From the NCBI RefSeq assembly GCF_008629685.1, contig NZ_VWSF01000001.1, forward strand, positions 372,001 through 436,000: a stretch of DNA of 64,000 bases, given 5' to 3'. Under the pieces are notes generated by a model. That model searched no databases. It saw only the letters and a program-made list of their open reading frames with translations, and was not told the DNA's origin. A program made the position numbers and the translations under genes. Source of the stretch: Adhaeribacter rhizoryzae. Its GTDB lineage: Bacteria; Bacteroidota; Bacteroidia; Cytophagales; Hymenobacteraceae. The first letter of the stretch is position 1. Every line of letters begins with the position of its first letter. Positions 1 to 64,000 of the stretch are shown here, one piece after another.

Positions 1-2
1 GA

Positions 3-965
3 GCAGCTATACCAGGTGCTCCAAAACCAACTGCTGCCCCAACGCCCGAATCAACTTCAACTGAACCAACTGCGGAAACCCCAACCAGCACCCCGGCTCC
101 GCCAAAAGCCCGGCCTGTAATTCGTCGGCCGGTTATTACCGCTAGCACCGAAACGCCGCCGGTAGTACCAGAAACTAATATTCCGGCTGCAGCACCGGCT
201 ACTCCGCCCGAAGCGCCTGCAGAAGCTCCCAAGGCACCGCGCCCGCGTCCGGTTTTCCGGAAACCAGCAGCGCCAGCGGATAATGCGGCAGAACCTGTCG
301 CCGATACAACTCAAGTTGCACAAGCGGGTACTAACTCTGAGTTGCCTTTTCATACGAACCCTGATCCAGCGGCAGCGGCACCGAAAGCACCGCGCCCGCG
401 TCCGGTAATTAAGCGGCCAACGGCGCTGCAAAATCCAAGTAATCAGCCGGGAACCCAAACCCCGGTGGAGCCCGCTGCTACTGAAGAAACCAAGGCTACT
501 CCGGTTCAGCCGGAAACTACTGGTACAGACGCAACCCCAAGTGCACCAAAACCCCCGCGGCCCCGGCCAATATTTAAGCGGCCTGCCACTGCTTTAACAG
601 AAGAAAAAAATGAAGAAAGCAATGAGGCCGTAAGTAATCCTGCACCAGTAGCACCGGTTAGCGAAATAGTACCTCCCGTGGAACTATCCGGTGAGGCAGC
701 TACCCCAACGGAACAGATGTTGGAACCAGTAGCAGCAAAGCCACCGCGCCCGCGACCCATTATACGCCGGCCTACGCCGCCCGCCGCGGAATCAACGGTA
801 CCGGCAGAGCCAACTTCAGAAGTTCCGGTAACACCAGCGCCTGAAACGCCTCCAACCATAGAACCAATAGCCCCGGAACCAATCGAAGAGCCCCGGAAGC
901 CGCCACGGCCGCGGCCTATTTTTAAGCGCCCAACCAAACCGGAAGAACCAGGCGAATTGATTTAG
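3..965 (+). CDS. Proline-rich repeat protein, C-terminal part (start outside window)
   Basis: The reading frame is open from the left edge of the window, so only the C-terminal ~320 residues are seen. The whole visible part is low complexity (Pro, Ala, Glu, Thr) and looks disordered. Six copies of a basic proline motif, roughly P-K-x-P-R-P-R-P-(V/I)-(I/F)-(K/R)-(R/K)-P, lie at 102-131, 228-266, 381-419, 546-584, 735-773 and 894-932, separated by acidic/Thr-Ala linkers of about 32-54 residues. The last copy ends about 10 residues before the stop. No catalytic domain, signal peptide or membrane segment is visible here. I do not recognise the protein. Such motifs could bind nucleic acid, membrane or SH3-like partners, but this is speculation. 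The next gene, kbl, follows 78 bp downstream on the same strand. Confidence 0.75.
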   Translation, partial: AAIPGAPKPTAAPTPESTSTEPTAETPTSTPAPPKARPVIRRPVITASTETPPVVPETNIPAAAPATPPEAPAEAPKAPRPRPVFRKPAAPADNAAEPVADTTQVAQAGTNSELPFHTNPDPAAAAPKAPRPRPVIKRPTALQNPSNQPGTQTPVEPAATEETKATPVQPETTGTDATPSAPKPPRPRPIFKRPATALTEEKNEESNEAVSNPAPVAPVSEIVPPVELSGEAATPTEQMLEPVAAKPPRPRPIIRRPTPPAAESTVPAEPTSEVPVTPAPETPPTIEPIAPEPIEEPRKPPRPRPIFKRPTKPEEPGELI

Positions 966-1043
966 TTTAAAAAATCTTAAGTAATCATAAATAATTTTAG
1001 GCGGAAAGCGTTGGCTTAAAACTGCCTCCTTAAAATCTGAAAG

Positions 1044-2234
1044 ATGTACGATACTTTAAAACCTGACCTAGAAAAACAACTGGCCGAAATACAGGAAGCC
1101 GGTCTTTTTAAGCGTGAGCGCATAATTACTACCCCACAGGGAGCCGAAATAAAGACTACCGAAGGCAAAGAAGTGCTCAACTTTTGCGCAAATAATTATT
1201 TAGGTTTATCGTCGCACCCGCGGGTAATTGAGGCGGCCAAACGCACCATCGATAGCCACGGCTTTGGCATGTCGTCGGTGCGATTTATTTGCGGTACGCA
1301 GGATATTCACAAAGAACTGGAGCGGAAATTAGCCCAATTTTTAGGTACCGAAGACACCATTTTGTACGCGGCCGCTTTTGATGCGAACGGCGGCGTTTTT
1401 GAACCGCTTTTGGGCGAAGATTCGGGTATTATTTCGGATGCGTTGAACCACGCTTCAATTATTGACGGTGTGCGGTTGAGCAAAGCCAAGCGGTTTCGTT
1501 ACAACCACAACGACATGGCCGATTTGGAAGCAAAACTGCAGGAAGCCCAAGAATTAAAGCACCGCATTATTGTTACCGATGGTTCTTTCTCGATGGATGG
1601 CACCATTGCCCAATTAGATAAAATCTGCGACCTCGCCGATAAATACCGGGCCTTGGTCTTGGTCGACGAAAGTCATTCGTCAGGATTTATTGGCAAAACC
1701 GGCCGCGGCACCCACGAATACCGCAACGTAATGGGCCGCATCGATATTATTACGGGTACCTTGGGCAAAGCCTTAGGTGGCGCGATGGGTGGTTTTACAT
1801 CGGGCCGGAAAGAAATTATTGAAATGCTGCGCCAGCGTTCTCGCCCGTATTTGTTTTCTAACTCGCTGGCTCCGGCCATTGTGGGCGCTTCTATAGCGGT
1901 GCTGGATATGCTATCGGAAACGACCGAACTCCGCGACCAACTGGAGTGGAATACCAAATATTTCCGCGAGCACATGACCGCTGCCGGTTTTCAGATTACC
2001 CCCGGCGAACACCCGATTGTCCCCATTATGCTTTACGAGGCTAAACTTTCGCAGGACTTTGCGGCTAAATTATTAGAAAAAGGAATCTATGTAATTGGCT
2101 TTTATTACCCGGTAGTACCACAAGGCAAAGCCCGCATTCGGGTACAACTTTCAGCTTTCCATACCCAAGAACATTTAGATAAAGCTATCCAGGCATTTAC
2201 CGAAGTTGGGAAAGAGTTAGGCGTGTTACAATAA
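1044..2234 (+). CDS. kbl: Glycine C-acetyltransferase (2-amino-3-ketobutyrate CoA ligase)
   Basis: A PLP enzyme of the alpha-oxoamine synthase family that cleaves 2-amino-3-oxobutyrate with CoA to glycine and acetyl-CoA, the second step of threonine degradation after threonine dehydrogenase. The 396-residue length equals the family norm (about 398 in E. coli). Visible landmarks are the N-terminal [14 protein letters not shown] segment, the cofactor-contacting DESHSSG (Asp208, His211) and the PLP lysine in GTLGKALGG (Lys242). It starts at an ATG and is followed by a hairpin terminator at 2258. No tdh gene is in the window. The related 5-aminolevulinate and 8-amino-7-oxononanoate synthases are less likely, because the N-terminus ([16 protein letters not shown]) and [17 protein letters not shown] are typical of Kbl. 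Confidence 0.95.
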
Positions 2235-2257
2235 AAGCTTTTAAATATTTATTCCGG

Positions 2258-2292
2258 AAAGCCATTCCAAAACGGAGTGGCTTTTTCTTTTA
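2258..2292 (+). terminator. Rho-independent terminator after kbl
   Basis: AAAGCCATTCC and GGAGTGGCTTT form an 11-bp stem with one G.T-type mismatch around a 5-nt loop, followed by a T-rich run. It lies 24 bp after the kbl stop. Confidence 0.8.
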
Positions 2293-2359
2293 GCTTAAGT
2301 TTTATCCGGAACAGAATTTTACTAAATTTTAGAGGCTTTACTTAAACTTAACCAACCGC

Positions 2360-4171
2360 ATGGGCATTATCAGAAACTGCTGGCTTTTGCTAATATTCTT
2401 GTTGTTTATGACCAAAAGTGCAGCAGCCCAAAACAGTTGGATTAGAATTAACCAGATAGGATATTTACCAAATGCAACGAAAGTGGCCGTATGGGTAAGT
2501 AAAGAAGATAACAATCCGGCGAAACGTTTTGAGTTGCGCGAAGCCAGGACGAACAAGATTGTTTTTAAAAGCAACAAAACCGAAAAGTTTGATGCTTATG
2601 CCGCTTTCAAAAAGGGTTCTCGCCTCGATTTTTCGAAGTTTAACCAGGAAGGCGAATATTACCTGCAAAGCGGAAGTACGAAATCACCAGTATTCCGGAT
2701 TAATGCGGCGGTTTACGATAATACCGCCGACCATATTTTGCAATACATGCGGCAGCAACGGTGCGGGTATAATCCTTTTCTGCAAGATTCCTGCCATACC
2801 CAAGATGGTTTCCGGGTGTTTCATCCCAGCGGCGATTCGGCGCATATTAATACTGTAGGCGGCTGGCACGATGCCACCGATTACCTGCAATACGTTACTA
2901 CTTCGGCCAATGCTACCTTCCAGATGCTGTTTGCGTACGAGCACCACCCCGAAGCCTTCGGCGATGATTTTGATGCCAACGGTAATCCGGGTAAAAACAA
3001 TATTCCGGATATTCTGGACGAGGCAAAATGGGGCCTGGACTGGCTGCTGCGCATGAACCCGGCTAAAACCGAAATGTATAACCAGCTCGCCGATGACCGC
3101 GACCACGTGGGCTACCGCCTTCCCAACCACGATAAAGTTAGTTACGGCAAAGGTCTGGAGCGGCCGGTTTATTTTGCCACCGGTAAACCCCAGGGTTCTT
3201 TTGCTTATAAAAACCGGGCAACCGGTATTGCCTATACGGCCGGCAAATACGCCTCGGCTTATAGCTTAGGAGCTCAACTGTTAGCTAAATATTACCCCAA
3301 TTATGCGCAAAACTTAGAAATTAAAGCCCAGGAAGCGTACGCGCACGGCTTAGCCAATCCGGGTGTTTGCCAAACGGCACCCGGCCGTGCGCCTTATTTC
3401 TACGAAGAAGATAATTGGGTAGACGATATGGAGCTGGCCGCCATACAACTGAGTAAAATCACCAACCGTCCGGAATATTTAGAACAGGCCCGCCGTTTTG
3501 GGCAGCAGGAACCAGTTACGCCCTGGATGGGGGCTGATACCGCCCGCCATTACCAATGGTACCCTTTTCTCAACCTGGGGCATTATTATCTGGCAACGCA
3601 GAGCGAAGCTGATAAGCAAATATTTGCGGGCTACCTGAAAAAAGGTTTAGAAGGCGTTTACAACCGGGGTAAACATAATCCTTTTCTGATGGGCGTGCCT
3701 TTTATCTGGTGCTCAAATAATTTGGTGACTGCCTTGGTAACCCAATGCTACCTGTACCGGCAACTAACCCAGGATAACCAATTTGCTGCCATGGAAGCCA
3801 GCCTCCGCGATTGGCTTTTTGGCTGCAATCCCTGGGGTACCAGCATGATTATTGGCCTGCCCGACAAAGGAATTTACCCCAAAGCGCCTCATTCTTCGCT
3901 AACTAAACTAAACGGCTATGTGCTAAACGGCGGTTTGGTTGATGGCCCGGTTTACGGCAGCATTTACAATAACCTGAAAGGTATTGCCCTGGAAGAACCC
4001 GATGAATTCAGCCCGTTCCAGTCGCGGCTGGTAGTTTACCACGACGACTTTGGCGATTATTCTACCAATGAACCCACGATGGATGGAACGGCTAGCTTGA
4101 GCTTTTATTTATCGGCCATGCAAAAAGAAGGGCAGCAGCCGGTTTTGAAAAAGAGTAAAAAGAAAAAGTAA
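2360..4171 (+). CDS. Secreted glycoside hydrolase family 9 (endoglucanase-like)
   Basis: A 603-residue secreted beta-glucanase candidate. Residues 1-23 form a signal peptide ending in SAAAQ. Residues ~27-115 fit the Ig-like N-terminal domain of GH9 enzymes (starts IRINQIGYLPNATKVAVW), and the rest is the (alpha/alpha)6 barrel. The GH9 catalytic aspartates are seen in GGWHDATDY (Asp171, Asp174), and the acid/base glutamate is probably Glu571 in STNEPTMDGTASL near the C-terminus. The tail is lysine-rich (KKSKKKK), and there is no T9SS sorting domain, so the protein is probably periplasmic or exported to the surface by another route. GH9 enzymes act on cellulose, xyloglucan or chito-oligosaccharides; the substrate cannot be told from sequence. 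It is not in a SusCD-type locus here. Confidence 0.9.
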   Translation: MGIIRNCWLLLIFLLFMTKSAAAQNSWIRINQIGYLPNATKVAVWVSKEDNNPAKRFELREARTNKIVFKSNKTEKFDAYAAFKKGSRLDFSKFNQEGEYYLQSGSTKSPVFRINAAVYDNTADHILQYMRQQRCGYNPFLQDSCHTQDGFRVFHPSGDSAHINTVGGWHDATDYLQYVTTSANATFQMLFAYEHHPEAFGDDFDANGNPGKNNIPDILDEAKWGLDWLLRMNPAKTEMYNQLADDRDHVGYRLPNHDKVSYGKGLERPVYFATGKPQGSFAYKNRATGIAYTAGKYASAYSLGAQLLAKYYPNYAQNLEIKAQEAYAHGLANPGVCQTAPGRAPYFYEEDNWVDDMELAAIQLSKITNRPEYLEQARRFGQQEPVTPWMGADTARHYQWYPFLNLGHYYLATQSEADKQIFAGYLKKGLEGVYNRGKHNPFLMGVPFIWCSNNLVTALVTQCYLYRQLTQDNQFAAMEASLRDWLFGCNPWGTSMIIGLPDKGIYPKAPHSSLTKLNGYVLNGGLVDGPVYGSIYNNLKGIALEEPDEFSPFQSRLVVYHDDFGDYSTNEPTMDGTASLSFYLSAMQKEGQQPVLKKSKKKK

Positions 4172-4225
4172 GCCCCGGTAAAAGAACGCCTGCAGCAGGA
4201 TAAGTTAACGGAGCTTTCCCGCAAT

Positions 4226-7200
4226 TTATACAGCTTCGCCCTCTACCCGCGCTGATAATTTAACCAAATCCCGCAGTTCCTTATTATTTAGTTCGCCCAA
4301 CCATTTTTCGCCGGTACCCACGGTAAGGTCGGCCAGTTCTTTTTTTGCGCGGATCATATCGTCTATTTTTTCTTCGAGGGTGCCTTTGCTCAGGAGGCGG
4401 TAAAGCATTACGTTCTGTTTTTGCCCGATGCGGTAAGCGCGGTCGGTGGCCTGAGCTTCTACGGCCGGGTTCCACCACAAATCGTAATGCACCACGTTTT
4501 GGGCTGCGGTAAGGTTAAGCCCGGTGCCGCCAGCTTTTAAAGACAAAATAAATATTCGGTGATGGCGGAAGTTCTGAAAGGCATTTACCAATTCGTCGCG
4601 CTGTTGCCGCGTTTGGGAACCGTGCAGGAACAGGGGAGCAGCTCCAAATTCCTGCTCCAGAAAAGCCACCAGCAACTCGCCCATTTTTTTGTACTGGGTA
4701 AAAATTAAAGTTTTTTCCCCATTTTCCTGAATAGGCCGGAGAATATCCAATAATAGTTGCAACTTGCCCGAGTGCGTTGGGTCGCGTTTACCTTCTTTTA
4801 AATACTGGTAAGGGTGGTTGCAAATTTGTTTCAGGGCCGTCATCATTTTTAACACCAGACCTTTGCGTTCTATGCCTTCACTGTCTTCTACCTGCTGCAT
4901 CGCCTGGTCTACCACATTTTCGTAAACGGCGGCCTGCTCTTTGGCCAGCGAACAATACAGGGTGTTTTCTATTTTATCCGGCAAATCCGAAATAATAGTT
5001 TTGTCGGTTTTAAGGCGACGCAGCACAAAAGGCTCGGTTAGTTTCCGGAAAGCGGCTAATTTCTGGTGATCGTGATCAAGGGAGATGGGTCGGGCAAAGT
5101 ACTCCTGGAAAAAATGAGCCGTGCCCAGAAAGCCTTTGTTTGTAAAATCAAAAATACTCCAGTACTCACTCAACCGGTTTTCGACGGGGGTGCCGCTCAA
5201 AGCTATTTTCAGGTTGGCTTTTAGGCTTTTAATAGCTTTGGTTTGGGCCGTATCCGGGTTTTTAATATTCTGAGCTTCATCAATTATGAGTACCTGCCAT
5301 TTATATCCGTTCAGTTTTTCGACATCGGAGCGAATGGTGCCGTAAGAAGTAAGCAAAACATCCTGCCCGTCCATATTTTTCAGGTTGCGGTTAGGCCCAT
5401 GGTAAATACTGTAGGTTAAATTAGGCGCAAATTTTTCCAGTTCACGGCTCCAGTTGGTAAGCAGGGTAGTGGGAGCCACTATTAACGCCTTGGCTTTAGT
5501 CAGTTGGTCATCGTCTTTAAGTTTTAGCAGCAAAGTAATGGTTTGCAACGTTTTACCCAGGCCCATGTCGTCGGCCAAAATACTGCCAAAGCCTACACGA
5601 CTGTTTTTATACAACCACTCGTAACCCCGCTGCTGGTAAGGGCGCCGCGTGGCCTGCAAAGTAGCTGGCGGGGCAATGGCTTTTACCGAAGTTAATTCTT
5701 TTAATATTTTCCGCAATTCGTCGGTTACCTGAATGGGAACGCCCTGGTATTCTTCGGCAAACAGCACCCGCATGGCCTCCTGTTTCGACAGGGTGGGCGG
5801 TTTCTGCAGTTGCTTCATTAGTTTTTCCAGGTCTTCGGGTGTCAGGTGAATAAAGCGGTCGCGCAGTTTTACAATGCCGCTAGCATCTTTTACCAGTTTC
5901 AGGAATTCCTTTGCCTCCAATGCTTCCTCGCCCAAGGCCACTTGCCAGTCAAAATCGAGCAGGTTTTGCAAATCGAGCCAGCTACGCACTTTATCTTTGG
6001 CCGAGGAAGAAAGGCGCAGCGCAGCTTGCGGTTTTACCAGGTGGCGCAGCGATTTAGGCAGCAATATTTCCATGCCCAGTAAACCCAGCAAAGGCAATAT
6101 TTTCAGCAACACATCGGCAAAATTTTCCGGGTCGTAGCGTAGGTGCAATTCGTGTTCGGTATTTACGACCCTGGCTATGTCGGGGAAATGCTCCTGCAAC
6201 AGCATTAAATCTTTTATTACCGGTAATTTTTGCTGCTGGTATTTTTCTTCTGTTTTAAACCGATGTAGCGGTACCGGCGCTTGCAGTGTTTGGCTTTCGT
6301 GCTGGCGCACTGCTACAGACAGCCGGAATTCCGGAAAATCTTCTTCTACCTGAATAACCGGAACCCAATCGCGTTGTGAGAGGTGCAGCATCCGGAGCCA
6401 CAACTGCAAAGCCGGAAATACCTGGTCGGGCTTTAAAGTACGGGGTAGCGGCAACGTTTCGCCAAAGAAAAGCTGCTGAAAATAATCGTTCTGGTCGAAA
6501 CGGCTGCTTTGCCAGGTAACTTCTTTTAAGATTTCCCCAATAAAAACACTGGTCAGCCGCACGGCGGTTTCTGCTTGGGGGAAAATAGAATATTTATTTT
6601 TATTTGTTTCTACCTGAAGCAGTTCGGCGGGGCTAAGAAAAATAAACGGCTGTAAAGCATTGTTAACGGCCTCGTTTTGCAGCAGCGGCTCCCATTGCAC
6701 CAAGTGTGTATTATTCGCCCGAAATAATTTAGGCAATATTGCACTCTGAACTAATAATTTAAGAGCCAGACGCAGGTAAGCATGCAATAATTGTAAGGTG
6801 GGCGGCCAATCAGTTACCAAATTGGCATCTTCTTTCAAGTCTTTTAACGTTTCGCTAAGCCATTCTATTAACCCTATTTCTTTGGTGTGGTGCTCATAAA
6901 TCAGGCGCAGCCGGGCTTGTTGCCAGTTTGAGTCTATCAACACAAAGCCTTCTATACAAGTATTTAAACCAAAATTAGCTTTTTTGCGCCATACCTGGGT
7001 CAGGTTAATTTCGGCTTTGCGCACGTATTTCAGATGGGCCAGCAGCAAACTTTTAAAATCGCTCGCATGAAACGGGGTAGCTGCCGGTAATAAATTTAGA
7101 AAGCTGTCGCCGATAAATGGTATTGGGGCTAAGTCGAGTTGCGTGAATATTTCCTCGTTAATGACCAAAGGCCGGGGCTGGTAATATTGCAGATGAGCGA

Positions 7201-7750
7201 ATAAATCTTCTACTGGTTCGGTCAGGCTTTCGGTAATATTTATTTGGCGGCTTTGCAGGGCCGCCACCGCATCGTAGCCATGCAACTGCAGCTCCAACAT
7301 CGGATTTAAATCTATTTCGTTGGCCAATATATACACCACAGCCGCCAGGTGTTTGCAAGGCACCGCAAAATCGGGGCAGGAGCAACTCATTTCTAAATCG
7401 CTCCACTGTTTCGGGAAAATATAAATACCCTGCTGGCGCGAAAGGCTGAGTAATTCCGGCGGTAGTTGCCGGTTAAGCAAGCTAGCCAACCAAGCCGGGT
7501 TACCGGCCAGCAAATCGGTTAATGTTTCTTGTTGCTTGGGTGTAAATTCCGGCACGCTTATCAAAACTTTATAAGGCCGGGGCCGGGAGCCTTGTACTTT
7601 GGCATCAATATTATGATGGTTAATAATAACCGAAGTAATAGCGCCTTTAGACGCATAGCTGCTGCCCCGCGGTAAGCGGTTGCCAAAATCAATGTTGTTA
7701 AGGGCATTCAGCCATTCTTTTCCCCAGAAAGTTTTACCGTACTTTGCCAT
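4226..7750 (-). CDS. SWIM zinc-finger SNF2-family DEAD/H helicase
   Basis: A 1174-residue cytoplasmic Swi2/Snf2 ATPase. A SWIM zinc finger is seen near the N-terminus (CxCx6CxH at Cys123, Cys125, Cys132, His134). A long middle region of about 550 residues precedes the ATPase core, which has LADDMGLGKT (Walker A, about residue 722), IIDEAQNIKNP (motif II, about 823) and QATDRAYRIGQ (motif VI, about 1098). Bacterial members resemble RapA/HepA and are thought to remodel protein-DNA or transcription complexes, but the role of this branch is unknown. I chose the ATG at 7750 (MAKYGKTFWGKEW, typical of the family). A TTG 30 bp upstream would add ten atypical residues. It converges on the GH9 gene. 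Confidence 0.92.
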   Translation of the reverse strand: MAKYGKTFWGKEWLNALNNIDFGNRLPRGSSYASKGAITSVIINHHNIDAKVQGSRPRPYKVLISVPEFTPKQQETLTDLLAGNPAWLASLLNRQLPPELLSLSRQQGIYIFPKQWSDLEMSCSCPDFAVPCKHLAAVVYILANEIDLNPMLELQLHGYDAVAALQSRQINITESLTEPVEDLFAHLQYYQPRPLVINEEIFTQLDLAPIPFIGDSFLNLLPAATPFHASDFKSLLLAHLKYVRKAEINLTQVWRKKANFGLNTCIEGFVLIDSNWQQARLRLIYEHHTKEIGLIEWLSETLKDLKEDANLVTDWPPTLQLLHAYLRLALKLLVQSAILPKLFRANNTHLVQWEPLLQNEAVNNALQPFIFLSPAELLQVETNKNKYSIFPQAETAVRLTSVFIGEILKEVTWQSSRFDQNDYFQQLFFGETLPLPRTLKPDQVFPALQLWLRMLHLSQRDWVPVIQVEEDFPEFRLSVAVRQHESQTLQAPVPLHRFKTEEKYQQQKLPVIKDLMLLQEHFPDIARVVNTEHELHLRYDPENFADVLLKILPLLGLLGMEILLPKSLRHLVKPQAALRLSSSAKDKVRSWLDLQNLLDFDWQVALGEEALEAKEFLKLVKDASGIVKLRDRFIHLTPEDLEKLMKQLQKPPTLSKQEAMRVLFAEEYQGVPIQVTDELRKILKELTSVKAIAPPATLQATRRPYQQRGYEWLYKNSRVGFGSILADDMGLGKTLQTITLLLKLKDDDQLTKAKALIVAPTTLLTNWSRELEKFAPNLTYSIYHGPNRNLKNMDGQDVLLTSYGTIRSDVEKLNGYKWQVLIIDEAQNIKNPDTAQTKAIKSLKANLKIALSGTPVENRLSEYWSIFDFTNKGFLGTAHFFQEYFARPISLDHDHQKLAAFRKLTEPFVLRRLKTDKTIISDLPDKIENTLYCSLAKEQAAVYENVVDQAMQQVEDSEGIERKGLVLKMMTALKQICNHPYQYLKEGKRDPTHSGKLQLLLDILRPIQENGEKTLIFTQYKKMGELLVAFLEQEFGAAPLFLHGSQTRQQRDELVNAFQNFRHHRIFILSLKAGGTGLNLTAAQNVVHYDLWWNPAVEAQATDRAYRIGQKQNVMLYRLLSKGTLEEKIDDMIRAKKELADLTVGTGEKWLGELNNKELRDLVKLSARVEGEAV

Positions 7751-7932
7751 GTCAGCCGCATCAGAAAAAAATATAAACAAGCTACTGAATATCAGCGCAG
7801 GTAGTTACTATTATAAGCGCGTTTTGTAATTATTTTTATAATAATTTATTAAATATTTTAGATTTTTCTGCTAAAACATACGTAAATAATAATCTTTCTA
7901 TACTATTATTGTATCTACATAAAGTCGGGAAA

Positions 7933-8310
7933 ATGGAAGAAACCAATTACGTAGATCAGCAACTGGGCGCTTTAGTAGCAGTCTTCGACGACTTTATGAA
8001 ACCCGCAGAATTTAAGCGGCGCTGCTTTAGAACTTTGGAACTGGTAAAAGAAACCAATATTACCAAAGCCCTGATTGATACCCGCGGATTAAAAGTTATG
8101 GTGCAGGAAAATCAGCGCTGGATTGATGAAGTATGGTACCCCGAAGCGAAAAGAGTAGGTTTGCGGCACATGGCTTTTTTAATGCCGGAAGATTTTTTTG
8201 GCAGAATGAGCGTAGAAACCTCTAACCGCCGGGTATTGCGCGAAGGCATTATTGAGGTCCATTATTTCGACGAAGAGAAGCTGGCGCACGACTGGCTTAA
8301 ATCTATCTAA
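7933..8310 (+). CDS. Hypothetical protein, about 125 residues
   Basis: A small soluble protein of alternating strand/helix character (GALVAVFDDFM, ALIDTRGLKVMV, HMAFLMPEDFFGRMS, REGIIEVHYFDEEKLAHDWLKSI). There is no signal peptide or membrane segment. The pattern of a central Asp-containing strand and a C-terminal Trp helix resembles SpoIIAA/STAS-like single-domain proteins of Bacteroidota, but I cannot assign it firmly. I chose the ATG at 7933 (MEETNYVDQQLG) rather than a TTG 24 bp upstream. It stands alone, divergent from the helicase gene across a very AT-rich spacer. Confidence 0.7.
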   Translation: MEETNYVDQQLGALVAVFDDFMKPAEFKRRCFRTLELVKETNITKALIDTRGLKVMVQENQRWIDEVWYPEAKRVGLRHMAFLMPEDFFGRMSVETSNRRVLREGIIEVHYFDEEKLAHDWLKSI

Positions 8311-8365
8311 CTAAAATATTATACCGCATAGTATTTACTATCTACCATAATAATTTTTCCTATTT

Positions 8366-8468
8366 GTCATCTTGAAAAGATCTATTGGATAAACTGTGTA
8401 ACAGGTAAAGCCGGTAAAGCGGTAATCACCTACTTTACTTTCTAAAAAATAGATGCTTTCAGCATGAC
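8366..8468. repeat. MITE-like palindromic element (copy 1)
   Basis: Imperfect terminal inverted repeats of about 21 bp (GTCATCTTGAAAAGATCTATT at the left, with a right arm beginning AATAGATGC and ending CAGCATGAC) enclose about 60 bp. The interior shares TTGGATAAAC followed by ACAGGTAA with the element at 16172-16294. It fills the gap between two genes and has no ORF. Confidence 0.6.
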
Positions 8469-8542
8469 AATCAGGAGATTTTATATTATGGTAAGTAATG
8501 AATTACTGTTTGGTATTACTCCTGAAATTTGCCTGCAAAATA

Positions 8543-9379
8543 TTAAGCGGCCGAAACTGATTTTTCAGCGTGGACTTTAGGCTCTATGTCGAAGAGGAAA
8601 TGGTTAAGCCGCGAGCGCAAATCGGCTGCTGCCAAATTCCGGAAAACCTGGCCATTCCGGACCAGTGATATTTGCCCGGTTTCTTCTGATACTACCAATA
8701 CTACACTATCGGTTACTTCGGTTAAGCCAATAGCCGCGCGGTGCCGCAAACCCATCGAAGCCGGAATTTCTTTATTATCGCTAACGGGTAAAATACAACG
8801 GGCCGCTTTAATCCGGCCATCCGCAATAATTACGGCACCATCGTGCAACGGACTGGTTTTGTTAAAAATAGAAAGTAACAAGCGCTTGGAAATAGCCGCA
8901 TCAATTAAATCTCCCGATTCGGCGTAAAATTTTAATTCGGAGCTGAGCGCAAAAACAATAAGCGCCCCGGTGTTTTTACCGGCCAGCGATTTAGCCGCTT
9001 CAATAAAAGGCGTTAAGTTAAGGCGGTTGCCATTATCGTTTTTACGCCACGGAAAACCTTTAAAAAATTTATCGTTGTCGAAGGCCGTGGTTTTGCCAAT
9101 CATGAGCAAAAACCGCCTGATTTCTTGCTGAAACAAAATAATGGCCGCCAGCACACCCACGCCCATAAATTGCCCCAGAATAATGGTAAGCAGCTCCATG
9201 CCCAGGGCTTTTACCACCAGGTAGAGCAAGTAAATAGAAAGAAACCCAACAAATATTTTAAGCGCAACGCTGCCGGTTAAAACCTTGTAAAGTTGATACA
9301 ATAGGATAGTTACCAGCAAAACGTCTACAACGTCCAGCCAGTTAATATCTAAAAATCCTATGGTAAACAGCAGTTTCAA
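8543..9379 (-). CDS. cdaA: Diadenylate cyclase CdaA (c-di-AMP synthase)
   Basis: A 278-residue membrane protein that condenses two ATP into c-di-AMP, the second messenger for osmolyte and wall homeostasis. Three hydrophobic segments lie in residues ~15-85, then a DisA_N-type cyclase domain (about 110-255) with the DGA motif (residues 180-182, in SPLHDGAVIIADG), RHR (212-214, in GLRHRAAIG) and SEETG (231-235). The start overlaps the folP stop by 4 bp, so the two are translationally coupled. The folP-cdaA pairing is frequent in Bacteroidota. No c-di-AMP phosphodiesterase is visible in the window. Confidence 0.93.
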   Translation of the reverse strand: MKLLFTIGFLDINWLDVVDVLLVTILLYQLYKVLTGSVALKIFVGFLSIYLLYLVVKALGMELLTIILGQFMGVGVLAAIILFQQEIRRFLLMIGKTTAFDNDKFFKGFPWRKNDNGNRLNLTPFIEAAKSLAGKNTGALIVFALSSELKFYAESGDLIDAAISKRLLLSIFNKTSPLHDGAVIIADGRIKAARCILPVSDNKEIPASMGLRHRAAIGLTEVTDSVVLVVSEETGQISLVRNGQVFRNLAAADLRSRLNHFLFDIEPKVHAEKSVSAA

Positions 9380-10248
9380 TGGGTTACACTTTTATTAAAT
9401 AATTTAATGGTTTGCACAGCTTCCTTAACGTCGTGTACCCGCAAAATATTGGCACCGTGCATTAAAGCAATTGTATTTAAAGCAATGGTGCCGGCCAAAG
9501 CTTCCGAGGCGGGTATATCCAGCATTTTATAAGTCATCGACTTCCGCGATAAACCTGCCAACAGAGGCAAGCCCATTATTTTCAGGTCATCCAACCGGCG
9601 CAGTATCTCGTAATTCTGGTCTAAGGTTTTGGCAAAGCCAAAGCCCGGGTCAATAATTATATCGGTCAGGCCCAGGGCATACAGGGCCGCTGTTTTTTCT
9701 TCGAAATAATTAATTAAATCCAGTATAATATCTTCATACTGCGTAAGCCGGTTCATGGTTTGCGGATTTCCGCGCATGTGCATCAAAATATACGGTACCC
9801 GCAACCGGCCAACAGTTTTAAACATTTCCGGATCTAATTCGCCGCCCGAAATATCGTTTATCATATCTGCCCCGGCATTTATGGCCGCTTCGGCTACCTT
9901 TGCCCGGAAAGTATCAATCGAAATCAGGCAATCCGGAAAGGCTTGGCGAATGGCTTTGATGGCCGGTATAACCCGCTTCAGTTCTTCATCCGGCGAAATA
10001 TTAACGGCTCCCGGCCGACTCGAATAACCGCCAATATCCAGGATAGCAGCGCCTTCCTGCAGCATTTTTTCGGCCTGCGCCATAAAGGCTGCGGAGGTGT
10101 TATAGCGACTGCCTTCATAAAAAGAATCGGGGGTAATATTTAATATTCCCATTACCACCGGGCTGGCTAGCGAAACTATTTTTCCGCGGGCATTAAGCGT
10201 ACTCTTTTTATAAAAAACTGTATCTTTCGCTTTCAAAACTGGGTACAA
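9376..10248 (-). CDS. folP: Dihydropteroate synthase
   Basis: Condenses 6-hydroxymethyl-dihydropterin diphosphate with p-aminobenzoate to dihydropteroate in folate synthesis (the sulfonamide target). The TIM-barrel landmarks are all present: GILNITPDSF (residues 34-43), DIGGYSSRPGA (71-81), NDISGG, MHMRG (156-160), DPGFGF (200-205), GLSRKS (232-237) and RVHDV (270-274). The only start that gives the usual N-terminus is a TTG at 10246-10248. The next in-frame ATG lies inside the conserved VVMGILN strand and would truncate the fold. It is divergent from the DUF1599 gene with 32 bp between the two TTG codons, and overlaps cdaA by 4 bp. Confidence 0.93.
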   Translation of the reverse strand: MYPVLKAKDTVFYKKSTLNARGKIVSLASPVVMGILNITPDSFYEGSRYNTSAAFMAQAEKMLQEGAAILDIGGYSSRPGAVNISPDEELKRVIPAIKAIRQAFPDCLISIDTFRAKVAEAAINAGADMINDISGGELDPEMFKTVGRLRVPYILMHMRGNPQTMNRLTQYEDIILDLINYFEEKTAALYALGLTDIIIDPGFGFAKTLDQNYEILRRLDDLKIMGLPLLAGLSRKSMTYKMLDIPASEALAGTIALNTIALMHGANILRVHDVKEAVQTIKLFNKSVTH

Positions 10249-10280
10249 ATCGCAATTTCCTTTAAAATAACGCCAAAAAA

Positions 10281-10838
10281 TTGATTAATCAAACTCTCCA
10301 GGAATATAATAGGGTTATAAAAGCTTGCAAGAATATTTTCCTGAAAAAAACCCGCGACTACGGAACGGCCTGGCGTATTTTACGCCTGCCCTCTATTACC
10401 GACCAAATATTTATCAAGGCCCAGCGCATCCGATCTATCCAGGAAAAGGGCGTGCAAAAGGTAGACGAAGACATTACTTCGGAGTTTGTGGGCATTATAA
10501 ATTACTGCGTAATTGCTTTAATGCAACTAAAATTGCAGGATCGGGCCGAGTTGGAAATTCCGGCTTCGGAAGTAGAAAACAGGTACGACCAGGAAATTGC
10601 CGAAAATATAGAACTGCTGCTGAACAAAAACCACGATTACGGCGAGGCCTGGCGCGACATGCGCATTAGCTCGATAACCGATATTATTTTAATGAAACTG
10701 TACCGGACCAAACAGATAGAAGATAACCAGGGGCAAACCCTGATTTCGGAAGGCGTGGAAGCCAATTACCGCGACATGATAAACTACGCTGTTTTTGTTT
10801 TGATTAAATTAAATTTCGCTATACATGAAACTCATTAG
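10281..10838 (+). CDS. DUF1599 domain protein with duplicated domain
   Basis: A 185-residue cytoplasmic protein of unknown function typical of Bacteroidota. It contains two tandem copies of DUF1599. The first (about residues 16-86) has KKTRDYGTAWRILRLPSITD and the second (about 109-180) has NKNHDYGEAWRDMRISSITD; each ends in an N-Y-x(4)-A-L/F helix. The start must be TTG at 10281, since the frame is closed 18 bp upstream and has no ATG before the domain. Its 3' end overlaps the next gene by 14 bp. This order (DUF1599 then a DoxX-like protein) recurs in the phylum. The D-Y-G and N-Y motifs are reminiscent of nucleotide-binding all-alpha proteins, but no function is established. Confidence 0.85.
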   Translation: MINQTLQEYNRVIKACKNIFLKKTRDYGTAWRILRLPSITDQIFIKAQRIRSIQEKGVQKVDEDITSEFVGIINYCVIALMQLKLQDRAELEIPASEVENRYDQEIAENIELLLNKNHDYGEAWRDMRISSITDIILMKLYRTKQIEDNQGQTLISEGVEANYRDMINYAVFVLIKLNFAIHETH

Positions 10839-11925
10839 CAGAATCTGCTGGCTGTTGGTAGGTGGCCTGTTTATTTTTTCGGGCCTGATAAAAATTAACG
10901 ACCCGGTGGGTACGGCCATTAAACTCGAAGAATATTTTGAGGTTTTCGCCACCGATTTTTCCTCGCTATTTCTGGCCCTGGAGCCTTATGCCTTGTACTT
11001 ATCTATTATTTTAAGTGCGCTGGAAATTATTTTGGGCGTGGCCTTGCTGCTGCGGTGGCGTCTGCGGCAGATACTGGTGAGTTTGCTGCTAATGATCGTA
11101 TTCTTTACGTTCCTCACGTTTTACTCGGCTTATTTTAACAAGGTAACCGATTGCGGTTGCTTCGGCGATGCCATTAAACTTACGCCGTGGCAATCGTTTA
11201 CCAAAGACGTGGTACTGCTGGTGATGATTATTATTTTGCTGGCTACCCAAAAATATTTGCCTCGTCCGCCGCGCGAAAACACTACCACTTGGGCCGTGGC
11301 CATTACGGCCGTTATCTCGTTTGGCATTGGCATTTATGCTTATTTACACGAGCCTTTCATCGATTTTAGGGCTTACAAAGTAGGTAATAATATTCCGGCG
11401 CTCATGAAACCATCTGAGCAACTGAAGTACAAGTACATTATGGAGAAAAACGGCGAAACGCAGGAGTTTACCGATTACCCCAAGGATACTACTTTTAAGT
11501 TTAAGCAAATGGTAGCCCTGAACCCGGAAGCCGGACCCAAAATAACCGATTTTAACGTTTGGAACGACAGCGGCGATTTTACGCAACAGGTTTTTCAGGG
11601 AAATAAGTTGCTCATTATTGTGCAGGATGTGCGCAAATCGCACCCCGAGAGCTTTAGCGAGATTAATAATTTAATTAGCGGCGCAGAAAAAGCAACGGCC
11701 AAAAATATAGAACCCATGGTGCTTACTTCCAGCAGCAGTCAGGATTTTGATATTTTTAGGCACGAAGTAAATCTGGCCGCGCCGTATTATTTTGCCGATG
11801 GCACCGTGCTGAAAACCATGATTAGAGCCAACCCCGGCATTATGTTGCTGCAAAATGGCGTGGTAGTAGGTAAGTGGCATTACAACGATGTGCCCGACCT
11901 GCAAACCGTTCAGGAGTTGCTATGA
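10825..11925 (+). CDS. BT_3928-type membrane protein, DoxX/MauE-like N-terminus
   Basis: A 366-residue inner-membrane protein. Residues 1-145 carry four hydrophobic helices with FSGLIKINDPVGTAIKLEEY and the cysteine motif TDCGCFGD (Cys110, Cys112), as in DoxX/MauE redox-related proteins. A fifth hydrophobic segment follows at ~155-173. The remaining ~190 residues are probably outside the cytoplasm and resemble the thioredoxin-like tail of the Bacteroidota BT_3928 family (KLLIIVQDVRKSHPESF, ASPYYF-like strand, PGIMLLQNGVVVGKWHYNDVP) but lack a CxxC. The gene overlaps DUF1599 by 14 bp and the ABC permease by 4 bp. A role in thiol-redox chemistry is an inference from the cysteines. Confidence 0.8.
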   Translation: MKLISRICWLLVGGLFIFSGLIKINDPVGTAIKLEEYFEVFATDFSSLFLALEPYALYLSIILSALEIILGVALLLRWRLRQILVSLLLMIVFFTFLTFYSAYFNKVTDCGCFGDAIKLTPWQSFTKDVVLLVMIIILLATQKYLPRPPRENTTTWAVAITAVISFGIGIYAYLHEPFIDFRAYKVGNNIPALMKPSEQLKYKYIMEKNGETQEFTDYPKDTTFKFKQMVALNPEAGPKITDFNVWNDSGDFTQQVFQGNKLLIIVQDVRKSHPESFSEINNLISGAEKATAKNIEPMVLTSSSSQDFDIFRHEVNLAAPYYFADGTVLKTMIRANPGIMLLQNGVVVGKWHYNDVPDLQTVQELL

Positions 11926-12980
11926 AAATAATTGGCTTTCTGCTTAACCGGCTGGGGCACGGCGTGCTGATAATGCTGGGCGTAGTAGTAGCCATTTTTT
12001 TTCTGTTTAACGTATTGCCCGGCGACCCGGTAGCCTTACTCGCCGGCCAGCGCAGCGATTTAGCTACCCGCGAAGCCATCTCTACTGAACTGGGCCTGGA
12101 TAAACCCTTACCCGAGCAATTGCTTTTTTACCTGAACGATATTTCGCCGATCTCGGTGCACGCAGCAGCTGCCGCAAACCAGGAGAAATACGAGTACACG
12201 CCGCTACTTTCTTTTGGCCAAAATGTACTGGTGCTGAAAACCCCTTATTTGCGGCGCTCCTTCCAGAGTAATAAAAAAGTAACCGCTATTTTATTAGACC
12301 ACTTAACCGGTACACTTTGGCTGGCCGGAGCGGCTATGCTTCTGGCTACGGTGTTGGGCATTTCGTTTGGCATTATAGCGGCGCTAAAGCCCCATAGCTG
12401 GCTCGATCATCTGCTTATTTCTACTTCGGTGCTGGGTATTTCGGTGCCTTCGTTTGTAGCCGCTATTTTAATTGCCATTACCTTTGGTTTTTACTGGAGC
12501 CACGTAACCGGCCTGAGTTTAACCGGGCAGTTGTACGAAATAGATGCTTTTACGGGCAAACATTTGGTGCTGCGTAATTTAATATTGCCGGCTTTTGCGT
12601 TGGGCATTCGGCCGCTTGCGGTAATTACCCAACTTACCCGTAGTTCCATGATAGAGGTACTTTCGCAGGATTATATGCGTACGGCGCGGGCCAAAGGCTT
12701 GCCCAGTTACCGGGTAGTAGTGGGACACGGCCTTAAAAATGCTTTAAATCCGGTAATAACGGCAGTGTCGGGTTGGCTGGCTTCATTAATGGCCGGCGCT
12801 TTTTTTATCGAATATATTTTTAACTGGAAAGGAATTGGTGCGGTTACCATTCATGCCGTCGAGAACTTAGATTTTCCGGTAGTAATGGGCGCAACTTTGT
12901 TTATTGCATTTTTATTTGTGCTGATAAATATTCTGGTAGATGTGCTTTACGCCCTCATCGATCCGCGGGTAAAACTTTAA
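11922..12980 (+). CDS. ABC transporter permease, oligopeptide/dipeptide (DppB/OppB) type
   Basis: A 352-residue inner-membrane permease. The N-terminus (RLGHGVLIMLGVVVAIFFLF followed by LPGDPVALLAGQ) and the EAA-type coupling loop (MRTARAKGLPSYRVVVGHGL) are typical of the DppB family. About six hydrophobic segments are visible. I start it at the ATG overlapping the previous stop (ATGA); an upstream start would lie inside the previous gene. There is an inserted segment of ~65 residues between helices 1 and 2. No partner permease, ATPase or binding protein is adjacent, so the other subunits must be elsewhere. The substrate is unknown. Confidence 0.88.
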   Translation: MKIIGFLLNRLGHGVLIMLGVVVAIFFLFNVLPGDPVALLAGQRSDLATREAISTELGLDKPLPEQLLFYLNDISPISVHAAAAANQEKYEYTPLLSFGQNVLVLKTPYLRRSFQSNKKVTAILLDHLTGTLWLAGAAMLLATVLGISFGIIAALKPHSWLDHLLISTSVLGISVPSFVAAILIAITFGFYWSHVTGLSLTGQLYEIDAFTGKHLVLRNLILPAFALGIRPLAVITQLTRSSMIEVLSQDYMRTARAKGLPSYRVVVGHGLKNALNPVITAVSGWLASLMAGAFFIEYIFNWKGIGAVTIHAVENLDFPVVMGATLFIAFLFVLINILVDVLYALIDPRVKL

Positions 12981-13131
12981 AAGTGGCTTGGCCAATACCT
13001 GTGCAAGCATCCTTTCTGCAAGCGGACTAAATAATTTTCCTTCCGCATAAATACTTAGTAACCAGTGAGTCTTACTTAAATGATAATTTTTAGAATCTAA
13101 ATACTACCTTAATCCGTTTAATGGTGTAAAA

Positions 13132-13665
13132 ATGAGTCGACCAATTTTTTTTGTGGGAATGCCGGGAGCCGGAAAATCAACCATAGGCCGCAAACTGGCC
13201 GCTACCTTACACGTTCCCTTTTTTGATTTAGATGAATATTTAGAAGAAAAAGAAGGTTCGGCCATACGGCAAATATTCTCCAGCCACGGCGAAGTTTACT
13301 TTCGGGAGATTGAGGCACGCTCTTTGCGGGCATTAGCAACGCAGGCACCCGGCAGCGTAATTGCCACCGGCGGCGGAGCTCCCTGTTTTCATAATAGCAT
13401 GGCTTATATGAACCAGCACGGTACTACCGTATACCTGAAAGCACCTATAACGGTGTTGCTGGAGCGCCTGACCGGACATGGCCGGGAGCAGCGCCCCCTG
13501 GTGGCTGGTAAAAGTACCGAAGAAATAAAGCAGTTTTTAACCGAAACCCTGGCTAAGCGAAAGCAATTTTATGAAACGGCTCATATAACGTATCAGAACC
13601 TTACCCGGGAGCGGGATGTAACCGACCTTTGCCATTTAATAGCGCGGTTGGAAACCACGTGTTAA
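13132..13665 (+). CDS. aroK: Shikimate kinase
   Basis: Phosphorylates shikimate at the 3-position in aromatic amino acid synthesis. The 177-residue cytoplasmic P-loop kinase shows the Walker A motif GMPGAGKST (residues 9-17), the Mg/shikimate-binding DLDEYLE (Asp34), Arg58 in FREIEARSL, the glycine-rich ATGGGAP motif and the lid arginines in GREQRPL. The start is the ATG at 13132. No other aro gene lies nearby; it is monocistronic between an ABC permease and a fatty-acid hydroxylase. Confidence 0.95.
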   Translation: MSRPIFFVGMPGAGKSTIGRKLAATLHVPFFDLDEYLEEKEGSAIRQIFSSHGEVYFREIEARSLRALATQAPGSVIATGGGAPCFHNSMAYMNQHGTTVYLKAPITVLLERLTGHGREQRPLVAGKSTEEIKQFLTETLAKRKQFYETAHITYQNLTRERDVTDLCHLIARLETTC

Positions 13666-13773
13666 AACCTGAATAAACACGGGTACGGTTTGTTTAAAAG
13701 CACGCTGGAGCGCAATTTTATTTAAATGTTTTAATTTTACCGAAAATTTTATTGACCCTAAATACAATTAACT

Positions 13774-14382
13774 ATGAAACCTAATCACAAAGGCACCGCC
13801 CAACTGTTTCAGAATCCATTTCTGGAAAAACTGACGCGTACGCACATTGCTGTACCTATTTCTATATTTATAATTATTGCCATTGGCCTTATTGCTTATG
13901 GCTTTACACACGGCTTTATAACTGTACTATCGGCTATTGGGTTGTTTTTTAGCGGCTGGTTTATATTTACATTTATCGAGTACATAGCGCACCGCTTCCT
14001 GTTTCACATGGATACCGATACGGATGTGAAGAAAAATATTCAGTACACGTTCCATGGCAACCACCACGAATATCCGAAAGACAAAGAACGTTTGGCTATG
14101 CCCCCCATTATGAGCTTATTTATCTCCTCGTTGTTCTTTTTTGTTTTTAAATTAATATTTGGGCAGTTCGTGTTTGGCATTGTTTCGGGGCTTTTGTTTG
14201 GGTATGCCGTTTACCTGTTTGTGCATTATGCGGTACACGCTTATGCGCCGCCCAAAAACTTCTTAAAAATTCTTTGGGTGCATCATAGCATTCATCATTA
14301 CAAAGACGATGAACGGGCCTTTGGGGTATCATCGCCGTTGTGGGATTGGCTGCTGGGTACCATGCCCGAACGAAACAAATAG
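13774..14382 (+). CDS. Fatty acid hydroxylase / sterol desaturase superfamily protein
   Basis: A 202-residue integral membrane di-iron oxygenase. Four hydrophobic segments are interleaved with the histidine box set of the superfamily: HRFLFH, HGNHHEYP, HYAVHAY and HHSIHHYKDD. The size and the GNHHEYPKDKERLAMPP stretch resemble fatty acid 2-hydroxylases (Scs7/FA2H type), which hydroxylate sphingolipid or glycerolipid acyl chains. 2-hydroxy fatty acids are common in Bacteroidota lipids, so this role is plausible but inferred. It ends in a bidirectional terminator shared with the convergent small lipoprotein gene. Confidence 0.85.
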   Translation: MKPNHKGTAQLFQNPFLEKLTRTHIAVPISIFIIIAIGLIAYGFTHGFITVLSAIGLFFSGWFIFTFIEYIAHRFLFHMDTDTDVKKNIQYTFHGNHHEYPKDKERLAMPPIMSLFISSLFFFVFKLIFGQFVFGIVSGLLFGYAVYLFVHYAVHAYAPPKNFLKILWVHHSIHHYKDDERAFGVSSPLWDWLLGTMPERNK

Positions 14383-14410
14383 CGTAAAAAAGTAGCATAT
14401 AACAAGCAAT

Positions 14411-14445
14411 AAAAAAGGGTAGCTTATTCAGAGCTACCCTTTTTT
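14411..14445. terminator. Bidirectional rho-independent terminator
   Basis: AAAAAAGGGTAGCT and AGCTACCCTTTTTT form a near-perfect stem around a 7-nt loop (tattcag), with A-tract and T-tract on either side. It sits between the convergent hydroxylase and small lipoprotein genes and can serve both strands. Confidence 0.85.
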
Positions 14446-14468
14446 ATTGCTTTAAAAATAGTGCGGCA

Positions 14469-14654
14469 TTAATAACGCCTCCGTGGGCCTCGTATTTTCC
14501 GCACAATCCACATAATCAGCAATATTACAATACCTACCACAATCAGGGTAGTCCACATGGTAAATTCCATTACATCGCCGAGCAGTTCGCAACCGCCTAA
14601 AGTAAAGGAAATTAAAATTATCAGAAGCGATAAAAAAGGTTTGATATTTTTCAT
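14469..14654 (-). CDS. Small lipoprotein with a transmembrane segment
   Basis: A 61-residue protein with a lipoprotein signal peptide (lipobox LGGC, Cys22), then a short spacer, a hydrophobic helix (WTTLIVVGIVILLIMWIV) and a basic tail (RKIRGPRRRY). Similar small lipobox-plus-helix proteins are scattered in Bacteroidota and have no known function. The initiation ATG, lipobox and terminator placement support a real gene despite its size. Confidence 0.65.
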   Translation of the reverse strand: MKNIKPFLSLLIILISFTLGGCELLGDVMEFTMWTTLIVVGIVILLIMWIVRKIRGPRRRY

Positions 14655-14825
14655 AGTTTTATTAATATAAGTAAAACAAAGGCAACTATAATATTTAACA
14701 ATATTTAACCGCCAGGTCTATTTTAAAACCTGAATATATTGATTTAATACTGGTATGAAACAAAAAGGTTGGCCCAAAGCCGAGTAGGTTATTAAAATAA
14801 TTTGAGTAATGCTATGTAAAGGCTT

Positions 14826-16010
14826 ATGTTTAGATCCAGCCAAACCCAAATTACAAATACCGTATTCCTTAAAAATAAACAACGGGTAATATTTGCCAGG
14901 TGGTTAATGCGGGCACTAATATTAGGTGCGGTAGCTGGTAGCAGTTTTGCTTTCTGTCAGGCAGCAATATTTAGTCAGCGGGCACGGGTAGGCCGCACGG
15001 TAGTAAGCATTAAAGACGATGCTTTTTACCTGAACGGCCGCCGGACCTACGAGAACCGCACCTGGCAAGGCTACAAAATTCAGGGTTTGTTAATGAACGG
15101 CCGTATGGTGCAGGGAATATTTGATGACCATAACCCCGAAACCCGCCAACGCTGGAAATACCCCGATACCGGCACCTGGGACCCGGAACGAAATACAAAC
15201 GAATTTATAGCCGCTATGCCGGCCTGGCGGCAAAAAGGGTTACTCAACTTTACCATAAACCTGCAAGGCGGCTCACCGGAAGGCTACTCGAAAGAACAGC
15301 CCTGGGAAAATAATGCTTTTGCACCGGATGGCGCTTTGAAACCGGCGTATCTAAATCGCCTGAAGCGAATATTGGATAAAGCCGATGCGTTGGGCATGAC
15401 GGTAATGGTAGGCTTTTATTATTTTGGTCAGGATGAACGGCTGCAAGATGAAGCGGCGGTAATACGCGGCGTTGACAATGCTACCAACTGGCTGCTGAAG
15501 CAGGGCTACCGCCACGTAATGGTAGAAATTAACAACGAATGCAATCATAATACCTATAACCACGCAATTCTGCGGCCCGAACGCGTACCCGAACTAATTA
15601 AACGGGTAAAACAGAAAACCCGGCAAGGCCGGCGCTTGCTGGTTAGTACTTCTTTTACCGGCGGCGCTTTGCCCACCGATGCCGTTATTCAAAATTCGGA
15701 TTTTGTTTTACTGCACGGCAACGGCGTTTCTGATCCAGCGAGAATTACAGACTTGGTGCGGCAAGTACGGCAGCGCCCGGTGTATTCGCCTAAACCCATT
15801 CTTTATAACGAAGATGATCATTTTAACTTCGACCAACCTCAGAATAATTGCCGGGCGGCCATCAGCGAATATTGCTCCTGGGGCTATTTCGACCCCGGTA
15901 AAAATAATTACCAGGATGGCTACCAAAGCATGCCCGTAGATTGGCACATTAACACACCGCTGAAAACGGCCTTTTTTAATTACGTAGCAGAAATTACAGG
16001 AACCCGGTAA
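14826..16010 (+). CDS. Putative secreted TIM-barrel glycoside hydrolase (clan A-like)
   Basis: A 394-residue exported protein. A hydrophobic segment at about residues 28-47 (ALILGAVAGSSFAFCQAA) looks like an uncleaved or late signal peptide; an ATG at residue 28 is an alternative start. The body resembles (beta/alpha)8 glycosidases. A candidate acid/base pair is Asn237-Glu238 (MVEINNECNH) and a candidate nucleophile is Glu329 (KPILYNEDDH), spaced 91 residues apart as in clan A enzymes. Strand ends such as MTVMVGFYYFGQDER and LLVSTSFTGG fit barrel strands. I cannot name the family. It has no lipobox and no sorting domain. The next gene is about 490 bp away. Confidence 0.65.
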   Translation: MFRSSQTQITNTVFLKNKQRVIFARWLMRALILGAVAGSSFAFCQAAIFSQRARVGRTVVSIKDDAFYLNGRRTYENRTWQGYKIQGLLMNGRMVQGIFDDHNPETRQRWKYPDTGTWDPERNTNEFIAAMPAWRQKGLLNFTINLQGGSPEGYSKEQPWENNAFAPDGALKPAYLNRLKRILDKADALGMTVMVGFYYFGQDERLQDEAAVIRGVDNATNWLLKQGYRHVMVEINNECNHNTYNHAILRPERVPELIKRVKQKTRQGRRLLVSTSFTGGALPTDAVIQNSDFVLLHGNGVSDPARITDLVRQVRQRPVYSPKPILYNEDDHFNFDQPQNNCRAAISEYCSWGYFDPGKNNYQDGYQSMPVDWHINTPLKTAFFNYVAEITGTR

Positions 16011-16171
16011 GCAGGGCATGTGCACGTGCTTAAATATTATTTTGTGCCGAAATATATTACCTAAGCTTATTTTATTTTCAGTGCCAATGGTTTCTACCGC
16101 CAACTTGCCATATTATACCAAATAGTAAAAAGCAGTTTGCATAGCAGTCTGGCAAATGGTTTTCCATACTC

Positions 16172-16294
16172 GTCATTCTATAGAATTCGAAGAATTCCAA
16201 AAGAATCTTCTGCATGAGTTGGATAAACAGGTAATAAACCTAGTCTGGAATTTACCTGTAACGCCTTCTAAGCAGAAGATTCCTCCGGAATGAC
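16172..16294. repeat. MITE-like palindromic element (copy 2)
   Basis: Three nested inverted arm pairs are visible: GTCATTC (16172-16178) with GAATGAC (16288-16294), GAATCTTCTGC (16203-16213) with its complement at 16272-16282, and ACAGGTAA (16227-16234) with TTACCTGT (16252-16259). It shares TTGGATAAAC and ACAGGTAA with the element at 8366-8468. It occupies the otherwise gene-free stretch 16011-16501, in which nothing else stands out. Confidence 0.65.
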
Positions 16295-16501
16295 AGGAAT
16301 GGGTACAATGATTTAAGTCCTCGCTATGGAAAGTTTTTTATTCTCTTTGGTATTATTTATCCTGCAACTTATAAGAATGTTGGCTGTGTTGCGGATTATA
16401 TTTTATTCGCAGTTATTCCTGACGAAAAATAGCGTTTGAAATTAAGCAAGCTTAACTGATTCGGTTTTATTAACTTACCTTAGTTTTAAAACAGTAAGTA
16501 T

Positions 16502-16954
16502 ATGATTGCCATCCGGCCTTGGCTATTTCTGGGAAAATACCGCGATACCTTCGAACTCCCGCCATTGCAAGCCCAGCAGATTGGGGCCATGCTCCAGTTT
16601 GCCGGCCGGGTAGAGTATCCCGAAATTCAAACACTTTATATTCCCATTGAAGATGGCGTACCTGTTCAGCGAGAAATATTAGAAAAAGGTGTTCAATTTA
16701 TTTTAAGCCAGCAGCAGGAAGGAAAAAAGGTAATGGTTTCTTGTGGAGCAGGCATTAGCCGATCGGTTACATTTATTATTGCGGCGCTGAAAGAAACTGA
16801 AGATATTCCTTTACTGGAGGCATACCAGGTGGTCTTGAATGCCCATGTAGGCGCTTTGCCACACCCGGCTTTGTGGCAGTCGTTGTGTAACTACTATCAG
16901 GAAGAAGTGCCTTATTGGCAATTATTAAAGAAATATAACCGCCGTGGTAATTAA
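16502..16954 (+). CDS. Dual-specificity/protein-tyrosine phosphatase-like protein
   Basis: A 150-residue cytoplasmic protein with the cysteine phosphatase loop Cys81-x5-Arg87 in VMVSCGAGISRSVT, a candidate general acid Asp51 (IPIEDG), and the downstream helix typical of dual-specificity phosphatases. The residue before the catalytic cysteine is Ser80 rather than the usual His, which would alter the cysteine pKa. The N-terminus (AIRPWLFLGKYRDT) matches the start of such domains. It stands alone between two gene-poor stretches. The substrate is unknown; it may act on phosphoproteins or another phosphoester. Confidence 0.8.
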   Translation: MIAIRPWLFLGKYRDTFELPPLQAQQIGAMLQFAGRVEYPEIQTLYIPIEDGVPVQREILEKGVQFILSQQQEGKKVMVSCGAGISRSVTFIIAALKETEDIPLLEAYQVVLNAHVGALPHPALWQSLCNYYQEEVPYWQLLKKYNRRGN

Positions 16955-17355
16955 TTCAAGTCTGATATTTTAACCCGTAAAAAGATTAATTTAACTGTTT
17001 CTTTGGAGCTGCCATTCTCTCAACAATTGCCATTATTAAGCTAAAATATTTCCTGTTGTTTCTAACAGCCCGAACCCACAAAATAGCCAACCCGAGGCAC
17101 CAGTTTTAGTCGTGATTTCCAACATCAAAACTTTATAAATCTAGTTCTTTATTTAAAATAACAGATAACAAAGGGTGCTTAGTTAAGTGCTAGAAATTAT
17201 ATGAATTACTACGTAATATAGTTGTAATTACGTATGAAAATAATTTAAGTACTACTTAATCTCACTCGTTCAATACTGATTTAGAAGCTCTACAGGCACT
17301 ATTTACGGGTTAATTTTATTAAATTTATAGGATAAAATTAAGGAGAATAGGAGCT
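16955..17355. other. Gene-free AT-rich stretch
   Basis: No supportable ORF or RNA gene. The only structure I see is an 8-bp inverted repeat, TACGTAAT at 17210-17217 and ATTACGTA at 17227-17234. The last bases carry AGGAG-like sequences ahead of the small gene at 17356. Confidence 0.5.
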
Positions 17356-17544
17356 ATGAAGAAAGAAAAAGAAACCCCGAAATTTCCTATCAGAATCGAG
17401 AATTTTGATCAGTATGAAATAACCGATTGCTCAGCAATTTTAAGACGCTTAGAATTAGCAGAAGCTAATAAAGGAAAAGGACAGGACTACAAAAAATTTG
17501 CTGAGCGGGCTGAAAGCCGCATTAATTACATGATGTTTGAATAA
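17356..17544 (+). CDS. Hypothetical small protein (62 residues)
   Basis: A small, charged, soluble protein (Lys/Glu-rich N-terminus, then ILRRLELAEANKGKGQDYKKFAERAESRINYMMF, predicted helical). The ATG is preceded by AGGAG (17341-17345) and GGAG (17350-17353), which supports translation. I do not recognise a family. It converges on nuoN and shares an inverted-repeat region with it. Confidence 0.5.
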   Translation: MKKEKETPKFPIRIENFDQYEITDCSAILRRLELAEANKGKGQDYKKFAERAESRINYMMFE

Positions 17545-17551
17545 TAAATTG

Positions 17552-17610
17552 GCTTGTTCCGGGGAATATTTATTTCCTGAATATTTTGGGTAGATATACC
17601 CGGAGCAAGC
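17552..17610. terminator. Inverted repeat between convergent genes
   Basis: GCTTGTTCCGGG (17552-17563) pairs with CCCGGAGCAAGC (17599-17610) with one mismatch, across a 35-nt AT-rich loop. It lies just after the small gene stop and may terminate it, although the T-run is weak. Confidence 0.4.
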
Positions 17611-17682
17611 ATTATTCTCTTTTCCCTAAATTCCATTTAGTTTTGGTTGAGAGCAGAATAGCCAGGAATATTTTATAAACTA

Positions 17683-17734
17683 GAAAAATGCTTTTAAAGA
17701 ATTCTTTCAACTAAAACAGCTTGGCTAAAAGCAT
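17683..17734 (-). terminator. Probable terminator of the nuo operon
   Basis: ATGCTTTTA (17688-17696) and TAAAAGCAT (17726-17734) form a 9-bp stem. Read on the minus strand the hairpin is followed by a run of T, about 40 bp after the nuoN stop. Confidence 0.5.
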
Positions 17735-17771
17735 CTGTAAACAGCTACTAATTCTTAAACTGCTGAGCCAG

Positions 17772-19223
17772 CTAAAAAGTAGTCATAAAAGTAGCCAGCA
17801 AGCCTCTGATTAATTGTACCAGGCTGGTGGGATAAACACCAATCCAGATCAGGAGCAGCCCCAGGATGGCCATCGCCCCCCCGCTGGCAAACGATAAAGC
17901 CGGGTGCAGCACTTTACGCCGTTCCTGTACCGATTTGGTTTGGGCAAACATAGCCGCAATTACTTTTATGTAATAATACAGCCCGATTACGCTGTTTAGG
18001 ACCAGCATTAAAACCAATAACCATTGTTGGGTATTTACGCCGGAAGCCAGAATATAAAATTTGCCGACGAAACCAGCTGTGAGCGGAATGCCGGCCAGCG
18101 ACAGAAGCATGGCCGTAAAAACTGCTGCAGTGGCGGGTCTTCGCCAGAAAAGTCCCCGGTAATCTTCTAATTGGTCGGCGTCTCGTTCGGTATCCGATAG
18201 CAAGGCTACCACGCCAAAAGCGCCCAGACTCGTAATAAAATAAGCTACCAAATAAAAACTGACTGCTTCTACGCCCAACCGGTTGCCGGCTAAAAAGGCC
18301 ACTAAAATATAGCCCAGGTGCGCAATAGAGGAATAAGCCAGTAGCCGTTTAATATTTTTCTGCCGGAGGGCTAACAGGTTGCCGGCCAACATGGAGGCAA
18401 TGGCAATAATGGTAAATATCAGCATGAGGTTAGCGTAGCGGTAAGCATCGGCCTGGGAGAAAAACCGGATGAGTAAGCCCATCATGCCGCCTTTGGAAAC
18501 GGTGGCAATAAATGCGGTTACAGGTGCCGGTGCGCCTTCGTACACATCGGGTGCCCACATGTGAAAAGGTACAATGCCCAGCTTAAAGCCAATTCCCACT
18601 ATCATCAGCCCAAAACCGGTTAAGAGTAATAGCGGCAATTCCGAAACCGATTGCAGGTAAACGCCAATTTCGGGAAAAGACATGGTGCCGGTAACGGCAT
18701 AAACCAACGCCATTCCGAATAATAAAAACGCCGAAGACAAGGCTGCCAAAATTAAATATTTAATGCCGGCTTCGTCAGAACGTTCGCGGGTACGCAGGTA
18801 AGCAATGAGCGAATACAGGGCTACGCTTAATATTTCCAGGCCCAGGAAAAGCGCCATAAAATGCTGACTGATAACTAATACACAAGCGCCAAGGGTAGCT
18901 AGAATTAGTAGCAGGTAATATTCTTCTTTGCGTTCCTCGCGTTGCTCAAAATAGGCATACGACAGCAGCGTTACGAATAAGGAGGTAAGTAATATCAGAC
19001 CTAAATTAAATATTCCCCAGCCATCCATTACAAAGAAAGGCGGAATCTGGTATGAACTACCGTTAAGCTGCAAAAGCGTAAACACTGCTACCAAGTGGGC
19101 CACGATGGTAATACCAAAAATAACTTTGTGGTTTCGTTTTACGGCCACTACCAGCATATTCAGAGTGGCGGCTCCGACCAGAATTAGTAGCGGCATTAGA
19201 AAATATAAATCACTTAAGCGCAT
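17772..19223 (-). CDS. nuoN: NADH-quinone oxidoreductase subunit N
   Basis: The last gene of the complex I operon: an antiporter-like proton-pumping membrane subunit of 483 residues (E. coli NuoN about 485) with about 14 hydrophobic helices. Signature regions include the ALYSLIAYLRTRERSDEAG loop, FKLGIVPFHMWAPDVYEGAP (lysine in helix 7) and the YSSIAHLGYILVAF segment. The ATG overlaps nuoM by 14 bp and is preceded by a perfect AAGGAGG, one of the clearest Shine-Dalgarno sites in the window. Confidence 0.96.
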   Translation of the reverse strand: MRLSDLYFLMPLLILVGAATLNMLVVAVKRNHKVIFGITIVAHLVAVFTLLQLNGSSYQIPPFFVMDGWGIFNLGLILLTSLFVTLLSYAYFEQREERKEEYYLLLILATLGACVLVISQHFMALFLGLEILSVALYSLIAYLRTRERSDEAGIKYLILAALSSAFLLFGMALVYAVTGTMSFPEIGVYLQSVSELPLLLLTGFGLMIVGIGFKLGIVPFHMWAPDVYEGAPAPVTAFIATVSKGGMMGLLIRFFSQADAYRYANLMLIFTIIAIASMLAGNLLALRQKNIKRLLAYSSIAHLGYILVAFLAGNRLGVEAVSFYLVAYFITSLGAFGVVALLSDTERDADQLEDYRGLFWRRPATAAVFTAMLLSLAGIPLTAGFVGKFYILASGVNTQQWLLVLMLVLNSVIGLYYYIKVIAAMFAQTKSVQERRKVLHPALSFASGGAMAILGLLLIWIGVYPTSLVQLIRGLLATFMTTF

Positions 19224-20787
19224 GAATTCCTCCTTTCGTATTTAGTAGACGTACTGTATCAGCGGGTAGGGTTTGCAGGGTAACTTGGGCCGGTATTTCG
19301 GGTTTTATAGTTGGTTTTTTGTAAGCTTCCAGTTGCTCATCCACCGAAGGTTTTGCCCGGTCCAGAACAGGTTGGGGATATAAACCCAGCCAGAGAATAG
19401 CTACTACCAAAGGCAAAGCGATGCTCATTTCGCGGAGCGATAAATCAGTTAATGGGTGCTCCGCCTTATTTTTGCCCAGAAATACCTTTTGCAGAATCCG
19501 GAGCGAATAAGCCGTAGCGGCTACTAAGCCAATCGTAGCAAATATGGTCAGGAGGTTATTGGCTTGCCAGCTACCTACCAGCGTTAAAAACTCGGCAATA
19601 AAATTACCTAAACCGGGTAAGCCCAGGGAAGCCATGGCAAAGATGGAGGCAAACACGCCCATTCTGGGAATAGCGGGCCAGAAGCCACCCATCTGCCGGA
19701 TGTCGCGGGTGTGCAGGCGCTCGTAGAGGAAGCCAGCCATTATAAACAAGGCACCCGTACTGATACCGTGGGTAATCATTTGCATCACCACTCCCTGGAA
19801 AGCCCATTCATTAAAAGAGAATACACCCAGTATTACAAAACCCATGTGACTCACGCTGGTATAGGCAATCAGTCGTTTTAGGTCGGTTTGGGAGAACGCC
19901 AGGATAGCCCCGTATAAAATACCCACCACACCCAGCAACATGGCCCAAGGAGCAAAAGCCTGGGCGGCCTCCGGAAATAATGGAATGACAAAGCGCAGCA
20001 ACCCGTAAGCCCCGGTTTTTAACAGCAAACCCGCCAGAATAACACTGCCGGCGGTAGGCGCTTCGGAGTGGGCATCGGGTAACCACGAATGAAACGGTAC
20101 CACGGGTAACTTAACCAGAAAAGCCATCAGGAAACCCGCCATCAACCACGGACCAATAGCCGGAGGAAAAGTAGTGCCTAATAAATCGAAATAATTGAAA
20201 GTGTAAGAGCCGGTATTAGACCCATGAATAAAGTACAGGCCCAAAATGGAGAGCAGCATTAAAAGCCCGCTGGCCTGTGTGAATATAAAAAACTTGTATG
20301 CCGCGTACATGCGGTTGGCGTGCCCCCAGATACCAATCAGGAAATACATGGGTATCAGCATTACTTCCCAGAAAAAGTAGAACAGAAATAAATCCATAGT
20401 GAGGAAAACGCCCGAAATACCCGCCAGCACCCACAAAATATTAAAATGGAAGAAGCCAACTTTGGTTTTAATTTCGCGCCACGATACTAATATGGACAGT
20501 AGCCCGAGGAAGAAGGTGAGGAGCAGCATGAGTAAACTCAAACCATCGAGTGCCAAGGAAAAACTAACACCCCATTGGGGCACCCAGGGCACCTCATAGC
20601 GCATCATCCAGTTCGTGGCTTTAACGGTGGTTGTTGGGTTGTTTAGCCAGAGCGAAATAGAAATTAAGAAACTGGCCAGCGTGGTGAGCAGGGCAATCCA
20701 ACGGGCAAAGTTAGCGTTAAACCGGCCGGCTATCCAGGCTAATATTCCCCCAACCATCAGCAAAATAATAAGCCAGGCTAGTATCAT
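19210..20787 (-). CDS. nuoM: NADH-quinone oxidoreductase subunit M
   Basis: Antiporter-like proton-pumping subunit of complex I, 525 residues (E. coli 509), with about 14 hydrophobic helices. Visible signatures are FFWEVMLIPMYFLIGIWG (key Glu of helix 5), FLVKLPVVPFHSWLPDAHSE with the pumping lysine, and the YTSVSHMGFVILG segment. A hydrophilic C-terminal tail of about 50 residues (from LDRAKPSVDEQLEAYKKP) is longer than usual. The start overlaps nuoL by 4 bp and the end overlaps nuoN by 14 bp. Confidence 0.96.
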   Translation of the reverse strand: MILAWLIILLMVGGILAWIAGRFNANFARWIALLTTLASFLISISLWLNNPTTTVKATNWMMRYEVPWVPQWGVSFSLALDGLSLLMLLLTFFLGLLSILVSWREIKTKVGFFHFNILWVLAGISGVFLTMDLFLFYFFWEVMLIPMYFLIGIWGHANRMYAAYKFFIFTQASGLLMLLSILGLYFIHGSNTGSYTFNYFDLLGTTFPPAIGPWLMAGFLMAFLVKLPVVPFHSWLPDAHSEAPTAGSVILAGLLLKTGAYGLLRFVIPLFPEAAQAFAPWAMLLGVVGILYGAILAFSQTDLKRLIAYTSVSHMGFVILGVFSFNEWAFQGVVMQMITHGISTGALFIMAGFLYERLHTRDIRQMGGFWPAIPRMGVFASIFAMASLGLPGLGNFIAEFLTLVGSWQANNLLTIFATIGLVAATAYSLRILQKVFLGKNKAEHPLTDLSLREMSIALPLVVAILWLGLYPQPVLDRAKPSVDEQLEAYKKPTIKPEIPAQVTLQTLPADTVRLLNTKGGIHALK

Positions 20788-22676
20788 GGCAATAAACTTA
20801 AAGTGATGATTAACAAAGCGCCCACGACTACGCCCATCATGTACCAGCGCAAAATGCCGCTTTGGGTTTGGGCTAAGCTGCGGTTAAGCACCTGCGCAAT
20901 GGCCGCCAGGGCGGCGTAAATTTTATCGATGATATCATTTTTGTTAATCCTGGCCAGAAACACATACGGCCGTACAAACAGCGTATCGTATAGTTTATCG
21001 AAGCCCCAGCCGGAATACCAGAACCGGTGCACCGCCCTGAACAGGCTAGATTGTTCCATATTAGCTTGCAAGGCAGGCTTTTGGAGATAAAACACGTAGG
21101 CCAGGTAAACACCGCTCAGCGAAATAATTGCTGCCACTAACTGGAAGATCCATTCCGAAGTACCCAAGGCATCGTTGGCATGAATAGCCGGTAGCAAAGG
21201 CGTCAGGAAGTCGGAGAATAACACCACGTGTCCGAAATTGTGGGGCAACTCAATAAAGCCGCCAAGGAGGGAGAGAACCGCAAGAATTATTAGCGGCACC
21301 GTAATAATTGGGCCGGGCGGATGGGTGACGTGGGATTTGGGTGCACCGTAGAACGTAATAAAAACCATCCGGAAAGTATAAATGGCAGTAATAAAGGCAC
21401 CGAGTAGCCCGGCCAGGTAAAGCCAGGTATTACCTCTTTCGCCAGCCATGGCATACCATAATATTTGATCTTTGCTGTAGAAGCCGGCCGTAATCAGGGG
21501 CAAAGCCGCCAGCGAAGCCGAACCAATCAGGAAAGTCCAGAACACGGCCGGTAATAATTTACGGAGGCCACCCATCCGGAACATATTTTGTTCGTGGTGC
21601 AGCGAAATAATAATGGCGCCGGCACTTAAGAAAAGTAGGGCTTTAAAAAAAGCATGAATCATGAAGTGAAATATTCCGGCTGACCAGGCACCTACGCCCA
21701 ATGCCAGAAACATGTACCCAATCTGGCTGATGGTAGAGTAGGCCAAAACCCGTTTCAGGTCTGATTGAGCGAGAGCTGCGCAACCGGCTATTAATAAAGT
21801 TACAGCGCCAATTATCGCCACTGTTAGCATAGCTGTTGGGGCCAACTCAAATATTACGTGCATCCGGGTAATCAGGTAAACGCCGGCGGTAACCATGGTA
21901 GCAGCATGAATAAGCGCACTCACCGGCGTGGGGCCCGCCATGGCATCGGGCAGCCAGGTTTGCAGCGGTAACTGACCTGATTTACCTACCGCCCCGCCCA
22001 ATAATAAAAACGCAATAATGGTAGCTGCCTGCGAACCAACTGCCCAGGTTTGCGGCGCTTCAGTAGCAATGGTCTGGATGTGCAGCGTACCAAATAGCTG
22101 AAAGAGCATAAATAGCCCAATAGCTAAAGCCGTATCGCCGACCCGGGTAATAATAAATGCCTTGCGGGCCGCATATCCATTAGCCGGCTCTTTGTACCAG
22201 AACCCAATCAGCAAATAACTGCACAAGCCTACGCCTTCCCAACCCAGGTACAGTAATACCAGGTTATCCGCCAATACGAGTACCAACATCGAGCCCACAA
22301 ACAAATTTAAGTAGGCAAAAAAGCGGGCAAACCCATCGTCATCGGCCATGTAGGCGGTAGAGTACAAATGGATGAGAAAGCCCACGAAGGTGATGACAAA
22401 AATAAAAACCATCGAAAGGGCATCGAGGTGGAAAGCAATGCCCGGATTAAAACCCTCCACACTAAACCATTGCCAGACTACCTGCTGGTACACCGGTTCG
22501 GTGGGGCCGGCCGATAGAAACTGACTACCCAGGATTAAGGTGAGCAACGCGGATACGCCTACACTACCCACACCAATCAATGACACCAACGGCCGGGAAA
22601 GTCGGGTGCCAGTAATTATCAATATTAGGGCACCGGCAAAGGGCAAAGCAGGAACTAACCAGAGTAAATTTTCCAT
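20784..22676 (-). CDS. nuoL: NADH-quinone oxidoreductase subunit L
   Basis: The distal antiporter-like subunit of complex I, 630 residues (E. coli 613). Signature regions are YLGWEGVGLCSYLLIGFW (helix 5 Glu), GKSGQLPLQTWLPDAMAGP (lysine), SALIHAATMVTAGVYLITR and YSTISQIGYMFLALGVG. The C-terminal part, with a long amphipathic stretch before the last membrane helix, fits the lateral helix that ties together the antiporter modules. It starts 2 bp after the nuoK stop and overlaps nuoM by 4 bp. Confidence 0.96.
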   Translation of the reverse strand: MENLLWLVPALPFAGALILIITGTRLSRPLVSLIGVGSVGVSALLTLILGSQFLSAGPTEPVYQQVVWQWFSVEGFNPGIAFHLDALSMVFIFVITFVGFLIHLYSTAYMADDDGFARFFAYLNLFVGSMLVLVLADNLVLLYLGWEGVGLCSYLLIGFWYKEPANGYAARKAFIITRVGDTALAIGLFMLFQLFGTLHIQTIATEAPQTWAVGSQAATIIAFLLLGGAVGKSGQLPLQTWLPDAMAGPTPVSALIHAATMVTAGVYLITRMHVIFELAPTAMLTVAIIGAVTLLIAGCAALAQSDLKRVLAYSTISQIGYMFLALGVGAWSAGIFHFMIHAFFKALLFLSAGAIIISLHHEQNMFRMGGLRKLLPAVFWTFLIGSASLAALPLITAGFYSKDQILWYAMAGERGNTWLYLAGLLGAFITAIYTFRMVFITFYGAPKSHVTHPPGPIITVPLIILAVLSLLGGFIELPHNFGHVVLFSDFLTPLLPAIHANDALGTSEWIFQLVAAIISLSGVYLAYVFYLQKPALQANMEQSSLFRAVHRFWYSGWGFDKLYDTLFVRPYVFLARINKNDIIDKIYAALAAIAQVLNRSLAQTQSGILRWYMMGVVVGALLIITLSLLP

Positions 22677-22678
22677 AA

Positions 22679-22987
22679 TTATCCGTTCATTACATTAGCC
22701 GCATCGCTGTCGAGGGTTTTTAAATTATGATAGAGCTGTAAAATCAGGGCTAGGCCAACCGAAACCTCAGCGGCGGCCATCGTGATGATGAAAATGAACA
22801 TAACCTGGCCTTCGGGTTGAACCCAGCGGGCACCGGCCACAATAAAGGCCAGTCCGGCCGCATTCAGCATTATTTCCACCGATATCAGCATGAAAATAAT
22901 ATTGCGTCGGATGAGCACACTCACCAACCCGATAATAAAAAGAATGCCGGCTAGTAACAAACCGTGTTCCATGGGGATGGTATTCAT
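22679..22987 (-). CDS. nuoK: NADH-quinone oxidoreductase subunit K
   Basis: A small three-helix membrane subunit of 102 residues (E. coli 100) in the proton path of complex I. The conserved membrane glutamates are seen in [14 protein letters not shown] and [13 protein letters not shown]. The ATG overlaps the nuoJ stop by 4 bp. The second ATG five codons in (MEHGLLLAG) is an alternative start. Confidence 0.95.
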
Positions 22988-23511
22988 GCCTCAGTCCTTT
23001 CTAAAAAGCGGTGTACAATTTTTTTCTTTTGCCGGCCCAGGTGATAAGCTCCCACAATACCCGCCATTAAAAGCATACCGCTTAACTCAACCCCCAGCAC
23101 ATAAGGTCCGAAAAGAGCCATGCCCACGGCTTTGGCTTCTACTGGTTGTGTGGCAACTGCTGATGTTTCGGACGCCATAAAAATATAGGCCAGTTCGGCC
23201 AGCAATATCAACGATAGCAAAGCCGGCCCAATCCAGACGCTGGGCTTCAGCCATTCTTTTTCGTGCTGCACATCTTCGTGGGTCAGGTTCAGCATCATAA
23301 TCACGAAGATGATGAGCACCACAATAGCCCCGGCGTAAATAATTATTTCGAGGGCAGCCATAAATGGAGCACCCAGGGTAAAGAACACGACGGCTATCGC
23401 CATAAAAGAAACCACCAGGTACAGCAGGGCATGTATCAGGTTGTATTGGGTTACCACCAGAATAGTAGCAATAATGGCAACCGCAGCGGCCAGGTAGAAA
23501 GTCAGTTCCAT
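22984..23511 (-). CDS. nuoJ: NADH-quinone oxidoreductase subunit J
   Basis: A five-helix membrane subunit of complex I, 175 residues (E. coli 184). Signature: [17 protein letters not shown], then [20 protein letters not shown], where the third helix carries the flexible segment implicated in coupling. The C-terminus is hydrophilic and basic ([17 protein letters not shown]). It starts 4 bp after the nuoI stop and overlaps nuoK by 4 bp. Confidence 0.95.
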
Positions 23512-23515
23512 TGGG

Positions 23516-24031
23516 TTAAGGGATTAAGCTTTTTACATCTACCGGTGGATTCTCATTGATGGCTTCGCCTTTGCCTTTGCCGCCAATGGCCATGCCCGCT
23601 ACTTTGTAATAATTGTAACCGAGATATTTGCCCTGGCTGTTGATGAGCAAGTCTTTTTTCTCGTACACCAGGTTCTGGCGGTTGTATTCGGCCATTTCGA
23701 AATCCGGGATGAGCTGAATGGCATAGGTAGGGCAGGCTTCTTCGCAGAAACCGCAGAAAATGCAGCGCGAAAAATTTATCCGGAAAAACTCGGGATAGCG
23801 GCGGCCGGTTTCGTCTTCGGTAGCTTGCAGCGAGATACAATCTACGGGGCAGGCCGCCGCACAAAGGTAGCAACCTACGCAGCGTTCGCCCATATCTGGG
23901 TCGCGGGTAAGTACAATGCGGCCCCGCCAGCGCGGAAATAATTTTGCTTTTTCCTCCGGGTACTGGATGGTATCGCGCTTGTGAAACGCGTGCAGAAACG
24001 TAAGCCCCATACTCCGTAAAATACTAAACAT
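23516..24031 (-). CDS. nuoI: NADH-quinone oxidoreductase subunit I
   Basis: The peripheral-arm subunit holding two 4Fe-4S clusters (N6a and N6b), 171 residues (E. coli 180). Two CxxCxxCxxxCP motifs are visible: [12 protein letters not shown] and [12 protein letters not shown]. The N-terminus has an amphipathic, membrane-contacting stretch ([15 protein letters not shown]) and the sequence continues [18 protein letters not shown] as in NuoI. The ATG is preceded by AGGAG at a good distance. A 122-bp spacer with short direct repeats separates it from nuoH. Confidence 0.96.
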
Positions 24032-24054
24032 ATCAGCTCCTTTCTTTTTATTTA

Positions 24055-24089
24055 GTATCAGGTATCTGGTAGTTGGTATCAGGTATCTG
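24055..24089. repeat. Short direct repeat in nuoH-nuoI spacer
   Basis: GTATCAGGTATCTG occurs twice (24055-24068 and 24076-24089), separated by 7 bp, in the only sizeable spacer between nuoH and nuoI. The unit itself contains TATC/GATA-like half-palindromes. Function unknown. Confidence 0.6.
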
Positions 24090-24153
24090 ATATTTTTTGA
24101 TTATTTCTTTTTTATTAAAGTCTTGTTACTAACTTCCTGCTACCAACTTCCAG

Positions 24154-25122
24154 TTAATAATTACCATTCTGCATTAACACAATAGCTGCCGTTACCAACA
24201 GGTTTACCAGGGTCAGGGGGAGTAATATTTTCCAGCCGAATTCCATTAACTGGTCGTAGCGGGGGCGGGGTAAAGAGGCCCGCAACAGAATAAATATGCT
24301 GATGAAAACAAACGTTTTTAAGGCAAACCAAACCACCGGCGGCAAGAAAGCCGGACCCAGCCAACCGCCAAAGTACAGGGCCACCACCATACACGAGATA
24401 AGCGTAATGCCCAAATATTCCCCTACAAAGAAAATTCCGAATTTCATGCCCGAATATTCGGAGTGAAAACCCGCAATCAGTTCGCTTTCGGCTTCGGGTA
24501 TATCGAAGGGCAGACGATGGGTTTCGGCAACGCCGGCAATAAAGAAAATAACAAAACCAATTATTTGCGGTACCACAAACCACATGTTCCGCTGGGCCTC
24601 CACAATATCGCGCAGGTTAAATGAGCCCGTTAATAACACCACGCCCATTAAAGCCAAGCCCATAAATACTTCGTAAGAAATCATTTGAGCTGCCCCGCGC
24701 ATGGCACCTAGTAAGGCATATTTATTATTCGAAGCCCAACCACCCAAAATAATGCTGTAAGCGCCCATCGACGACATAGCCAGGAAAAACAAAATGCCAA
24801 TATTTAAATCGGCTACCACAATACCCGGCGCAAACGGAATAATCACGAAGCTCAGCAGCACCGTTACCATTACAATGGCCGGCGCCAGCACAAAAACTAC
24901 TTTGTCGGCAAAGGGCGGAATCCAGTCTTCTTTAAACAGCAGCTTCAGCGTATCGGCGAGTACAATAAACAGTCCGAAGGGACCCGCCCGGTTGGGGCCG
25001 TAACGGTCCTGCCACAGCGCCAGCATGCGGCGCTCTACCCAGATGAGTCCGGCGGCTACGTTCATCATCACGAACAGTACACCACCTACAATCAGGAAAT
25101 AATTTGGGGCTGATGCTTCCAT
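24154..25122 (-). CDS. nuoH: NADH-quinone oxidoreductase subunit H
   Basis: The membrane subunit that forms much of the quinone chamber of complex I, 322 residues (E. coli 325), with eight hydrophobic helices. Signatures are [14 protein letters not shown] in the first cytoplasmic loop, the acidic loop [20 protein letters not shown] and [12 protein letters not shown]. The start codon lies within the 3' end of nuoG (31-bp overlap), implying tight coupling. Confidence 0.96.
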
Positions 25123-27827
25123 GTTGTTTCTTGTTTTAGAATGATAGCCCAGGCGGGCAATTCGGCATAAGGCACGCCGGGCAAACCTTTGGGCAAACCA
25201 GCGGTACCTTTGGTTATATCGTTATTGATTTTAACTGGTAGGCGAATAATCTGGTGCTCTAAGCTGAAATCAAGGTTATTTCCTTCTTTTAATTGTAAAG
25301 CATGAGCATCAGCTTCGCAAATGGCTACGTAAGGTTCGGGTGCTCGTTGGGCAATGCCCGGCGCTAAAATGCTCTGCTCTTCCGAACCAAAAATATGGTA
25401 CAGTGGCACCATAAATAAATGGTTTTGCAGGGGCGCAAAATCTTCCGGCACCTCGCTGAAATAATGCGTTAAATTGGTTTGTACCGGTTCTATCAGCCGG
25501 ATGCCCGGGTCGCCGTGGTGCAAGTGCCCCCCTATCTCTTCCTGGTATTTATTCACCGATTGAATAGAGTTCCAACCCGGCGACCAGAAGAATGGAATAA
25601 TTGATGAAGGCGGCTCGCCGCGGTAACCTTCCATGGTAAAAGTTAAAGGTGTATCCGGGTCTTCGGGTGGTTTGGGCTCGCTTACCGCGTGGTGCGCGTT
25701 CATGGCGGTACGGCCGCTAAAGCGGTGCGACTCGCGGGGTATTTTTTGGCCGGCAATCCGGAATTCGGCGGGTGGCGCTGCGGCCAATATTCCTTTAAAT
25801 TGATTATCCGCCTCGGCCAGCGCCTGGTTTATATCATCCAGGTTTTTCCAATTGCTCAGAACCGGGTGGCGGAGCGATGTGCCAATATTTATTAACCACC
25901 GCCAGCTCTCCTGCAAATCTTCAGGGGTAGGATAAACCTGGTAGAAACGCTGAGCCCGCCCTTCGTTGTTTACCAGGGTGCCGTCAGCTTCAGCAAAGGT
26001 GCCGGCGGGTAGCACTATTCTGGCTTTTTCAGTGGTGGCATGGTGCAGGTGGTCCAGTACCAGCACTTCTTTGGCATGTCCTAAAAAGCTATCTACTGCC
26101 GTTTTATTCGCGCAACGGTATAAGTTATTTTCCAGGATGATGACGGAATCGGCGTAGCCATTCTGAATGGCTTCGAATGCCGATTCCAGTCGGTGGCCGC
26201 CCAGCATAGCCAAACCAAGGCTGTTGCATTCGGGTACGGTGAGCACAATGCCGGCTGTTTTAACTTGCTCGCACAAGGCTCCCGCAATATTGGCGGCGGC
26301 TTTCAGAACGGCTTCGCTGCCGCTGGCGCAACCCGAAATAATCAGCGGTTTCTTAGCCGTTTTCAAAGCATCCGCTATTTGCTGCGCCATTGTTTCTTCG
26401 GCTTCCGATAAGTGCGTAACCACCGGTGAATTTTCGCTGATAAGATTGGCCACCGCAAAGCCTAGCCGGGCAATGGCATCCGGCGAAGCATGCGCAGTGG
26501 CGGTGGCTATTTCGTCGAGTTTGGTAGCCGTGATAGAGGCAATAAATAAAGGCCCTTTCTTATCCTGTACCAATTCGCGGGCAGCGGCATCCTGCCAAAA
26601 AGGTATACTGGCCTGGGCTACCTGTGCCAGCGGTTGTTGCCGCACCGACTGCCGAACCGCTAAGGCCAGCATGGGCGCCGTATTGGTTAAATCTTCGCCC
26701 AGAATAAATACCGCATCGGCGGTTTCTACTTCGCGCAGACTAAAATTCCGGGCGGGGCCTTTGCGTAATATTTTCAGGCTGAGGTCTACCAGATCTTGAT
26801 CGTTTTCGTCTACCCCCAGGTGAAAATTATTTTCGCCCACCAAAGCTTTCAGGGCAAAATTCGATTCGAGGGAAGCTCGCGGGGAACCAATGCCAATTAG
26901 GCGGGCCTGCCGCAATTCTCCCCATATTTCCTGTAGCGCAACTTCTTTGGTAACGGCTTCGGGCAGATGAGTGCGCACCAGCGCTTTTCGGATGCGGGCC
27001 GGACTGTTTACAAATTCATAACCAAAACGCCCGCGGTCGCAAATAAAATACCCGTTTACTTCGCCGTTGTATCGGCTGGTTATTTGCCGCAACGACCCGT
27101 AACGCTCACCGGCCGAAATATTACAACCCAGGCTGCAATGCTGGCACACCGACGGGGCCATGGTTAAATCCCACTTGCGGGTATAATGTTGCTTTAGGGT
27201 TTTGTCGGTAAATACACCGGTGGGGCATACCTCGGCCAGGTTGCCGCTGAACTCATTTTCCAATACCCCGTTTTCGTGCCGGCCAAAGTACACGTGGTTG
27301 TGGGCAGCAAACACGTCCAGGTCGTGGCCGCCGGCATAATCTTTATAAAACCGCACGCACCGGTAACATTGGATGCAGCGGTTCATTTCGTGGTTGAGGA
27401 AAGGTCCTAAATATTGGTTTTGGTAAGTGCGTTTTTTATATTCGTAGCGCCGGTAGTTGTGGCCGCTCATCACGGTCATATCCTGCAAATGGCAGGCGCC
27501 GCCTTCGTCGCAGACGGCACAGTCGTGCGGGTGGTTGGTCATGAGCCACTCAATTACGTGCTCCCGGAACTCCTTCGCTTCGGGTTCATCTACCGAAAGC
27601 CGGATGTTATCCCGCACCGGTTCCATACACGACATAATCAACCGGCCTTTGGTATCGGCTTCATCTTTAAAAACTTTTACCGCGCACTGGCGGCAGGCCC
27701 CCACCGAGCCCATAGCCGGGTGCCAGCAGAAGTAGGGAAGATTAATGCCCAGCGTGAGACAGGCCTCTAATAAATTTTTGCCGGGTTTTACCTCGTAGGG
27801 TACATTATCAATATAAATAGTAGCCAT
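25092..27827 (-). CDS. nuoG: NADH-quinone oxidoreductase subunit G
   Basis: The largest peripheral subunit of complex I, 911 residues, close to the long E. coli form (about 908). Residues 1-80 are the 2Fe-2S ferredoxin domain ([15 protein letters not shown]). Next come the His-Cys 4Fe-4S cluster ([14 protein letters not shown]), the [10 protein letters not shown] motif and the fourth cluster motif CQHCSLGC, which is the extra N7-type cluster of E. coli-like enzymes. The remainder is a molybdopterin-oxidoreductase-like domain (for example [22 protein letters not shown]) ending in a formate-dehydrogenase-like C-terminal barrel. It starts 3 bp after nuoF and overlaps nuoH by 31 bp. Confidence 0.95.
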
Positions 27828-27830
27828 TGC

Positions 27831-29105
27831 CTACTTCCAGGGACATTGTTTTTCGTGAATGTGGCGTTCAAAATCCTCCCCGAAATATTTCAGGGCGCTC
27901 TGCAGGGGTTCCATTGCTCCGGGGGCCAGCGCGCAGAACGTGTTGCCGGGGCCTAAAGCTTTGGTGTGAAAATTCAATAATTGCATATCTTCGGGTTTGC
28001 CTTCGCCGCGGTCCAGCGAAAGCAATATTTTTTCTACCCAGGGCAAACCTTCGCGGCACGGGGTGCAAAAGCCGCAGGATTCCTGCGCAAAAAAATGCTG
28101 CAGGTTATGCACAAAGCCCACGGGGCAGGTGTGGTCGTCGAGGATAATCATAGTGCCGGTACCCATGCGGCTGCCGGCGGCGGCAATGGACGGATAATCC
28201 ATCGGCGTATTGAGGTGCTCTTCCACAAGGAAATCGGTGGAGGCCCCACCCGGTAAGGCACCTTTAAAACGGTAGCCATTCTTCATGCCGCCGGCATGTT
28301 CTTCTATCAATTCCCGCACCGTAACGCCCATTGGTAATTCCCAGGCACCGGGTTTATTTACTTTGCCACTAACGCCGTAAATTTTAGTGCCGGCATCGCC
28401 GGTGCGGCTTAAACCTTTAAACCAGGCCGCGCCGTTATTTACAATGTGGGGCAAACAGCAAAGGGTTTCTACATTATTTACAATAGTGGGTTTGCCAAAT
28501 AAACCGCTTACCTGCGGAAAGGGTGGTTTGGCCCGGGGCGTGGCCCGTTTGCCTTCCAGGGCATTTAACAAAGCGGTTTCTTCGCCGCACATGTAACGGC
28601 CTACCCCGGTATGCAGGTGCATTTCCAGGCTGTAGCCCGATCCCAGAATATTCTGGCCCAGGTAACCGGCCGCGTAAGCTTCGGTTATGGCTTTCGTAAT
28701 TTCCTGGGCAGCCTTTTTGTAGGCCCAGCGCAGAAAAACGTAGGAAATATCGGCCTGAATGGCATAAGATGCTACAATCATGCCCTCGATTAACTGGTGC
28801 GGATTGCCTTCTAATAAAATGCGGTCTTTAAAGGTGCCGGGCTCCATCTCGTCGGCGTTGGCCACTAAATATTTCGGTCGCGGCACATCGGGCCCCATGG
28901 GCACAAAGCTCCATTTTAACCCGGTATTAAAGCCAGCCCCACCACGCCCCCGCAAATTAGATTCCTTCACCAGGTTGGTTACGCCCTCCGGGGTTAGTTC
29001 TTTTAATATTTTATGCACCGCCTGGTAACCGCCCACCTGCTCGTACTCTTTTAAGCTGAGCGGTTTTCGGTCGGGAGTAATATGTTGGGTCAGGGGCTTT
29101 TCCAT
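27831..29105 (-). CDS. nuoF: NADH-quinone oxidoreductase subunit F
   Basis: The NADH-binding flavoprotein subunit, 424 residues (E. coli 445). The FMN/NADH site is seen in NLRGRGGAGFNTGLKW and CGEETALLNALEGKRATP, and the N3 4Fe-4S cluster ligands in ESCGFCTPCREG plus a later cysteine in GNTFCALAPGA. It lies between nuoE and nuoG in the standard order, 33 bp after nuoE. Confidence 0.96.
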   Translation of the reverse strand: MEKPLTQHITPDRKPLSLKEYEQVGGYQAVHKILKELTPEGVTNLVKESNLRGRGGAGFNTGLKWSFVPMGPDVPRPKYLVANADEMEPGTFKDRILLEGNPHQLIEGMIVASYAIQADISYVFLRWAYKKAAQEITKAITEAYAAGYLGQNILGSGYSLEMHLHTGVGRYMCGEETALLNALEGKRATPRAKPPFPQVSGLFGKPTIVNNVETLCCLPHIVNNGAAWFKGLSRTGDAGTKIYGVSGKVNKPGAWELPMGVTVRELIEEHAGGMKNGYRFKGALPGGASTDFLVEEHLNTPMDYPSIAAAGSRMGTGTMIILDDHTCPVGFVHNLQHFFAQESCGFCTPCREGLPWVEKILLSLDRGEGKPEDMQLLNFHTKALGPGNTFCALAPGAMEPLQSALKYFGEDFERHIHEKQCPWK

Positions 29106-29138
29106 AGGCCAGGAGCCGGAGCTTTATTTATTCTCGTT

Positions 29139-29603
29139 CTAGTTATATCGGCTTAATATTTCGTCTAATTCTTCGGGCGTAACATTCTGGTACAAATCGG
29201 GGCCTATCATCAGGGCCGGGGCGCAATCGCAGGTGCCCAGGCATACATTGGGCAGCAGCGTAAAGCGACCGTCGGGGGTAGTCTGGCCGTATTTAATGTC
29301 CAGCTTCTGCATTAGGTGCTCCCGTATTTTTTCGTAGCCCATTACCCAGCAGCTAATGCTATCGCAGAGCAGAATTACATGCCGGCCCACCGGTTGCCGG
29401 AAAATAAGGTTATAAAAGGTTGCCACGCTGTCCAGTTCCTCCGCCGAAACACCCAGGAAAGCGGCAGTATCTTTCAAGGACTCGTCGGATACCCAGCCCC
29501 GGTGCTGCTGCACAATTTTCAGGGCTTCAATACCAGCTGCCTTCCGGACCGGCACCAAACTGATTTCATGCTCTATCTGGGATACTTCTTCGGCGGTTAA
29601 CAT
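29139..29603 (-). CDS. nuoE: NADH-quinone oxidoreductase subunit E
   Basis: A 154-residue thioredoxin-fold subunit (E. coli 166) carrying the N1a 2Fe-2S cluster. The four ligands are seen as two pairs, CDSISC and CLGTC. An N-terminal helical bundle precedes the ferredoxin domain, as in the family. It starts 68 bp after nuoCD; there is no obvious Shine-Dalgarno, only an A-rich leader. Confidence 0.96.
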   Translation of the reverse strand: MLTAEEVSQIEHEISLVPVRKAAGIEALKIVQQHRGWVSDESLKDTAAFLGVSAEELDSVATFYNLIFRQPVGRHVILLCDSISCWVMGYEKIREHLMQKLDIKYGQTTPDGRFTLLPNVCLGTCDCAPALMIGPDLYQNVTPEELDEILSRYN

Positions 29604-29671
29604 TTTTTTATTGTTGAATTGTTGAATTGTTTCTTCTTAGATGCTCTTAGTTATTTTATGTTTCATTTATC

Positions 29672-31423
29672 TTACCGGTCGATGTCAGCCAGCACGTAAT
29701 CCATGGCACCTAGGATGGATAGTAAATCGGCCACGGTATAGCCGCGGGTGATGTAGGGCAGCATTTGCATGTGCGGGAAGGATGGGGTGCGAATCCGGGC
29801 CCGGTATGGTGAGGTATTGCCGTCGCTGATTAAATAGTAACTATTAGCCCCTTTGGTGGCTTCGATGCAGCTCATGGCCTCACCGGCCGGAATAACCGGT
29901 CCCCAGCTCACATTTAAAAAGTGGGTAATCAGGGTTTCGATATCCTGCATGGTGTGCTTTTTAAGGGGCGGGGTGGTAAGCGGATGGTCGGCTTTATAAG
30001 AACCTTCGGGCATGTGTTTCAGGCATTGTTCGATGATGCGCAGGCTTTGCCGCATTTCTTCTACCCGCACCAAAGCCCGGTCGTAGCAATCGCCGTTCTG
30101 GCCGGTAGGTATATCAAAATCGAAAAATTCGTAGCCGGAATAAGGCCGTTTTTTACGGAAATCCCAGTCAGAACCGCAGGCCCGCAGGTTAGCGCCGGTT
30201 ACGCCCCATTCAATGGCTTCTTCCAGGGTAAAAATGCCAATGCCTTTAGTCCGGGCTTTAAACAAGCTGTTTTTAAGCACCATGGCGTCGTACTCTTTCA
30301 ACCGTTTCGGAAAATAATCCAGGAAATTTTGTACCAGGGTTTCCCAGCCTTTGGGTAAATCCTGCGACAGGCCGCCAATCCTGAACCAGTTGGGGTGCAT
30401 GCGCCCGCCGCAAACCGCTTCTACTACCTGAAATACTTTTTCGCGGTCTGAGAACATGTAGAAAACGGGGGAGAGCTGACCCAAATCCTGCGCAAATGTA
30501 CCGTACCAAACCAGGTGACTGGCAATCCGGAAGAATTCGCACATCATTACCCTTATTACTTTTACCCGTTCCGGCACTTCAATGCCGGCCAGTTTCTCCA
30601 CGGCCAATAAATAAGCCAGGTTGTTCATTACCCCGCCTAGGTAATCTACCCGGTCGGTGTAAGGAATGTAGGTATGCCACGATTGGCGTTCGCCCATTTT
30701 TTCGGCCCCTCGGTGGTGGAAGCCAATTTCCGGTACCGCATCCACAATATCTTCACCGTCGAGTTGCAGAATAATGCGCAGTACGCCGTGGGTGCCGGGG
30801 TGCTGCGGACCAATATTCATGAACATGAAATCGCTGTCTTCGCTCTGACGTTCCAAGCCCCATTCTTCCGGCCGAAATAATAAAGCTTCCTGTTCGCGGT
30901 CTTCTTTTTCGTCCCACAACCGGAAAGGTCCCATTTCGGTGGCCCGGGCCGGGTGTTCTTTGCGGAGCGGATGTCCTTCCCAGGTGCGGGGCATCAGGAT
31001 ACGGGCCAGGTGCGGATGCCCTTCGAATTTAATCCCGAATAAATCAAAGACCTCGCGCTCGTACCAGTTGGCGTTGGCCCATAAGCTGGTGATGCTGGGA
31101 GCCGACGGATATTCTCCGAACAAACCAACTTTGATGCGGATAAAGCAATTACCGGTGTAAGAAAAAAGGTGATAGACTAAGGTGAAATCCGCGTGCGGTA
31201 CGTGGTTGGTGCTCCGGTTGCGGGTTCTTTCATCGACGGCGGTTAAATCGTAGAGAAAAGTAAAAGGACTTTGTATTTCGTATTTCAGGTACCGCAGGAT
31301 TTTTTGCACCTGGTCCAAAGGGATCCAGAGGGTGAAGATTTCATCCTTTGTCGTTTGTTCAGTGAAAGTAGCATCACTAAAACGCGACTGCAATTGCTCC
31401 AATATAACACGGTTGCTTTTCAT
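29672..31423 (-). CDS. nuoCD: NADH-quinone oxidoreductase fused subunit C/D
   Basis: A 583-residue fusion of the NuoC (30 kDa) and NuoD (49 kDa) subunits, matching the E. coli NuoCD (about 600). Residues 1-190 are NuoC, with the signature [19 protein letters not shown] and HPLRKEHP. A short linker leads into NuoD, starting at [17 protein letters not shown] and continuing with [12 protein letters not shown] and the quinone-site region. The NuoD end ([15 protein letters not shown]) is the canonical Arg terminus. Most members of the phylum encode separate C and D, so this fusion is notable. A 414-bp spacer containing a nested palindrome separates it from nuoB. Confidence 0.96.
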
Positions 31424-31578
31424 GTTCCGGAGTCCTTTCGGGCTTTACCTTTTCTCTACTAATCTAAAATGGCATGTGGCAGTATTTTCGTTGGTTCCAA
31501 TAGCTTGTTGCGGCTATATTTTTCTTTATGTTGATGAGAGATTTTAATCTCCTATTCTGATTTTCATATTATAGTGTA

Positions 31579-31683
31579 CTATCGCAAGCGTCCCGCTTGT
31601 GATTTCTTTTTCCGGCCTCCGGCCGAAATATTCAGCGGCCAGAGGCCGGAGAATAACCATCACGAGCGGGACGCTCGCGATAG
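31579..31683. repeat. Nested 105-bp palindrome (REP-like doublet) between nuoB and nuoCD
   Basis: Outer arms 31579-31603 and 31659-31683 are inverted copies of 25 bp with two mismatches (core AGCGTCCCGCT / AGCGGGACGCT). Inner arms 31611-31625 and 31636-31650 (TCCGGCCTC... and ...GAGGCCGGA) form a second stem. Each arm is itself partly palindromic. It could fold as a large hairpin or cruciform in the 414-bp nuoB-nuoCD spacer (31424-31837); the rest of the spacer holds nothing I can name. Confidence 0.8.
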
Positions 31684-31837
31684 CCGGTAAAAACTAAAAT
31701 TTATTATTAAGAAAAATTGTGTTCTGTCTGGTTAGTAATTAGTTAAATATTGGACATAACCAGGAGTCCTGCTCCGAAATATTGGAGCAGTTATATTTTA
31801 AAAGAATATTTATATTCAGGCTTGGTGAAAGCCGGGA

Positions 31838-32476
31838 TTATACTTCGTCCGGCGAGCGGAATTCAGTCATTTGCTGCCTGCGTTCCTCTTTCCGGGCTTT
31901 TACATCTATTTTCTCCGGCCTGATAATTCCCTGTTCGCCTACAGTCCAGCTGAGCGGCCTTTTTTCTTTTCCCACCGATTCCGACAACAGCACCAATCCT
32001 TCCATAAATGCATCGGGGCGGGGTGGGCAGCCTGGTACGTACAAGTCAACTGGTAAGAATTTGTCTACGCCCTGCACCACACTATAAATATCGTACATGC
32101 CGCCAGAGTTGGCACAAGAACCCATCGAAATAACCCAGCGGGGCTCCATCATCTGCTCGTGCAGCCGTTTAATAATAGGCGCCATTTTTATAAAAACCGT
32201 ACCCGCAATAATCATCACGTCGGCTTCCCGAGGCGTGCCCCGGATTACTTCGGCGCCAAAACGAGCTAAATCGTATTTAGGCGTCATGCTGGTGGCCATT
32301 TCTACAAAGCAGCAGGATAACCCAAAGTGGAAGGGCCACATGGAGTTTTTCCGGCCCCAGGCTACCAGACTCTGCACCGAACTCAGCATAATGCTTTGCT
32401 GAATTGTTTCCTCAAAAGACCCGGTACCTTTTACCGTATTAGCCGGAGTATCCGGTTTACTTAGCCACCATTTCAT
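31838..32476 (-). CDS. nuoB: NADH-quinone oxidoreductase subunit B
   Basis: The subunit carrying cluster N2, the last iron-sulfur centre before quinone; 212 residues (E. coli 220). The ligands are visible in LSCCFVEMA (adjacent Cys pair), [10 protein letters not shown] and [10 protein letters not shown]. Its start overlaps the nuoA end by 20 bp. The C-terminal tail ([18 protein letters not shown]) is charged, as in the E. coli enzyme. Confidence 0.96.
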
Positions 32477-32903
32477 GCGGTTTGTCTTTAAGGGTTAGCT
32501 TTTTGTAGGCCTGCAATATTTTTTGGCCGTCCGGACCAAAATCCAGGGCTCCGTTGCGCCATTCGTAAATTAGCACTACTACCAGGATGGCAATAAATAC
32601 CAGTACCCCAATGTAGCCGTACCAGCCCAGTTCCTGAAAAGCAATAGCCCAGGACAAGATAAATACGGTTTCGACATCGAAGATGACGAAGAGCATGGCT
32701 ATGAGGTAAAACTGCGAGGAAAAACGGAGACGCGCCGAACCGGTACTGACAATGCCGCCCTCGTAGGGTTCGTTGGTGGCTCGTTCTTGGTGCCGGCCGC
32801 CCAGCACATAAGAAACGAGCAGAATAATGCCTACCAGGCTAAAGACAATAGCCGCGTATAATAATAAAGGCCAGAATAAAGGACTGCTTGTGGTGGTGCT
32901 CAA
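32457..32903 (-). CDS. nuoA: NADH-quinone oxidoreductase subunit A
   Basis: A three-helix membrane subunit, 148 residues (E. coli 147), first gene of the complex I operon. Signatures are [18 protein letters not shown] and [12 protein letters not shown]. No ATG precedes the first membrane helix, so translation most likely begins at the TTG at 32901-32903, about 10 nt after a GGGAGGGG stretch that can act as Shine-Dalgarno. The upstream CBS gene ends only 89 bp away on the same strand, so the operon may include it. Confidence 0.94.
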
Positions 32904-32992
32904 AACAGATTCCCCTCCCGGGAATCGTTTGGATTTTGGTTATATCATAAAAGTGAAAATATATGAAGACACACTGATTTATTATAAAATAA

Positions 32993-33436
32993 TCAGCGAC
33001 CGGAAATATAATGTTCTAAATCTTCAATAATAATTCTTTGCTCATCCATAATAAACCGCACCACATCGCCCATCGAAATAAGGCCCACCAGTTCGCCTTT
33101 TTCCAAAACCGGTAAATGCCGGATGGTGCTGCTGGTATTGGTGTTGGTCATTATTTTCATGCAATCTTCTATGGTGGTATCGAGCGTAACCGTGGCCGGG
33201 TGCTCGCTCATAATTTCTTTTACCAGCGTTTCTTTGGAGGCTTTGCCCCGCAATATTACCTTGCGGGCATAATCCCGTTCGGTAAATATCCCAATAAAAT
33301 GGCCGTTATCTACTACCAGGAGGGCTCCCAGATTATTCTCAACCATGAGTTCCAACCCGTTGTACACGGTATCGTTGGGGCTGATAGAATAAACAATGTT
33401 GCCTTTTTTTTGTAAAATATTCCTAACCTTACCCAT
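32993..33436 (-). CDS. CBS-domain pair protein
   Basis: A 147-residue cytoplasmic protein made of two CBS domains and nothing else. The first half has SISPNDTVYNGLELMVENN then IGIFTERDYARKV; the second has TLDTTIEDCMKIMTN then LVGLISMGDVVRF. Such stand-alone Bateman modules bind adenine nucleotides or NAD(H) and sense energy state. The ATG is preceded by a strong AGGAGG. It is 89 bp upstream of nuoA on the same strand, which suggests, without proving it, co-transcription with complex I. Confidence 0.9.
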   Translation of the reverse strand: MGKVRNILQKKGNIVYSISPNDTVYNGLELMVENNLGALLVVDNGHFIGIFTERDYARKVILRGKASKETLVKEIMSEHPATVTLDTTIEDCMKIMTNTNTSSTIRHLPVLEKGELVGLISMGDVVRFIMDEQRIIIEDLEHYISGR

Positions 33437-33886
33437 ATTGCCTCTCCTCCTAGAGAGCTTAAATTATAAATATTAATGGAGTATCGTATTGCTGCGGTAC
33501 AAATTCAGAGTTTAGGAACTGGTTAGTTCAAGATAGTATAATTTTTTTATTAAATGCAAATTTTTTAATAAATAAATATTTTGCAGCAGAAATATAGCTT
33601 ATTATGCTGGCTACCATAAAACCCCTGCCATAAATAAGAACATAAAATTTTGCCTGCTTACCAGGCATTTTGAAAATCCTGGAATGCCGGAGAAATTTCC
33701 GGCCCCGAAGAGGTTACAGGCAAATAACAGCATTAAGTAATTACCTGTTTTTCTAACATAAAATAAACAACCTAGCCCGGAAGTTTAAACTTGCAATTAC
33801 AGCTAATTTAATTATTTGCCTTACTGCAATACGCTAGCCCAACCACGTGCATATTCCTTTAATATTTATTGCTGCCGGCTTTATTT
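33437..33886. other. Gene-free stretch with small hairpins
   Basis: About 450 bp of AT-rich DNA. Two adjacent short inverted repeats occur at 33664-33688 (GGCATT...AATGCC) and 33687-33702 (CCGGA...TCCGG). No ORF or RNA gene can be supported. Confidence 0.5.
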
Positions 33887-34795
33887 TTATTGGGCCGCTA
33901 CCAGCAAATTCGGGTAGTCCGAAATAATGCCGTCTACGCCTAAGGCTTTTAGGTTGGCAATTTCTTCGGCGGTGTTGGCCGTCCAGGGCACTACTTTCAT
34001 GCCCCGCTCGTGGCATTCTTTTACCAAATTGGCGTTTACCAGTTTTAGATTAGGGCTGTAAACTGTTGGTGTAAAACCTAGTTCCTGTAAATTTTCGGCT
34101 ACCGATTTATTATGCTGCACCAGAAAAGAAGTTCTGACCTGCGGATATTTTTGGTGCAGTACCTGTAGCGTGCGCAAATCGAAAGATTGAATAATTACCC
34201 AAGGTGTAATTTTTTTCTCCTGAATAACCGCCATCAGCAATTTTACAAAATTCTCGGGGTCGGGGTGCAGGCGGTTATCGCCGGCTGGTTTACTTTTGGT
34301 TTCGATGTTGTAAAAAACCGGCGGTTTGTTTTTCGCTTTCAGGTAAGCTTGTACCGAATCAATTAATTCGGCCAGCCGTGGAATATAGGTTTTTAGTTTT
34401 TGCTGTTGCGGAAAGCCCGTATGAAATTTAGAACCGACATCAAAGCGGCGAATTTCAGCGTAATCCATTTGGTAGAGGGCCATGTTTTCGGCTTCTTCTT
34501 TACTTATCTCTTTCCCATCCGGGCTCAGCATAAACAAAGGGTTAATGTGGGCATCGTGGGCCAGCACTACTTCTTTGTCGCGGGTAATGTGGGCATCCAT
34601 TTCGAGGGTAGTAACGCCCAGGTCAATGGCTTTGCGCATGGCCGGAATGGTGTTTTCGGGCATTAAGCCGCGGGCGCCCCGGTGGCCTTCGGTACTAAAC
34701 TGGGGCCAGGAAGCTTGGTGCTTAGAGGTACTGGGGCCGTTTTTGCAAGCGGCGGTAAAAAGAATAATAAAAGCAAGGCTTATTATATTTTGCAT
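33887..34795 (-). CDS. Lipoprotein glycerophosphodiester phosphodiesterase (paralogue 1)
   Basis: A 302-residue GDPD-family protein that would hydrolyse glycerophosphodiesters to glycerol-3-phosphate and an alcohol outside the cytoplasm. The signal peptide ends in a lipobox (FTAAC, Cys17). The catalytic set is seen in EGHRGARGLMPENT (His, Arg, Glu), LEMDAHITRD (metal-binding Glu/Asp) and VVLAHDAHINP (second His). The C-terminal VPWTANTAEEIANLKALGVDGIISDYP is the standard barrel end. It is clearly paralogous to the gene at 36502-37431. The nearby glpFKD operon can use the product. Confidence 0.92.
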   Translation of the reverse strand: MQNIISLAFIILFTAACKNGPSTSKHQASWPQFSTEGHRGARGLMPENTIPAMRKAIDLGVTTLEMDAHITRDKEVVLAHDAHINPLFMLSPDGKEISKEEAENMALYQMDYAEIRRFDVGSKFHTGFPQQQKLKTYIPRLAELIDSVQAYLKAKNKPPVFYNIETKSKPAGDNRLHPDPENFVKLLMAVIQEKKITPWVIIQSFDLRTLQVLHQKYPQVRTSFLVQHNKSVAENLQELGFTPTVYSPNLKLVNANLVKECHERGMKVVPWTANTAEEIANLKALGVDGIISDYPNLLVAAQ

Positions 34796-34994
34796 ATTAA
34801 ATTTTCGGGTTGACTTTAGGCCTTCTTCAATTTTGCTATATACTTACTGTAGTTGGTTATAAAGGATAAAAAAAATTGAATTAAGATACAATTTAGCGAA
34901 CCAAAATTTAATAAGAAGTAAGTTTAAGAAATTTAATCTTACTTAAGTACTGAGGGTTGCTTTTAATTGGATGTACGCTATTCAAAAAAACAAC

Positions 34995-36086
34995 TTATTT
35001 GGTTTTGGCAGAGGTGTTGCCAAATGTAACGTTTAAAGCTGCCATTACGCCGGCTAAGCTAGGAAACCTGATTTCAAAATTTATTCTTTTAGCATAACTA
35101 ACCCCTGCCCCTACTGTGTAACTTTTGGTCATGGGAGAATCAATGGAGGGCCAATGAAAACCAGCATGAGCAAAAGGTTGAATTTTTGATTTGCCAAAAT
35201 AAGAACCGGCCAAAGCACTTAAATGATAGCCATTCGCCCTGTGTTCTGAACCTTTTTCCTGATTTTTATATCTATATTGATCCAACTGAATTAAAAAATA
35301 CCTGTTAAAAAAGTGCCTGGGTAAAACTACTTTAAAACCAATACCAACTGTAGGCGTGAGATAATCTAAGGTTGTTCTTCTAAAAATGCCAGAATTAATT
35401 ACAGCATTGTAAATTGGTTTTTCTGCTTTTGTTTCTTGCTTTATTGTTTCTCCTTTGCATCCATGGTATTTGGTGAGTAATTGTTTCAGCGCTGATTCTG
35501 TATAACTTAATGAGTTTCTGATTTCTAATGATTCACAATCGTTTAGTAAGGATTTCAATTGGTTGATATATTGTTTAACTTCTACCGTATATGAATTCCC
35601 GTCTCTGGAAGTGGAATAATCGTAATTTATTAATTCAGATAAAACCGAGTCTTTCTGAATAAAATAACGGGTTTTGCGCTCTTCATCCACCAGCATCAGA
35701 AGGGATAAAAGATTTCCTTTCTGTATTTCATGCAGGAAAAAGGTGCTGGAAACGGAACGGGCTATTCTATTTGTATTCTCAGTTAATATTTCTGAATAAT
35801 AATTAAGGTAAATATTTTTGGAAAAGTACCATGAACCTTTTGAGGGTAAATAAAAAGAATGCACTTCGTTAGCCTGATAAGTATGCATTGTTGCACCTAA
35901 CTCGGCTTTAAATTCAACTTCATTTGGGCTTCTATCTGTATCATAAAAGTTTATGTACCCATTTATTGTGTCACCTGGTGCTTTTACTATTCTGGCTGGA
36001 ATTAATTCAGATTGAGCCTGTGCCTTGTAGCAATAGCAAAAAAAGAATACAAGTAAAACCACGTATGCTTGGTAGCAGTTTTTCAT
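34995..36086 (-). CDS. Secreted hypothetical protein, possible outer-membrane beta-barrel
   Basis: A 363-residue protein with a signal peptide (AYVVLLVFFFCYCYKAQAQ). The N-terminal ~110 residues are soluble and beta-rich (GDTINGYINFYDTDRSPNEVEF), a central ~100 residues are helical and charged, and the C-terminal third has alternating amphipathic strands (GIFRRTTLDYLTPTVGIGFKVVLP, YTVGAGVSYAKRINFEIRFP) ending close to a terminal strand, as in small OMP beta-barrels. It does not end in Phe. It is visibly more AT-rich than neighbouring genes. It lies between two GDPD paralogues on the same strand. No function is assigned. Confidence 0.75.
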   Translation of the reverse strand: MKNCYQAYVVLLVFFFCYCYKAQAQSELIPARIVKAPGDTINGYINFYDTDRSPNEVEFKAELGATMHTYQANEVHSFYLPSKGSWYFSKNIYLNYYSEILTENTNRIARSVSSTFFLHEIQKGNLLSLLMLVDEERKTRYFIQKDSVLSELINYDYSTSRDGNSYTVEVKQYINQLKSLLNDCESLEIRNSLSYTESALKQLLTKYHGCKGETIKQETKAEKPIYNAVINSGIFRRTTLDYLTPTVGIGFKVVLPRHFFNRYFLIQLDQYRYKNQEKGSEHRANGYHLSALAGSYFGKSKIQPFAHAGFHWPSIDSPMTKSYTVGAGVSYAKRINFEIRFPSLAGVMAALNVTFGNTSAKTK

Positions 36087-36501
36087 GTTTATTAAATATG
36101 TTATAAATTGATGTAAATTAGGAGTGGTATTTTTAACAAGTGCAAATATATTAATATTATAATATATAACAAATGATAAAAATAAAAAATGTACAATATA
36201 ATTAATATATTTTAGCGAGGGAATATGATGGTAATAAGCTAGTAATTAATGATTAGAAAGGGAGGATGGCGAATTAAAATACTGCCGGGTAACCGCAGGG
36301 TTATAATTTATAAAATTGTTAAAGGGCGTGCTGAATGCCAGAGGTATACACCTAAATTTGTAAACCAACAATATAATGTAAAGCAGGAAATTGCAATTTA
36401 ATATAAAGCCAGCAAGAGGAGGCTTTATAAACCTCCTCACTCAATAGTAATCATGGATATTATTGGTTACTGGTAATGACCCAATAATACGAATAAAAAC
36501 T
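36087..36501. other. Gene-free stretch with an inverted repeat
   Basis: AT-rich DNA of 415 bp. A hairpin GAGGAGG (36416-36422) with CCTCCTC (36432-36438) lies about 60 bp after the GDPD paralogue 2 stop; it lacks a clear T-run. Nothing else is supported. Confidence 0.5.
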
Positions 36502-37431
36502 CTAGTAACTTAACTGGCTGAAATAATTGGGGTAGTCCGTAATAATGCCGTCTACACCTAAAGCCTGCAGGGCTTTCATTTCTGATACATCGTTTACCGT
36601 CCAGGGCACGCACTTAATGCCGCGGGCATGACATTTCTTTACCAACTCGGCAGTAACCATTTTGTAATGCGGGCTGTAAATGTGCGGCTGAAACCCAATT
36701 TGCTCCAGGTTTTGCTCAAACGTCATTTCTTTTTTATCGGTCAGGAAGCCAATAATTACCTCCGGGTAACTGCGGTGTACTTCTTGTATTTGCCGGATAT
36801 CGAAAGACTGGATGTAAAAACGGCTGTTGGGTAGTTTGCGGCTGTTTACCACCTCCATTACGCGCTTTACCAGGGTAGCCGGGTCGGGCTGGTAAACCCC
36901 ATCGTACTGCGGGTTGGCTTTTATTTCGATGTTATAAATAACTGGCTTTAATTTTTTACTGGCGGTATAATTATCTACCGAATCGATTAACTCACTCAAG
37001 AGCGGCATGTAGGTTTTTAAGTTCTGCTGCTGCGGAAAAGCCGGATAAGGTTTAGAACCCACGTCGAACTTTCTTATGTCAGCGTAATTCATCTGGTGCA
37101 GCACGTATTTTTTAGCTTCATCCTTCGGAATTTCTTCGCCGGTGGGCAGCAGCATATAATTGGGGTTTACATAAGGGTCGTGGGCAATTACTACCTGCTG
37201 GTCTTTGCTAATGTAAACATCCACTTCCAGAATATTGGCCCCGGCATCTACGGCTTTGCGCATACCCGGAATGGTGTTTTCAGGCATTAAGCCGCGGGCA
37301 CCCCGATGGCCTTCTTTGTAAAACGCAGGAAAGCTTTTTTGCATAACTACAGCCGGCGATTGGGTTTTACAAGCAGTATTTAAAAGCAATAATAAACAAG
37401 GCACTAGTAATGGTAAGCAATTTTTTTTCAT
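36502..37431 (-). CDS. Lipoprotein glycerophosphodiester phosphodiesterase (paralogue 2)
   Basis: A 309-residue GDPD-family lipoprotein (lipobox LNTAC, Cys21). The active-site elements are EGHRGARGLMPENT, LEVDVYISKDQQVVIAHDPYVNP and the C-terminal CVPWTVNDVSEMKALQALGVDGIITDYP. It shares about half its residues with the paralogue at 33887-34795, judged by eye, including the FPQQQ-LKTY linker. Its presumed role is the release of glycerol-3-phosphate from phospholipid head-group diesters at the cell surface or in the periplasm. Two copies split by a barrel-like gene suggest duplication and insertion. Confidence 0.92.
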   Translation of the reverse strand: MKKNCLPLLVPCLLLLLNTACKTQSPAVVMQKSFPAFYKEGHRGARGLMPENTIPGMRKAVDAGANILEVDVYISKDQQVVIAHDPYVNPNYMLLPTGEEIPKDEAKKYVLHQMNYADIRKFDVGSKPYPAFPQQQNLKTYMPLLSELIDSVDNYTASKKLKPVIYNIEIKANPQYDGVYQPDPATLVKRVMEVVNSRKLPNSRFYIQSFDIRQIQEVHRSYPEVIIGFLTDKKEMTFEQNLEQIGFQPHIYSPHYKMVTAELVKKCHARGIKCVPWTVNDVSEMKALQALGVDGIITDYPNYFSQLSY

Positions 37432-37537
37432 GATATTTTTAAGAACTAATTTTTGAATTTACATTTAATCGAAGCTAGTCAGGCGCTTATTGCTACTAGG
37501 GTGTAAGGAATATTTTTTCAACAGCAACTTAGCGTGT

Positions 37538-38053
37538 TTAGGCAGCTTTAGCCAATATTTTCTCATAGGCTTTTCTGGGGCTGCCTCTAAAATATACCTC
37601 GCCACAGTAAGTGTAGCCCGATTTTTCAAAAGTTTTCATCATGGCCAGGTTATCAAAATTGGTGTCGGCTTTAATGCTGTAGATGTCCTTACTTCGGGCA
37701 TACGCCTCTATAAATTCTAAAATAATTTTAGCTAAACCTTTCCCTATATATTGTTCCGAAATGGCTACCCGGTGCACCACTACAAAATCATTATTGGTTA
37801 ACCACTTGCCTTTAATTTCAGCGTAAGCGGGTTCGTCGTTAATTAACACGGCGCTATAGCCAATAATTGCGTCGCCATCGGTTAAAACAAAGCCGGTACC
37901 TTCTTCAATATCTTTTTGGATTACTTCCGGATTGGGATAGCCATCTTGCCATTGATTGCTACCTTCCGATTTTCTGCGAAGGATTGCGCTTTGCAATATT
38001 TCCCATATTTGAGGGATTTCAGCAATGGTAGCTTTTCTAAAGTGATAATTCAT
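37538..38053 (-). CDS. GNAT-family N-acetyltransferase
   Basis: A 171-residue cytoplasmic acetyltransferase. The acetyl-CoA pyrophosphate loop is seen in ISEQYIGKGLAKIILEFIE, preceded by the FVVVHRVAIS strand; the fold ends with NLAMMKTFEKSGYTYCGEVYF. The N-terminal helix pair (EIWEILQSAILRRKSEGSNQWQDGYPN) resembles a common Bacteroidota subgroup. The substrate is unknown. It is followed by GDPD paralogue 2 on the same strand. Confidence 0.9.
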   Translation of the reverse strand: MNYHFRKATIAEIPQIWEILQSAILRRKSEGSNQWQDGYPNPEVIQKDIEEGTGFVLTDGDAIIGYSAVLINDEPAYAEIKGKWLTNNDFVVVHRVAISEQYIGKGLAKIILEFIEAYARSKDIYSIKADTNFDNLAMMKTFEKSGYTYCGEVYFRGSPRKAYEKILAKAA

Positions 38054-38165
38054 TATTGGGATTTATGGTATTTTAATTCTTTGTGATTAATGGTTACTAA
38101 TTGGTCACTTGTATGTCGATCGTGCAGCGAAGCAAAGGTTTTGTATATAAATTTTGTATGCTATT

Positions 38166-38858
38166 TTATTGTTGGAAAATGATACCTACAATTTTTTTAT
38201 CAGAATCTTTTGAATCAATTGTAACGCTGAAATCAGTATTTTGCTTTTCCCTAACAAGCACACCTGACATTCTTAATAACTCTGTAAATTTGTTTCCTGC
38301 TTTGCCTGGAGCAAGTGAATACCCTTGAATAACTAAATCTTGTACTTTTCCATATACAGAGTCAACCTCTAAACAAGATTTTCTAAATTTATCAATTTCA
38401 GTATCATAGCCTTTTAAGAATCTATTTTTAAGTAAATTAAATTTGCCTGTTTTTAGGATATTTGATGTTGATTTAAAAACCTCCATTGAGGATGTAACAA
38501 TTTCTAATTCCTCAACGGGAAATTCATATTTTGATTCAGTGCCATTAAATTCAACTATTACTCTTATAAAATTATATTTACTTCTTTCCTCAGGAGTAAT
38601 TGTTGAATAAAATAAATAAGCAATATTCGAAGCCGGGAAACTTAGATCATCATAATGCGACAAATCCGCATCGGAAAGTTTTACTTCAAAGAAACTTCCT
38701 TGTAGCTCTTCCTTATCAGTAGAGACATTCTTACCTATGCTCCACTCAACTTTCCCTCCATAAAAAGACAATATCTTATCAATCGATTCAGATTCTTTTT
38801 TTGACGTGCAAAATTGAAAAATTATAGTAAGAAGAATTATGGTTAATATTTTCTTCAT
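38166..38858 (-). CDS. Hypothetical lipoprotein
   Basis: A 230-residue exported protein with a hydrophobic N-terminus and a candidate lipobox (IFQFC, Cys17), which is weak because Phe precedes the cysteine. The body is hydrophilic, with alternating strands and helices (FIRVIVEFNGTESKYEFPVEELEIV). No known domain is recognised. The gene is markedly AT-rich compared with the glp genes next to it, and may be a recent acquisition. Confidence 0.65.
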   Translation of the reverse strand: MKKILTIILLTIIFQFCTSKKESESIDKILSFYGGKVEWSIGKNVSTDKEELQGSFFEVKLSDADLSHYDDLSFPASNIAYLFYSTITPEERSKYNFIRVIVEFNGTESKYEFPVEELEIVTSSMEVFKSTSNILKTGKFNLLKNRFLKGYDTEIDKFRKSCLEVDSVYGKVQDLVIQGYSLAPGKAGNKFTELLRMSGVLVREKQNTDFSVTIDSKDSDKKIVGIIFQQ

Positions 38859-38969
38859 ATCAACATAGCGTACAACTTATGAAAATACGGAAATATTCTG
38901 TTAGCTCTCCAGAATCAAAAGATAATTGGAGCTAGGCTAACGAATATACCTTATATAAATAAGAATAGA

Positions 38970-38999
38970 GGAAAGAAGAAATATTTCATTCTTCTTTCC
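38970..38999. repeat. Perfect 11-bp hairpin downstream of glpF
   Basis: GGAAAGAAGAA and TTCTTCTTTCC are exact inverse complements around an 8-nt loop, about 65 bp after the glpF stop. It may end the glp transcript, although a T-run on the minus strand is lacking. Confidence 0.5.
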
Positions 39000-39065
39000 T
39001 TTCTGAATGCCAAAAAATACACCGACAAAATATTAGTTTACAGGTTTAGCTTGCTCCAACAGCCG

Positions 39066-39797
39066 TTAAGCTCTTAAAAATAAATATAGCACCGCTGCCA
39101 AGCCGGCACCTAAAATGGGACCAAAAATAGGCACCCAGGCATATTGCCAATCGCTGTGGCATTTATTTTTAATCGGGATAAGCGTATGCACGAGTCTTGG
39201 ACCTATATCGCGGGCCGGGTTGATGGCATAACCGGTGGTGCCACCCAGCGACAAGCCAATTGCCCACACAATAAAGGTTACCGGCAAGGCTCCCAGCGAA
39301 CCCATCCCAATCGGGGTTTTCTGATCGCCCATTTCGGGGGTGGTAACATAATAAATAGCAAAAATAAGGACAAAGGTGCCTATCATTTCGCTGAATAAAT
39401 TGGCATACGGATGGCGAATGGCCGGACTGGTACAAAAAACTGCTAATTGCAAAGAGGAATCATCGGTGGTATCGAAGTGGGGTTTATAGAGCAACCAAAC
39501 GATGAGCCCTCCCAGAATGGCGCCGCCCATTTGGGCCAGTATAAATAATGGTACCTGCGCCCACTCAAATTTACTGGTAAAGGCCAGACCTAAGGTAACG
39601 GCCGGGTTTAAATGCGCCCCACTGTAAGGCCCCGCAATTACTACGCCGGCGAAAACCGCCAAAGCCCAGCCGGTGGTAATTACCATCCAGCCGCCGCTGT
39701 TGCCTTTGGTGCCTTTGAGTACCACATTCGCGACCACCCCATTACCCAATAATATTAAAATAAATGTTCCTATAAATTCGGCTGTAAATGCGGACAT
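39066..39797 (-). CDS. glpF: Glycerol uptake facilitator (aquaglyceroporin)
   Basis: A 243-residue six-helix channel of the MIP family. Both pore motifs are intact: GAHLNPAVTLG and YAINPARDIGPR. The Asp after the second NPA motif is the mark of glycerol rather than water channels. It carries glycerol passively across the inner membrane for GlpK. It is the last gene of glpD-glpK-glpF, 9 bp after glpK. Confidence 0.94.
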   Translation of the reverse strand: MSAFTAEFIGTFILILLGNGVVANVVLKGTKGNSGGWMVITTGWALAVFAGVVIAGPYSGAHLNPAVTLGLAFTSKFEWAQVPLFILAQMGGAILGGLIVWLLYKPHFDTTDDSSLQLAVFCTSPAIRHPYANLFSEMIGTFVLIFAIYYVTTPEMGDQKTPIGMGSLGALPVTFIVWAIGLSLGGTTGYAINPARDIGPRLVHTLIPIKNKCHSDWQYAWVPIFGPILGAGLAAVLYLFLRA

Positions 39798-39806
39798 GTC
39801 TGTTTC

Positions 39807-41336
39807 TTAGCTGATGGTGGCGGATGAAGATTCCAGTTCGGGTTCGTTGTCGCGGGCCCAGGCGCGGGCGGCTTTTACGGCTTTAAGCCAGCCTTTGGTA
39901 TGGGTTTCTTTCGGGAAATTACCGTCCGGCTGGTATTGCTTACTTATTTGCCATTGCTCCTGAATTTCTTCGGTGCTTTGCCAGAAACCGGTGGCCAGGC
40001 CGGCGAGGTAAGCGGCCCCAATGGCGGTTACTTCGGTAATGGCTGGTTTTACCACCCTAGTCTGCAATAAATCGGCCTGAAACTGCATTAATAAATTATT
40101 AGCGGTCGCGCCGCCGTCAACCCGTAATTCTTCAATCTGCACCCCGGCATCGGCTTCCATGGCTTTTAATACTTCCATGGTTTGGTAGGCAATGCTTTCT
40201 AAAGAAGCGCGGGCAATGTGGGCAGCCGTAGTGCCGCGGGTTAAACCCACCATGGTGCCGCGGGCGTGCTGATCCCAATACGGAGCACCCAAACCTGCAA
40301 AAGCCGGAACCATGTAAACGCCGTCGCTGCTTTTTACTTTCTGCGCCAGTTCTTCTACTTCCGCCGAATGCGAAATAATGCCCAAGCCATCGCGCAGCCA
40401 TTGTACTACCGCTCCGGCAATAAAAATACTGCCTTCCAGCGCGTACTGCACCTGCCCGTTTATTTTCCAGGCCACGGTGGTTACCAGTTGGTTATTCGAT
40501 AAAATAGGCTTGTCGCCAATATTCATCAGCATAAAGCAACCGGTGCCGTAGGTGTTTTTTACCATACCGGGTTTGGTGCACATTTGCCCGAATAAAGCGG
40601 CCTGCTGGTCGCCGGCAATACCCGCAATAGGAATGCGGGTAGAGAATAAATTGGTGGAAGTTTCGGCCACTACTTCGCTCGATGATTTTACTTCGGGCAG
40701 CATACTAACCGGAATATCGAACAGCGCTAATAATTCCTCGTCCCAGGCCAGGGTATGAATATTAAATATTAAGGTGCGGGAGGCGTTGGTAACATCGGTT
40801 ACGTGGGTTTTGCCATCGGTCATTTTCCAGATGAGCCAGGAATCGATGGTGCCAAAGGCCAGGTGGCCGGCTTCGGCTTTTTCGCGGGCACCCGGTATGT
40901 TTTCCAGCATCCACCGCACTTTGGTAGCCGAAAAATACGCATCTATTACCAGGCCGGTTTTTTCCTGAATCATGGTGTCGAGGCCTTGCGCCCGCAGGCT
41001 ATCGCAATATTCAGCGGTGCGGCGGTCCTGCCACACAATGGCATTGCAAATGGCTTCGCCGGTGCGGCGGTCCCAAACTACGGTGGTTTCGCGCTGGTTA
41101 GTAATGCCAATGGCTTGTATATCGCTGGCGTGTAAATTAGCTTTCAGAATTGCTTCGGCGGCAACGCCTACCTGCGTCGACCAGATTTCGTTGGCATCGT
41201 GCTCTACCCAACCTGGTTGCGGATAAATCTGGGTAAATTCTTTTTGGGCCATCGAAACAATGGCTCCTTGCCGGTCGAAAACAATGGCCCGGGAACTGGT
41301 GGTGCCCTGGTCGAAAGCCAAAATATATTTGCTCAT
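39807..41336 (-). CDS. glpK: Glycerol kinase
   Basis: Phosphorylates glycerol to sn-glycerol-3-phosphate. The 509-residue FGGY-family kinase (E. coli 502) shows the ATP-binding [18 protein letters not shown] at the N-terminus, [15 protein letters not shown], the [13 protein letters not shown] motif and the C-terminal signature [20 protein letters not shown]. It sits 26 bp after glpD and 9 bp before glpF. Kinase and channel together trap glycerol in the cell. Confidence 0.97.
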
Positions 41337-41362
41337 GCTGCTTAAGTTTTAAGTATTTTAAT

Positions 41363-42988
41363 TTAGTAAGTGGTAGATAGCGGTTGTATGGGTATTTGGG
41401 GTTCAAGTAAATAATTTTCGGCCAATTGGGTAAATTCCAGCAATTGTTTTTCTTGCCAGGCTAGATCATAATCTAACTCACCAGCCATCAGGGCAGCTAC
41501 CTGGGGTGCCATTTTCATAGCCGCCCGGGCATCTAAAAACAAAATGCGCAGCCGGCGGGCCAGCACATCTTCCACCGTCCGGGCCATCTCGTTCCGCACT
41601 GCCCAAACTACTTCGGCTTGTACCTGCGGAAAATCCGGGTGCAGGGTTTGGCCCAATGCCGGTTCGTAATTTATTAATTCCCGGATAAAAGCCCTATCGC
41701 TGCCGTAAATATTTAAAGAATCATTTTTTACCTTCTCCGTAAAATATCCATGAATTTTGAGGTTGGCGGTTGAGCAAGGTGTTTCGGGCAGGTGCGCTAC
41801 GGTAATTGCTTCGTCTACGGTTTCTTCGGCCATTTTGCGGTAGGTCGTCCATTTGCCACCCGTAATGGTAATGAGCCCGGAATCGGCTACGATTAATTTA
41901 TGGCTGCGCGATATTTCTTTGGTGCTGTTGGTATTTTTGGTAGGCGCGGCCAAGGGCCGGAGGCCGGCAAAAACGCTTTTTACGTCGGCTCGGGTGGGTT
42001 TCCGCACCAAATATTTACCGGCGGTATCCAGAATAAAATCAATTTCGGTTTCGAGGGCGGTAGGTTCCAGGCTGTTCTGGTTCAGGGGCGTATCGGTGGT
42101 ACCTACTAATAAATGCTGATGCCAAGGTACCACAAATAATACCCGGCCGTCCGGGGTTTTGGGTATCATCAGGGCGTTTTCGCCGGGCAAAAAAGAGCTG
42201 TCCAGCACCACGTGTACACCCTGGCTGGGCCTTACCAGCGGTTTGGTAGCCGGAGCATTCATTTGCAAAATATCGTTTACAAACACCCCGGTCGCATTTA
42301 CAACGGCTTTGGCCGGCAGATGATAAATTTCTCCGGATTCCAGTTCCTGGGCTTGTACGCCGGTTATTTTGCCGGTATTATCTTTCGTTAAACCTGTTAC
42401 TTTGGTATAATTTAAAACTACCCCGCCTTGCTCGGCGCAGGTTTGGGCCAGGTTTATCGCCAGCCGCGCATCGTCAAACTGCCCGTCGTAATAACGCACG
42501 CCACCCTTCAGGCCCTCGGTATTAATATTAGGTAAGAGCTGTTTTACTTTTTTGCCCGAAAGTAAACCCGTTTTGTTTAAGCGGTATTTCCCGGCCATTA
42601 AATCGTACACGGTCAGGCCTACGCCGTAAAGCATTTCGTTCCACCAGGAATAATTAGGAATAACAAACGACTGAATATTTACCAGGTGCGGCGCATTCTG
42701 CAGCAATAAACCGCGTTCGTACAAGGCTTCGTAAACCAGTTTTATATCGCCTTGGGCCAGGTAACGCACACCACCGTGTACCAGTTTGGTGCTGCGGCTG
42801 GAAGTACCTTTCGCAAAATCGGATTGTTCCAGCAGCAACGTTTTAAAGCCGCGGGCCGCCGCATCTACCGCTACTCCCAAGCCGGTTGCGCCGCCGCCAA
42901 TTACAATAATATCCCAAACCGGGGTGTTTTTTACTTCCTGCAGAAACAGTTCGCGCCGGAAATTTGCTAAACCTGATGCGGCTTTCAT
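41363..42988 (-). CDS. glpD: FAD-dependent glycerol-3-phosphate dehydrogenase
   Basis: Oxidises glycerol-3-phosphate to dihydroxyacetone phosphate and passes electrons to the quinone pool at the inner membrane. The 541-residue protein has the FAD dinucleotide fold IIVIGGGATGLGVAVDAAARG (GxGxxG at 31-36), the family signature GTSSRSTKLVHGGVRYL and a C-terminal helical domain. It is the promoter-proximal gene of glpDKF and is divergent from glpR across about 270 bp, which probably holds the operator. Confidence 0.96.
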   Translation of the reverse strand: MKAASGLANFRRELFLQEVKNTPVWDIIVIGGGATGLGVAVDAAARGFKTLLLEQSDFAKGTSSRSTKLVHGGVRYLAQGDIKLVYEALYERGLLLQNAPHLVNIQSFVIPNYSWWNEMLYGVGLTVYDLMAGKYRLNKTGLLSGKKVKQLLPNINTEGLKGGVRYYDGQFDDARLAINLAQTCAEQGGVVLNYTKVTGLTKDNTGKITGVQAQELESGEIYHLPAKAVVNATGVFVNDILQMNAPATKPLVRPSQGVHVVLDSSFLPGENALMIPKTPDGRVLFVVPWHQHLLVGTTDTPLNQNSLEPTALETEIDFILDTAGKYLVRKPTRADVKSVFAGLRPLAAPTKNTNSTKEISRSHKLIVADSGLITITGGKWTTYRKMAEETVDEAITVAHLPETPCSTANLKIHGYFTEKVKNDSLNIYGSDRAFIRELINYEPALGQTLHPDFPQVQAEVVWAVRNEMARTVEDVLARRLRILFLDARAAMKMAPQVAALMAGELDYDLAWQEKQLLEFTQLAENYLLEPQIPIQPLSTTY

Positions 42989-43261
42989 TTAATATTTAAT
43001 TAATAATAATATTTTATTTCTTTTTATTTCGTTTTAAAGTAAACGGAATATTTTGCAAGAACAAAATGAAAGTTTAAATATTATCCGTTTTGCGTAATTA
43101 TGGGTTTGTTGTTAGAAGATTAATAATTATGATTTAGGCGTTAGCCGGAACAAACTACTCCGGATTGATTATGTAGCTGATTTTTGTGTTTGAAAAATTA
43201 TCTTTTCTCTTTATTAAATTATTTATTTCCTTTAAGTAAATTTAAGTTTAAACGGCCACTT
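42989..43261. promoter_or_regulatory. Divergent glpD/glpR control region
   Basis: An AT-rich 273-bp spacer between divergent start codons. An imperfect palindrome at about 43026-43049 (TTCGTTT...AAACGGAA) and a related CCGTTT at 43085-43090 are candidate GlpR operator half-sites. This is by analogy with DeoR-family autoregulation; no defined consensus was matched. Confidence 0.35.
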
Positions 43262-44026
43262 ATGATTAACCTTACAGAAAGGCACCAGCACATACTTACA
43301 ATATTACAGCAAGAGGGGCAGGTTAATGTACTGGATTTGTGCGACGAGCTGAGTGTTTCGTCGGTAACCATCAGAAAGGATTTGAAACTGCTGGAAGATA
43401 AAGGGCTGCTGTTCCGAACCCACGGCGGCGCTACCCAGCATAATCCGTATACTATTGATAAATCGGTTAACGAAAAGGAAAGCATCCAGGCCACCGAGAA
43501 AGCCCGCATTGCCAGTGCGGCTGCCAAATTGGTAGAACCCAACGATTCTATATTAATTGCTTCGGGCACCACGGTACTGGCACTGGCTAAAAATATTAAA
43601 CCCAAGAATAATTTAACGGTCATTACTTCGGCCCTGCCTGTAGCCCTGGAGTTAATTCGTCACCCCGAAATAGAAGTATTGCAGTTGGGTGGCTTGCTGC
43701 GCCGTAATTCCTCTTCGGTTACCGGTCCTTATTCCGAAATTATTCTGGCCGATTTTTCGTGCAGTAAGTTGTATTTAGGTGTGGATGGCATTGATCTGGA
43801 ATTTGGCCTGACTACCACCAATGTAATGGAAGCGCATTTAAACCGGCAAATGATTAAAGTGTGCCAAAAAACCATTGTACTGGCCGATTCTTCTAAATTT
43901 GGCAAGCGCGGCTTTGGCCGCATCTGCGGTTTCGACGACATTGACCAGATTATAACGGATAAAGGCATTTCGGACCATATAATTCAGGCGCTGGAAGGAA
44001 TGGGGGTGAAGGTAACCGTGGTATAA
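43262..44026 (+). CDS. glpR: DeoR-family transcriptional regulator (GlpR-like)
   Basis: A 254-residue repressor-type protein. Residues 1-57 form the DeoR winged helix (GQVNVLDLCDELSVSSVTIR, then LFRTHGGA), and the rest is the DeoR sugar-phosphate sensor domain (IASGTTVLALAKNI, GVDGIDLEFGLTTTN, VLADSSKFGKRGFGRIC). I start it at the ATG at 43262, giving MINLTERHQHIL; a TTG 78 bp upstream would add an unlikely extension. The divergent placement next to glpD supports control of the glp operon by glycerol-3-phosphate. Confidence 0.9.
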   Translation: MINLTERHQHILTILQQEGQVNVLDLCDELSVSSVTIRKDLKLLEDKGLLFRTHGGATQHNPYTIDKSVNEKESIQATEKARIASAAAKLVEPNDSILIASGTTVLALAKNIKPKNNLTVITSALPVALELIRHPEIEVLQLGGLLRRNSSSVTGPYSEIILADFSCSKLYLGVDGIDLEFGLTTTNVMEAHLNRQMIKVCQKTIVLADSSKFGKRGFGRICGFDDIDQIITDKGISDHIIQALEGMGVKVTVV

Positions 44027-44262
44027 CGATTATTTTTGGTTTTGCTTTATTATAAATATTAGCCTGGTAAAGAAACTGTTTTATAAGGTTGCTATTTTTC
44101 AGGCCAGCTAAAATAACGGCCCAAATAGCTAATTATTATGGTATTTATTATGGTATTTAATTTATCAGTTTGCTTTTGAGCAGGATTAATTAAAGAATCT
44201 TCATATTTTTACCCAGCAGCAATATTGTTATCGCATTATCCACCACAGCTAAATAAAATAAA

Positions 44263-47163
44263 ATGAAAGTAAAATGGTTAGCGGCCGGCCTCTTATTTAC
44301 GGGCATTACGGCATTCACGCTAAAAAACGATTATGAGTTAAAACTCGAAGAAAAGTATCTTTCGGAAGAAACTAATTTGTATTTACCCGAAGACCTGGAA
44401 GCTACTTTGTGGGCGGAATCGCCAAAGTTTTTTAACCCCACCAACATGGATGTGGATGCCAAGGGCCGCATCTGGATTACCGAAGCCGTAAATTACCGCC
44501 TCTATAACAACAAACCCAAAGGCCGTTTAACGCACCCCGAAGGCGACCGGGTGGTAATATTAGAAGATAAAGACGGCGACGGCAAAGCCGAAACTTCTAA
44601 AGTATTTGTGCAGGATAAAGATTTGGTAGCACCGCTGGGTATTTCGGTTATCGGCAACAAAACCATTGTATCGTGTGCGCCTTCGGTTATTGTGTACACC
44701 GACGAAAACGGCGACGATAAACCCGATAAAAAAGAAGTTTTCCTGACCGGTTTCGGTGGCCTGGACCACGACCACAGCTTGCACGCTATGTTTGCCGGAC
44801 CCGATGGTAAATATTATTTCAACGCGGGTAATGCCGGTCCGCACGTAGTAACCGATAAAGCCGGCTGGACATTGCGCTCCGGTAGTAATTATACCGGCGG
44901 CTCGCCTTATAATAAAGAAAACAAAGGCAACATGGTAAGCGACGACGGTAAAGTTTGGGTGGGCGGCATTGCCATGCGCGTTAACCCAGATGGTACCGGT
45001 TTAACCGTGTTGGGCCATAACTTCCGAAATTCTTATGAACTCACCCTCGATTCGTTTGGCAACATGTGGCAGAACGACAACGATGATGACGGGAATAAAG
45101 GCGTACGGGTATCTTATTTAATGGAAGGCGGCAACATGGGCTACGCGAGTGCCGATGGTACCCGCCGCTGGCAAGCTGATCGCCGGCCCGATCAGGAAAT
45201 CATCACTGCGCACTGGCACCAGGAAGATCCGGGTGTGTTGCCCTTAGGCGATAATACCGGCGCAGGTTCACCAACCGGGGTGGCCTTTAACGAAAGCGAT
45301 TTACTCGGCGAAAAATACCGGGGCATGCTGCTGGCCTGCGAAGCCGGCCGCAACGTAGTGCTGGGCTATCGCCCCGAAGCCAAAGGCGCGGGCTATGCGT
45401 TGAACCGGCTTAACTTTATTACTTCTTTAAGAGAAGGAGATGTAGAAGATGCCAAAAGCCGGGCCAACGAAGACGAAAAAACCAAGTGGTTCCGCCCCAG
45501 CGATGTGGTAATTGGTACTGATGGCGCTATTTACGTAGCCGACTGGTACGACAGCATGGTAGGTGGTCACCGCATGACCGATACCACCGGTACCGGGCGT
45601 ATTTACCGCATTGCCCCGAAAGGTAAAAAATTAACTTCGCCTAAAATTAACCTTAAAAATACTAAAGGGCAGCTAGCGGCCTTATTAAACCCGGCCGTAA
45701 ACGTGCGCAATGCCGGTTTTGTATTACTGCAAGCCAAAGGCGATAAAGTGGTGAAAGACGTGCAAAAGCTTTTAGCAGACCGCAACCCTTACCACCGCGC
45801 CCGCGCTACCTGGTTATTGGCTAACTTAGGCCCCAAAGGCGTAGCCGCAGTAGAAAACTTGCTGAAAGACAATGACCCCAATATTCGGATGACTGCTTTC
45901 CGGGCTTTGCGCCAGGTTAAACCCGATATTTTACCGTATGCCCAGCAACTCAGCAAAGACCCATCGGCCACAGTACGCCGGGAGGTAGCGGTGGCCTTGC
46001 GCGATATGCCGCTGGAGAAAATTCAAAATATTGCCGTTGATTTAGCCAGCCAGTATGATGGCCAGGACCGGTATTACCTGGAAGCTGTAGGTTTAGCTTT
46101 AACCGGTAAAGAAGAAAAAATATACCCTGTACTACAAGCGCAGTTAGGCGGCGAACCATTGAGCTGGAACCCGCGTTTTGCTGACTTAGCCTGGCGCTTG
46201 CACCCCACCGCGGCAATACCAGCCTTAAAACAACGCGCCGGTGGTGCCAGCCTTACCGATGATCAACGGAAAAAAGCATTTGTAGCCTTAGGGTTTATTA
46301 AAGATCAGAAAGCCGTAGATGCCATGGCCGATTTAATGGCCAGCGATGTAAAAGGCGTAAAAGACCAGGCTATTTGGTGGCTGAATTATCGCAAGGCCAA
46401 CGAATGGAGCAACTTTAATATGCCAGCCAACTTGCCGGCGCCTCCGGTAGCTATTAGCCCCGAAATGCAACGCCGGATGTTGTTTATGAAAACCCGGTTG
46501 CTGAACAACGAAACCGCAATGGCCGATAAAATTACCGCTGCTACCGCTATGGCTAAAGATAAAGTAGGCGGCGAAATGCTGATAGGTTTAGCTGCTGAAA
46601 AGAAGTTGTCGCCCGAAATAATTGCGGAAGTGAGCAAGGTAATATTTACGAACCCCGATCAGGCCGTTCGGGTATTAGCCAGCGATTACTTTAAGAAACC
46701 AGGTGGCAACACTCCTTTGTCTATTCCTAAAATTGCCAAAATGCCCGGCGAAGTTGTAAAAGGCAAAGCGGTGTTTCAGAGCAAATGTACTGCCTGCCAC
46801 CGCGTAGGTAAAGATGGCAACGACATTGGCCCCGAGTTAACCGTAATTGGCAAAAAGTTTGAGAAAAACGGCTTGTTAGATGCCATTGTAAACCCCAGCG
46901 CCGGTATGGCTTTTGGCTACGAGTCGTGGCTGATTACGAAAAAAGACGGTACCACCGCCTCTGGCTTCTTACAAGCTGACGGCGAAACCGTGGTGCTGAA
47001 AGGCATGGGCGGCCAGACGTATAACATCAAAGCTGCCGATATTTCCTCGCGCAAACAATTCTCGACCAGTATTATGCCGGAACCAACGGCTTTGGGTTTA
47101 AACGAGAAAGATTTAGCTAATTTATCGGCTTATTTACTTACCCTAAAAACCGATCAGAATTAG
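44263..47163 (+). CDS. Secreted PVC-type heme-binding dehydrogenase-like protein
   Basis: A 966-residue exported protein. An N-terminal signal (residues ~1-20) is followed by a beta-propeller-like domain of about 430 residues (LWAESPKFFNPTNMDVDAKG, DHDHSLHAMFAGPDGKYYFN, GAIYVADWYDSMVGGH), then HEAT-like helical repeats (~480-720) and a C-terminal c-type cytochrome domain with CTACH (Cys842, Cys845, His846) and later methionines. This architecture matches the PVC-type heme-binding CxxCH proteins, thought to be periplasmic dehydrogenases of sugars or polyols. The substrate is unknown. It ends in a good terminator and is 236 bp after glpR. Confidence 0.88.
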   Translation: MKVKWLAAGLLFTGITAFTLKNDYELKLEEKYLSEETNLYLPEDLEATLWAESPKFFNPTNMDVDAKGRIWITEAVNYRLYNNKPKGRLTHPEGDRVVILEDKDGDGKAETSKVFVQDKDLVAPLGISVIGNKTIVSCAPSVIVYTDENGDDKPDKKEVFLTGFGGLDHDHSLHAMFAGPDGKYYFNAGNAGPHVVTDKAGWTLRSGSNYTGGSPYNKENKGNMVSDDGKVWVGGIAMRVNPDGTGLTVLGHNFRNSYELTLDSFGNMWQNDNDDDGNKGVRVSYLMEGGNMGYASADGTRRWQADRRPDQEIITAHWHQEDPGVLPLGDNTGAGSPTGVAFNESDLLGEKYRGMLLACEAGRNVVLGYRPEAKGAGYALNRLNFITSLREGDVEDAKSRANEDEKTKWFRPSDVVIGTDGAIYVADWYDSMVGGHRMTDTTGTGRIYRIAPKGKKLTSPKINLKNTKGQLAALLNPAVNVRNAGFVLLQAKGDKVVKDVQKLLADRNPYHRARATWLLANLGPKGVAAVENLLKDNDPNIRMTAFRALRQVKPDILPYAQQLSKDPSATVRREVAVALRDMPLEKIQNIAVDLASQYDGQDRYYLEAVGLALTGKEEKIYPVLQAQLGGEPLSWNPRFADLAWRLHPTAAIPALKQRAGGASLTDDQRKKAFVALGFIKDQKAVDAMADLMASDVKGVKDQAIWWLNYRKANEWSNFNMPANLPAPPVAISPEMQRRMLFMKTRLLNNETAMADKITAATAMAKDKVGGEMLIGLAAEKKLSPEIIAEVSKVIFTNPDQAVRVLASDYFKKPGGNTPLSIPKIAKMPGEVVKGKAVFQSKCTACHRVGKDGNDIGPELTVIGKKFEKNGLLDAIVNPSAGMAFGYESWLITKKDGTTASGFLQADGETVVLKGMGGQTYNIKAADISSRKQFSTSIMPEPTALGLNEKDLANLSAYLLTLKTDQN

Positions 47164-47187
47164 TAAGTAAAGGCTGACTTATACAAG

Positions 47188-47226
47188 AACCGATCTGGCA
47201 CCTGAATTAGCCAGAGCGGTTTTTTT
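47188..47226 (+). terminator. Rho-independent terminator
   Basis: AACCGATCTGGC and GCCAGAGCGGTT pair over 12 bp with one mismatch across a 10-nt loop and are followed by a T-run, 25 bp after the heme-protein stop. Confidence 0.85.
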
Positions 47227-48585
47227 ATGCCCTAAGTTTAGGGGAAATACAGGCTGGTTTTCCGGCAAAAGTATAATAGCGGTTTGTCTGGGTTTGTGAA
47301 TCAAAAAGTAATTAGGGAGTAATTTCTGAGTAGATTATTCCGATAATTTCCGGTTCTGTTTTTAAATAACTTTGCTTGAGCTTACTTGGGCTTTGGGGAA
47401 ATTGGTTATGCTGTTAACCTCTAACTAATGGCAATATTTTTTTACTTTTCTGAGCGTTTACCAATCATTGGTAAATGCCTCCTTCTTAGTTTGTGTAAAG
47501 CTTAAAATACAAACCTGCCAATTGTAGTTGAACCCTGATTTATGGGAGATTTTAATAGGGTATAAAATTAACATTAGGTTTAACACTCAAAACGAAAGCC
47601 TTCAATTTATTACTAGCATCACTTCCGGCTGCTTTCTAAAAATAGCTAACAGAATTTTTTTCGGCTTGTCAATATTTTTCGGGGAAGTTCAGTCTTCTGA
47701 CTGGGGAAATAATTAGCGTGATTTCCTGAGTAAGATAAATAAAGTACAATTTTGTTAACTTAGCTTGTTCAACTGAAATCCGTGTTCAGTATTTTATTAT
47801 AATATAAATTTAATAAGCTGTTTCTTTTAAAAGGATTACTATGTGAGGCTTGTTCCTTAAGTTAATATTAAGGATAAAAATGTATCGTATATTGTATTAT
47901 TCTAATTAGTATTTTGGCTTGGCTGAAACCTTAAGCTAATTATTCTTCTGATATTGATTTAGCTGTTGTAGCTACAATAATATAAAATGAAAAAAATTTA
48001 ATAAAATCTGATATTATTAGGAATTAATATAAATTAAAGTTAATAATTTTAGTTATTTCAAAGTTGGGCCTTTATATTTGCTCGGCTAAAATGTTTAATA
48101 TTATATATTAAAAATTTAATATTTATTGTTTGGCTTACTAAATAATTGTGTTTATTTGGTGATAGTTAAAGATAAGATGAGCTGAAATGGAGGTATTTCT
48201 ACTTTATTAGAAAGGCATTAAAATGAATTGTAATTTAATTTTTTAATAAAGAGGAAATAATTGAAGGTAGATTAAAGTGAGTTGTACAATAGATTAAAAA
48301 ATTTTAATACAATTTTAATACAATTTTAATCTCGCTTAAAAAGTTAACCTATGCCAATAATAGCTGAGTTTGCAAAAGTAATAAAGGGAAGTTTATCCGC
48401 CGCAAGGGGAAGGTTTTTAACCCTTACAGGAAGTTTTCGCACCAAAAACGCTGGCCTATTAAAATTCTCCTTAACAAGTTTATCCCTTCCGGATTTTCCG
48501 CCAAACTTTAAATATCGGGCCTTTAAGTACCCGAAACACTTAAACCATCAACTTAAATAAACTGAAAACCACACGCTAAATTACT
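47227..48585. other. Long AT-rich gene-free region
   Basis: About 1.36 kb without a convincing gene, the longest in the window. The only structure I can point to is a tandem 11-bp repeat, ATTTTAATACA, with two exact copies and a partial third at 48301-48331, about 260 bp before the DUF1593 gene. Two short ORFs here lack any support. It may contain a long leader, small RNA or decayed DNA. Confidence 0.5.
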
Positions 48586-51339
48586 ATGAATAGAACCACT
48601 TTTACTTTACTGCTAGCTTTGCTGGTTACGTTATTGCCAGATTTGGCTTTAGCGAATAACGCTGGCCCCAGACCACGTACTATTGTAATGACCGATGGCG
48701 AGATTGATGATCATAGTTCGATGATTCGGTTTTTGCTGTATACCTGCGATGTTGATTTACAAGCTATAATTGAAACGAACTCGTTGTTTCAGCGCCACGG
48801 CCATAGCCGGGAAGATTGGCTGGAAAAACAAATATCGGCGTACGAGCGGGTTTACCCTAATTTAGTTAAACACAATCCTAATTACCCAACGGCCGATGAA
48901 ATCCGGCGTAAGAGTTTTGTAGGCGATGAAGACCCGAACCACTTGGGGGGCTTATTGTATTTAGAAGAAAAGCCGGGCCATAAAGTGGTATACATGCCCG
49001 ATAACTGGCCCAACACACCGGGCTCGGACCGGATTGTGGAGGTATTGTTAAACCCGGACCCCAGCCCAGTGTATATTCAGGCTTGGGGTGGTGGCAACAC
49101 GGCGGCCAAAGCTTTTTACAAGCTAAAAAAAGAATATCCGGCTGAATACGACCGGGCTATCTCGAAAGTTGTTATGTATAATATATGGTACCAGGACGAT
49201 GCCGGAAACTATATTGAAAGGCACCACCCCAAGGTTAAAATGGTATATAACAGCTCTTTTTTCGGGTCCTGGGATTACAACAGCTTACCGCATACGGCAC
49301 AATTTATAGCCCACCACGTTAAAAATAATCATGGCCCGCTGGGCGCGCTTTACCCGCAATTGTACGTGAGCGAAGGCGATACGCCGGCTTTTTTATACAT
49401 GGTAAATAATGGCTTGCGCAACCACGAAAATCCACTTTTTGGCGGCTGGGGTGGCCGGTTTACCAAAGTGCCTAATCTGGCCAATGTTTACGTTGATGCC
49501 CGCGAAGATGGCGACGAGAAAAGATCTTTAAAAAGATGGATTAACCAGGCCAATGCCGATTTTCAGGCCCGTATGGACTGGTGCGTGGCTTCCAGCTTTA
49601 AAGGCGCTAACCACACACCCACTATTAAGGTTAATGTAAGCGATAACCTGACCGTGAGAGGCGGACAAACCATTACCTTAAACGCCGACGGCACCACCGA
49701 TCCGGATGGAAATAGCTTAAGTTACCGTTGGTGGCAATACCAGGAAGCCGGCACCTATCCCAACGCCGTAACTATTCAGCGGCATAACCAAAAAGCGGCC
49801 AGTTTGGTTGCGCCAACCGTTACTAGTCCGCAAACCGTGCATATTATTTTAGAAGTAACCGATAACGGATCGCCGGCTTTGGTATCTTATAAACGGATTG
49901 TGGTAACGCTTACGCCGGGTTCAGCACCCACGCCAGCCCCGGAACCAACTCCGGCACCTGCTCCCACGCCCGCTAACTGTTTGGCTACCGGTACCATCCT
50001 GCGCGAACAATGGAATAATATTTACGGTACAGCAATTGTAGCTATTCCGCTAAATAATGCCCCATCCAGCACCAGTCAGCTTACCTTGTTCGAAGGGCCT
50101 ACGAATGTTGGCGATAATTATGGCAGCCGGATTCGCGGGTATATTTGCCCGCCGCAAACCGGTGATTATACTTTCTTTATTTCCGGCGACGATCACTCGG
50201 AATTATGGCTGAGCACCGATGAAAATCCAGCGAATAAACGGAAAATTGCCGATGTAACGGGCTGGACAGATCCACGGGAGTGGAATAAATATTCTTCGCA
50301 AAGATCAGCGGCTATTCGGTTAGAAGCCGGGAAACGCTACTACATAGAAGCTTTACAAAAAGATGGCTCCGGTGGGGATAACCTGGCTGTAGGCTGGCAA
50401 TTGCCTAATGGTACCCAGGAGCGACCAATTGCCGGCAGCCGTTTAGCGCCGTTTGCGGTTACATCTACACCGCCGCCAGCGCCCACGCCACCACCTGCTC
50501 CTGCACCAGCCCCAGCCCCCGTAAATTGCACCGCTACCGGTACCATTTTGCGCGAACAGTGGAATAACATTGGTGGCAATGCGGTATCGTCTATTCCGGT
50601 AAATAAAACACCCAACAGCACTAGCCATTTAACTTTATTTGAAGGTCCTACGGATATTCAGGATTACTACGGCAGCCGCATACGGGGTTATGTTTGTCCG
50701 CCGCTAACCGGTAATTATATTTTCTTTATTTCCGGCGACGATAATGCAGAACTTTGGTTAAGCACGAATGAAAAACCAGAAAACAAGCGCAGGATTGCGG
50801 ATATAAATGGCTGGACCGCGCCCCGGGAATGGAATAAATATTCCTCTCAAAAATCAATGGCTATCCGGTTAGAAGCTGGTAAACGCTACTACATTGAGGC
50901 TTTGCATAAAGAGGCTTATGCCGAAGATAACCTGGCAGTAGGCTGGCAATTGCCGGATGGCGCTTTAGAACGACCCATTGGCGGTAACCGCCTGGCACCC
51001 TTTGTACCTGTTAATTCTAATGTTGCATTGTCTGGTAAAAGCCCCGAAACTACGTTGCAGGATCAGGTAGCCGAAGTCAGTGAAACCTTTGATGCTTATC
51101 CAAATCCATTCGGGAAGGCAGTGAATCTGTCTTTTACCTTATCCACCGACCAAACCGCTATAGTGGAAATATACACCTTGCAAGGCGTTTTGCTCGAAAC
51201 AATTTATAAAGCAGAAGTTAAAGCCGGAGGGTTAAACGAAGTGCTATGGGATGGCCGTAATTACGCCAACGGCGTTTACCTGGCCAAGCTCACGTACGGC
51301 AACCAGGTAATGCATAAACGATTGCTGTTACAACGCTAG
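48586..51339 (+). CDS. T9SS-secreted DUF1593 protein with two PA14 domains
   Basis: A 917-residue exported protein. A signal peptide (1-23) precedes a DUF1593 domain related to nucleoside hydrolases (~28-330; start RTIVMTDGEIDDHSSMIRFLLY, with the Asp cluster of that fold), then an Ig-like C-terminal DUF1593 part (~340-445). A Pro/Ala linker leads to PA14 domain 1 (~463-620), another Pro-rich linker and PA14 domain 2 (~647-805), closely similar to each other (EQWNNI, LTLFEGPT, FFISGDD, WNKYSS, YYIEAL). The last ~80 residues are a type IX sorting domain (AYPNPFGKAVNLSF, NGVYLAKLTYGNQVMHKRLL). PA14 domains bind glycans, so a role at a polysaccharide surface is likely. Confidence 0.9.
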   Translation: MNRTTFTLLLALLVTLLPDLALANNAGPRPRTIVMTDGEIDDHSSMIRFLLYTCDVDLQAIIETNSLFQRHGHSREDWLEKQISAYERVYPNLVKHNPNYPTADEIRRKSFVGDEDPNHLGGLLYLEEKPGHKVVYMPDNWPNTPGSDRIVEVLLNPDPSPVYIQAWGGGNTAAKAFYKLKKEYPAEYDRAISKVVMYNIWYQDDAGNYIERHHPKVKMVYNSSFFGSWDYNSLPHTAQFIAHHVKNNHGPLGALYPQLYVSEGDTPAFLYMVNNGLRNHENPLFGGWGGRFTKVPNLANVYVDAREDGDEKRSLKRWINQANADFQARMDWCVASSFKGANHTPTIKVNVSDNLTVRGGQTITLNADGTTDPDGNSLSYRWWQYQEAGTYPNAVTIQRHNQKAASLVAPTVTSPQTVHIILEVTDNGSPALVSYKRIVVTLTPGSAPTPAPEPTPAPAPTPANCLATGTILREQWNNIYGTAIVAIPLNNAPSSTSQLTLFEGPTNVGDNYGSRIRGYICPPQTGDYTFFISGDDHSELWLSTDENPANKRKIADVTGWTDPREWNKYSSQRSAAIRLEAGKRYYIEALQKDGSGGDNLAVGWQLPNGTQERPIAGSRLAPFAVTSTPPPAPTPPPAPAPAPAPVNCTATGTILREQWNNIGGNAVSSIPVNKTPNSTSHLTLFEGPTDIQDYYGSRIRGYVCPPLTGNYIFFISGDDNAELWLSTNEKPENKRRIADINGWTAPREWNKYSSQKSMAIRLEAGKRYYIEALHKEAYAEDNLAVGWQLPDGALERPIGGNRLAPFVPVNSNVALSGKSPETTLQDQVAEVSETFDAYPNPFGKAVNLSFTLSTDQTAIVEIYTLQGVLLETIYKAEVKAGGLNEVLWDGRNYANGVYLAKLTYGNQVMHKRLLLQR

Positions 51340-51363
51340 CCTATTATTAAAATAGCTTATTAG

Positions 51364-51403
51364 CAGGCCAGTTAGAAGTAAAACTAACTGGCCTGTTTTT
51401 TTT
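51364..51403 (+). terminator. Rho-independent terminator
   Basis: CAGGCCAGTTAG and CTAACTGGCCTG form a perfect 12-bp stem with an 8-nt loop, followed by eight T, 24 bp after the DUF1593 stop. Confidence 0.9.
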
Positions 51404-51468
51404 AGCAGCGTAATATTGGTATTTATACCATTAGAAAACGAAACTTACGCTTAGGTGTTTACTACTGG

Positions 51469-51624
51469 GTCATCCTGAGCTTGTCGAAGGATCTAGCACA
51501 ACCAAATAAAAGTAGTTTTAGCAAATTCGACAGATGCAACAAGACCGCTATATTTTAAACGCAGTACCTAAATAATAATGGTAATATAATGCTGTGATAG
51601 AACCTTCGACAAGCTCGGGATGAC
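51469..51624. repeat. MITE-like palindromic element (copy 3, different terminal sequence)
   Basis: Terminal inverted repeats of about 22 bp, with one mismatch, start GTCATCCTGAGCTTGTCG on the left and end CGACAAGCTCGGGATGAC on the right, enclosing about 110 bp without an ORF. The outer GTCAT...ATGAC is shared with the elements at 8366 and 16172. Confidence 0.7.
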
Positions 51625-51796
51625 TGCAATATTTTAAGCGTAATACCCTGGTATTAATTTTATAAAAGAGAAGCTTCTTTTATCGTTAAAATATCAATCT
51701 CGGGTAGAACAAATATTGCTTCCTGCGTTATACAATCAATATTTTCTTTCGGGAAGTAAGTCTCGTTTTGAAGTTACTGCCAGTATATTATTTACC

Positions 51797-52390
51797 TTAA
51801 GCCCCAGCAGTACCCGTCTTTACTTTTCCGGCTCGCTGATAATTGGCAATAATTATCCCACTGGGAGTAATAGTACCTTCTGTTAAGGTAAATGCTGCCG
51901 GAATCGGGCCACCGTCGAACAATTTTTTCCCTTTCCCAAGAGTTAATGGGTAAGTTATGAGCCAGAGGTCATCTACCAGGTCATGTTTAAGTAGTAGCTG
52001 AATAAGCTTACTGCTGCCCCAAACCTGAATGGGAGCACCATCCGAGTTTTTAAGATTTTGAATAGCTGTCATGCTGTTAAGGAAAACTGAATTTTCCCAG
52101 TCCGATTTTTTTAGGGTGGTAGACAGGACGTATTTCGTGACCTTATTAATACTTGGCCAGCCACTTGCATGCGCCGTCCAATAGTTCGCCCAAATTTGGA
52201 AGGTTTTTCGGCCCAAAAGAAGATCCGCAGGTTGCATGAGCTTTGCCATAACCTTATCAGAAACTTCGTCTTCAAAAGGGGCAACCCAACCACCGTATTC
52301 GAAACCGCCGGATGTATCTTCCTCAGGACCTCCGGGCGCCTGCATTACGCCATCTAACGTAATCATGGATATGACAATTATTTTTCGCAT
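51797..52390 (-). CDS. Dihydrofolate reductase-fold protein (RibD C-terminal type)
   Basis: A 197-residue cytoplasmic protein with the RibD_C/DHFR-like fold: N-terminal MRKIIVISMITLDGVMQAPGG, the NADPH-binding LLLGRKTFQIWANYW, IQVWGSSKLIQLLLKHDLVD and the closing LTEGTITPSGIIIANYQR. Members are widespread and mostly uncharacterised reductases; they do not replace FolA. It stands alone between secreted carbohydrate-active genes. Confidence 0.9.
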   Translation of the reverse strand: MRKIIVISMITLDGVMQAPGGPEEDTSGGFEYGGWVAPFEDEVSDKVMAKLMQPADLLLGRKTFQIWANYWTAHASGWPSINKVTKYVLSTTLKKSDWENSVFLNSMTAIQNLKNSDGAPIQVWGSSKLIQLLLKHDLVDDLWLITYPLTLGKGKKLFDGGPIPAAFTLTEGTITPSGIIIANYQRAGKVKTGTAGA

Positions 52391-52762
52391 ATTATTTTAC
52401 CTCCAATTATAATTTATATTGTAAAAGCTTACTCAAAATTGGTTTTGTGCTAACCCAAATTTCGCCAATATAAATTAGGTAAGTGCAGTACAAATGCGAC
52501 AATATGAGGGCTAAATGCGAAAAGTATTTATTGGCTTGTGTAAACCAGTAGCGTGGTTGCTAGGGTACAGTGTTAATGTAAAATCACTTAAAGATGATAT
52601 CTTAAAAGCTTAGGCAAGCCGGTATAAAAGCTTAACAGAGCTAAGTCCGTTATTCTGCAGAACTATTAAAATTTTACAGGATAACGGACTTAGCTTAATT
52701 TTTTATGAAATAGCTTTTATGCTATCAGGTAATTTAAATCAACCGGCCAGGTATTTATTGGT
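52391..52762. other. Gene-free stretch with a perfect inverted repeat
   Basis: Contains an exact 14-bp inverted repeat, GCTAAGTCCGTTAT (52640-52653) and its complement at 52681-52694, enclosing 27 nt and followed on the plus strand by AT-rich sequence with a T-run. Both flanking genes are on the minus strand, so it does not fit as a simple terminator for either. Nothing else is seen. Confidence 0.55.
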
Positions 52763-53686
52763 TTATTTAGAAGTAAAAACCTTTACCCAATCTACGTAGA
52801 GGGTGCCGGTAGCAATTTTAGATGGGTCGAGGTTGGAGAAAAATTCGCCGCCAACGGCCAGATTTAACGTAATTTTTTCTGATTTACCAAACAAGCTGGG
52901 AATGTAACCGCCGCTGGTTTTAACTTCTACTACTTTGCCATCCAGGTAAGAAGTAAGTTTATTTTGCTCCCAAACCATTTCGTAAACGTGGTAACAAGTA
53001 GTCAGGTCAGCGTCAGCGGTAATATAGCCGGTGGCATTCCGGACTAAATTGTGGTTGGCTGTTTTGCCGTAAAAATAATTTGTTTGGTATTTAGTAGGTT
53101 CTTGTCCGCGGGCTTCTACTATGTCAATTTCGCCTTGGGTGGGCCAGGGGTCGCCGTAGCTCCAGAAAGCCGGCCACAAGCCGTAACCACTAACTAATTT
53201 TAGCCGCGCCATTAGGCGTACTTTAGGGGTAGTGGCATTAGCCGATACGAGGGTTTTACTTTCTATGCGGCCGGAGGTATAGTTAAAGGTTTTGGGTGTG
53301 GCATCATAAGGTGTAGTAGCGCCGGTTACAGTTTCTTTTTTAGCCGTAATAGCCAGCACGCCGTTGGCCAAGGTTAAATTTTGGGGTTGGTAATATTGCA
53401 GCTCATTATTAAAAGCGCCGCCCGTCCAAATATTCCATTTAGAAAGGTCCGTATCAAAATTATCTTCAAAAATTAACGTCCAGCCGGAGTTGGTGAGTGT
53501 AGTATTGGCTACATCAAAATTGCAAACGGTGGGCGCTATTGCGGGAGGGGTAGTGCCGGGCTTGGCTTCGGCTACCGCGTCCCCAACTGGGGTTGCCTGA
53601 ATTGCCGGTGAATCTTTTTTGCAGCCGACAGCAGCCAGCAGGCACAACAACAGAAAAGCAGTTTTTCCGGGTAATAAACAAGACAT
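52763..53686 (-). CDS. Glycoside hydrolase family 16 lipoprotein (laminarinase/licheninase-like)
   Basis: A 307-residue lipoprotein (lipobox AAVGC, Cys22) with a Pro/Ala spacer and then a GH16 beta-jellyroll (~60-305). The catalytic signature E-I-D-I-V-E is at Glu186, Asp188 and Glu191 in TQGEIDIVEARG; GYGLWPAFWSYG and the SYLDGKVV strand are typical. GH16 enzymes cleave beta-1,3 or 1,3-1,4 glucans; the exact substrate is not evident. It is likely on the cell surface or in the periplasm. Confidence 0.93.
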   Translation of the reverse strand: MSCLLPGKTAFLLLCLLAAVGCKKDSPAIQATPVGDAVAEAKPGTTPPAIAPTVCNFDVANTTLTNSGWTLIFEDNFDTDLSKWNIWTGGAFNNELQYYQPQNLTLANGVLAITAKKETVTGATTPYDATPKTFNYTSGRIESKTLVSANATTPKVRLMARLKLVSGYGLWPAFWSYGDPWPTQGEIDIVEARGQEPTKYQTNYFYGKTANHNLVRNATGYITADADLTTCYHVYEMVWEQNKLTSYLDGKVVEVKTSGGYIPSLFGKSEKITLNLAVGGEFFSNLDPSKIATGTLYVDWVKVFTSK

Positions 53687-54347
53687 AAGTGGGTAGCTAA
53701 AAATTGTAGGATTTAAATATAAATGATATAAATTTTTAATGCAAGTCTGCTGGTTGCATACCGCTTTGTATTTTATACCAGAATGAATTATGGCGTTTAA
53801 AACACGAGAAAAGCGGATTTCGCAACTCCTTCGTTCCGAAATAATTTTATTTGTAGTGTGGTAATCAGTTACTTTTAAAATATTTCAGATTCTGCAACAT
53901 ACCCAGGTCTTGTTGTGTCAGGGGAATCTACCTTGTTATCTGGTTCTGTATTAAGCGCAGCGTTAACTTGAACCTAAAATATTTGCTGGTTTTTAACTGT
54001 CAGGCTGTCCAAAAATTCCTTTTACCTGTACCCACCAGCGCAAAGCTGACGAAAGGTGCTGTGAAATTTTCTATATTATTCCTTAGCCGGACGGCCACAA
54101 TGATAACACCTGACACGGCAGAAATATTAAAACGGAAAGGCATTCACGCAGCTACACTTTTTACCATTCATATAATAACGTTCAGTTTTTGATTAATCGG
54201 GCTTAGATAATACTATTTTTAGAGGTAAATACTTAAACAGGTAAAGAAAAATACTTAAAATAATTAAATTTTATACAGCTCATTTGGTGAGTAAATTATA
54301 CATTAAAATATTATAATTATATTAGAACCAATTTTAGCGGATTACAA
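53687..54347. other. Gene-free stretch containing a REP half-site
   Basis: About 660 bp with no supportable gene. The only recognised feature is a partial RAYT-associated repeat at 54101-54122. The sequence just before the lipoprotein gene is very AT-rich. Confidence 0.5.
54101..54122 (-). repeat. REP copy A (half-site)
   Basis: On the minus strand this reads TTCTGCCGTGTCAGGTGTTA followed by TC, the conserved 5' tag, first arm and loop of the RAYT-linked palindrome. The second arm is not preserved. Confidence 0.75.
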
Positions 54348-54959
54348 ATGAGAAAATATTTATCGGTTCTGATTATAGTTATAATAATTGGTTTTGCTTT
54401 AGGGTGTGAAAAACAAGAAAAAACAATTTATAACAGCACCGTAACTTACGAAGCAACATGCCTGGCTGGTTATGAGGGCAAGGCTGTAACCAAAACAGAA
54501 GAAGCAACATCAACCATAAGCCAGCAAGATGCAGAAGAAAAAGCGTTATTAGCTGCCAAAGAGGCCGCCGAAGCAGAATTGGTATGCAACCAAATTGTTG
54601 AAGAAAATACTACGGGGGCGGGAACTACTTCGGGTAGCACCACCGGAGGGTCCACATCTGGTACTACTGCGGGCACCACACCTGGTGGTAATAATAATGG
54701 CAATAACGGTAATGGTAACGGCAATGGAAATAATGGTAACGGGAATGGAACAACTTCTGGTAGTACTACCGGCGGAACAACATCGGGTACCACATCCGGA
54801 ACAACCACTGGCGGAACAACCAGTGGTAATAATGGCAATGGTAATAGTGGGAACGGCAATAGCGGTAATAATGGCAATGGAGGTAATGGAAATGGCAATA
54901 ATGGTAACGGTAATAGCGGGAATGGGAATAATGGTAATAACGGGAAGGGCAAAGGCTAA
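54348..54959 (+). CDS. Lipoprotein with DUF5977-like segment and Gly/Asn/Thr-rich tail
   Basis: A 203-residue lipoprotein (lipobox FALGC, Cys20). Residues ~27-82 have the pattern of DUF5977-type units of Bacteroidota surface proteins (TCLAGYEGKAVTKTEEATST, then ISQQDAEEKALLAAKEAA and a final Cys). From about residue 88 to the end it is low complexity, first Thr/Ser/Gly (TTSGSTTGG units), then alternating Asn/Gly blocks, closing with GKGKG. The repetitive DNA of the tail is prone to length change. Its likely role is a flexible surface-exposed protein. It lies between REP copies A and B. Confidence 0.75.
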   Translation: MRKYLSVLIIVIIIGFALGCEKQEKTIYNSTVTYEATCLAGYEGKAVTKTEEATSTISQQDAEEKALLAAKEAAEAELVCNQIVEENTTGAGTTSGSTTGGSTSGTTAGTTPGGNNNGNNGNGNGNGNNGNGNGTTSGSTTGGTTSGTTSGTTTGGTTSGNNGNGNSGNGNSGNNGNGGNGNGNNGNGNSGNGNNGNNGKGKG

Positions 54960-55171
54960 ACATCTGATACTACTGTTGGAACAACAACTGTAAGTGCTTA
55001 TGCCTCAACTCTGTTTATTATCTGTACTCCTAACCTTCAAAGTTGTAAATTATAACCATTAATTGCTATGGCAGGTGCTACCTCTAACCAAATTAAAAAA
55101 GCATAGTATATTAATTGCCCTTCACAACATCCAATCTCAATCTTTAAGCTAACCTTAATTCTTCGGCTATT

Positions 55172-55202
55172 TCTGCCGTGTCAGGTGTTATCGCCTGATA
55201 CC
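55172..55202 (+). repeat. REP copy B
   Basis: Tag TTCTGCC, then GTGTCAGGTG, loop TTAT and CGCCTGATAC. Two of the ten stem pairs are G.T wobbles, so the hairpin is kept in single-stranded form. It lies 46 bp upstream of the RAYT start codon. Confidence 0.85.
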
Positions 55203-55248
55203 AATCCTAACCGGCTGGCGTAATATTCTTAACTGAACTAAGTCTGCC

Positions 55249-55764
55249 ATGATAACCGAACATCCGCAATTCTTCACGGCCACCATTCTGGAATGGAAGC
55301 ATTTGTTAAAGCCGGATAAGTACAAGGATATTGTGATTGGCAGCCTGAAGTTTCTGGTACAGCACGAGCGTATTTTCTTGTATGGTTTTGTCTTGATGCC
55401 CAACCACATTCATGTAATTTGGCAGATGCGGGAGCATGTAAAGAGCGCCGATGTACAAAGAGATTTCCTGAAGTATACTGCCCAGCAAACTAAGTTCGAT
55501 TTGCAGCAAAACCACCCTGCTGTGCTGGAGCGGTTCCGGGTTAAGGTGAAAGACCGCTCGTACCAGATATGGGAGCATCGGCCTTTGTCCGTTCCGTTGT
55601 GGTCAACTAAAGTACTGGAGCAGAAACTAGATTATATCCACCGGAATCCGGTGCAGGAAAAATGGCAGTTGGTGGACTTGCCGGAAAATTACTACTACTC
55701 TAGTGCGAGATTTTATTTATTAAATGTTGATGATTGGGGATTTATTACGCATTATGGCGAGTGA
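55249..55764 (+). CDS. REP-associated tyrosine transposase (RAYT, IS200-like/TnpA_REP)
   Basis: A 171-residue single-strand DNA transposase of the Y1 HUH family. The metal-binding His-x-His is in FVLMPNHIHVIWQM (His53, His55), and the catalytic tyrosine is probably Tyr129 in EQKLDYIHRNPV, which is the RAYT signature. Such enzymes act on REP hairpins and are usually single-copy domesticated elements that are not bounded by IS ends. Here REP copies B and C flank the gene in inverted orientation and copy C begins right after the stop codon. The protein appears full length with its active-site residues intact. Confidence 0.92.
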   Translation: MITEHPQFFTATILEWKHLLKPDKYKDIVIGSLKFLVQHERIFLYGFVLMPNHIHVIWQMREHVKSADVQRDFLKYTAQQTKFDLQQNHPAVLERFRVKVKDRSYQIWEHRPLSVPLWSTKVLEQKLDYIHRNPVQEKWQLVDLPENYYYSSARFYLLNVDDWGFITHYGE

Positions 55765-55793
55765 GTGTCAGGTGATAACACCTGACACGGCGG
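55765..55793 (-). repeat. REP copy C
   Basis: Perfect palindrome: GTGTCAGGTG, loop ATAA, CACCTGACAC (55765-55788), with the tag on the right side as GGCGG. It is opposite in orientation to copy B and begins at the base after the RAYT stop. Confidence 0.9.
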
Positions 55794-55836
55794 GAAAGTA
55801 ATTTTCTAATTTAATTCTTGTTAAAACTAAAATTAG

Positions 55837-56622
55837 ATGGATTTAAAGAGTGCGTATTTAGAGAATCTAGGAACACCTCCCAACAAGGTTTATAAGTTTT
55901 TTACATTAAATGAAAATTTTTATAAAACAATTTCAGGCCATTATTTTTGGTTGTCTAAACCTGCAGATTTTAATGATCCTTTCGATTGTAATCCACACCT
56001 TATAACTTTTAAACCTACTAAACAAGCAATAAAGCTTCTGTTTAAATCGCAACCTCTTGAAGGTACTAGGAGGCAAAGACGCAATACATTAAAAGGATAT
56101 TTTGCACAGCCTGAAAAAATTAAAAAGATTCATGATGAGTTAAAGTTCGAAATGAATAATGTGTGGGGGATTTGTTGTTTTACCAAGACTTATAAAAATA
56201 TACTGATGTGGTCGCATTATGCAAACAAGCACACTGGAGTTTGTTTGGGTTTTGAACCAGCTTTATCCCCAGATACATTTCTTATTTCTAATGTTAAATA
56301 CACCAACCATTTTCAACCTATGGACTATGGTTCCCAAAGGCAAGTTGCTTTATTTAATATGTTTATCACAAAATCAGAGGATTGGAAGTATGAAGAAGAA
56401 ATGAGGCTCGTGGGTCATCAAACTGGGAAATGGCCTTTCCCTAAGAAAGTTTTAAGAGAAGTAATATTTGGCTGCAAAACTTCTAAAGAAGACAAGAAGA
56501 AAGTATTAGAATTTTTGAAGGCAAATGGCTATGATAATGTAATTTATAAACAAGCCACAATGCGAGAAGATAGTTTTTTATTAGATTTTAAAGAACTAAA
56601 CGATATTGATCAAATTAATTAG
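55837..56622 (+). CDS. DUF2971 domain protein
   Basis: A 261-residue cytoplasmic protein with the DUF2971 pattern: VYKFFTLNENFYKTI, WLSKPADFNDPFDC, WGICCFTKTYKNILMWSHYA, HTGVCLGFE, then the EDWKYEEEMRLV and REVIFGCKTS segments. The function of the family is unknown; members are often found in accessory DNA. It is strongly AT-rich compared with housekeeping genes here and lies between REP copies C and D, so it may have arrived as a passenger. No toxin or nuclease motif is visible to me. Confidence 0.88.
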   Translation: MDLKSAYLENLGTPPNKVYKFFTLNENFYKTISGHYFWLSKPADFNDPFDCNPHLITFKPTKQAIKLLFKSQPLEGTRRQRRNTLKGYFAQPEKIKKIHDELKFEMNNVWGICCFTKTYKNILMWSHYANKHTGVCLGFEPALSPDTFLISNVKYTNHFQPMDYGSQRQVALFNMFITKSEDWKYEEEMRLVGHQTGKWPFPKKVLREVIFGCKTSKEDKKKVLEFLKANGYDNVIYKQATMREDSFLLDFKELNDIDQIN

Positions 56623-56641
56623 AATTATGGAAACTGCATAC

Positions 56642-56672
56642 TTCTGCCGTGTCAGGTGTTATCACCTGACAC
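56642..56672 (+). repeat. REP copy D
   Basis: Tag TTCTGCC, then GTGTCAGGTG, loop TTAT and CACCTGACAC (56649-56672), a perfect 10-bp stem. It lies 19 bp after the DUF2971 stop and is inverted relative to copy C. Confidence 0.9.
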
Positions 56673-56798
56673 TTAAAATGTTTGCTATTTATTCGTTAAT
56701 ATATTCTTTCCTATAATATCAACCAATCAAAAACTCAAATATTTAAATAAAGCTTTTTATAATACTGAGTTAATAGCTCCGGCAAATTTTCCTGAAAA

Positions 56799-56835
56799 CA
56801 AAAAAGCCTTGCAAGTTATTAACTTACAAGGCTTT
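56799..56835 (-). terminator. Terminator after tRNA-Leu
   Basis: On the minus strand GCCTTG(T)AAGTTA and its complement AACTT(G)CAAGGC form a long stem followed by TTTTTT, directly after the tRNA 3' end. Confidence 0.85.
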
Positions 56836-56836
56836 G

Positions 56837-56920
56837 TACCCAGAGCCGGGGTCGAACCGGCACATCCGTGAAGATATTGGTGTTTGAGACCAACGCGTCT
56901 ACCGATTCCGCCATCTGGGC
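56837..56920 (-). tRNA. tRNA-Leu (anticodon CAA)
   Basis: An 84-nt cloverleaf read on the minus strand. The acceptor GCCCAGA pairs with TCTGGGT (one G.U at the end), the anticodon loop CTCAAAC is flanked by TTGGT/ACCAA, a long variable arm is present, and the T arm has GGTTCGACCCC. The loop gives anticodon CAA, and with the class II arm this is Leu. CCA is not encoded. A strong terminator follows. Confidence 0.92.
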
Positions 56921-56940
56921 AGGTAGTCACTAATCCGAAA

Positions 56941-56963
56941 GTACCCAGAGCCGGGGTCGAACC
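56941..56963 (-). pseudogene. tRNA-Leu 3'-end fragment
   Basis: These 23 bp are identical to 56836-56858, the T arm and 3' acceptor strand of tRNA-Leu (starting GTACCCAGAGCC on the plus strand). The 5' part of a tRNA is absent upstream of it, where the hscB stop lies 23 bp away. It is a remnant of a duplicated tRNA or of recombination at the tRNA end. Confidence 0.8.
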
Positions 56964-56985
56964 TATTAGATTCTGCGACGCTGTT

Positions 56986-57522
56986 TTACGTTCGGGATGC
57001 AAACTTAGATAAACTTTCCTGAATTCGCAACAAGTATTTTTTCTTTAAATAGTAAGTTTTTATCTGTTGCAGGGCCTCGTCGCGCGTAAATCCCTCCAAC
57101 ATAGGGTATTGGTTCAGGGTAGGTAATATATCGGCATCTAAGGTAGCGGCAATGCCGGTGGCTTCCTGGCTTACTTTGTTAAAAGCAGCTTCGTCGTAGT
57201 CAAACTCCAGTTCCATGAGTTCTTCGTTCAGCTCCATCATTTCCATCAGGAAGTCGGAGGGAAGTTCGTTGTTTTTGCCTTCTTCCAACAGGCCGTGCTG
57301 CTCCAGCAAATATTTCATGCGCGCATCGGGGTTGCTCAGGGTGCGGTAAGCGTTGGTATTCAGCGTCGAGAGAGCCAATATTTCGCTTTGCTTTTCAGAA
57401 GTTTCGTTCGCGTGAAAGTCCGGGTGAAACTGCCGGCTCAGCTCGTAATATTTTTGTTTAATCAGTTTTTCGTCGGGCAAAAAGCTTTCCGGTATGCCGT
57501 AAAACTCGAAATAATTTTGCAT
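56986..57522 (-). CDS. hscB: Fe-S cluster co-chaperone HscB
   Basis: A J-protein co-chaperone that delivers IscU-like scaffolds to an Hsp70 for iron-sulfur cluster transfer. The 178-residue protein has an N-terminal J domain with intact HPD (residues 33-35, in SRQFHPDFHAN), NTNAYRTLSNPDARMKYLL, and the C-terminal three-helix scaffold-binding domain (LMEMMELNEELMELEFDYDE). It is a natural companion to the iron-sulfur-rich complex I, although the other isc/suf genes are not in the window. Confidence 0.9.
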   Translation of the reverse strand: MQNYFEFYGIPESFLPDEKLIKQKYYELSRQFHPDFHANETSEKQSEILALSTLNTNAYRTLSNPDARMKYLLEQHGLLEEGKNNELPSDFLMEMMELNEELMELEFDYDEAAFNKVSQEATGIAATLDADILPTLNQYPMLEGFTRDEALQQIKTYYLKKKYLLRIQESLSKFASRT

Positions 57523-57626
57523 GTTTTAGTCTTTAGTAATTAGCTGTTAGCTTCTGTAATGATTAAAACCGATAGTACGCAGAAGTTGGTAATATAAGTT
57601 TAAACCTAGTAACAGAAATTCATTTC

Positions 57627-57690
57627 TGTCATTCAGGAGGAACCTATTTAGCAGGCAGCCAAAAAGTTTGCTCCTGAATGACAGATGTGG
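57627..57690 (+). repeat. 64-bp palindromic repeat (copy 1)
   Basis: Starts TGTCATTCAGGAGG and ends CTCCTGAATGACAGATGTGG; the arms (57625-57639 with 57671-57685) are perfect complements. It is about 83% identical, counted by eye over 64 positions with no gaps, to the reverse complement of 59863-59926. Confidence 0.8.
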
Positions 57691-57772
57691 TTTTTTAGCC
57701 TGAAAAACAAAATGTATGTAAATATAGCACGCCAGCAGTAACAACCAACAACTAACAACCAGCAACCAAATA

Positions 57773-58546
57773 TTATTCGGCCGGGTAAAAGTTTATGTCT
57801 ACGCGCGAATCGTAATGCAGGCCGAGCAATTCGGAGGCATTGCCTTTGTTGATGCCGATGGCCAAACGGCCGGCGCTGGTTAAAACGCATACGCAATCGC
57901 CTTCGTCTACGGTGTTGTAATTGGGGCTGATACGGTCTACGGTTTCGCGGCCAAACGTAATGGTAAGCTGGCGATCGTGGCCAATGGCATCAATGCTGTC
58001 CTGGGTAATATCGGTTATCAGGTTGCCATAGTGGTCTACGTGAATTACGTGGCCGGTAATGCTGTGGTCGCTGAGGCGGAGCTGCCGGTTTAAAAGTTCG
58101 CGCATGCCGCTGGTTTCCTGCCCCAACTCCCGAATATCGCCGCCCTGGGCCAGAAAAGCGGCTGCCGGGCCCAGCACGTCTTTGGCCGGGTGCGACAATA
58201 CGCCGTTTACTTCCAACTCTACTACCAGGTCGGGCTGCGAATCAGTCAGTAATGACAAAATGCCATTATCGGCCGCGACAAAATAATGGTTTTTGTACTT
58301 AATGGCCTGGTACCGCCCGTCAACGCTGCCCTGCGAATCTACGGCTACCAGGTGCACCGTTCCTTCGGGTAAATCCTGGAAAACAGATTGTAGTACGTAG
58401 GTGCCGTGGGCAATATTAAAAGGCTCTATTTGGTGCGAAATGTCCAGAATTTGGGCGTGGGGGCTAATTTTAAGAATACTCGCCTTCACCGCTGCCACGT
58501 AGTGATCAGTATATCCAAAATCAGATAAAAACGTAATCAGAGGCAT
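57773..58546 (-). CDS. SAM hydrolase / SAM hydroxide adenosyltransferase family protein
   Basis: A 257-residue DUF62-family protein. N-terminal signature TFLSDFGYTDHYVAAVKASI, then ILDISHQIEPFNIAHGTYVLQ, VHLVAVDSQGSVDGR, VAADNGILSLLTD, and a C-terminal beta-barrel domain (GHVIHVDHYGNLITDI). Characterised members split S-adenosylmethionine with water or halide to adenosine/halo-adenosine and methionine. Its physiological role in this lineage is not established. It is divergent from phoH across about 97 bp. Confidence 0.92.
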   Translation of the reverse strand: MPLITFLSDFGYTDHYVAAVKASILKISPHAQILDISHQIEPFNIAHGTYVLQSVFQDLPEGTVHLVAVDSQGSVDGRYQAIKYKNHYFVAADNGILSLLTDSQPDLVVELEVNGVLSHPAKDVLGPAAAFLAQGGDIRELGQETSGMRELLNRQLRLSDHSITGHVIHVDHYGNLITDITQDSIDAIGHDRQLTITFGRETVDRISPNYNTVDEGDCVCVLTSAGRLAIGINKGNASELLGLHYDSRVDINFYPAE

Positions 58547-58643
58547 AAAGACGAATTAAATTTGCACAATATTTGTTAATTGCAAAAGTAGGAATATTTT
58601 AGAAGAATTAAATTCATTCATAAAGCTAACCACCTGAACTAAT

Positions 58644-59684
58644 TTGGTAGAAAAAGTTATAACCCTGGAAAATATATCCCTGATAGACTTTCTGGGAATT
58701 GAGAATCAGAATATTAAGCAACTCGCCGCTGCTTTTCCGAGCAGCAAGATTATTTCGCGGGGCAACGAAATAAAAATTCAAGGCAAGACCCCCGAAATAA
58801 CCAAGATTAACGAGATTCTTTCTTCGCTCATCGAGCATTATCATAAATTTGGCAAAATAACCCACACCAACGTGGATAAATATATATCGCCGGATCTGGA
58901 TGCCCCAGACGAAATTCCGCATCCTACGGCACAGGATGTTTTGTTGTACGGCAGCAAAGGCGGTGTAATTAAGGCCAAAAGCCCGAACCAGCAGCGCCTG
59001 GTAGATGCTGTAGATAAAAACGATCTGGTGTTTGCACTAGGGCCGGCCGGTACGGGTAAAACTTATATTTCGGTGGCGTTGGCGGTGCGCGCGTTAAAAA
59101 ACAAAGAGGTTAAGAAAATTATTATTTCGCGCCCCGTGGTAGAAGCCGGTGAAAACCTGGGCTTTTTGCCCGGCGACATGAAAGATAAAGTTGACCCGTA
59201 TTTGCGCCCGATTTACGATGCCCTGGAAGACATGATTCCGGTAGAAAAGCTGAAATATTATTACGAAAACAAAATAATAGAAATAGCACCGCTGGCGTAT
59301 ATGCGCGGCCGTACTTTGAACAATGCGTTTGTGTTGCTCGATGAAGCCCAGAATACCACCCCAATGCAGATTAAGATGTTTCTGACCCGCATGGGCCCGA
59401 ACTCGAAAGTAATGATAAACGGCGACCGCTCGCAGATAGATTTACCAACGAAGCAAAAATCGGGTTTAATAGAAGCCATACACATTCTGCGCGATGTAAA
59501 AGGCATTGTAATGGTAGAACTGAAGCCGGAAGATGTGGTGCGCCACCGTTTAGTACGCGAAATTATTGAAGCTTACACCAAAGCCGAAGAAAGTGCCCTG
59601 AGCAGCAATGGGAACCAGCGGGAAAAAGATTATCGTCCCCGCAACAGTTACCGCACCGCCGAGAGCGCCAATACCGGCGAATAA
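58644..59684 (+). CDS. phoH: PhoH-family ATPase
   Basis: A 346-residue cytoplasmic ATPase with an N-terminal KH-like segment (FPSSKIISRGNEIKIQG) and a helicase-like P-loop domain: Walker A GPAGTGKTYI (about residue 133), Walker B VLLDEAQNTTP, and the sensor NGDRSQIDLP. The start is a TTG at 58644, giving LVEKVITLENISLIDFLG, the usual N-terminus of the family in Bacteroidota; no ATG occurs in the right position. The Ser/Arg-rich tail is probably disordered. PhoH proteins are linked to RNA metabolism and stress. Confidence 0.9.
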   Translation: MVEKVITLENISLIDFLGIENQNIKQLAAAFPSSKIISRGNEIKIQGKTPEITKINEILSSLIEHYHKFGKITHTNVDKYISPDLDAPDEIPHPTAQDVLLYGSKGGVIKAKSPNQQRLVDAVDKNDLVFALGPAGTGKTYISVALAVRALKNKEVKKIIISRPVVEAGENLGFLPGDMKDKVDPYLRPIYDALEDMIPVEKLKYYYENKIIEIAPLAYMRGRTLNNAFVLLDEAQNTTPMQIKMFLTRMGPNSKVMINGDRSQIDLPTKQKSGLIEAIHILRDVKGIVMVELKPEDVVRHRLVREIIEAYTKAEESALSSNGNQREKDYRPRNSYRTAESANTGE

Positions 59685-59706
59685 ATTTTAATATTATTTA
59701 ACCTGT

Positions 59707-59767
59707 CATTCCGGTCCGGAATTATTTTGCCTTCAGCAGAATATTCCCGGACCGGAATGTTTTTTTA
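59707..59767 (+). terminator. Terminator of phoH
   Basis: CATTCCGGTCCGG and its complement CCGGACCGGAATG form a long stem followed by a T-run of eight. It begins 22 bp after the phoH stop. Confidence 0.85.
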
Positions 59768-59862
59768 TGTAAATAGTACCAGCCAATATTTATAGTGTCA
59801 GGCAATATTTAAGAGTGTTGAGCAACTACTTAACTATTAAAAAAAAAAGAGGTTTAAGCAAT

Positions 59863-59933
59863 CCACATTTGTTATTCAGAAGGAAAATTGTTCGCTACTT
59901 GCTAAATAGTTTCCTACTGAATGACAAATGTGG
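59863..59933 (-). repeat. 64-bp palindromic repeat (copy 2) with extended arms
   Basis: CCACATTTGT at the left end and ACAAATGTGG at the right end give an outer stem that continues through TTATTCAG/CTGAATGA. The core CTATTTAGCA is shared with copy 1 on the opposite strand. No ORF is supported. Confidence 0.8.
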
Positions 59934-60322
59934 GAGGGGAGATCTCTATGCGAGAGGAAAGAACGCTAAATCAAACACTTTTATTCCTTGTGTACGCCAG
60001 TAAATATTAATACAGAATAGCAACAGCTACGAAGCAAACTACATCAGTTTGGGCAATGAGGGCCTTTCAGGTTTCCGGTGCGCAGCATTCCGACGGAGGA
60101 GGAAAGGAAAGATGAGCAGCCCGAATGACCAAACGGGGCCTCGCGGCCTTGAGCAAACTTAGGCTCATAAATACTGTAAGCACTTAAACATTGAAAGATG
60201 TAATCTTTCAAAAGATAAAACCTTTCAAAAATTAAAAATATTTCAAAAGACAAAACCTAAATCACTATTTCACAAAAGAAAATATTTTACGTACTCCAAT
60301 CTTAAACAATTATTCAAACCAA
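59934..60322. other. Gene-free stretch with GC-rich patch and tandem repeats
   Basis: A GC-rich patch (~60045-60165, containing GGCCTCGCGGCC) stands out from AT-rich surroundings. A hairpin TTGAAAGA...TCTTTCAA is at 60191-60211, and three ~17-18-bp tandem repeats starting TTTCAAAA lie at 60206-60222, 60223-60240 and 60241-60257. No gene is supported. Confidence 0.55.
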
Positions 60323-60760
60323 GTGCAAAACTTAATCCTGGTAAGTAAAATAGAAGATATCCGCGACTTAGACGCTGCCTTTACCATTCGCGAAAAAGTT
60401 TTTGTAGAAGAACAAGGCGTGCCCACCGCAGACGAATACGACCAATACGAAAAAACAGCGCACCATTATTTAGCTACCAGCAATGGCGTACCCTGCGGCG
60501 CGGCGCGTTGGCGTCAAACCGAGAAAGGCATAAAACTGGAGCGATTTGCCGTATTGCCCGAATACCGGAACCAGGAAGTAGGTAGCCACTTGCTGCATAA
60601 AATTTTGCAAGATGTAAAAGCCGCACACCCTGATAAAGAAATATACCTGCACGCCCAATTGCCGGCTGTTTCGTTTTATGCCCGCCAGGGTTTCGAAACC
60701 GTTGGGGACTTATTTACCGAATGCGACATTGACCATTTTAAAATGATTTTGCGTGATTAG
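60323..60760 (+). CDS. GNAT-family N-acetyltransferase
   Basis: A 145-residue acetyltransferase related to ElaA/YjcF proteins: AFTIREKVFVEEQGVP at the N-terminus, CGAARWRQTEKGIKLERFAV, the acetyl-CoA loop LPEYRNQEVGSHLLHKIL and SFYARQGFETVGD. The start is GTG at 60323; no ATG fits. Its end overlaps comEC by 8 bp. Its substrate is unknown. Confidence 0.9.
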   Translation: MQNLILVSKIEDIRDLDAAFTIREKVFVEEQGVPTADEYDQYEKTAHHYLATSNGVPCGAARWRQTEKGIKLERFAVLPEYRNQEVGSHLLHKILQDVKAAHPDKEIYLHAQLPAVSFYARQGFETVGDLFTECDIDHFKMILRD

Positions 60761-62876
60761 GTGGGGACCTTATCCTTTCTTACGCATTATTTTTTTCTTT
60801 AGCGCCGGCATCGTTATTTACCTGCAGGCCGATAAATATTCTTTTGCCACTAGTTTACTAGCCGGGCTTTTACTTTTTATTTATGTACTACTTTATTTCC
60901 TCTCCCGGCAAAAAAAATCAACCAACCTGAATAATCTGGTGGGTATTACGGGCATGTTGTTGCTTGTTACGGCGGGTTATGTGTTTACCCATGTTTTCAC
61001 TTTTCGGCATCAGCCGGTAAATTTAAACCACCCGCCCGGCACCATCAGCCATTATGTGGGCGTGGTAGATGATTATATTACCCAAAAACCTGCCTCGGTT
61101 AGTTCTACCATTTTAGTAAAAGCTGTAAAACGGGCAGGGAACTGGCAACCGGCGGCGGGTAAAGTACGACTTACCATAAAGCGGGAGCAAGCAAATATTC
61201 CTTTAAGCTATGGCGCCGTATTGCTGATAAAAGGCCAGCCCGAACCTGTAAAACCACCCCTGAACCCCGCCCAATTCGATTACCGCCAATATTTAGCCAA
61301 CAACCAGGTTTATTTCCAGTATTATTTATCAGGACCTTATTTCATGCAGATAGGTTACGAACCCGGTAATATTTTAATGGCCTGGAGCATTGCTGTCCGG
61401 AATAATATGGATGCGCGGTTGCGAGCCGCTATGCCTTCGGACCGCGAATACGGCGTAGCGGCGGCCCTGCTGCTGGGTATAAAAGATTATTTGCCCGAAG
61501 ATATTAAAGCGGCTTATTCCCAGTCGGGTACCATGCACGTGTTGGCAGTTTCGGGTTTGCACGTTGGGGTAATATTTTATATTCTTAATTTTTTTCTGGG
61601 CCGCTGGAGCCGGCAACGTGGCTTTAAATGGTTCCGGTTTTTGGTGTTGCTGGGTATATTTGGCATGTACGCTTTTGTTACGGCTTTGTCGGCGTCGGTG
61701 CTGCGGGCGGTGGGCATGTTTTTATTGCTGGTAGCCGCCGAAACTTTCCGGCGACAAACCAATATTTACAACACGCTGGCGGCAGCCGCTTTTTTTCTGC
61801 TGCTCTACAACCCTTACTTTTTAGTCGATGTGGGTTTTCAGTTGTCGTTTCTGGCGGTGCTGGGTATTTTGTATTTCAGCCCGATACTGGAAAAACCGTT
61901 GGCTCCCGAAACTTACGTGGCCCGCTTTGTCTGGAAAATGCTTTGTGCTTCGGTGGCGGCCCAATTGACTACGTTGCCGCTCACGCTTTATTATTTTCAC
62001 CAGTTCCCGGTTTATTTTCTGGCAGCAAACTTAGTAGCAATTACCCTTTCGAGTGTAGCCCTGGTGGTGGGTTTGGGTTTGCTGGCGCTTTCTTGGCTCC
62101 CTTTGGTGCCTATTTATTTGGGTAAAGCTTTGTCCTGGCTGCTCTGGCTGATGCACGAAAGTAATTCCTGGTTGTTGCAAGCGCCCTTTCCGGTAATAAA
62201 TAATATTAATTTAACTACGGTACAAACGTGGCTGCTGTATTTATTGCTGGTTTTCCTGATTTTGTTTTTCGCCCGGAAACGTTTGGTCTATTTTGCTTTT
62301 TTCAGCGGCTTGCTGGTAGTTTTCTCCGGGTTAAAAATAATGGCGGCCGGTAAGCGCCAAAATAACCAATTGCTGGCAGTATACCAGGTGCCAAAAGCTA
62401 CGGCCCTGGCTTTTATTTCCGGTGAACAAGGGCAATTGTTAGCCGACAGTACTTTCTATGCTAATCCTAAAAACCACCAATATATTATTCAGCCGCATTG
62501 GCAGGAACTGGGCATTACCAAGCAGCACACCAATACGCTCGGGAATAATTTACCTGGTTCTATTGCAACAATGCTGCTGCCCGATGGTAACCAGTTGCTG
62601 CAGTGGCAAGGTCTTAAAATATTGCGTTGTATTAAATCGCCGCGAGCTTTACTGGTGCAACAAGTTAAACCTGATTTTATAATATTGTCGCATCGGCCTT
62701 ACCTGAACCTGGATGAACTAACACCTGTATTAAAAGGCACTGCTGTAATATTAGATGGCACGAACAGCCTGCGTTACCAGGAACAAATAGAACAGTTGTT
62801 AACCAAAGCCGGTGTTATTTGTTATAATGTAAATAAACGCGGCGCCCTGTTACAACCGGTACCGCTGAAATACTAA
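60753..62876 (+). CDS. comEC: ComEC/Rec2-family DNA-uptake channel protein
   Basis: A 707-residue inner-membrane protein. An N-terminal OB-like/DUF4131 region follows two helices; the competence domain has the signature SGTMHVLAVSGLHVGVIFYI (about residue 257) and about eight further membrane helices. The C-terminal part has the topology of a metallo-beta-lactamase domain but no HxHxDH metal site is visible, as in many short ComEC forms. It is expected to pass single-stranded DNA in natural transformation. It starts at GTG, overlapping the GNAT gene by 8 bp, so translation is coupled. Confidence 0.88.
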   Translation: MIRWGPYPFLRIIFFFSAGIVIYLQADKYSFATSLLAGLLLFIYVLLYFLSRQKKSTNLNNLVGITGMLLLVTAGYVFTHVFTFRHQPVNLNHPPGTISHYVGVVDDYITQKPASVSSTILVKAVKRAGNWQPAAGKVRLTIKREQANIPLSYGAVLLIKGQPEPVKPPLNPAQFDYRQYLANNQVYFQYYLSGPYFMQIGYEPGNILMAWSIAVRNNMDARLRAAMPSDREYGVAAALLLGIKDYLPEDIKAAYSQSGTMHVLAVSGLHVGVIFYILNFFLGRWSRQRGFKWFRFLVLLGIFGMYAFVTALSASVLRAVGMFLLLVAAETFRRQTNIYNTLAAAAFFLLLYNPYFLVDVGFQLSFLAVLGILYFSPILEKPLAPETYVARFVWKMLCASVAAQLTTLPLTLYYFHQFPVYFLAANLVAITLSSVALVVGLGLLALSWLPLVPIYLGKALSWLLWLMHESNSWLLQAPFPVINNINLTTVQTWLLYLLLVFLILFFARKRLVYFAFFSGLLVVFSGLKIMAAGKRQNNQLLAVYQVPKATALAFISGEQGQLLADSTFYANPKNHQYIIQPHWQELGITKQHTNTLGNNLPGSIATMLLPDGNQLLQWQGLKILRCIKSPRALLVQQVKPDFIILSHRPYLNLDELTPVLKGTAVILDGTNSLRYQEQIEQLLTKAGVICYNVNKRGALLQPVPLKY

Positions 62877-62887
62877 AATCAGGAATA

Positions 62888-63661
62888 ATGGATTACGTAC
62901 AGTACCGAACCGCCGAACGCATTGCTTACATTACTTTAAACCGGCCCGAAAAACGGAATGCCTTAAACTTTGAAGTAGTGCGCCAACTCAAGCATGCTTT
63001 TGACTTTGCCGAAAACGACGAAGCCTGTAAAGTAATTGTACTGCAGGCTACCGGCGAGGTGTTTTGTGCCGGCGTAGATTTAGCGTACATGCAAACCCTG
63101 GCCCAAAACACCTTCGACGAAAATTTGTACGATTCTTCGCACCTAATGCAATTGTTCCGGCAGATTTATACGCTTAAAAAAGTGGTTATTGCCAAAGTAC
63201 ACGGGCACGCCATAGCCGGAGGTTGTGGCCTGGCTTCTATTTGCGATTTGGTATTTTCGGTGCCAGAGGCCCGGTTTGGGTATACCGAGGTAAAAATAGG
63301 TTTTGTGCCGGCCATTGTAAGTGTTTTTCTGCTGCGCAAAATAGGCGAAGCCTGCACCAAACAATTATTATTAACCGGCGATTTGGTGTCGGCGGCCAAA
63401 GCCCAGGAAATTGGGTTAATTAATTACATAATACCAGCCCCCGACCTAAACCAGGCTGTAGACGACTTTGCCCGGAAACTTTGCCAGGAGAATTCGGCCC
63501 AGAGCATGGAAATGATAAAAGAAATGCTGTACCGGTTGCCCGATATGAAGCTGAACCGCAGCCTGGATTATGCCGCCGAGATGAATGCCCTGGCGCGCGG
63601 TACCGCCGATTGCCAGCGCGGCATGGCCGCCTTTTTACAAAAAGAAAAATTCTGGTGGTAG
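62888..63661 (+). CDS. Enoyl-CoA hydratase/isomerase family protein
   Basis: A 257-residue crotonase-fold enzyme. Oxyanion-hole segments are visible at GEVFCAGVDLAYM and HAIAGGCGLASICD; the catalytic glutamate candidate is in FGYTEVKIGFVPA. The pattern resembles methylglutaconyl-CoA hydratases of leucine breakdown and general enoyl-CoA hydratases; sequence reading alone does not decide. It starts 11 bp after comEC on the same strand and may be co-transcribed. Confidence 0.9.
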   Translation: MDYVQYRTAERIAYITLNRPEKRNALNFEVVRQLKHAFDFAENDEACKVIVLQATGEVFCAGVDLAYMQTLAQNTFDENLYDSSHLMQLFRQIYTLKKVVIAKVHGHAIAGGCGLASICDLVFSVPEARFGYTEVKIGFVPAIVSVFLLRKIGEACTKQLLLTGDLVSAAKAQEIGLINYIIPAPDLNQAVDDFARKLCQENSAQSMEMIKEMLYRLPDMKLNRSLDYAAEMNALARGTADCQRGMAAFLQKEKFWW

Positions 63662-63725
63662 CATAGATTAAATTAAAATTAAATTAATATTAAAAACATA
63701 TTAAATACTTAATGGTTGTATAAAT

Positions 63726-64000
63726 ATGCTTGCCAATATTTGCATTGTAGTTTTTACATTTTTGCTCATGGAGGGGGTGGCTTGGTTTACCCATAAATAT
63801 ATATTGCACGGTTTTCTGTGGTTTTTGCACCGGTCGCACCACGTGCGGCACAACCATGCGTTTGAGCGGAACGATTTATTTTTTTTATACTACGGCGTGC
63901 TGGCAATGCTTTTTTTTATTTACGGCAGCGAAAACATGGATTACCGCTTCTGGATTGGTACCGGTATTAGTTTGTATGGTTTAACTTATTTTCTGGTGCA
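63726..64000 (+). CDS. crtZ: Carotenoid (beta-carotene) hydroxylase-like protein, N-terminal part
   Basis: The frame opens at the ATG at 63726 and runs off the window edge; about 91 residues are seen. The sequence starts MLANICIVVFTFLLMEGVAW, then has the histidine boxes HKYILH and HRSHH followed by FERNDLFFLYYG, as in CrtZ-type beta-carotene hydroxylases of the fatty-acid hydroxylase superfamily. These add 3-hydroxyls to carotenoid rings and would fit a pigmented Cytophagales. It follows the enoyl-CoA hydratase after 64 AT-rich bases. Confidence 0.85.
   Translation, partial: MLANICIVVFTFLLMEGVAWFTHKYILHGFLWFLHRSHHVRHNHAFERNDLFFLYYGVLAMLFFIYGSENMDYRFWIGTGISLYGLTYFLV

Follow-up and report, generated by a model that had tools for sequence, protein, structure and literature searches.

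A RAYT transposase gene between inverted cognate palindromes in Adhaeribacter rhizoryzae, with apparent whole-unit copies in its relatives

Among the closest described counterparts of the locus reported here are the REPtrons of Escherichia, Pseudomonas and Stenotrophomonas, in which a Y1 HUH protein, the RAYT (TnpA_REP), is encoded between inverted cognate REPs. PMC8049555 describes RAYTs as single-copy, vertically inherited genes without self-copying. The present locus, found in a 64,000-nucleotide stretch of Adhaeribacter rhizoryzae DNA (the window), has the same arrangement (Table 1): the RAYT gene lies between two oppositely oriented 24-nt palindromes, B and C, which are convergent and carry the GCC tag on their outer sides. 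A prior sequence-only reading had recognized this layout, and it was also correct that palindrome B pairs through G.T wobbles (two, per its sequence) and that the hairpin of C begins at the first base 3' of the RAYT stop codon.

Table 1. Coordinates of the features in the window.
Feature	Position	Strand	Basis or remark
Dispersed repeat R2 of a separate element family, with CTTAGCCTGACGGCTATGGT-like ends	53936..54110	.	repeat comparison
Half palindrome A	54093..54119	-	7 mismatches to consensus; adjoins end of R2
Lipoprotein-like ORF, rich in Gly and Asn; neighbour only, located between A and B	54348..54959	+	no Pfam match
Palindrome B: run TTCT, tag GCC, 10-bp stem, TTAT loop	55171..55201	+	tag + hairpin 55175-55201
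REP-RAYT-REP unit, 617 bp	55175..55791	+	from B's GCC tag through C's GGC
RAYT, Y1 HUH transposase, 171 aa	55249..55764	+	ORF + NCBIfam NF047646, catalytic residues, fold
Palindrome C: hairpin, GGC tag, outer run GGAA	55765..55795	-	hairpin + tag 55765-55791
DUF2971 gene between C and D	55837..56622	+	Pfam E 4.2e-8; PADLOC PDC-S31 E 7.8e-53
Palindrome D, solitary copy	56642..56672	+	tag + hairpin 56646-56672

With respect to the protein, NCBIfam NF047646 ('REP-associated tyrosine transposase') matched at E 5.6e-18, with 65.2 bits against a curated cut-off of 80 and thus below it, while a Pfam search gave nothing at E 0.001 and a PDB sequence search no match. The HUH motif (N52-H53-I54-H55) and a catalytic tyrosine (Y129, within YIHRNP) are present, and H53, H55 and Y129 are invariant across 11 homologues. 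The top PDB fold match of the predicted model (mean pLDDT 71.5; below 50 for residues 136-171) is 4er8_A, an E. coli-type RAYT with its REP hairpin (E 9.9e-7, TM 0.54/0.56).

The palindromes belong to a repeated family. Their 17-mer core has four copies at 0 mismatches in the window; with up to 3 mismatches allowed, 0.10 would be expected there, and none of 100 shuffled sequences had as many as 4. The genome as a whole contains the core at 17 sites (reversed control 0), 13 of them outside the window, which bears out the idea that the palindromes recur elsewhere. The half copy A is present, but its position against R2 weakens it as an independent REP. Eight of the 13 outside copies form convergent, REPIN-like pairs 103-174 bp apart, and pieces of the RAYT gene appear in two of the four spacers. 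One of these is clear (pair C12:115, with the 5' leader and ~28 RAYT codons; score 106, shuffle maximum 28) and the other weak (C23:65, HUH-motif DNA scoring 35 against a shuffle maximum of 32, with no signal against the RAYT of genus member G006). The other two spacers gave no RAYT sequence, nor did one spacer tested in genus member G002.

The tag, which had been read as TTCTGCC, is real but looks like two parts, GCC and a preceding degenerate pyrimidine run. Specifically, in 99 contexts of GCC hairpins collected at the present locus and related ones, GCC itself being the search condition, positions -1 to -4 are 83-92% C/T, compared with 55% in the background. The tag also appears one-sided: among 135 perfect hairpins, a set not de-duplicated, it stands on one side in 87, on both sides in 0 and on neither in 48. 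At the hairpin foot it is GCC in most copies, and the GTAG-type tag of REPtrons was not found there. Across aligned copies, 211 of 240 stem cells are paired. Changes on both sides of stem pairs 1, 3 and 5 were set aside as proof of covariation, which is not a valid test here because resemblance to a palindromic consensus was how the copies were retrieved.

By sequence comparison, the palindrome stem goes with the RAYT clade. The four RAYTs with stem GTGTCAGGTG form one supported clade (98/87) in a RAYT tree with stem labels on 42 of its 84 rows, and the second RAYT of this genome has a different stem. Locus L277 carries a variant of the window's stem and is placed elsewhere in the tree; L274, an out-of-frame row with a branch length of 10, has the window's stem but was excluded as tree evidence. 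When up to 1 mismatch was allowed, REP1 was found in 9 of 204 family genomes (reversed control 3 of 204). The highest count, 12 (this genome, G000), accompanies a cognate RAYT, as do 3 matches in G006. The proposed dependence of the palindrome on this RAYT was thereby supported only in part, as REP1 also occurs in genus members lacking it (4 matches in G001, 2 in G002 and 1 in G005); G003, G004 and G007 had no match at this threshold, and outside the genus 4 of 196 genomes had one each. A sister stem, GTTGTTGGTG (exact), is found in 20 of 21 genomes with a related RAYT, degraded copies counted as present, versus 17 of 183 without, a comparison that is in part circular, since the flanks of the RAYT itself are included in it. 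At three or more copies the figures are 12 of 20 versus 6 of 46 (Fisher p 2e-4, uncorrected for phylogeny; two genera).

The inverted arrangement extends to homologous RAYT loci, 76 of 80 of which were used, the other 4 being too close to a contig end. A tagged palindrome in the expected orientation lies upstream in 37 and downstream in 36 of the 76 (both in 24), against 13 and 9 in the wrong orientation and 1 of 76 for shuffled upstream flanks; in 39 loci no tagged hairpin was detected upstream. A usable consensus was available for 35 loci. In these, the palindrome closest to the gene, at a distance of up to 300 bp, is on the plus strand upstream in 33 of 34 and on the minus strand downstream in 32 of 34, a count that is partly circular since the consensus was taken from the right-way hairpin. 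Flanks matched one another in 34 of 76 true pairs and in 58 of 300 draws pairing two different loci.

We consider B-RAYT-C a probable REPtron, an autonomous RAYT-type transposon of the single-strand kind. The RAYT would recognize its own palindrome on the GCC-tagged strand, probably as a hairpin, cleave beside the tag and join the end into pyrimidine-rich DNA (between YYYY and GCC); as the ends are oppositely oriented, the two tagged hairpins lie on opposite strands. The whole unit could be copied, copies missing the RAYT middle but retaining both palindromes would become short REPIN-like elements needing RAYT in trans, and decay would leave solitary REPs such as palindrome D. What we infer here is that the RAYT cleaves, that the hairpin is its substrate, that insertion has a sequence preference and that this copy is active. 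A broader proposal, offered tentatively and with chances close to balanced, is that this Bacteroidota-wide RAYT clade is not domesticated but consists of active, inverted-end, self-copying transposons, that REPINs arise repeatedly by internal RAYT deletion and that their postulated autonomous ancestor survives.

Since this genome holds one intact copy of the RAYT, plus remnants, whole-unit copying is deduced from relatives, whose RAYTs share 55-61% protein identity with that of the window. The suggestion of a spreading REP-RAYT unit accordingly holds for the relatives, where the unit appears to spread, and not for this genome taken by itself. Duplicate units occur at L303/L312 (644 bp, 95.8%) and L268/L269 (647 bp, 88%), both from MAGs with mis-binning possible, and at L317 (two units, 648 bp, 86.7%) and L282 (563+96 bp, 92-95%), whose copies lie on one contig each, 1.2 and 2.8 kb apart, so that local duplication is possible. 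Homology of the duplicated units stops at, or a few bases from, the tags. An apparent internal-deletion copy (L268:2982-3278) retains the first 200 nt at 90.5% and the last 98 nt at 86.7% within its own flanks. In the L303/L312 palindromes the loop is longer than in those of the window. In named loci, 5 of 8 convergent pairs had RAYT-positive spacers (the 3 negatives all in L280); two of these are the second units of L282 and L317, and in the other three (L252, L264 and one L282 pair) the reference overlapped the spacer, which makes the match trivial.

These copies bear on the possibility, which we regard as unlikely, that the RAYT is domesticated and immobile, with REPINs alone moving and extra RAYT copies made by local or segmental duplication through host recombination. 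That account fits the published description given above and the single intact copy here, as well as L302/L309, two copies in one complete chromosome whose ~1.1 kb alignment runs past the unit with no tag-to-tag boundary. A Pontibacter E15-1 pair (84% over 618 bp) also looks segmental, and was rejected as clean proof of transposition because both copies lie in related hsdM/hsdR (type I restriction) loci. Against it, the L303/L312 copies, placed on different contigs of the same assembly, have nothing but REP-sized matches in common outside the unit; L268/L269, likewise on separate contigs, share such matches and partial unit copies nearby, and RAYT remnants lie within REPIN pairs elsewhere.

In terms of synteny, the window unit is homologous to a G006 copy over 55171-55798 at 80%, with different neighbours on both sides. 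Palindrome D is present at the same locus in G001 and absent in G006. The G006 unit stands across a ~96-bp stretch, on the other side, so rearrangement and a second insertion look alike. A copy of the C12:252 pair and its spacer (80%) lies at a non-syntenic locus of G006, and the syntenic G006 locus lacks it; G000 has no such pair beside the single flank that it shares with this non-syntenic locus. At C12:252 itself, extra DNA lies beyond the pair in G000. The C12:115 pair was not seen in syntenic intervals of G001 and G002. Exact empty sites were recovered neither for the window unit (G006, G001), nor for C12:252, C12:115 and C23:65 in relatives, nor for REPINs of G134 against 8 relatives; the DNA between conserved flanking genes is too diverged for an insertion point to be named.

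The sequence-only reading had also proposed that the unit carries passenger genes, which the data do not support; the DUF2971 gene is a neighbour. At one syntenic locus, the C-D slot holds this gene (PDC-S31) in G000 and a 305-aa gene (PDC-S32) in G001, while G006 has neither gene and no C and D pair; the gene near a palindrome 3' of dnaE is TIR-like in G000 and Mrr-like in G002. Together with PADLOC matches in 5 of 10 hand-picked neighbours of palindromes and RAYTs, these differences give some footing to REPs as sites where homologous recombination swaps DNA between palindromes, an explanation we nevertheless judge rather doubtful. In a function-blind sample (E 0.001; 20 of 117 RAYT-adjacent and 20 of at most 102 distant genes), matches fell to 1 of 10 slots, 5 of 20 adjacent and 3 of 20 distant genes, and defence-gene cargo as a rule was dropped for want of clear enrichment over the distant control. 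Two of the five adjacent matches (L245, L251) are the same hsdR situation, and several matches in both groups are weak and generic. That C and D jointly carry the DUF2971 gene as a composite transposon is very improbable: both bound it here, and another gene in G001, and their orientation is inverted as had been described, but they lie tail-to-tail with tags facing the gene, whereas B and C, RAYT units and the REPIN pairs found here are convergent. Their arrangement needs no special cause, tail-to-tail order being common between separate elements (22 of 93 consecutive palindrome pairs). We give hardly any credence to transcription terminators or RNA hairpins unrelated to RAYT: several palindromes do lie just 3' of genes (dnaE in G002 and G005), but the one-sided tag, the stem/RAYT-clade match and the convergent pairs around RAYT speak against this.

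If whole units are shortened to gene-less elements, as the autonomous RAYT transposon model predicts, this would help explain the origin of bacterial REP repeats, and a clade in which whole unit and deletion products coexist would allow a direct test. Such a clade also offers an enzyme/substrate pair whose hairpin is simple and whose tag differs, and raises the question of how a single-strand transposase processes two inverted hairpins.

Among known systems, IS200/IS605 elements (IS608, ISDra2) carry both end hairpins on one strand. The window unit resembles them in fold, hairpin ends and, by inference, insertion beside a short preferred sequence, but B and C are inverted. TIRtrons (PMC3733652) likewise have a RAYT-like gene between inverted repeats, in their case long TIRs with no relation to REPs; contig C45 of this genome has further RAYTs that look TIRtron-like. 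As set out in PMC6006769, TnpA_Y1 subclass 2.6 (Bertels group 5), mostly Bacteroidetes, agrees in phylum, in NH[LIV]H and YIHxNP, in having no GT[AG]G tag and in a flanking structure copied elsewhere in the genome. The same source reports a median HUH-to-Y distance of 82, versus 74 in the window RAYT and in 72 of 74 parsed relatives; it lists WQ where the window has W-E, YIH[QN]NP where the window has YIHRNP (YIHNNP in 31 and YIHQNP in 4 of the 74), and weak palindromes where those of the window are strong. With REPtrons, the unit further shares the one-sided tag, inverted doublets, the 4er8 fold and REP copies elsewhere in the genome. It differs in its GCC rather than GTAG tag, in a mostly perfect 10-bp stem with a 4-nt loop, and in that REPIN-like copies retain RAYT pieces and some relatives have more than one RAYT-bearing unit; these units look to have been copied whole, in contrast to the single-copy, non-self-copying RAYTs of the literature.

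The sequence-only reading placed a RAYT transposase between two oppositely oriented palindromes, and this arrangement was borne out: palindromes B and C lie on either side of the gene, each with a GCC tag, a 10-bp stem and a TTAT loop, and C begins directly after the RAYT stop codon, as had been claimed. The half copy A requires qualification, in that half a palindrome is present and sits where another dispersed repeat ends. The NCBIfam model 'REP-associated tyrosine transposase' matches the protein with a score below the curated cut-off, and the catalytic residues are invariant across 11 homologues. The AlphaFold model, which is modest (mean pLDDT 71.5), has as its best predicted fold match 4er8, a RAYT bound to its REP hairpin (E 9.9e-7), followed by ISDra2 and IS608. 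The host genome, G000, holds one intact copy of this RAYT, and that of a genus member (G006) is 85% identical to it.

Coordinates of the RAYT, its palindromes and nearby repeats in the window
Feature	Position	Strand	Basis or remark
Palindrome A	54093-54119	-	half copy
Palindrome B	55175-55201	+	
RAYT, 171 aa	55249-55764	+	NCBIfam, catalytic residues, fold
Palindrome C	55765-55791	-	
Palindrome D	56646-56672	+	third full copy
R2	53936-54110		dispersed repeat, ~175-190 bp
Long palindromic repeat	about 57614-57690		by eye

The proposed genome-wide search for further copies found 17 occurrences of the core, with up to 2 mismatches, in the 6.5-Mb genome, and a reversed control gave 0. Outside the window there are 13 core copies, eight of which form four convergent, REPIN-like pairs whose starts are separated by 103-174 bp; the remaining five are single or far apart. 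Among 135 perfect hairpins (not de-duplicated), GCC stands on one side in 87, on neither in 48 and on both in 0; the tag, where present, therefore marks one strand. The four bases outside GCC are 83-92% pyrimidine, fading from -5 on (99 GCC contexts), and the ends of duplicated units with different flanks also lie mostly beside pyrimidine runs, from which we infer a possible insertion-site preference. Across 24 different palindromes of several genomes, stem pairs 1, 3 and 5 are changed on both sides. Because the copies were found by palindrome likeness, these changes are no test of pairing, and symmetric change would equally suit a protein that reads the duplex palindrome.

Sequence comparison suggests that in relatives the REP-RAYT-REP unit copies as a whole. 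Two loci of one assembly (L303 and L312) have in common 644 bp at 95.8%, starting at one tag and stopping no more than a few bases from the other, and past this unit only REP-sized matches occur. Between L268 and L269 the common stretch is 647 bp (88%). L317 contains a pair of units that match over 648 bp (86.7%), and a second unit in L282 matches at 92-95% with ~90 bp extra. A scan within 80 loci, the best 80 of 366 confirmed relatives (hosts nearly all Bacteroidota, the rest being a few Ignavibacteriota and a single Chlorobiota), turned up a second copy of unit length in L273, as well as partial ones with RAYT sequence in L257, L262, L268 and L272; in several other loci the repetition is confined to the flanks. 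Counting against tag-to-tag unit copying, L302 and L309 of one complete chromosome align over ~1.1 kb, beyond the unit. The four duplicate sets comprise two in MAGs and two that are local, G000 itself being single copy, and no exact empty site (an insertion-free counterpart) was found in the compared relatives.

Some shorter elements retain pieces of the unit, which suggests that REPINs can derive from the RAYT gene. L268:2982-3278 keeps the unit's first 200 and last 98 bases within flanks of its own, and the G000 pair C12:115 keeps the leader and ~28 RAYT codons (score 106 against a shuffle maximum of 28). The HUH-motif DNA in pair C23:65 is weak (35 against 32), with no signal against the G006 RAYT, and no RAYT sequence was detectable in the spacers of C12:252, C18:75 and one pair of G002, another genus member. 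The C12:252 pair recurs with its spacer in G006 (80%) at a different place; the G006 locus matching C12:252 is without the pair, and at the place of the G006 pair G000 has one flank in common and no copy.

With respect to stem identity, a second RAYT of the same group in G000 (contig C51, 63% identical) is flanked by the stem TGTTGGTG, and the stem is therefore not a property of the genome. In the 84-row tree the window RAYT groups with those of L244, L247 and L257 in a single clade (support 98/87). Each of the four has the stem GTGTCAGGTG, the hosts of L247 and L257 being different and less close. Three stem groups jointly need 6 changes on the tree against a shuffled mean of 9.6 (as low in 0/200), a test inflated by near-copies on a tree whose bootstrap is not settled and in which 42 of 84 rows have no stem label; GTGTCAGGTG alone (6 rows) needs 3. 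Stems containing TTGGTG, present in Pontibacter, Rufibacter, Mucilaginibacter and others, may be the older type.

The suggestion that the unit carries passenger genes was not supported. At the window's locus the gene difference between C and D among genomes is real: they enclose DUF2971 (PDC-S31) in G000 and a 305-aa gene (PDC-S32) in G001, and G006 lacks D and both genes there. PADLOC matched 5 of 10 hand-picked neighbours of palindromes or RAYTs. When genes were drawn without regard to function, matches came to 1/10 for slots between palindromes (nine proteins from named loci, one from G000 contig C8), 5/20 for RAYT-adjacent genes (sampled from 117) and 3/20 for distant genes (from a list of 102), with no clear difference in these small samples. 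A REP also lies 3′ of dnaE in G002, G000 and G005 (L145:4538-5553, L136:8661-9586, L146:4620-4646); the adjacent gene is Mrr-like in G002 and TIR-like in G000. In Pontibacter sp. E15-1, RAYT units lie within two type I restriction loci (L241, L242) and adjoin PDC-S21 and SIR2-like genes.

Other repeats share this genome. R2 has inverted ends CTTAGCCTGACGGCTATGGT and copies in L195-L210 and L183; it often adjoins cores that resemble hairpins, for example GTTATCACC or CTTTTGACC, and may either integrate into REP-like hairpins or represent a REPIN of another RAYT. The long palindromic repeat resembles GTCATTCAGGAGGAA...TTCCTCCTGAATGAC (e.g. G000:C12:253569-253641); a 3.4-kb query containing it matched 75 times in G000 and 68 times in G001, most of the matches listed falling on this repeat.

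In terms of known systems, PMC6006769 describes a Bacteroidetes subclass, 2.6, whose flanking structures are atypical and have copies in the genome; on that account Bacteroidota REPtrons are already known. In the open-licence RAYT/REP literature consulted (including passages of PMC3733652, PMC6006769, PMC3116915, PMC3686654, PMC12306157, PMC8049555 and PMC8266576), neither the window palindrome nor GCC-tagged REPs nor REPINs that retain RAYT sequence are reported. Eight more G000 RAYTs (L020-L027; WQ, HUH-Y distance 81-84 in the seven measured), several with different flanking hairpins, are near subclass 2.6, but 6/8 have SH.H in place of NH.H. Contig C45:197500-208500 (L218) contains three RAYTs with 82-85% identical DNA and terminal inverted repeats of ~65-70 bp; outside these genes there are two copies of ~277 bp with 81% likeness. 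This array resembles TIRtrons.
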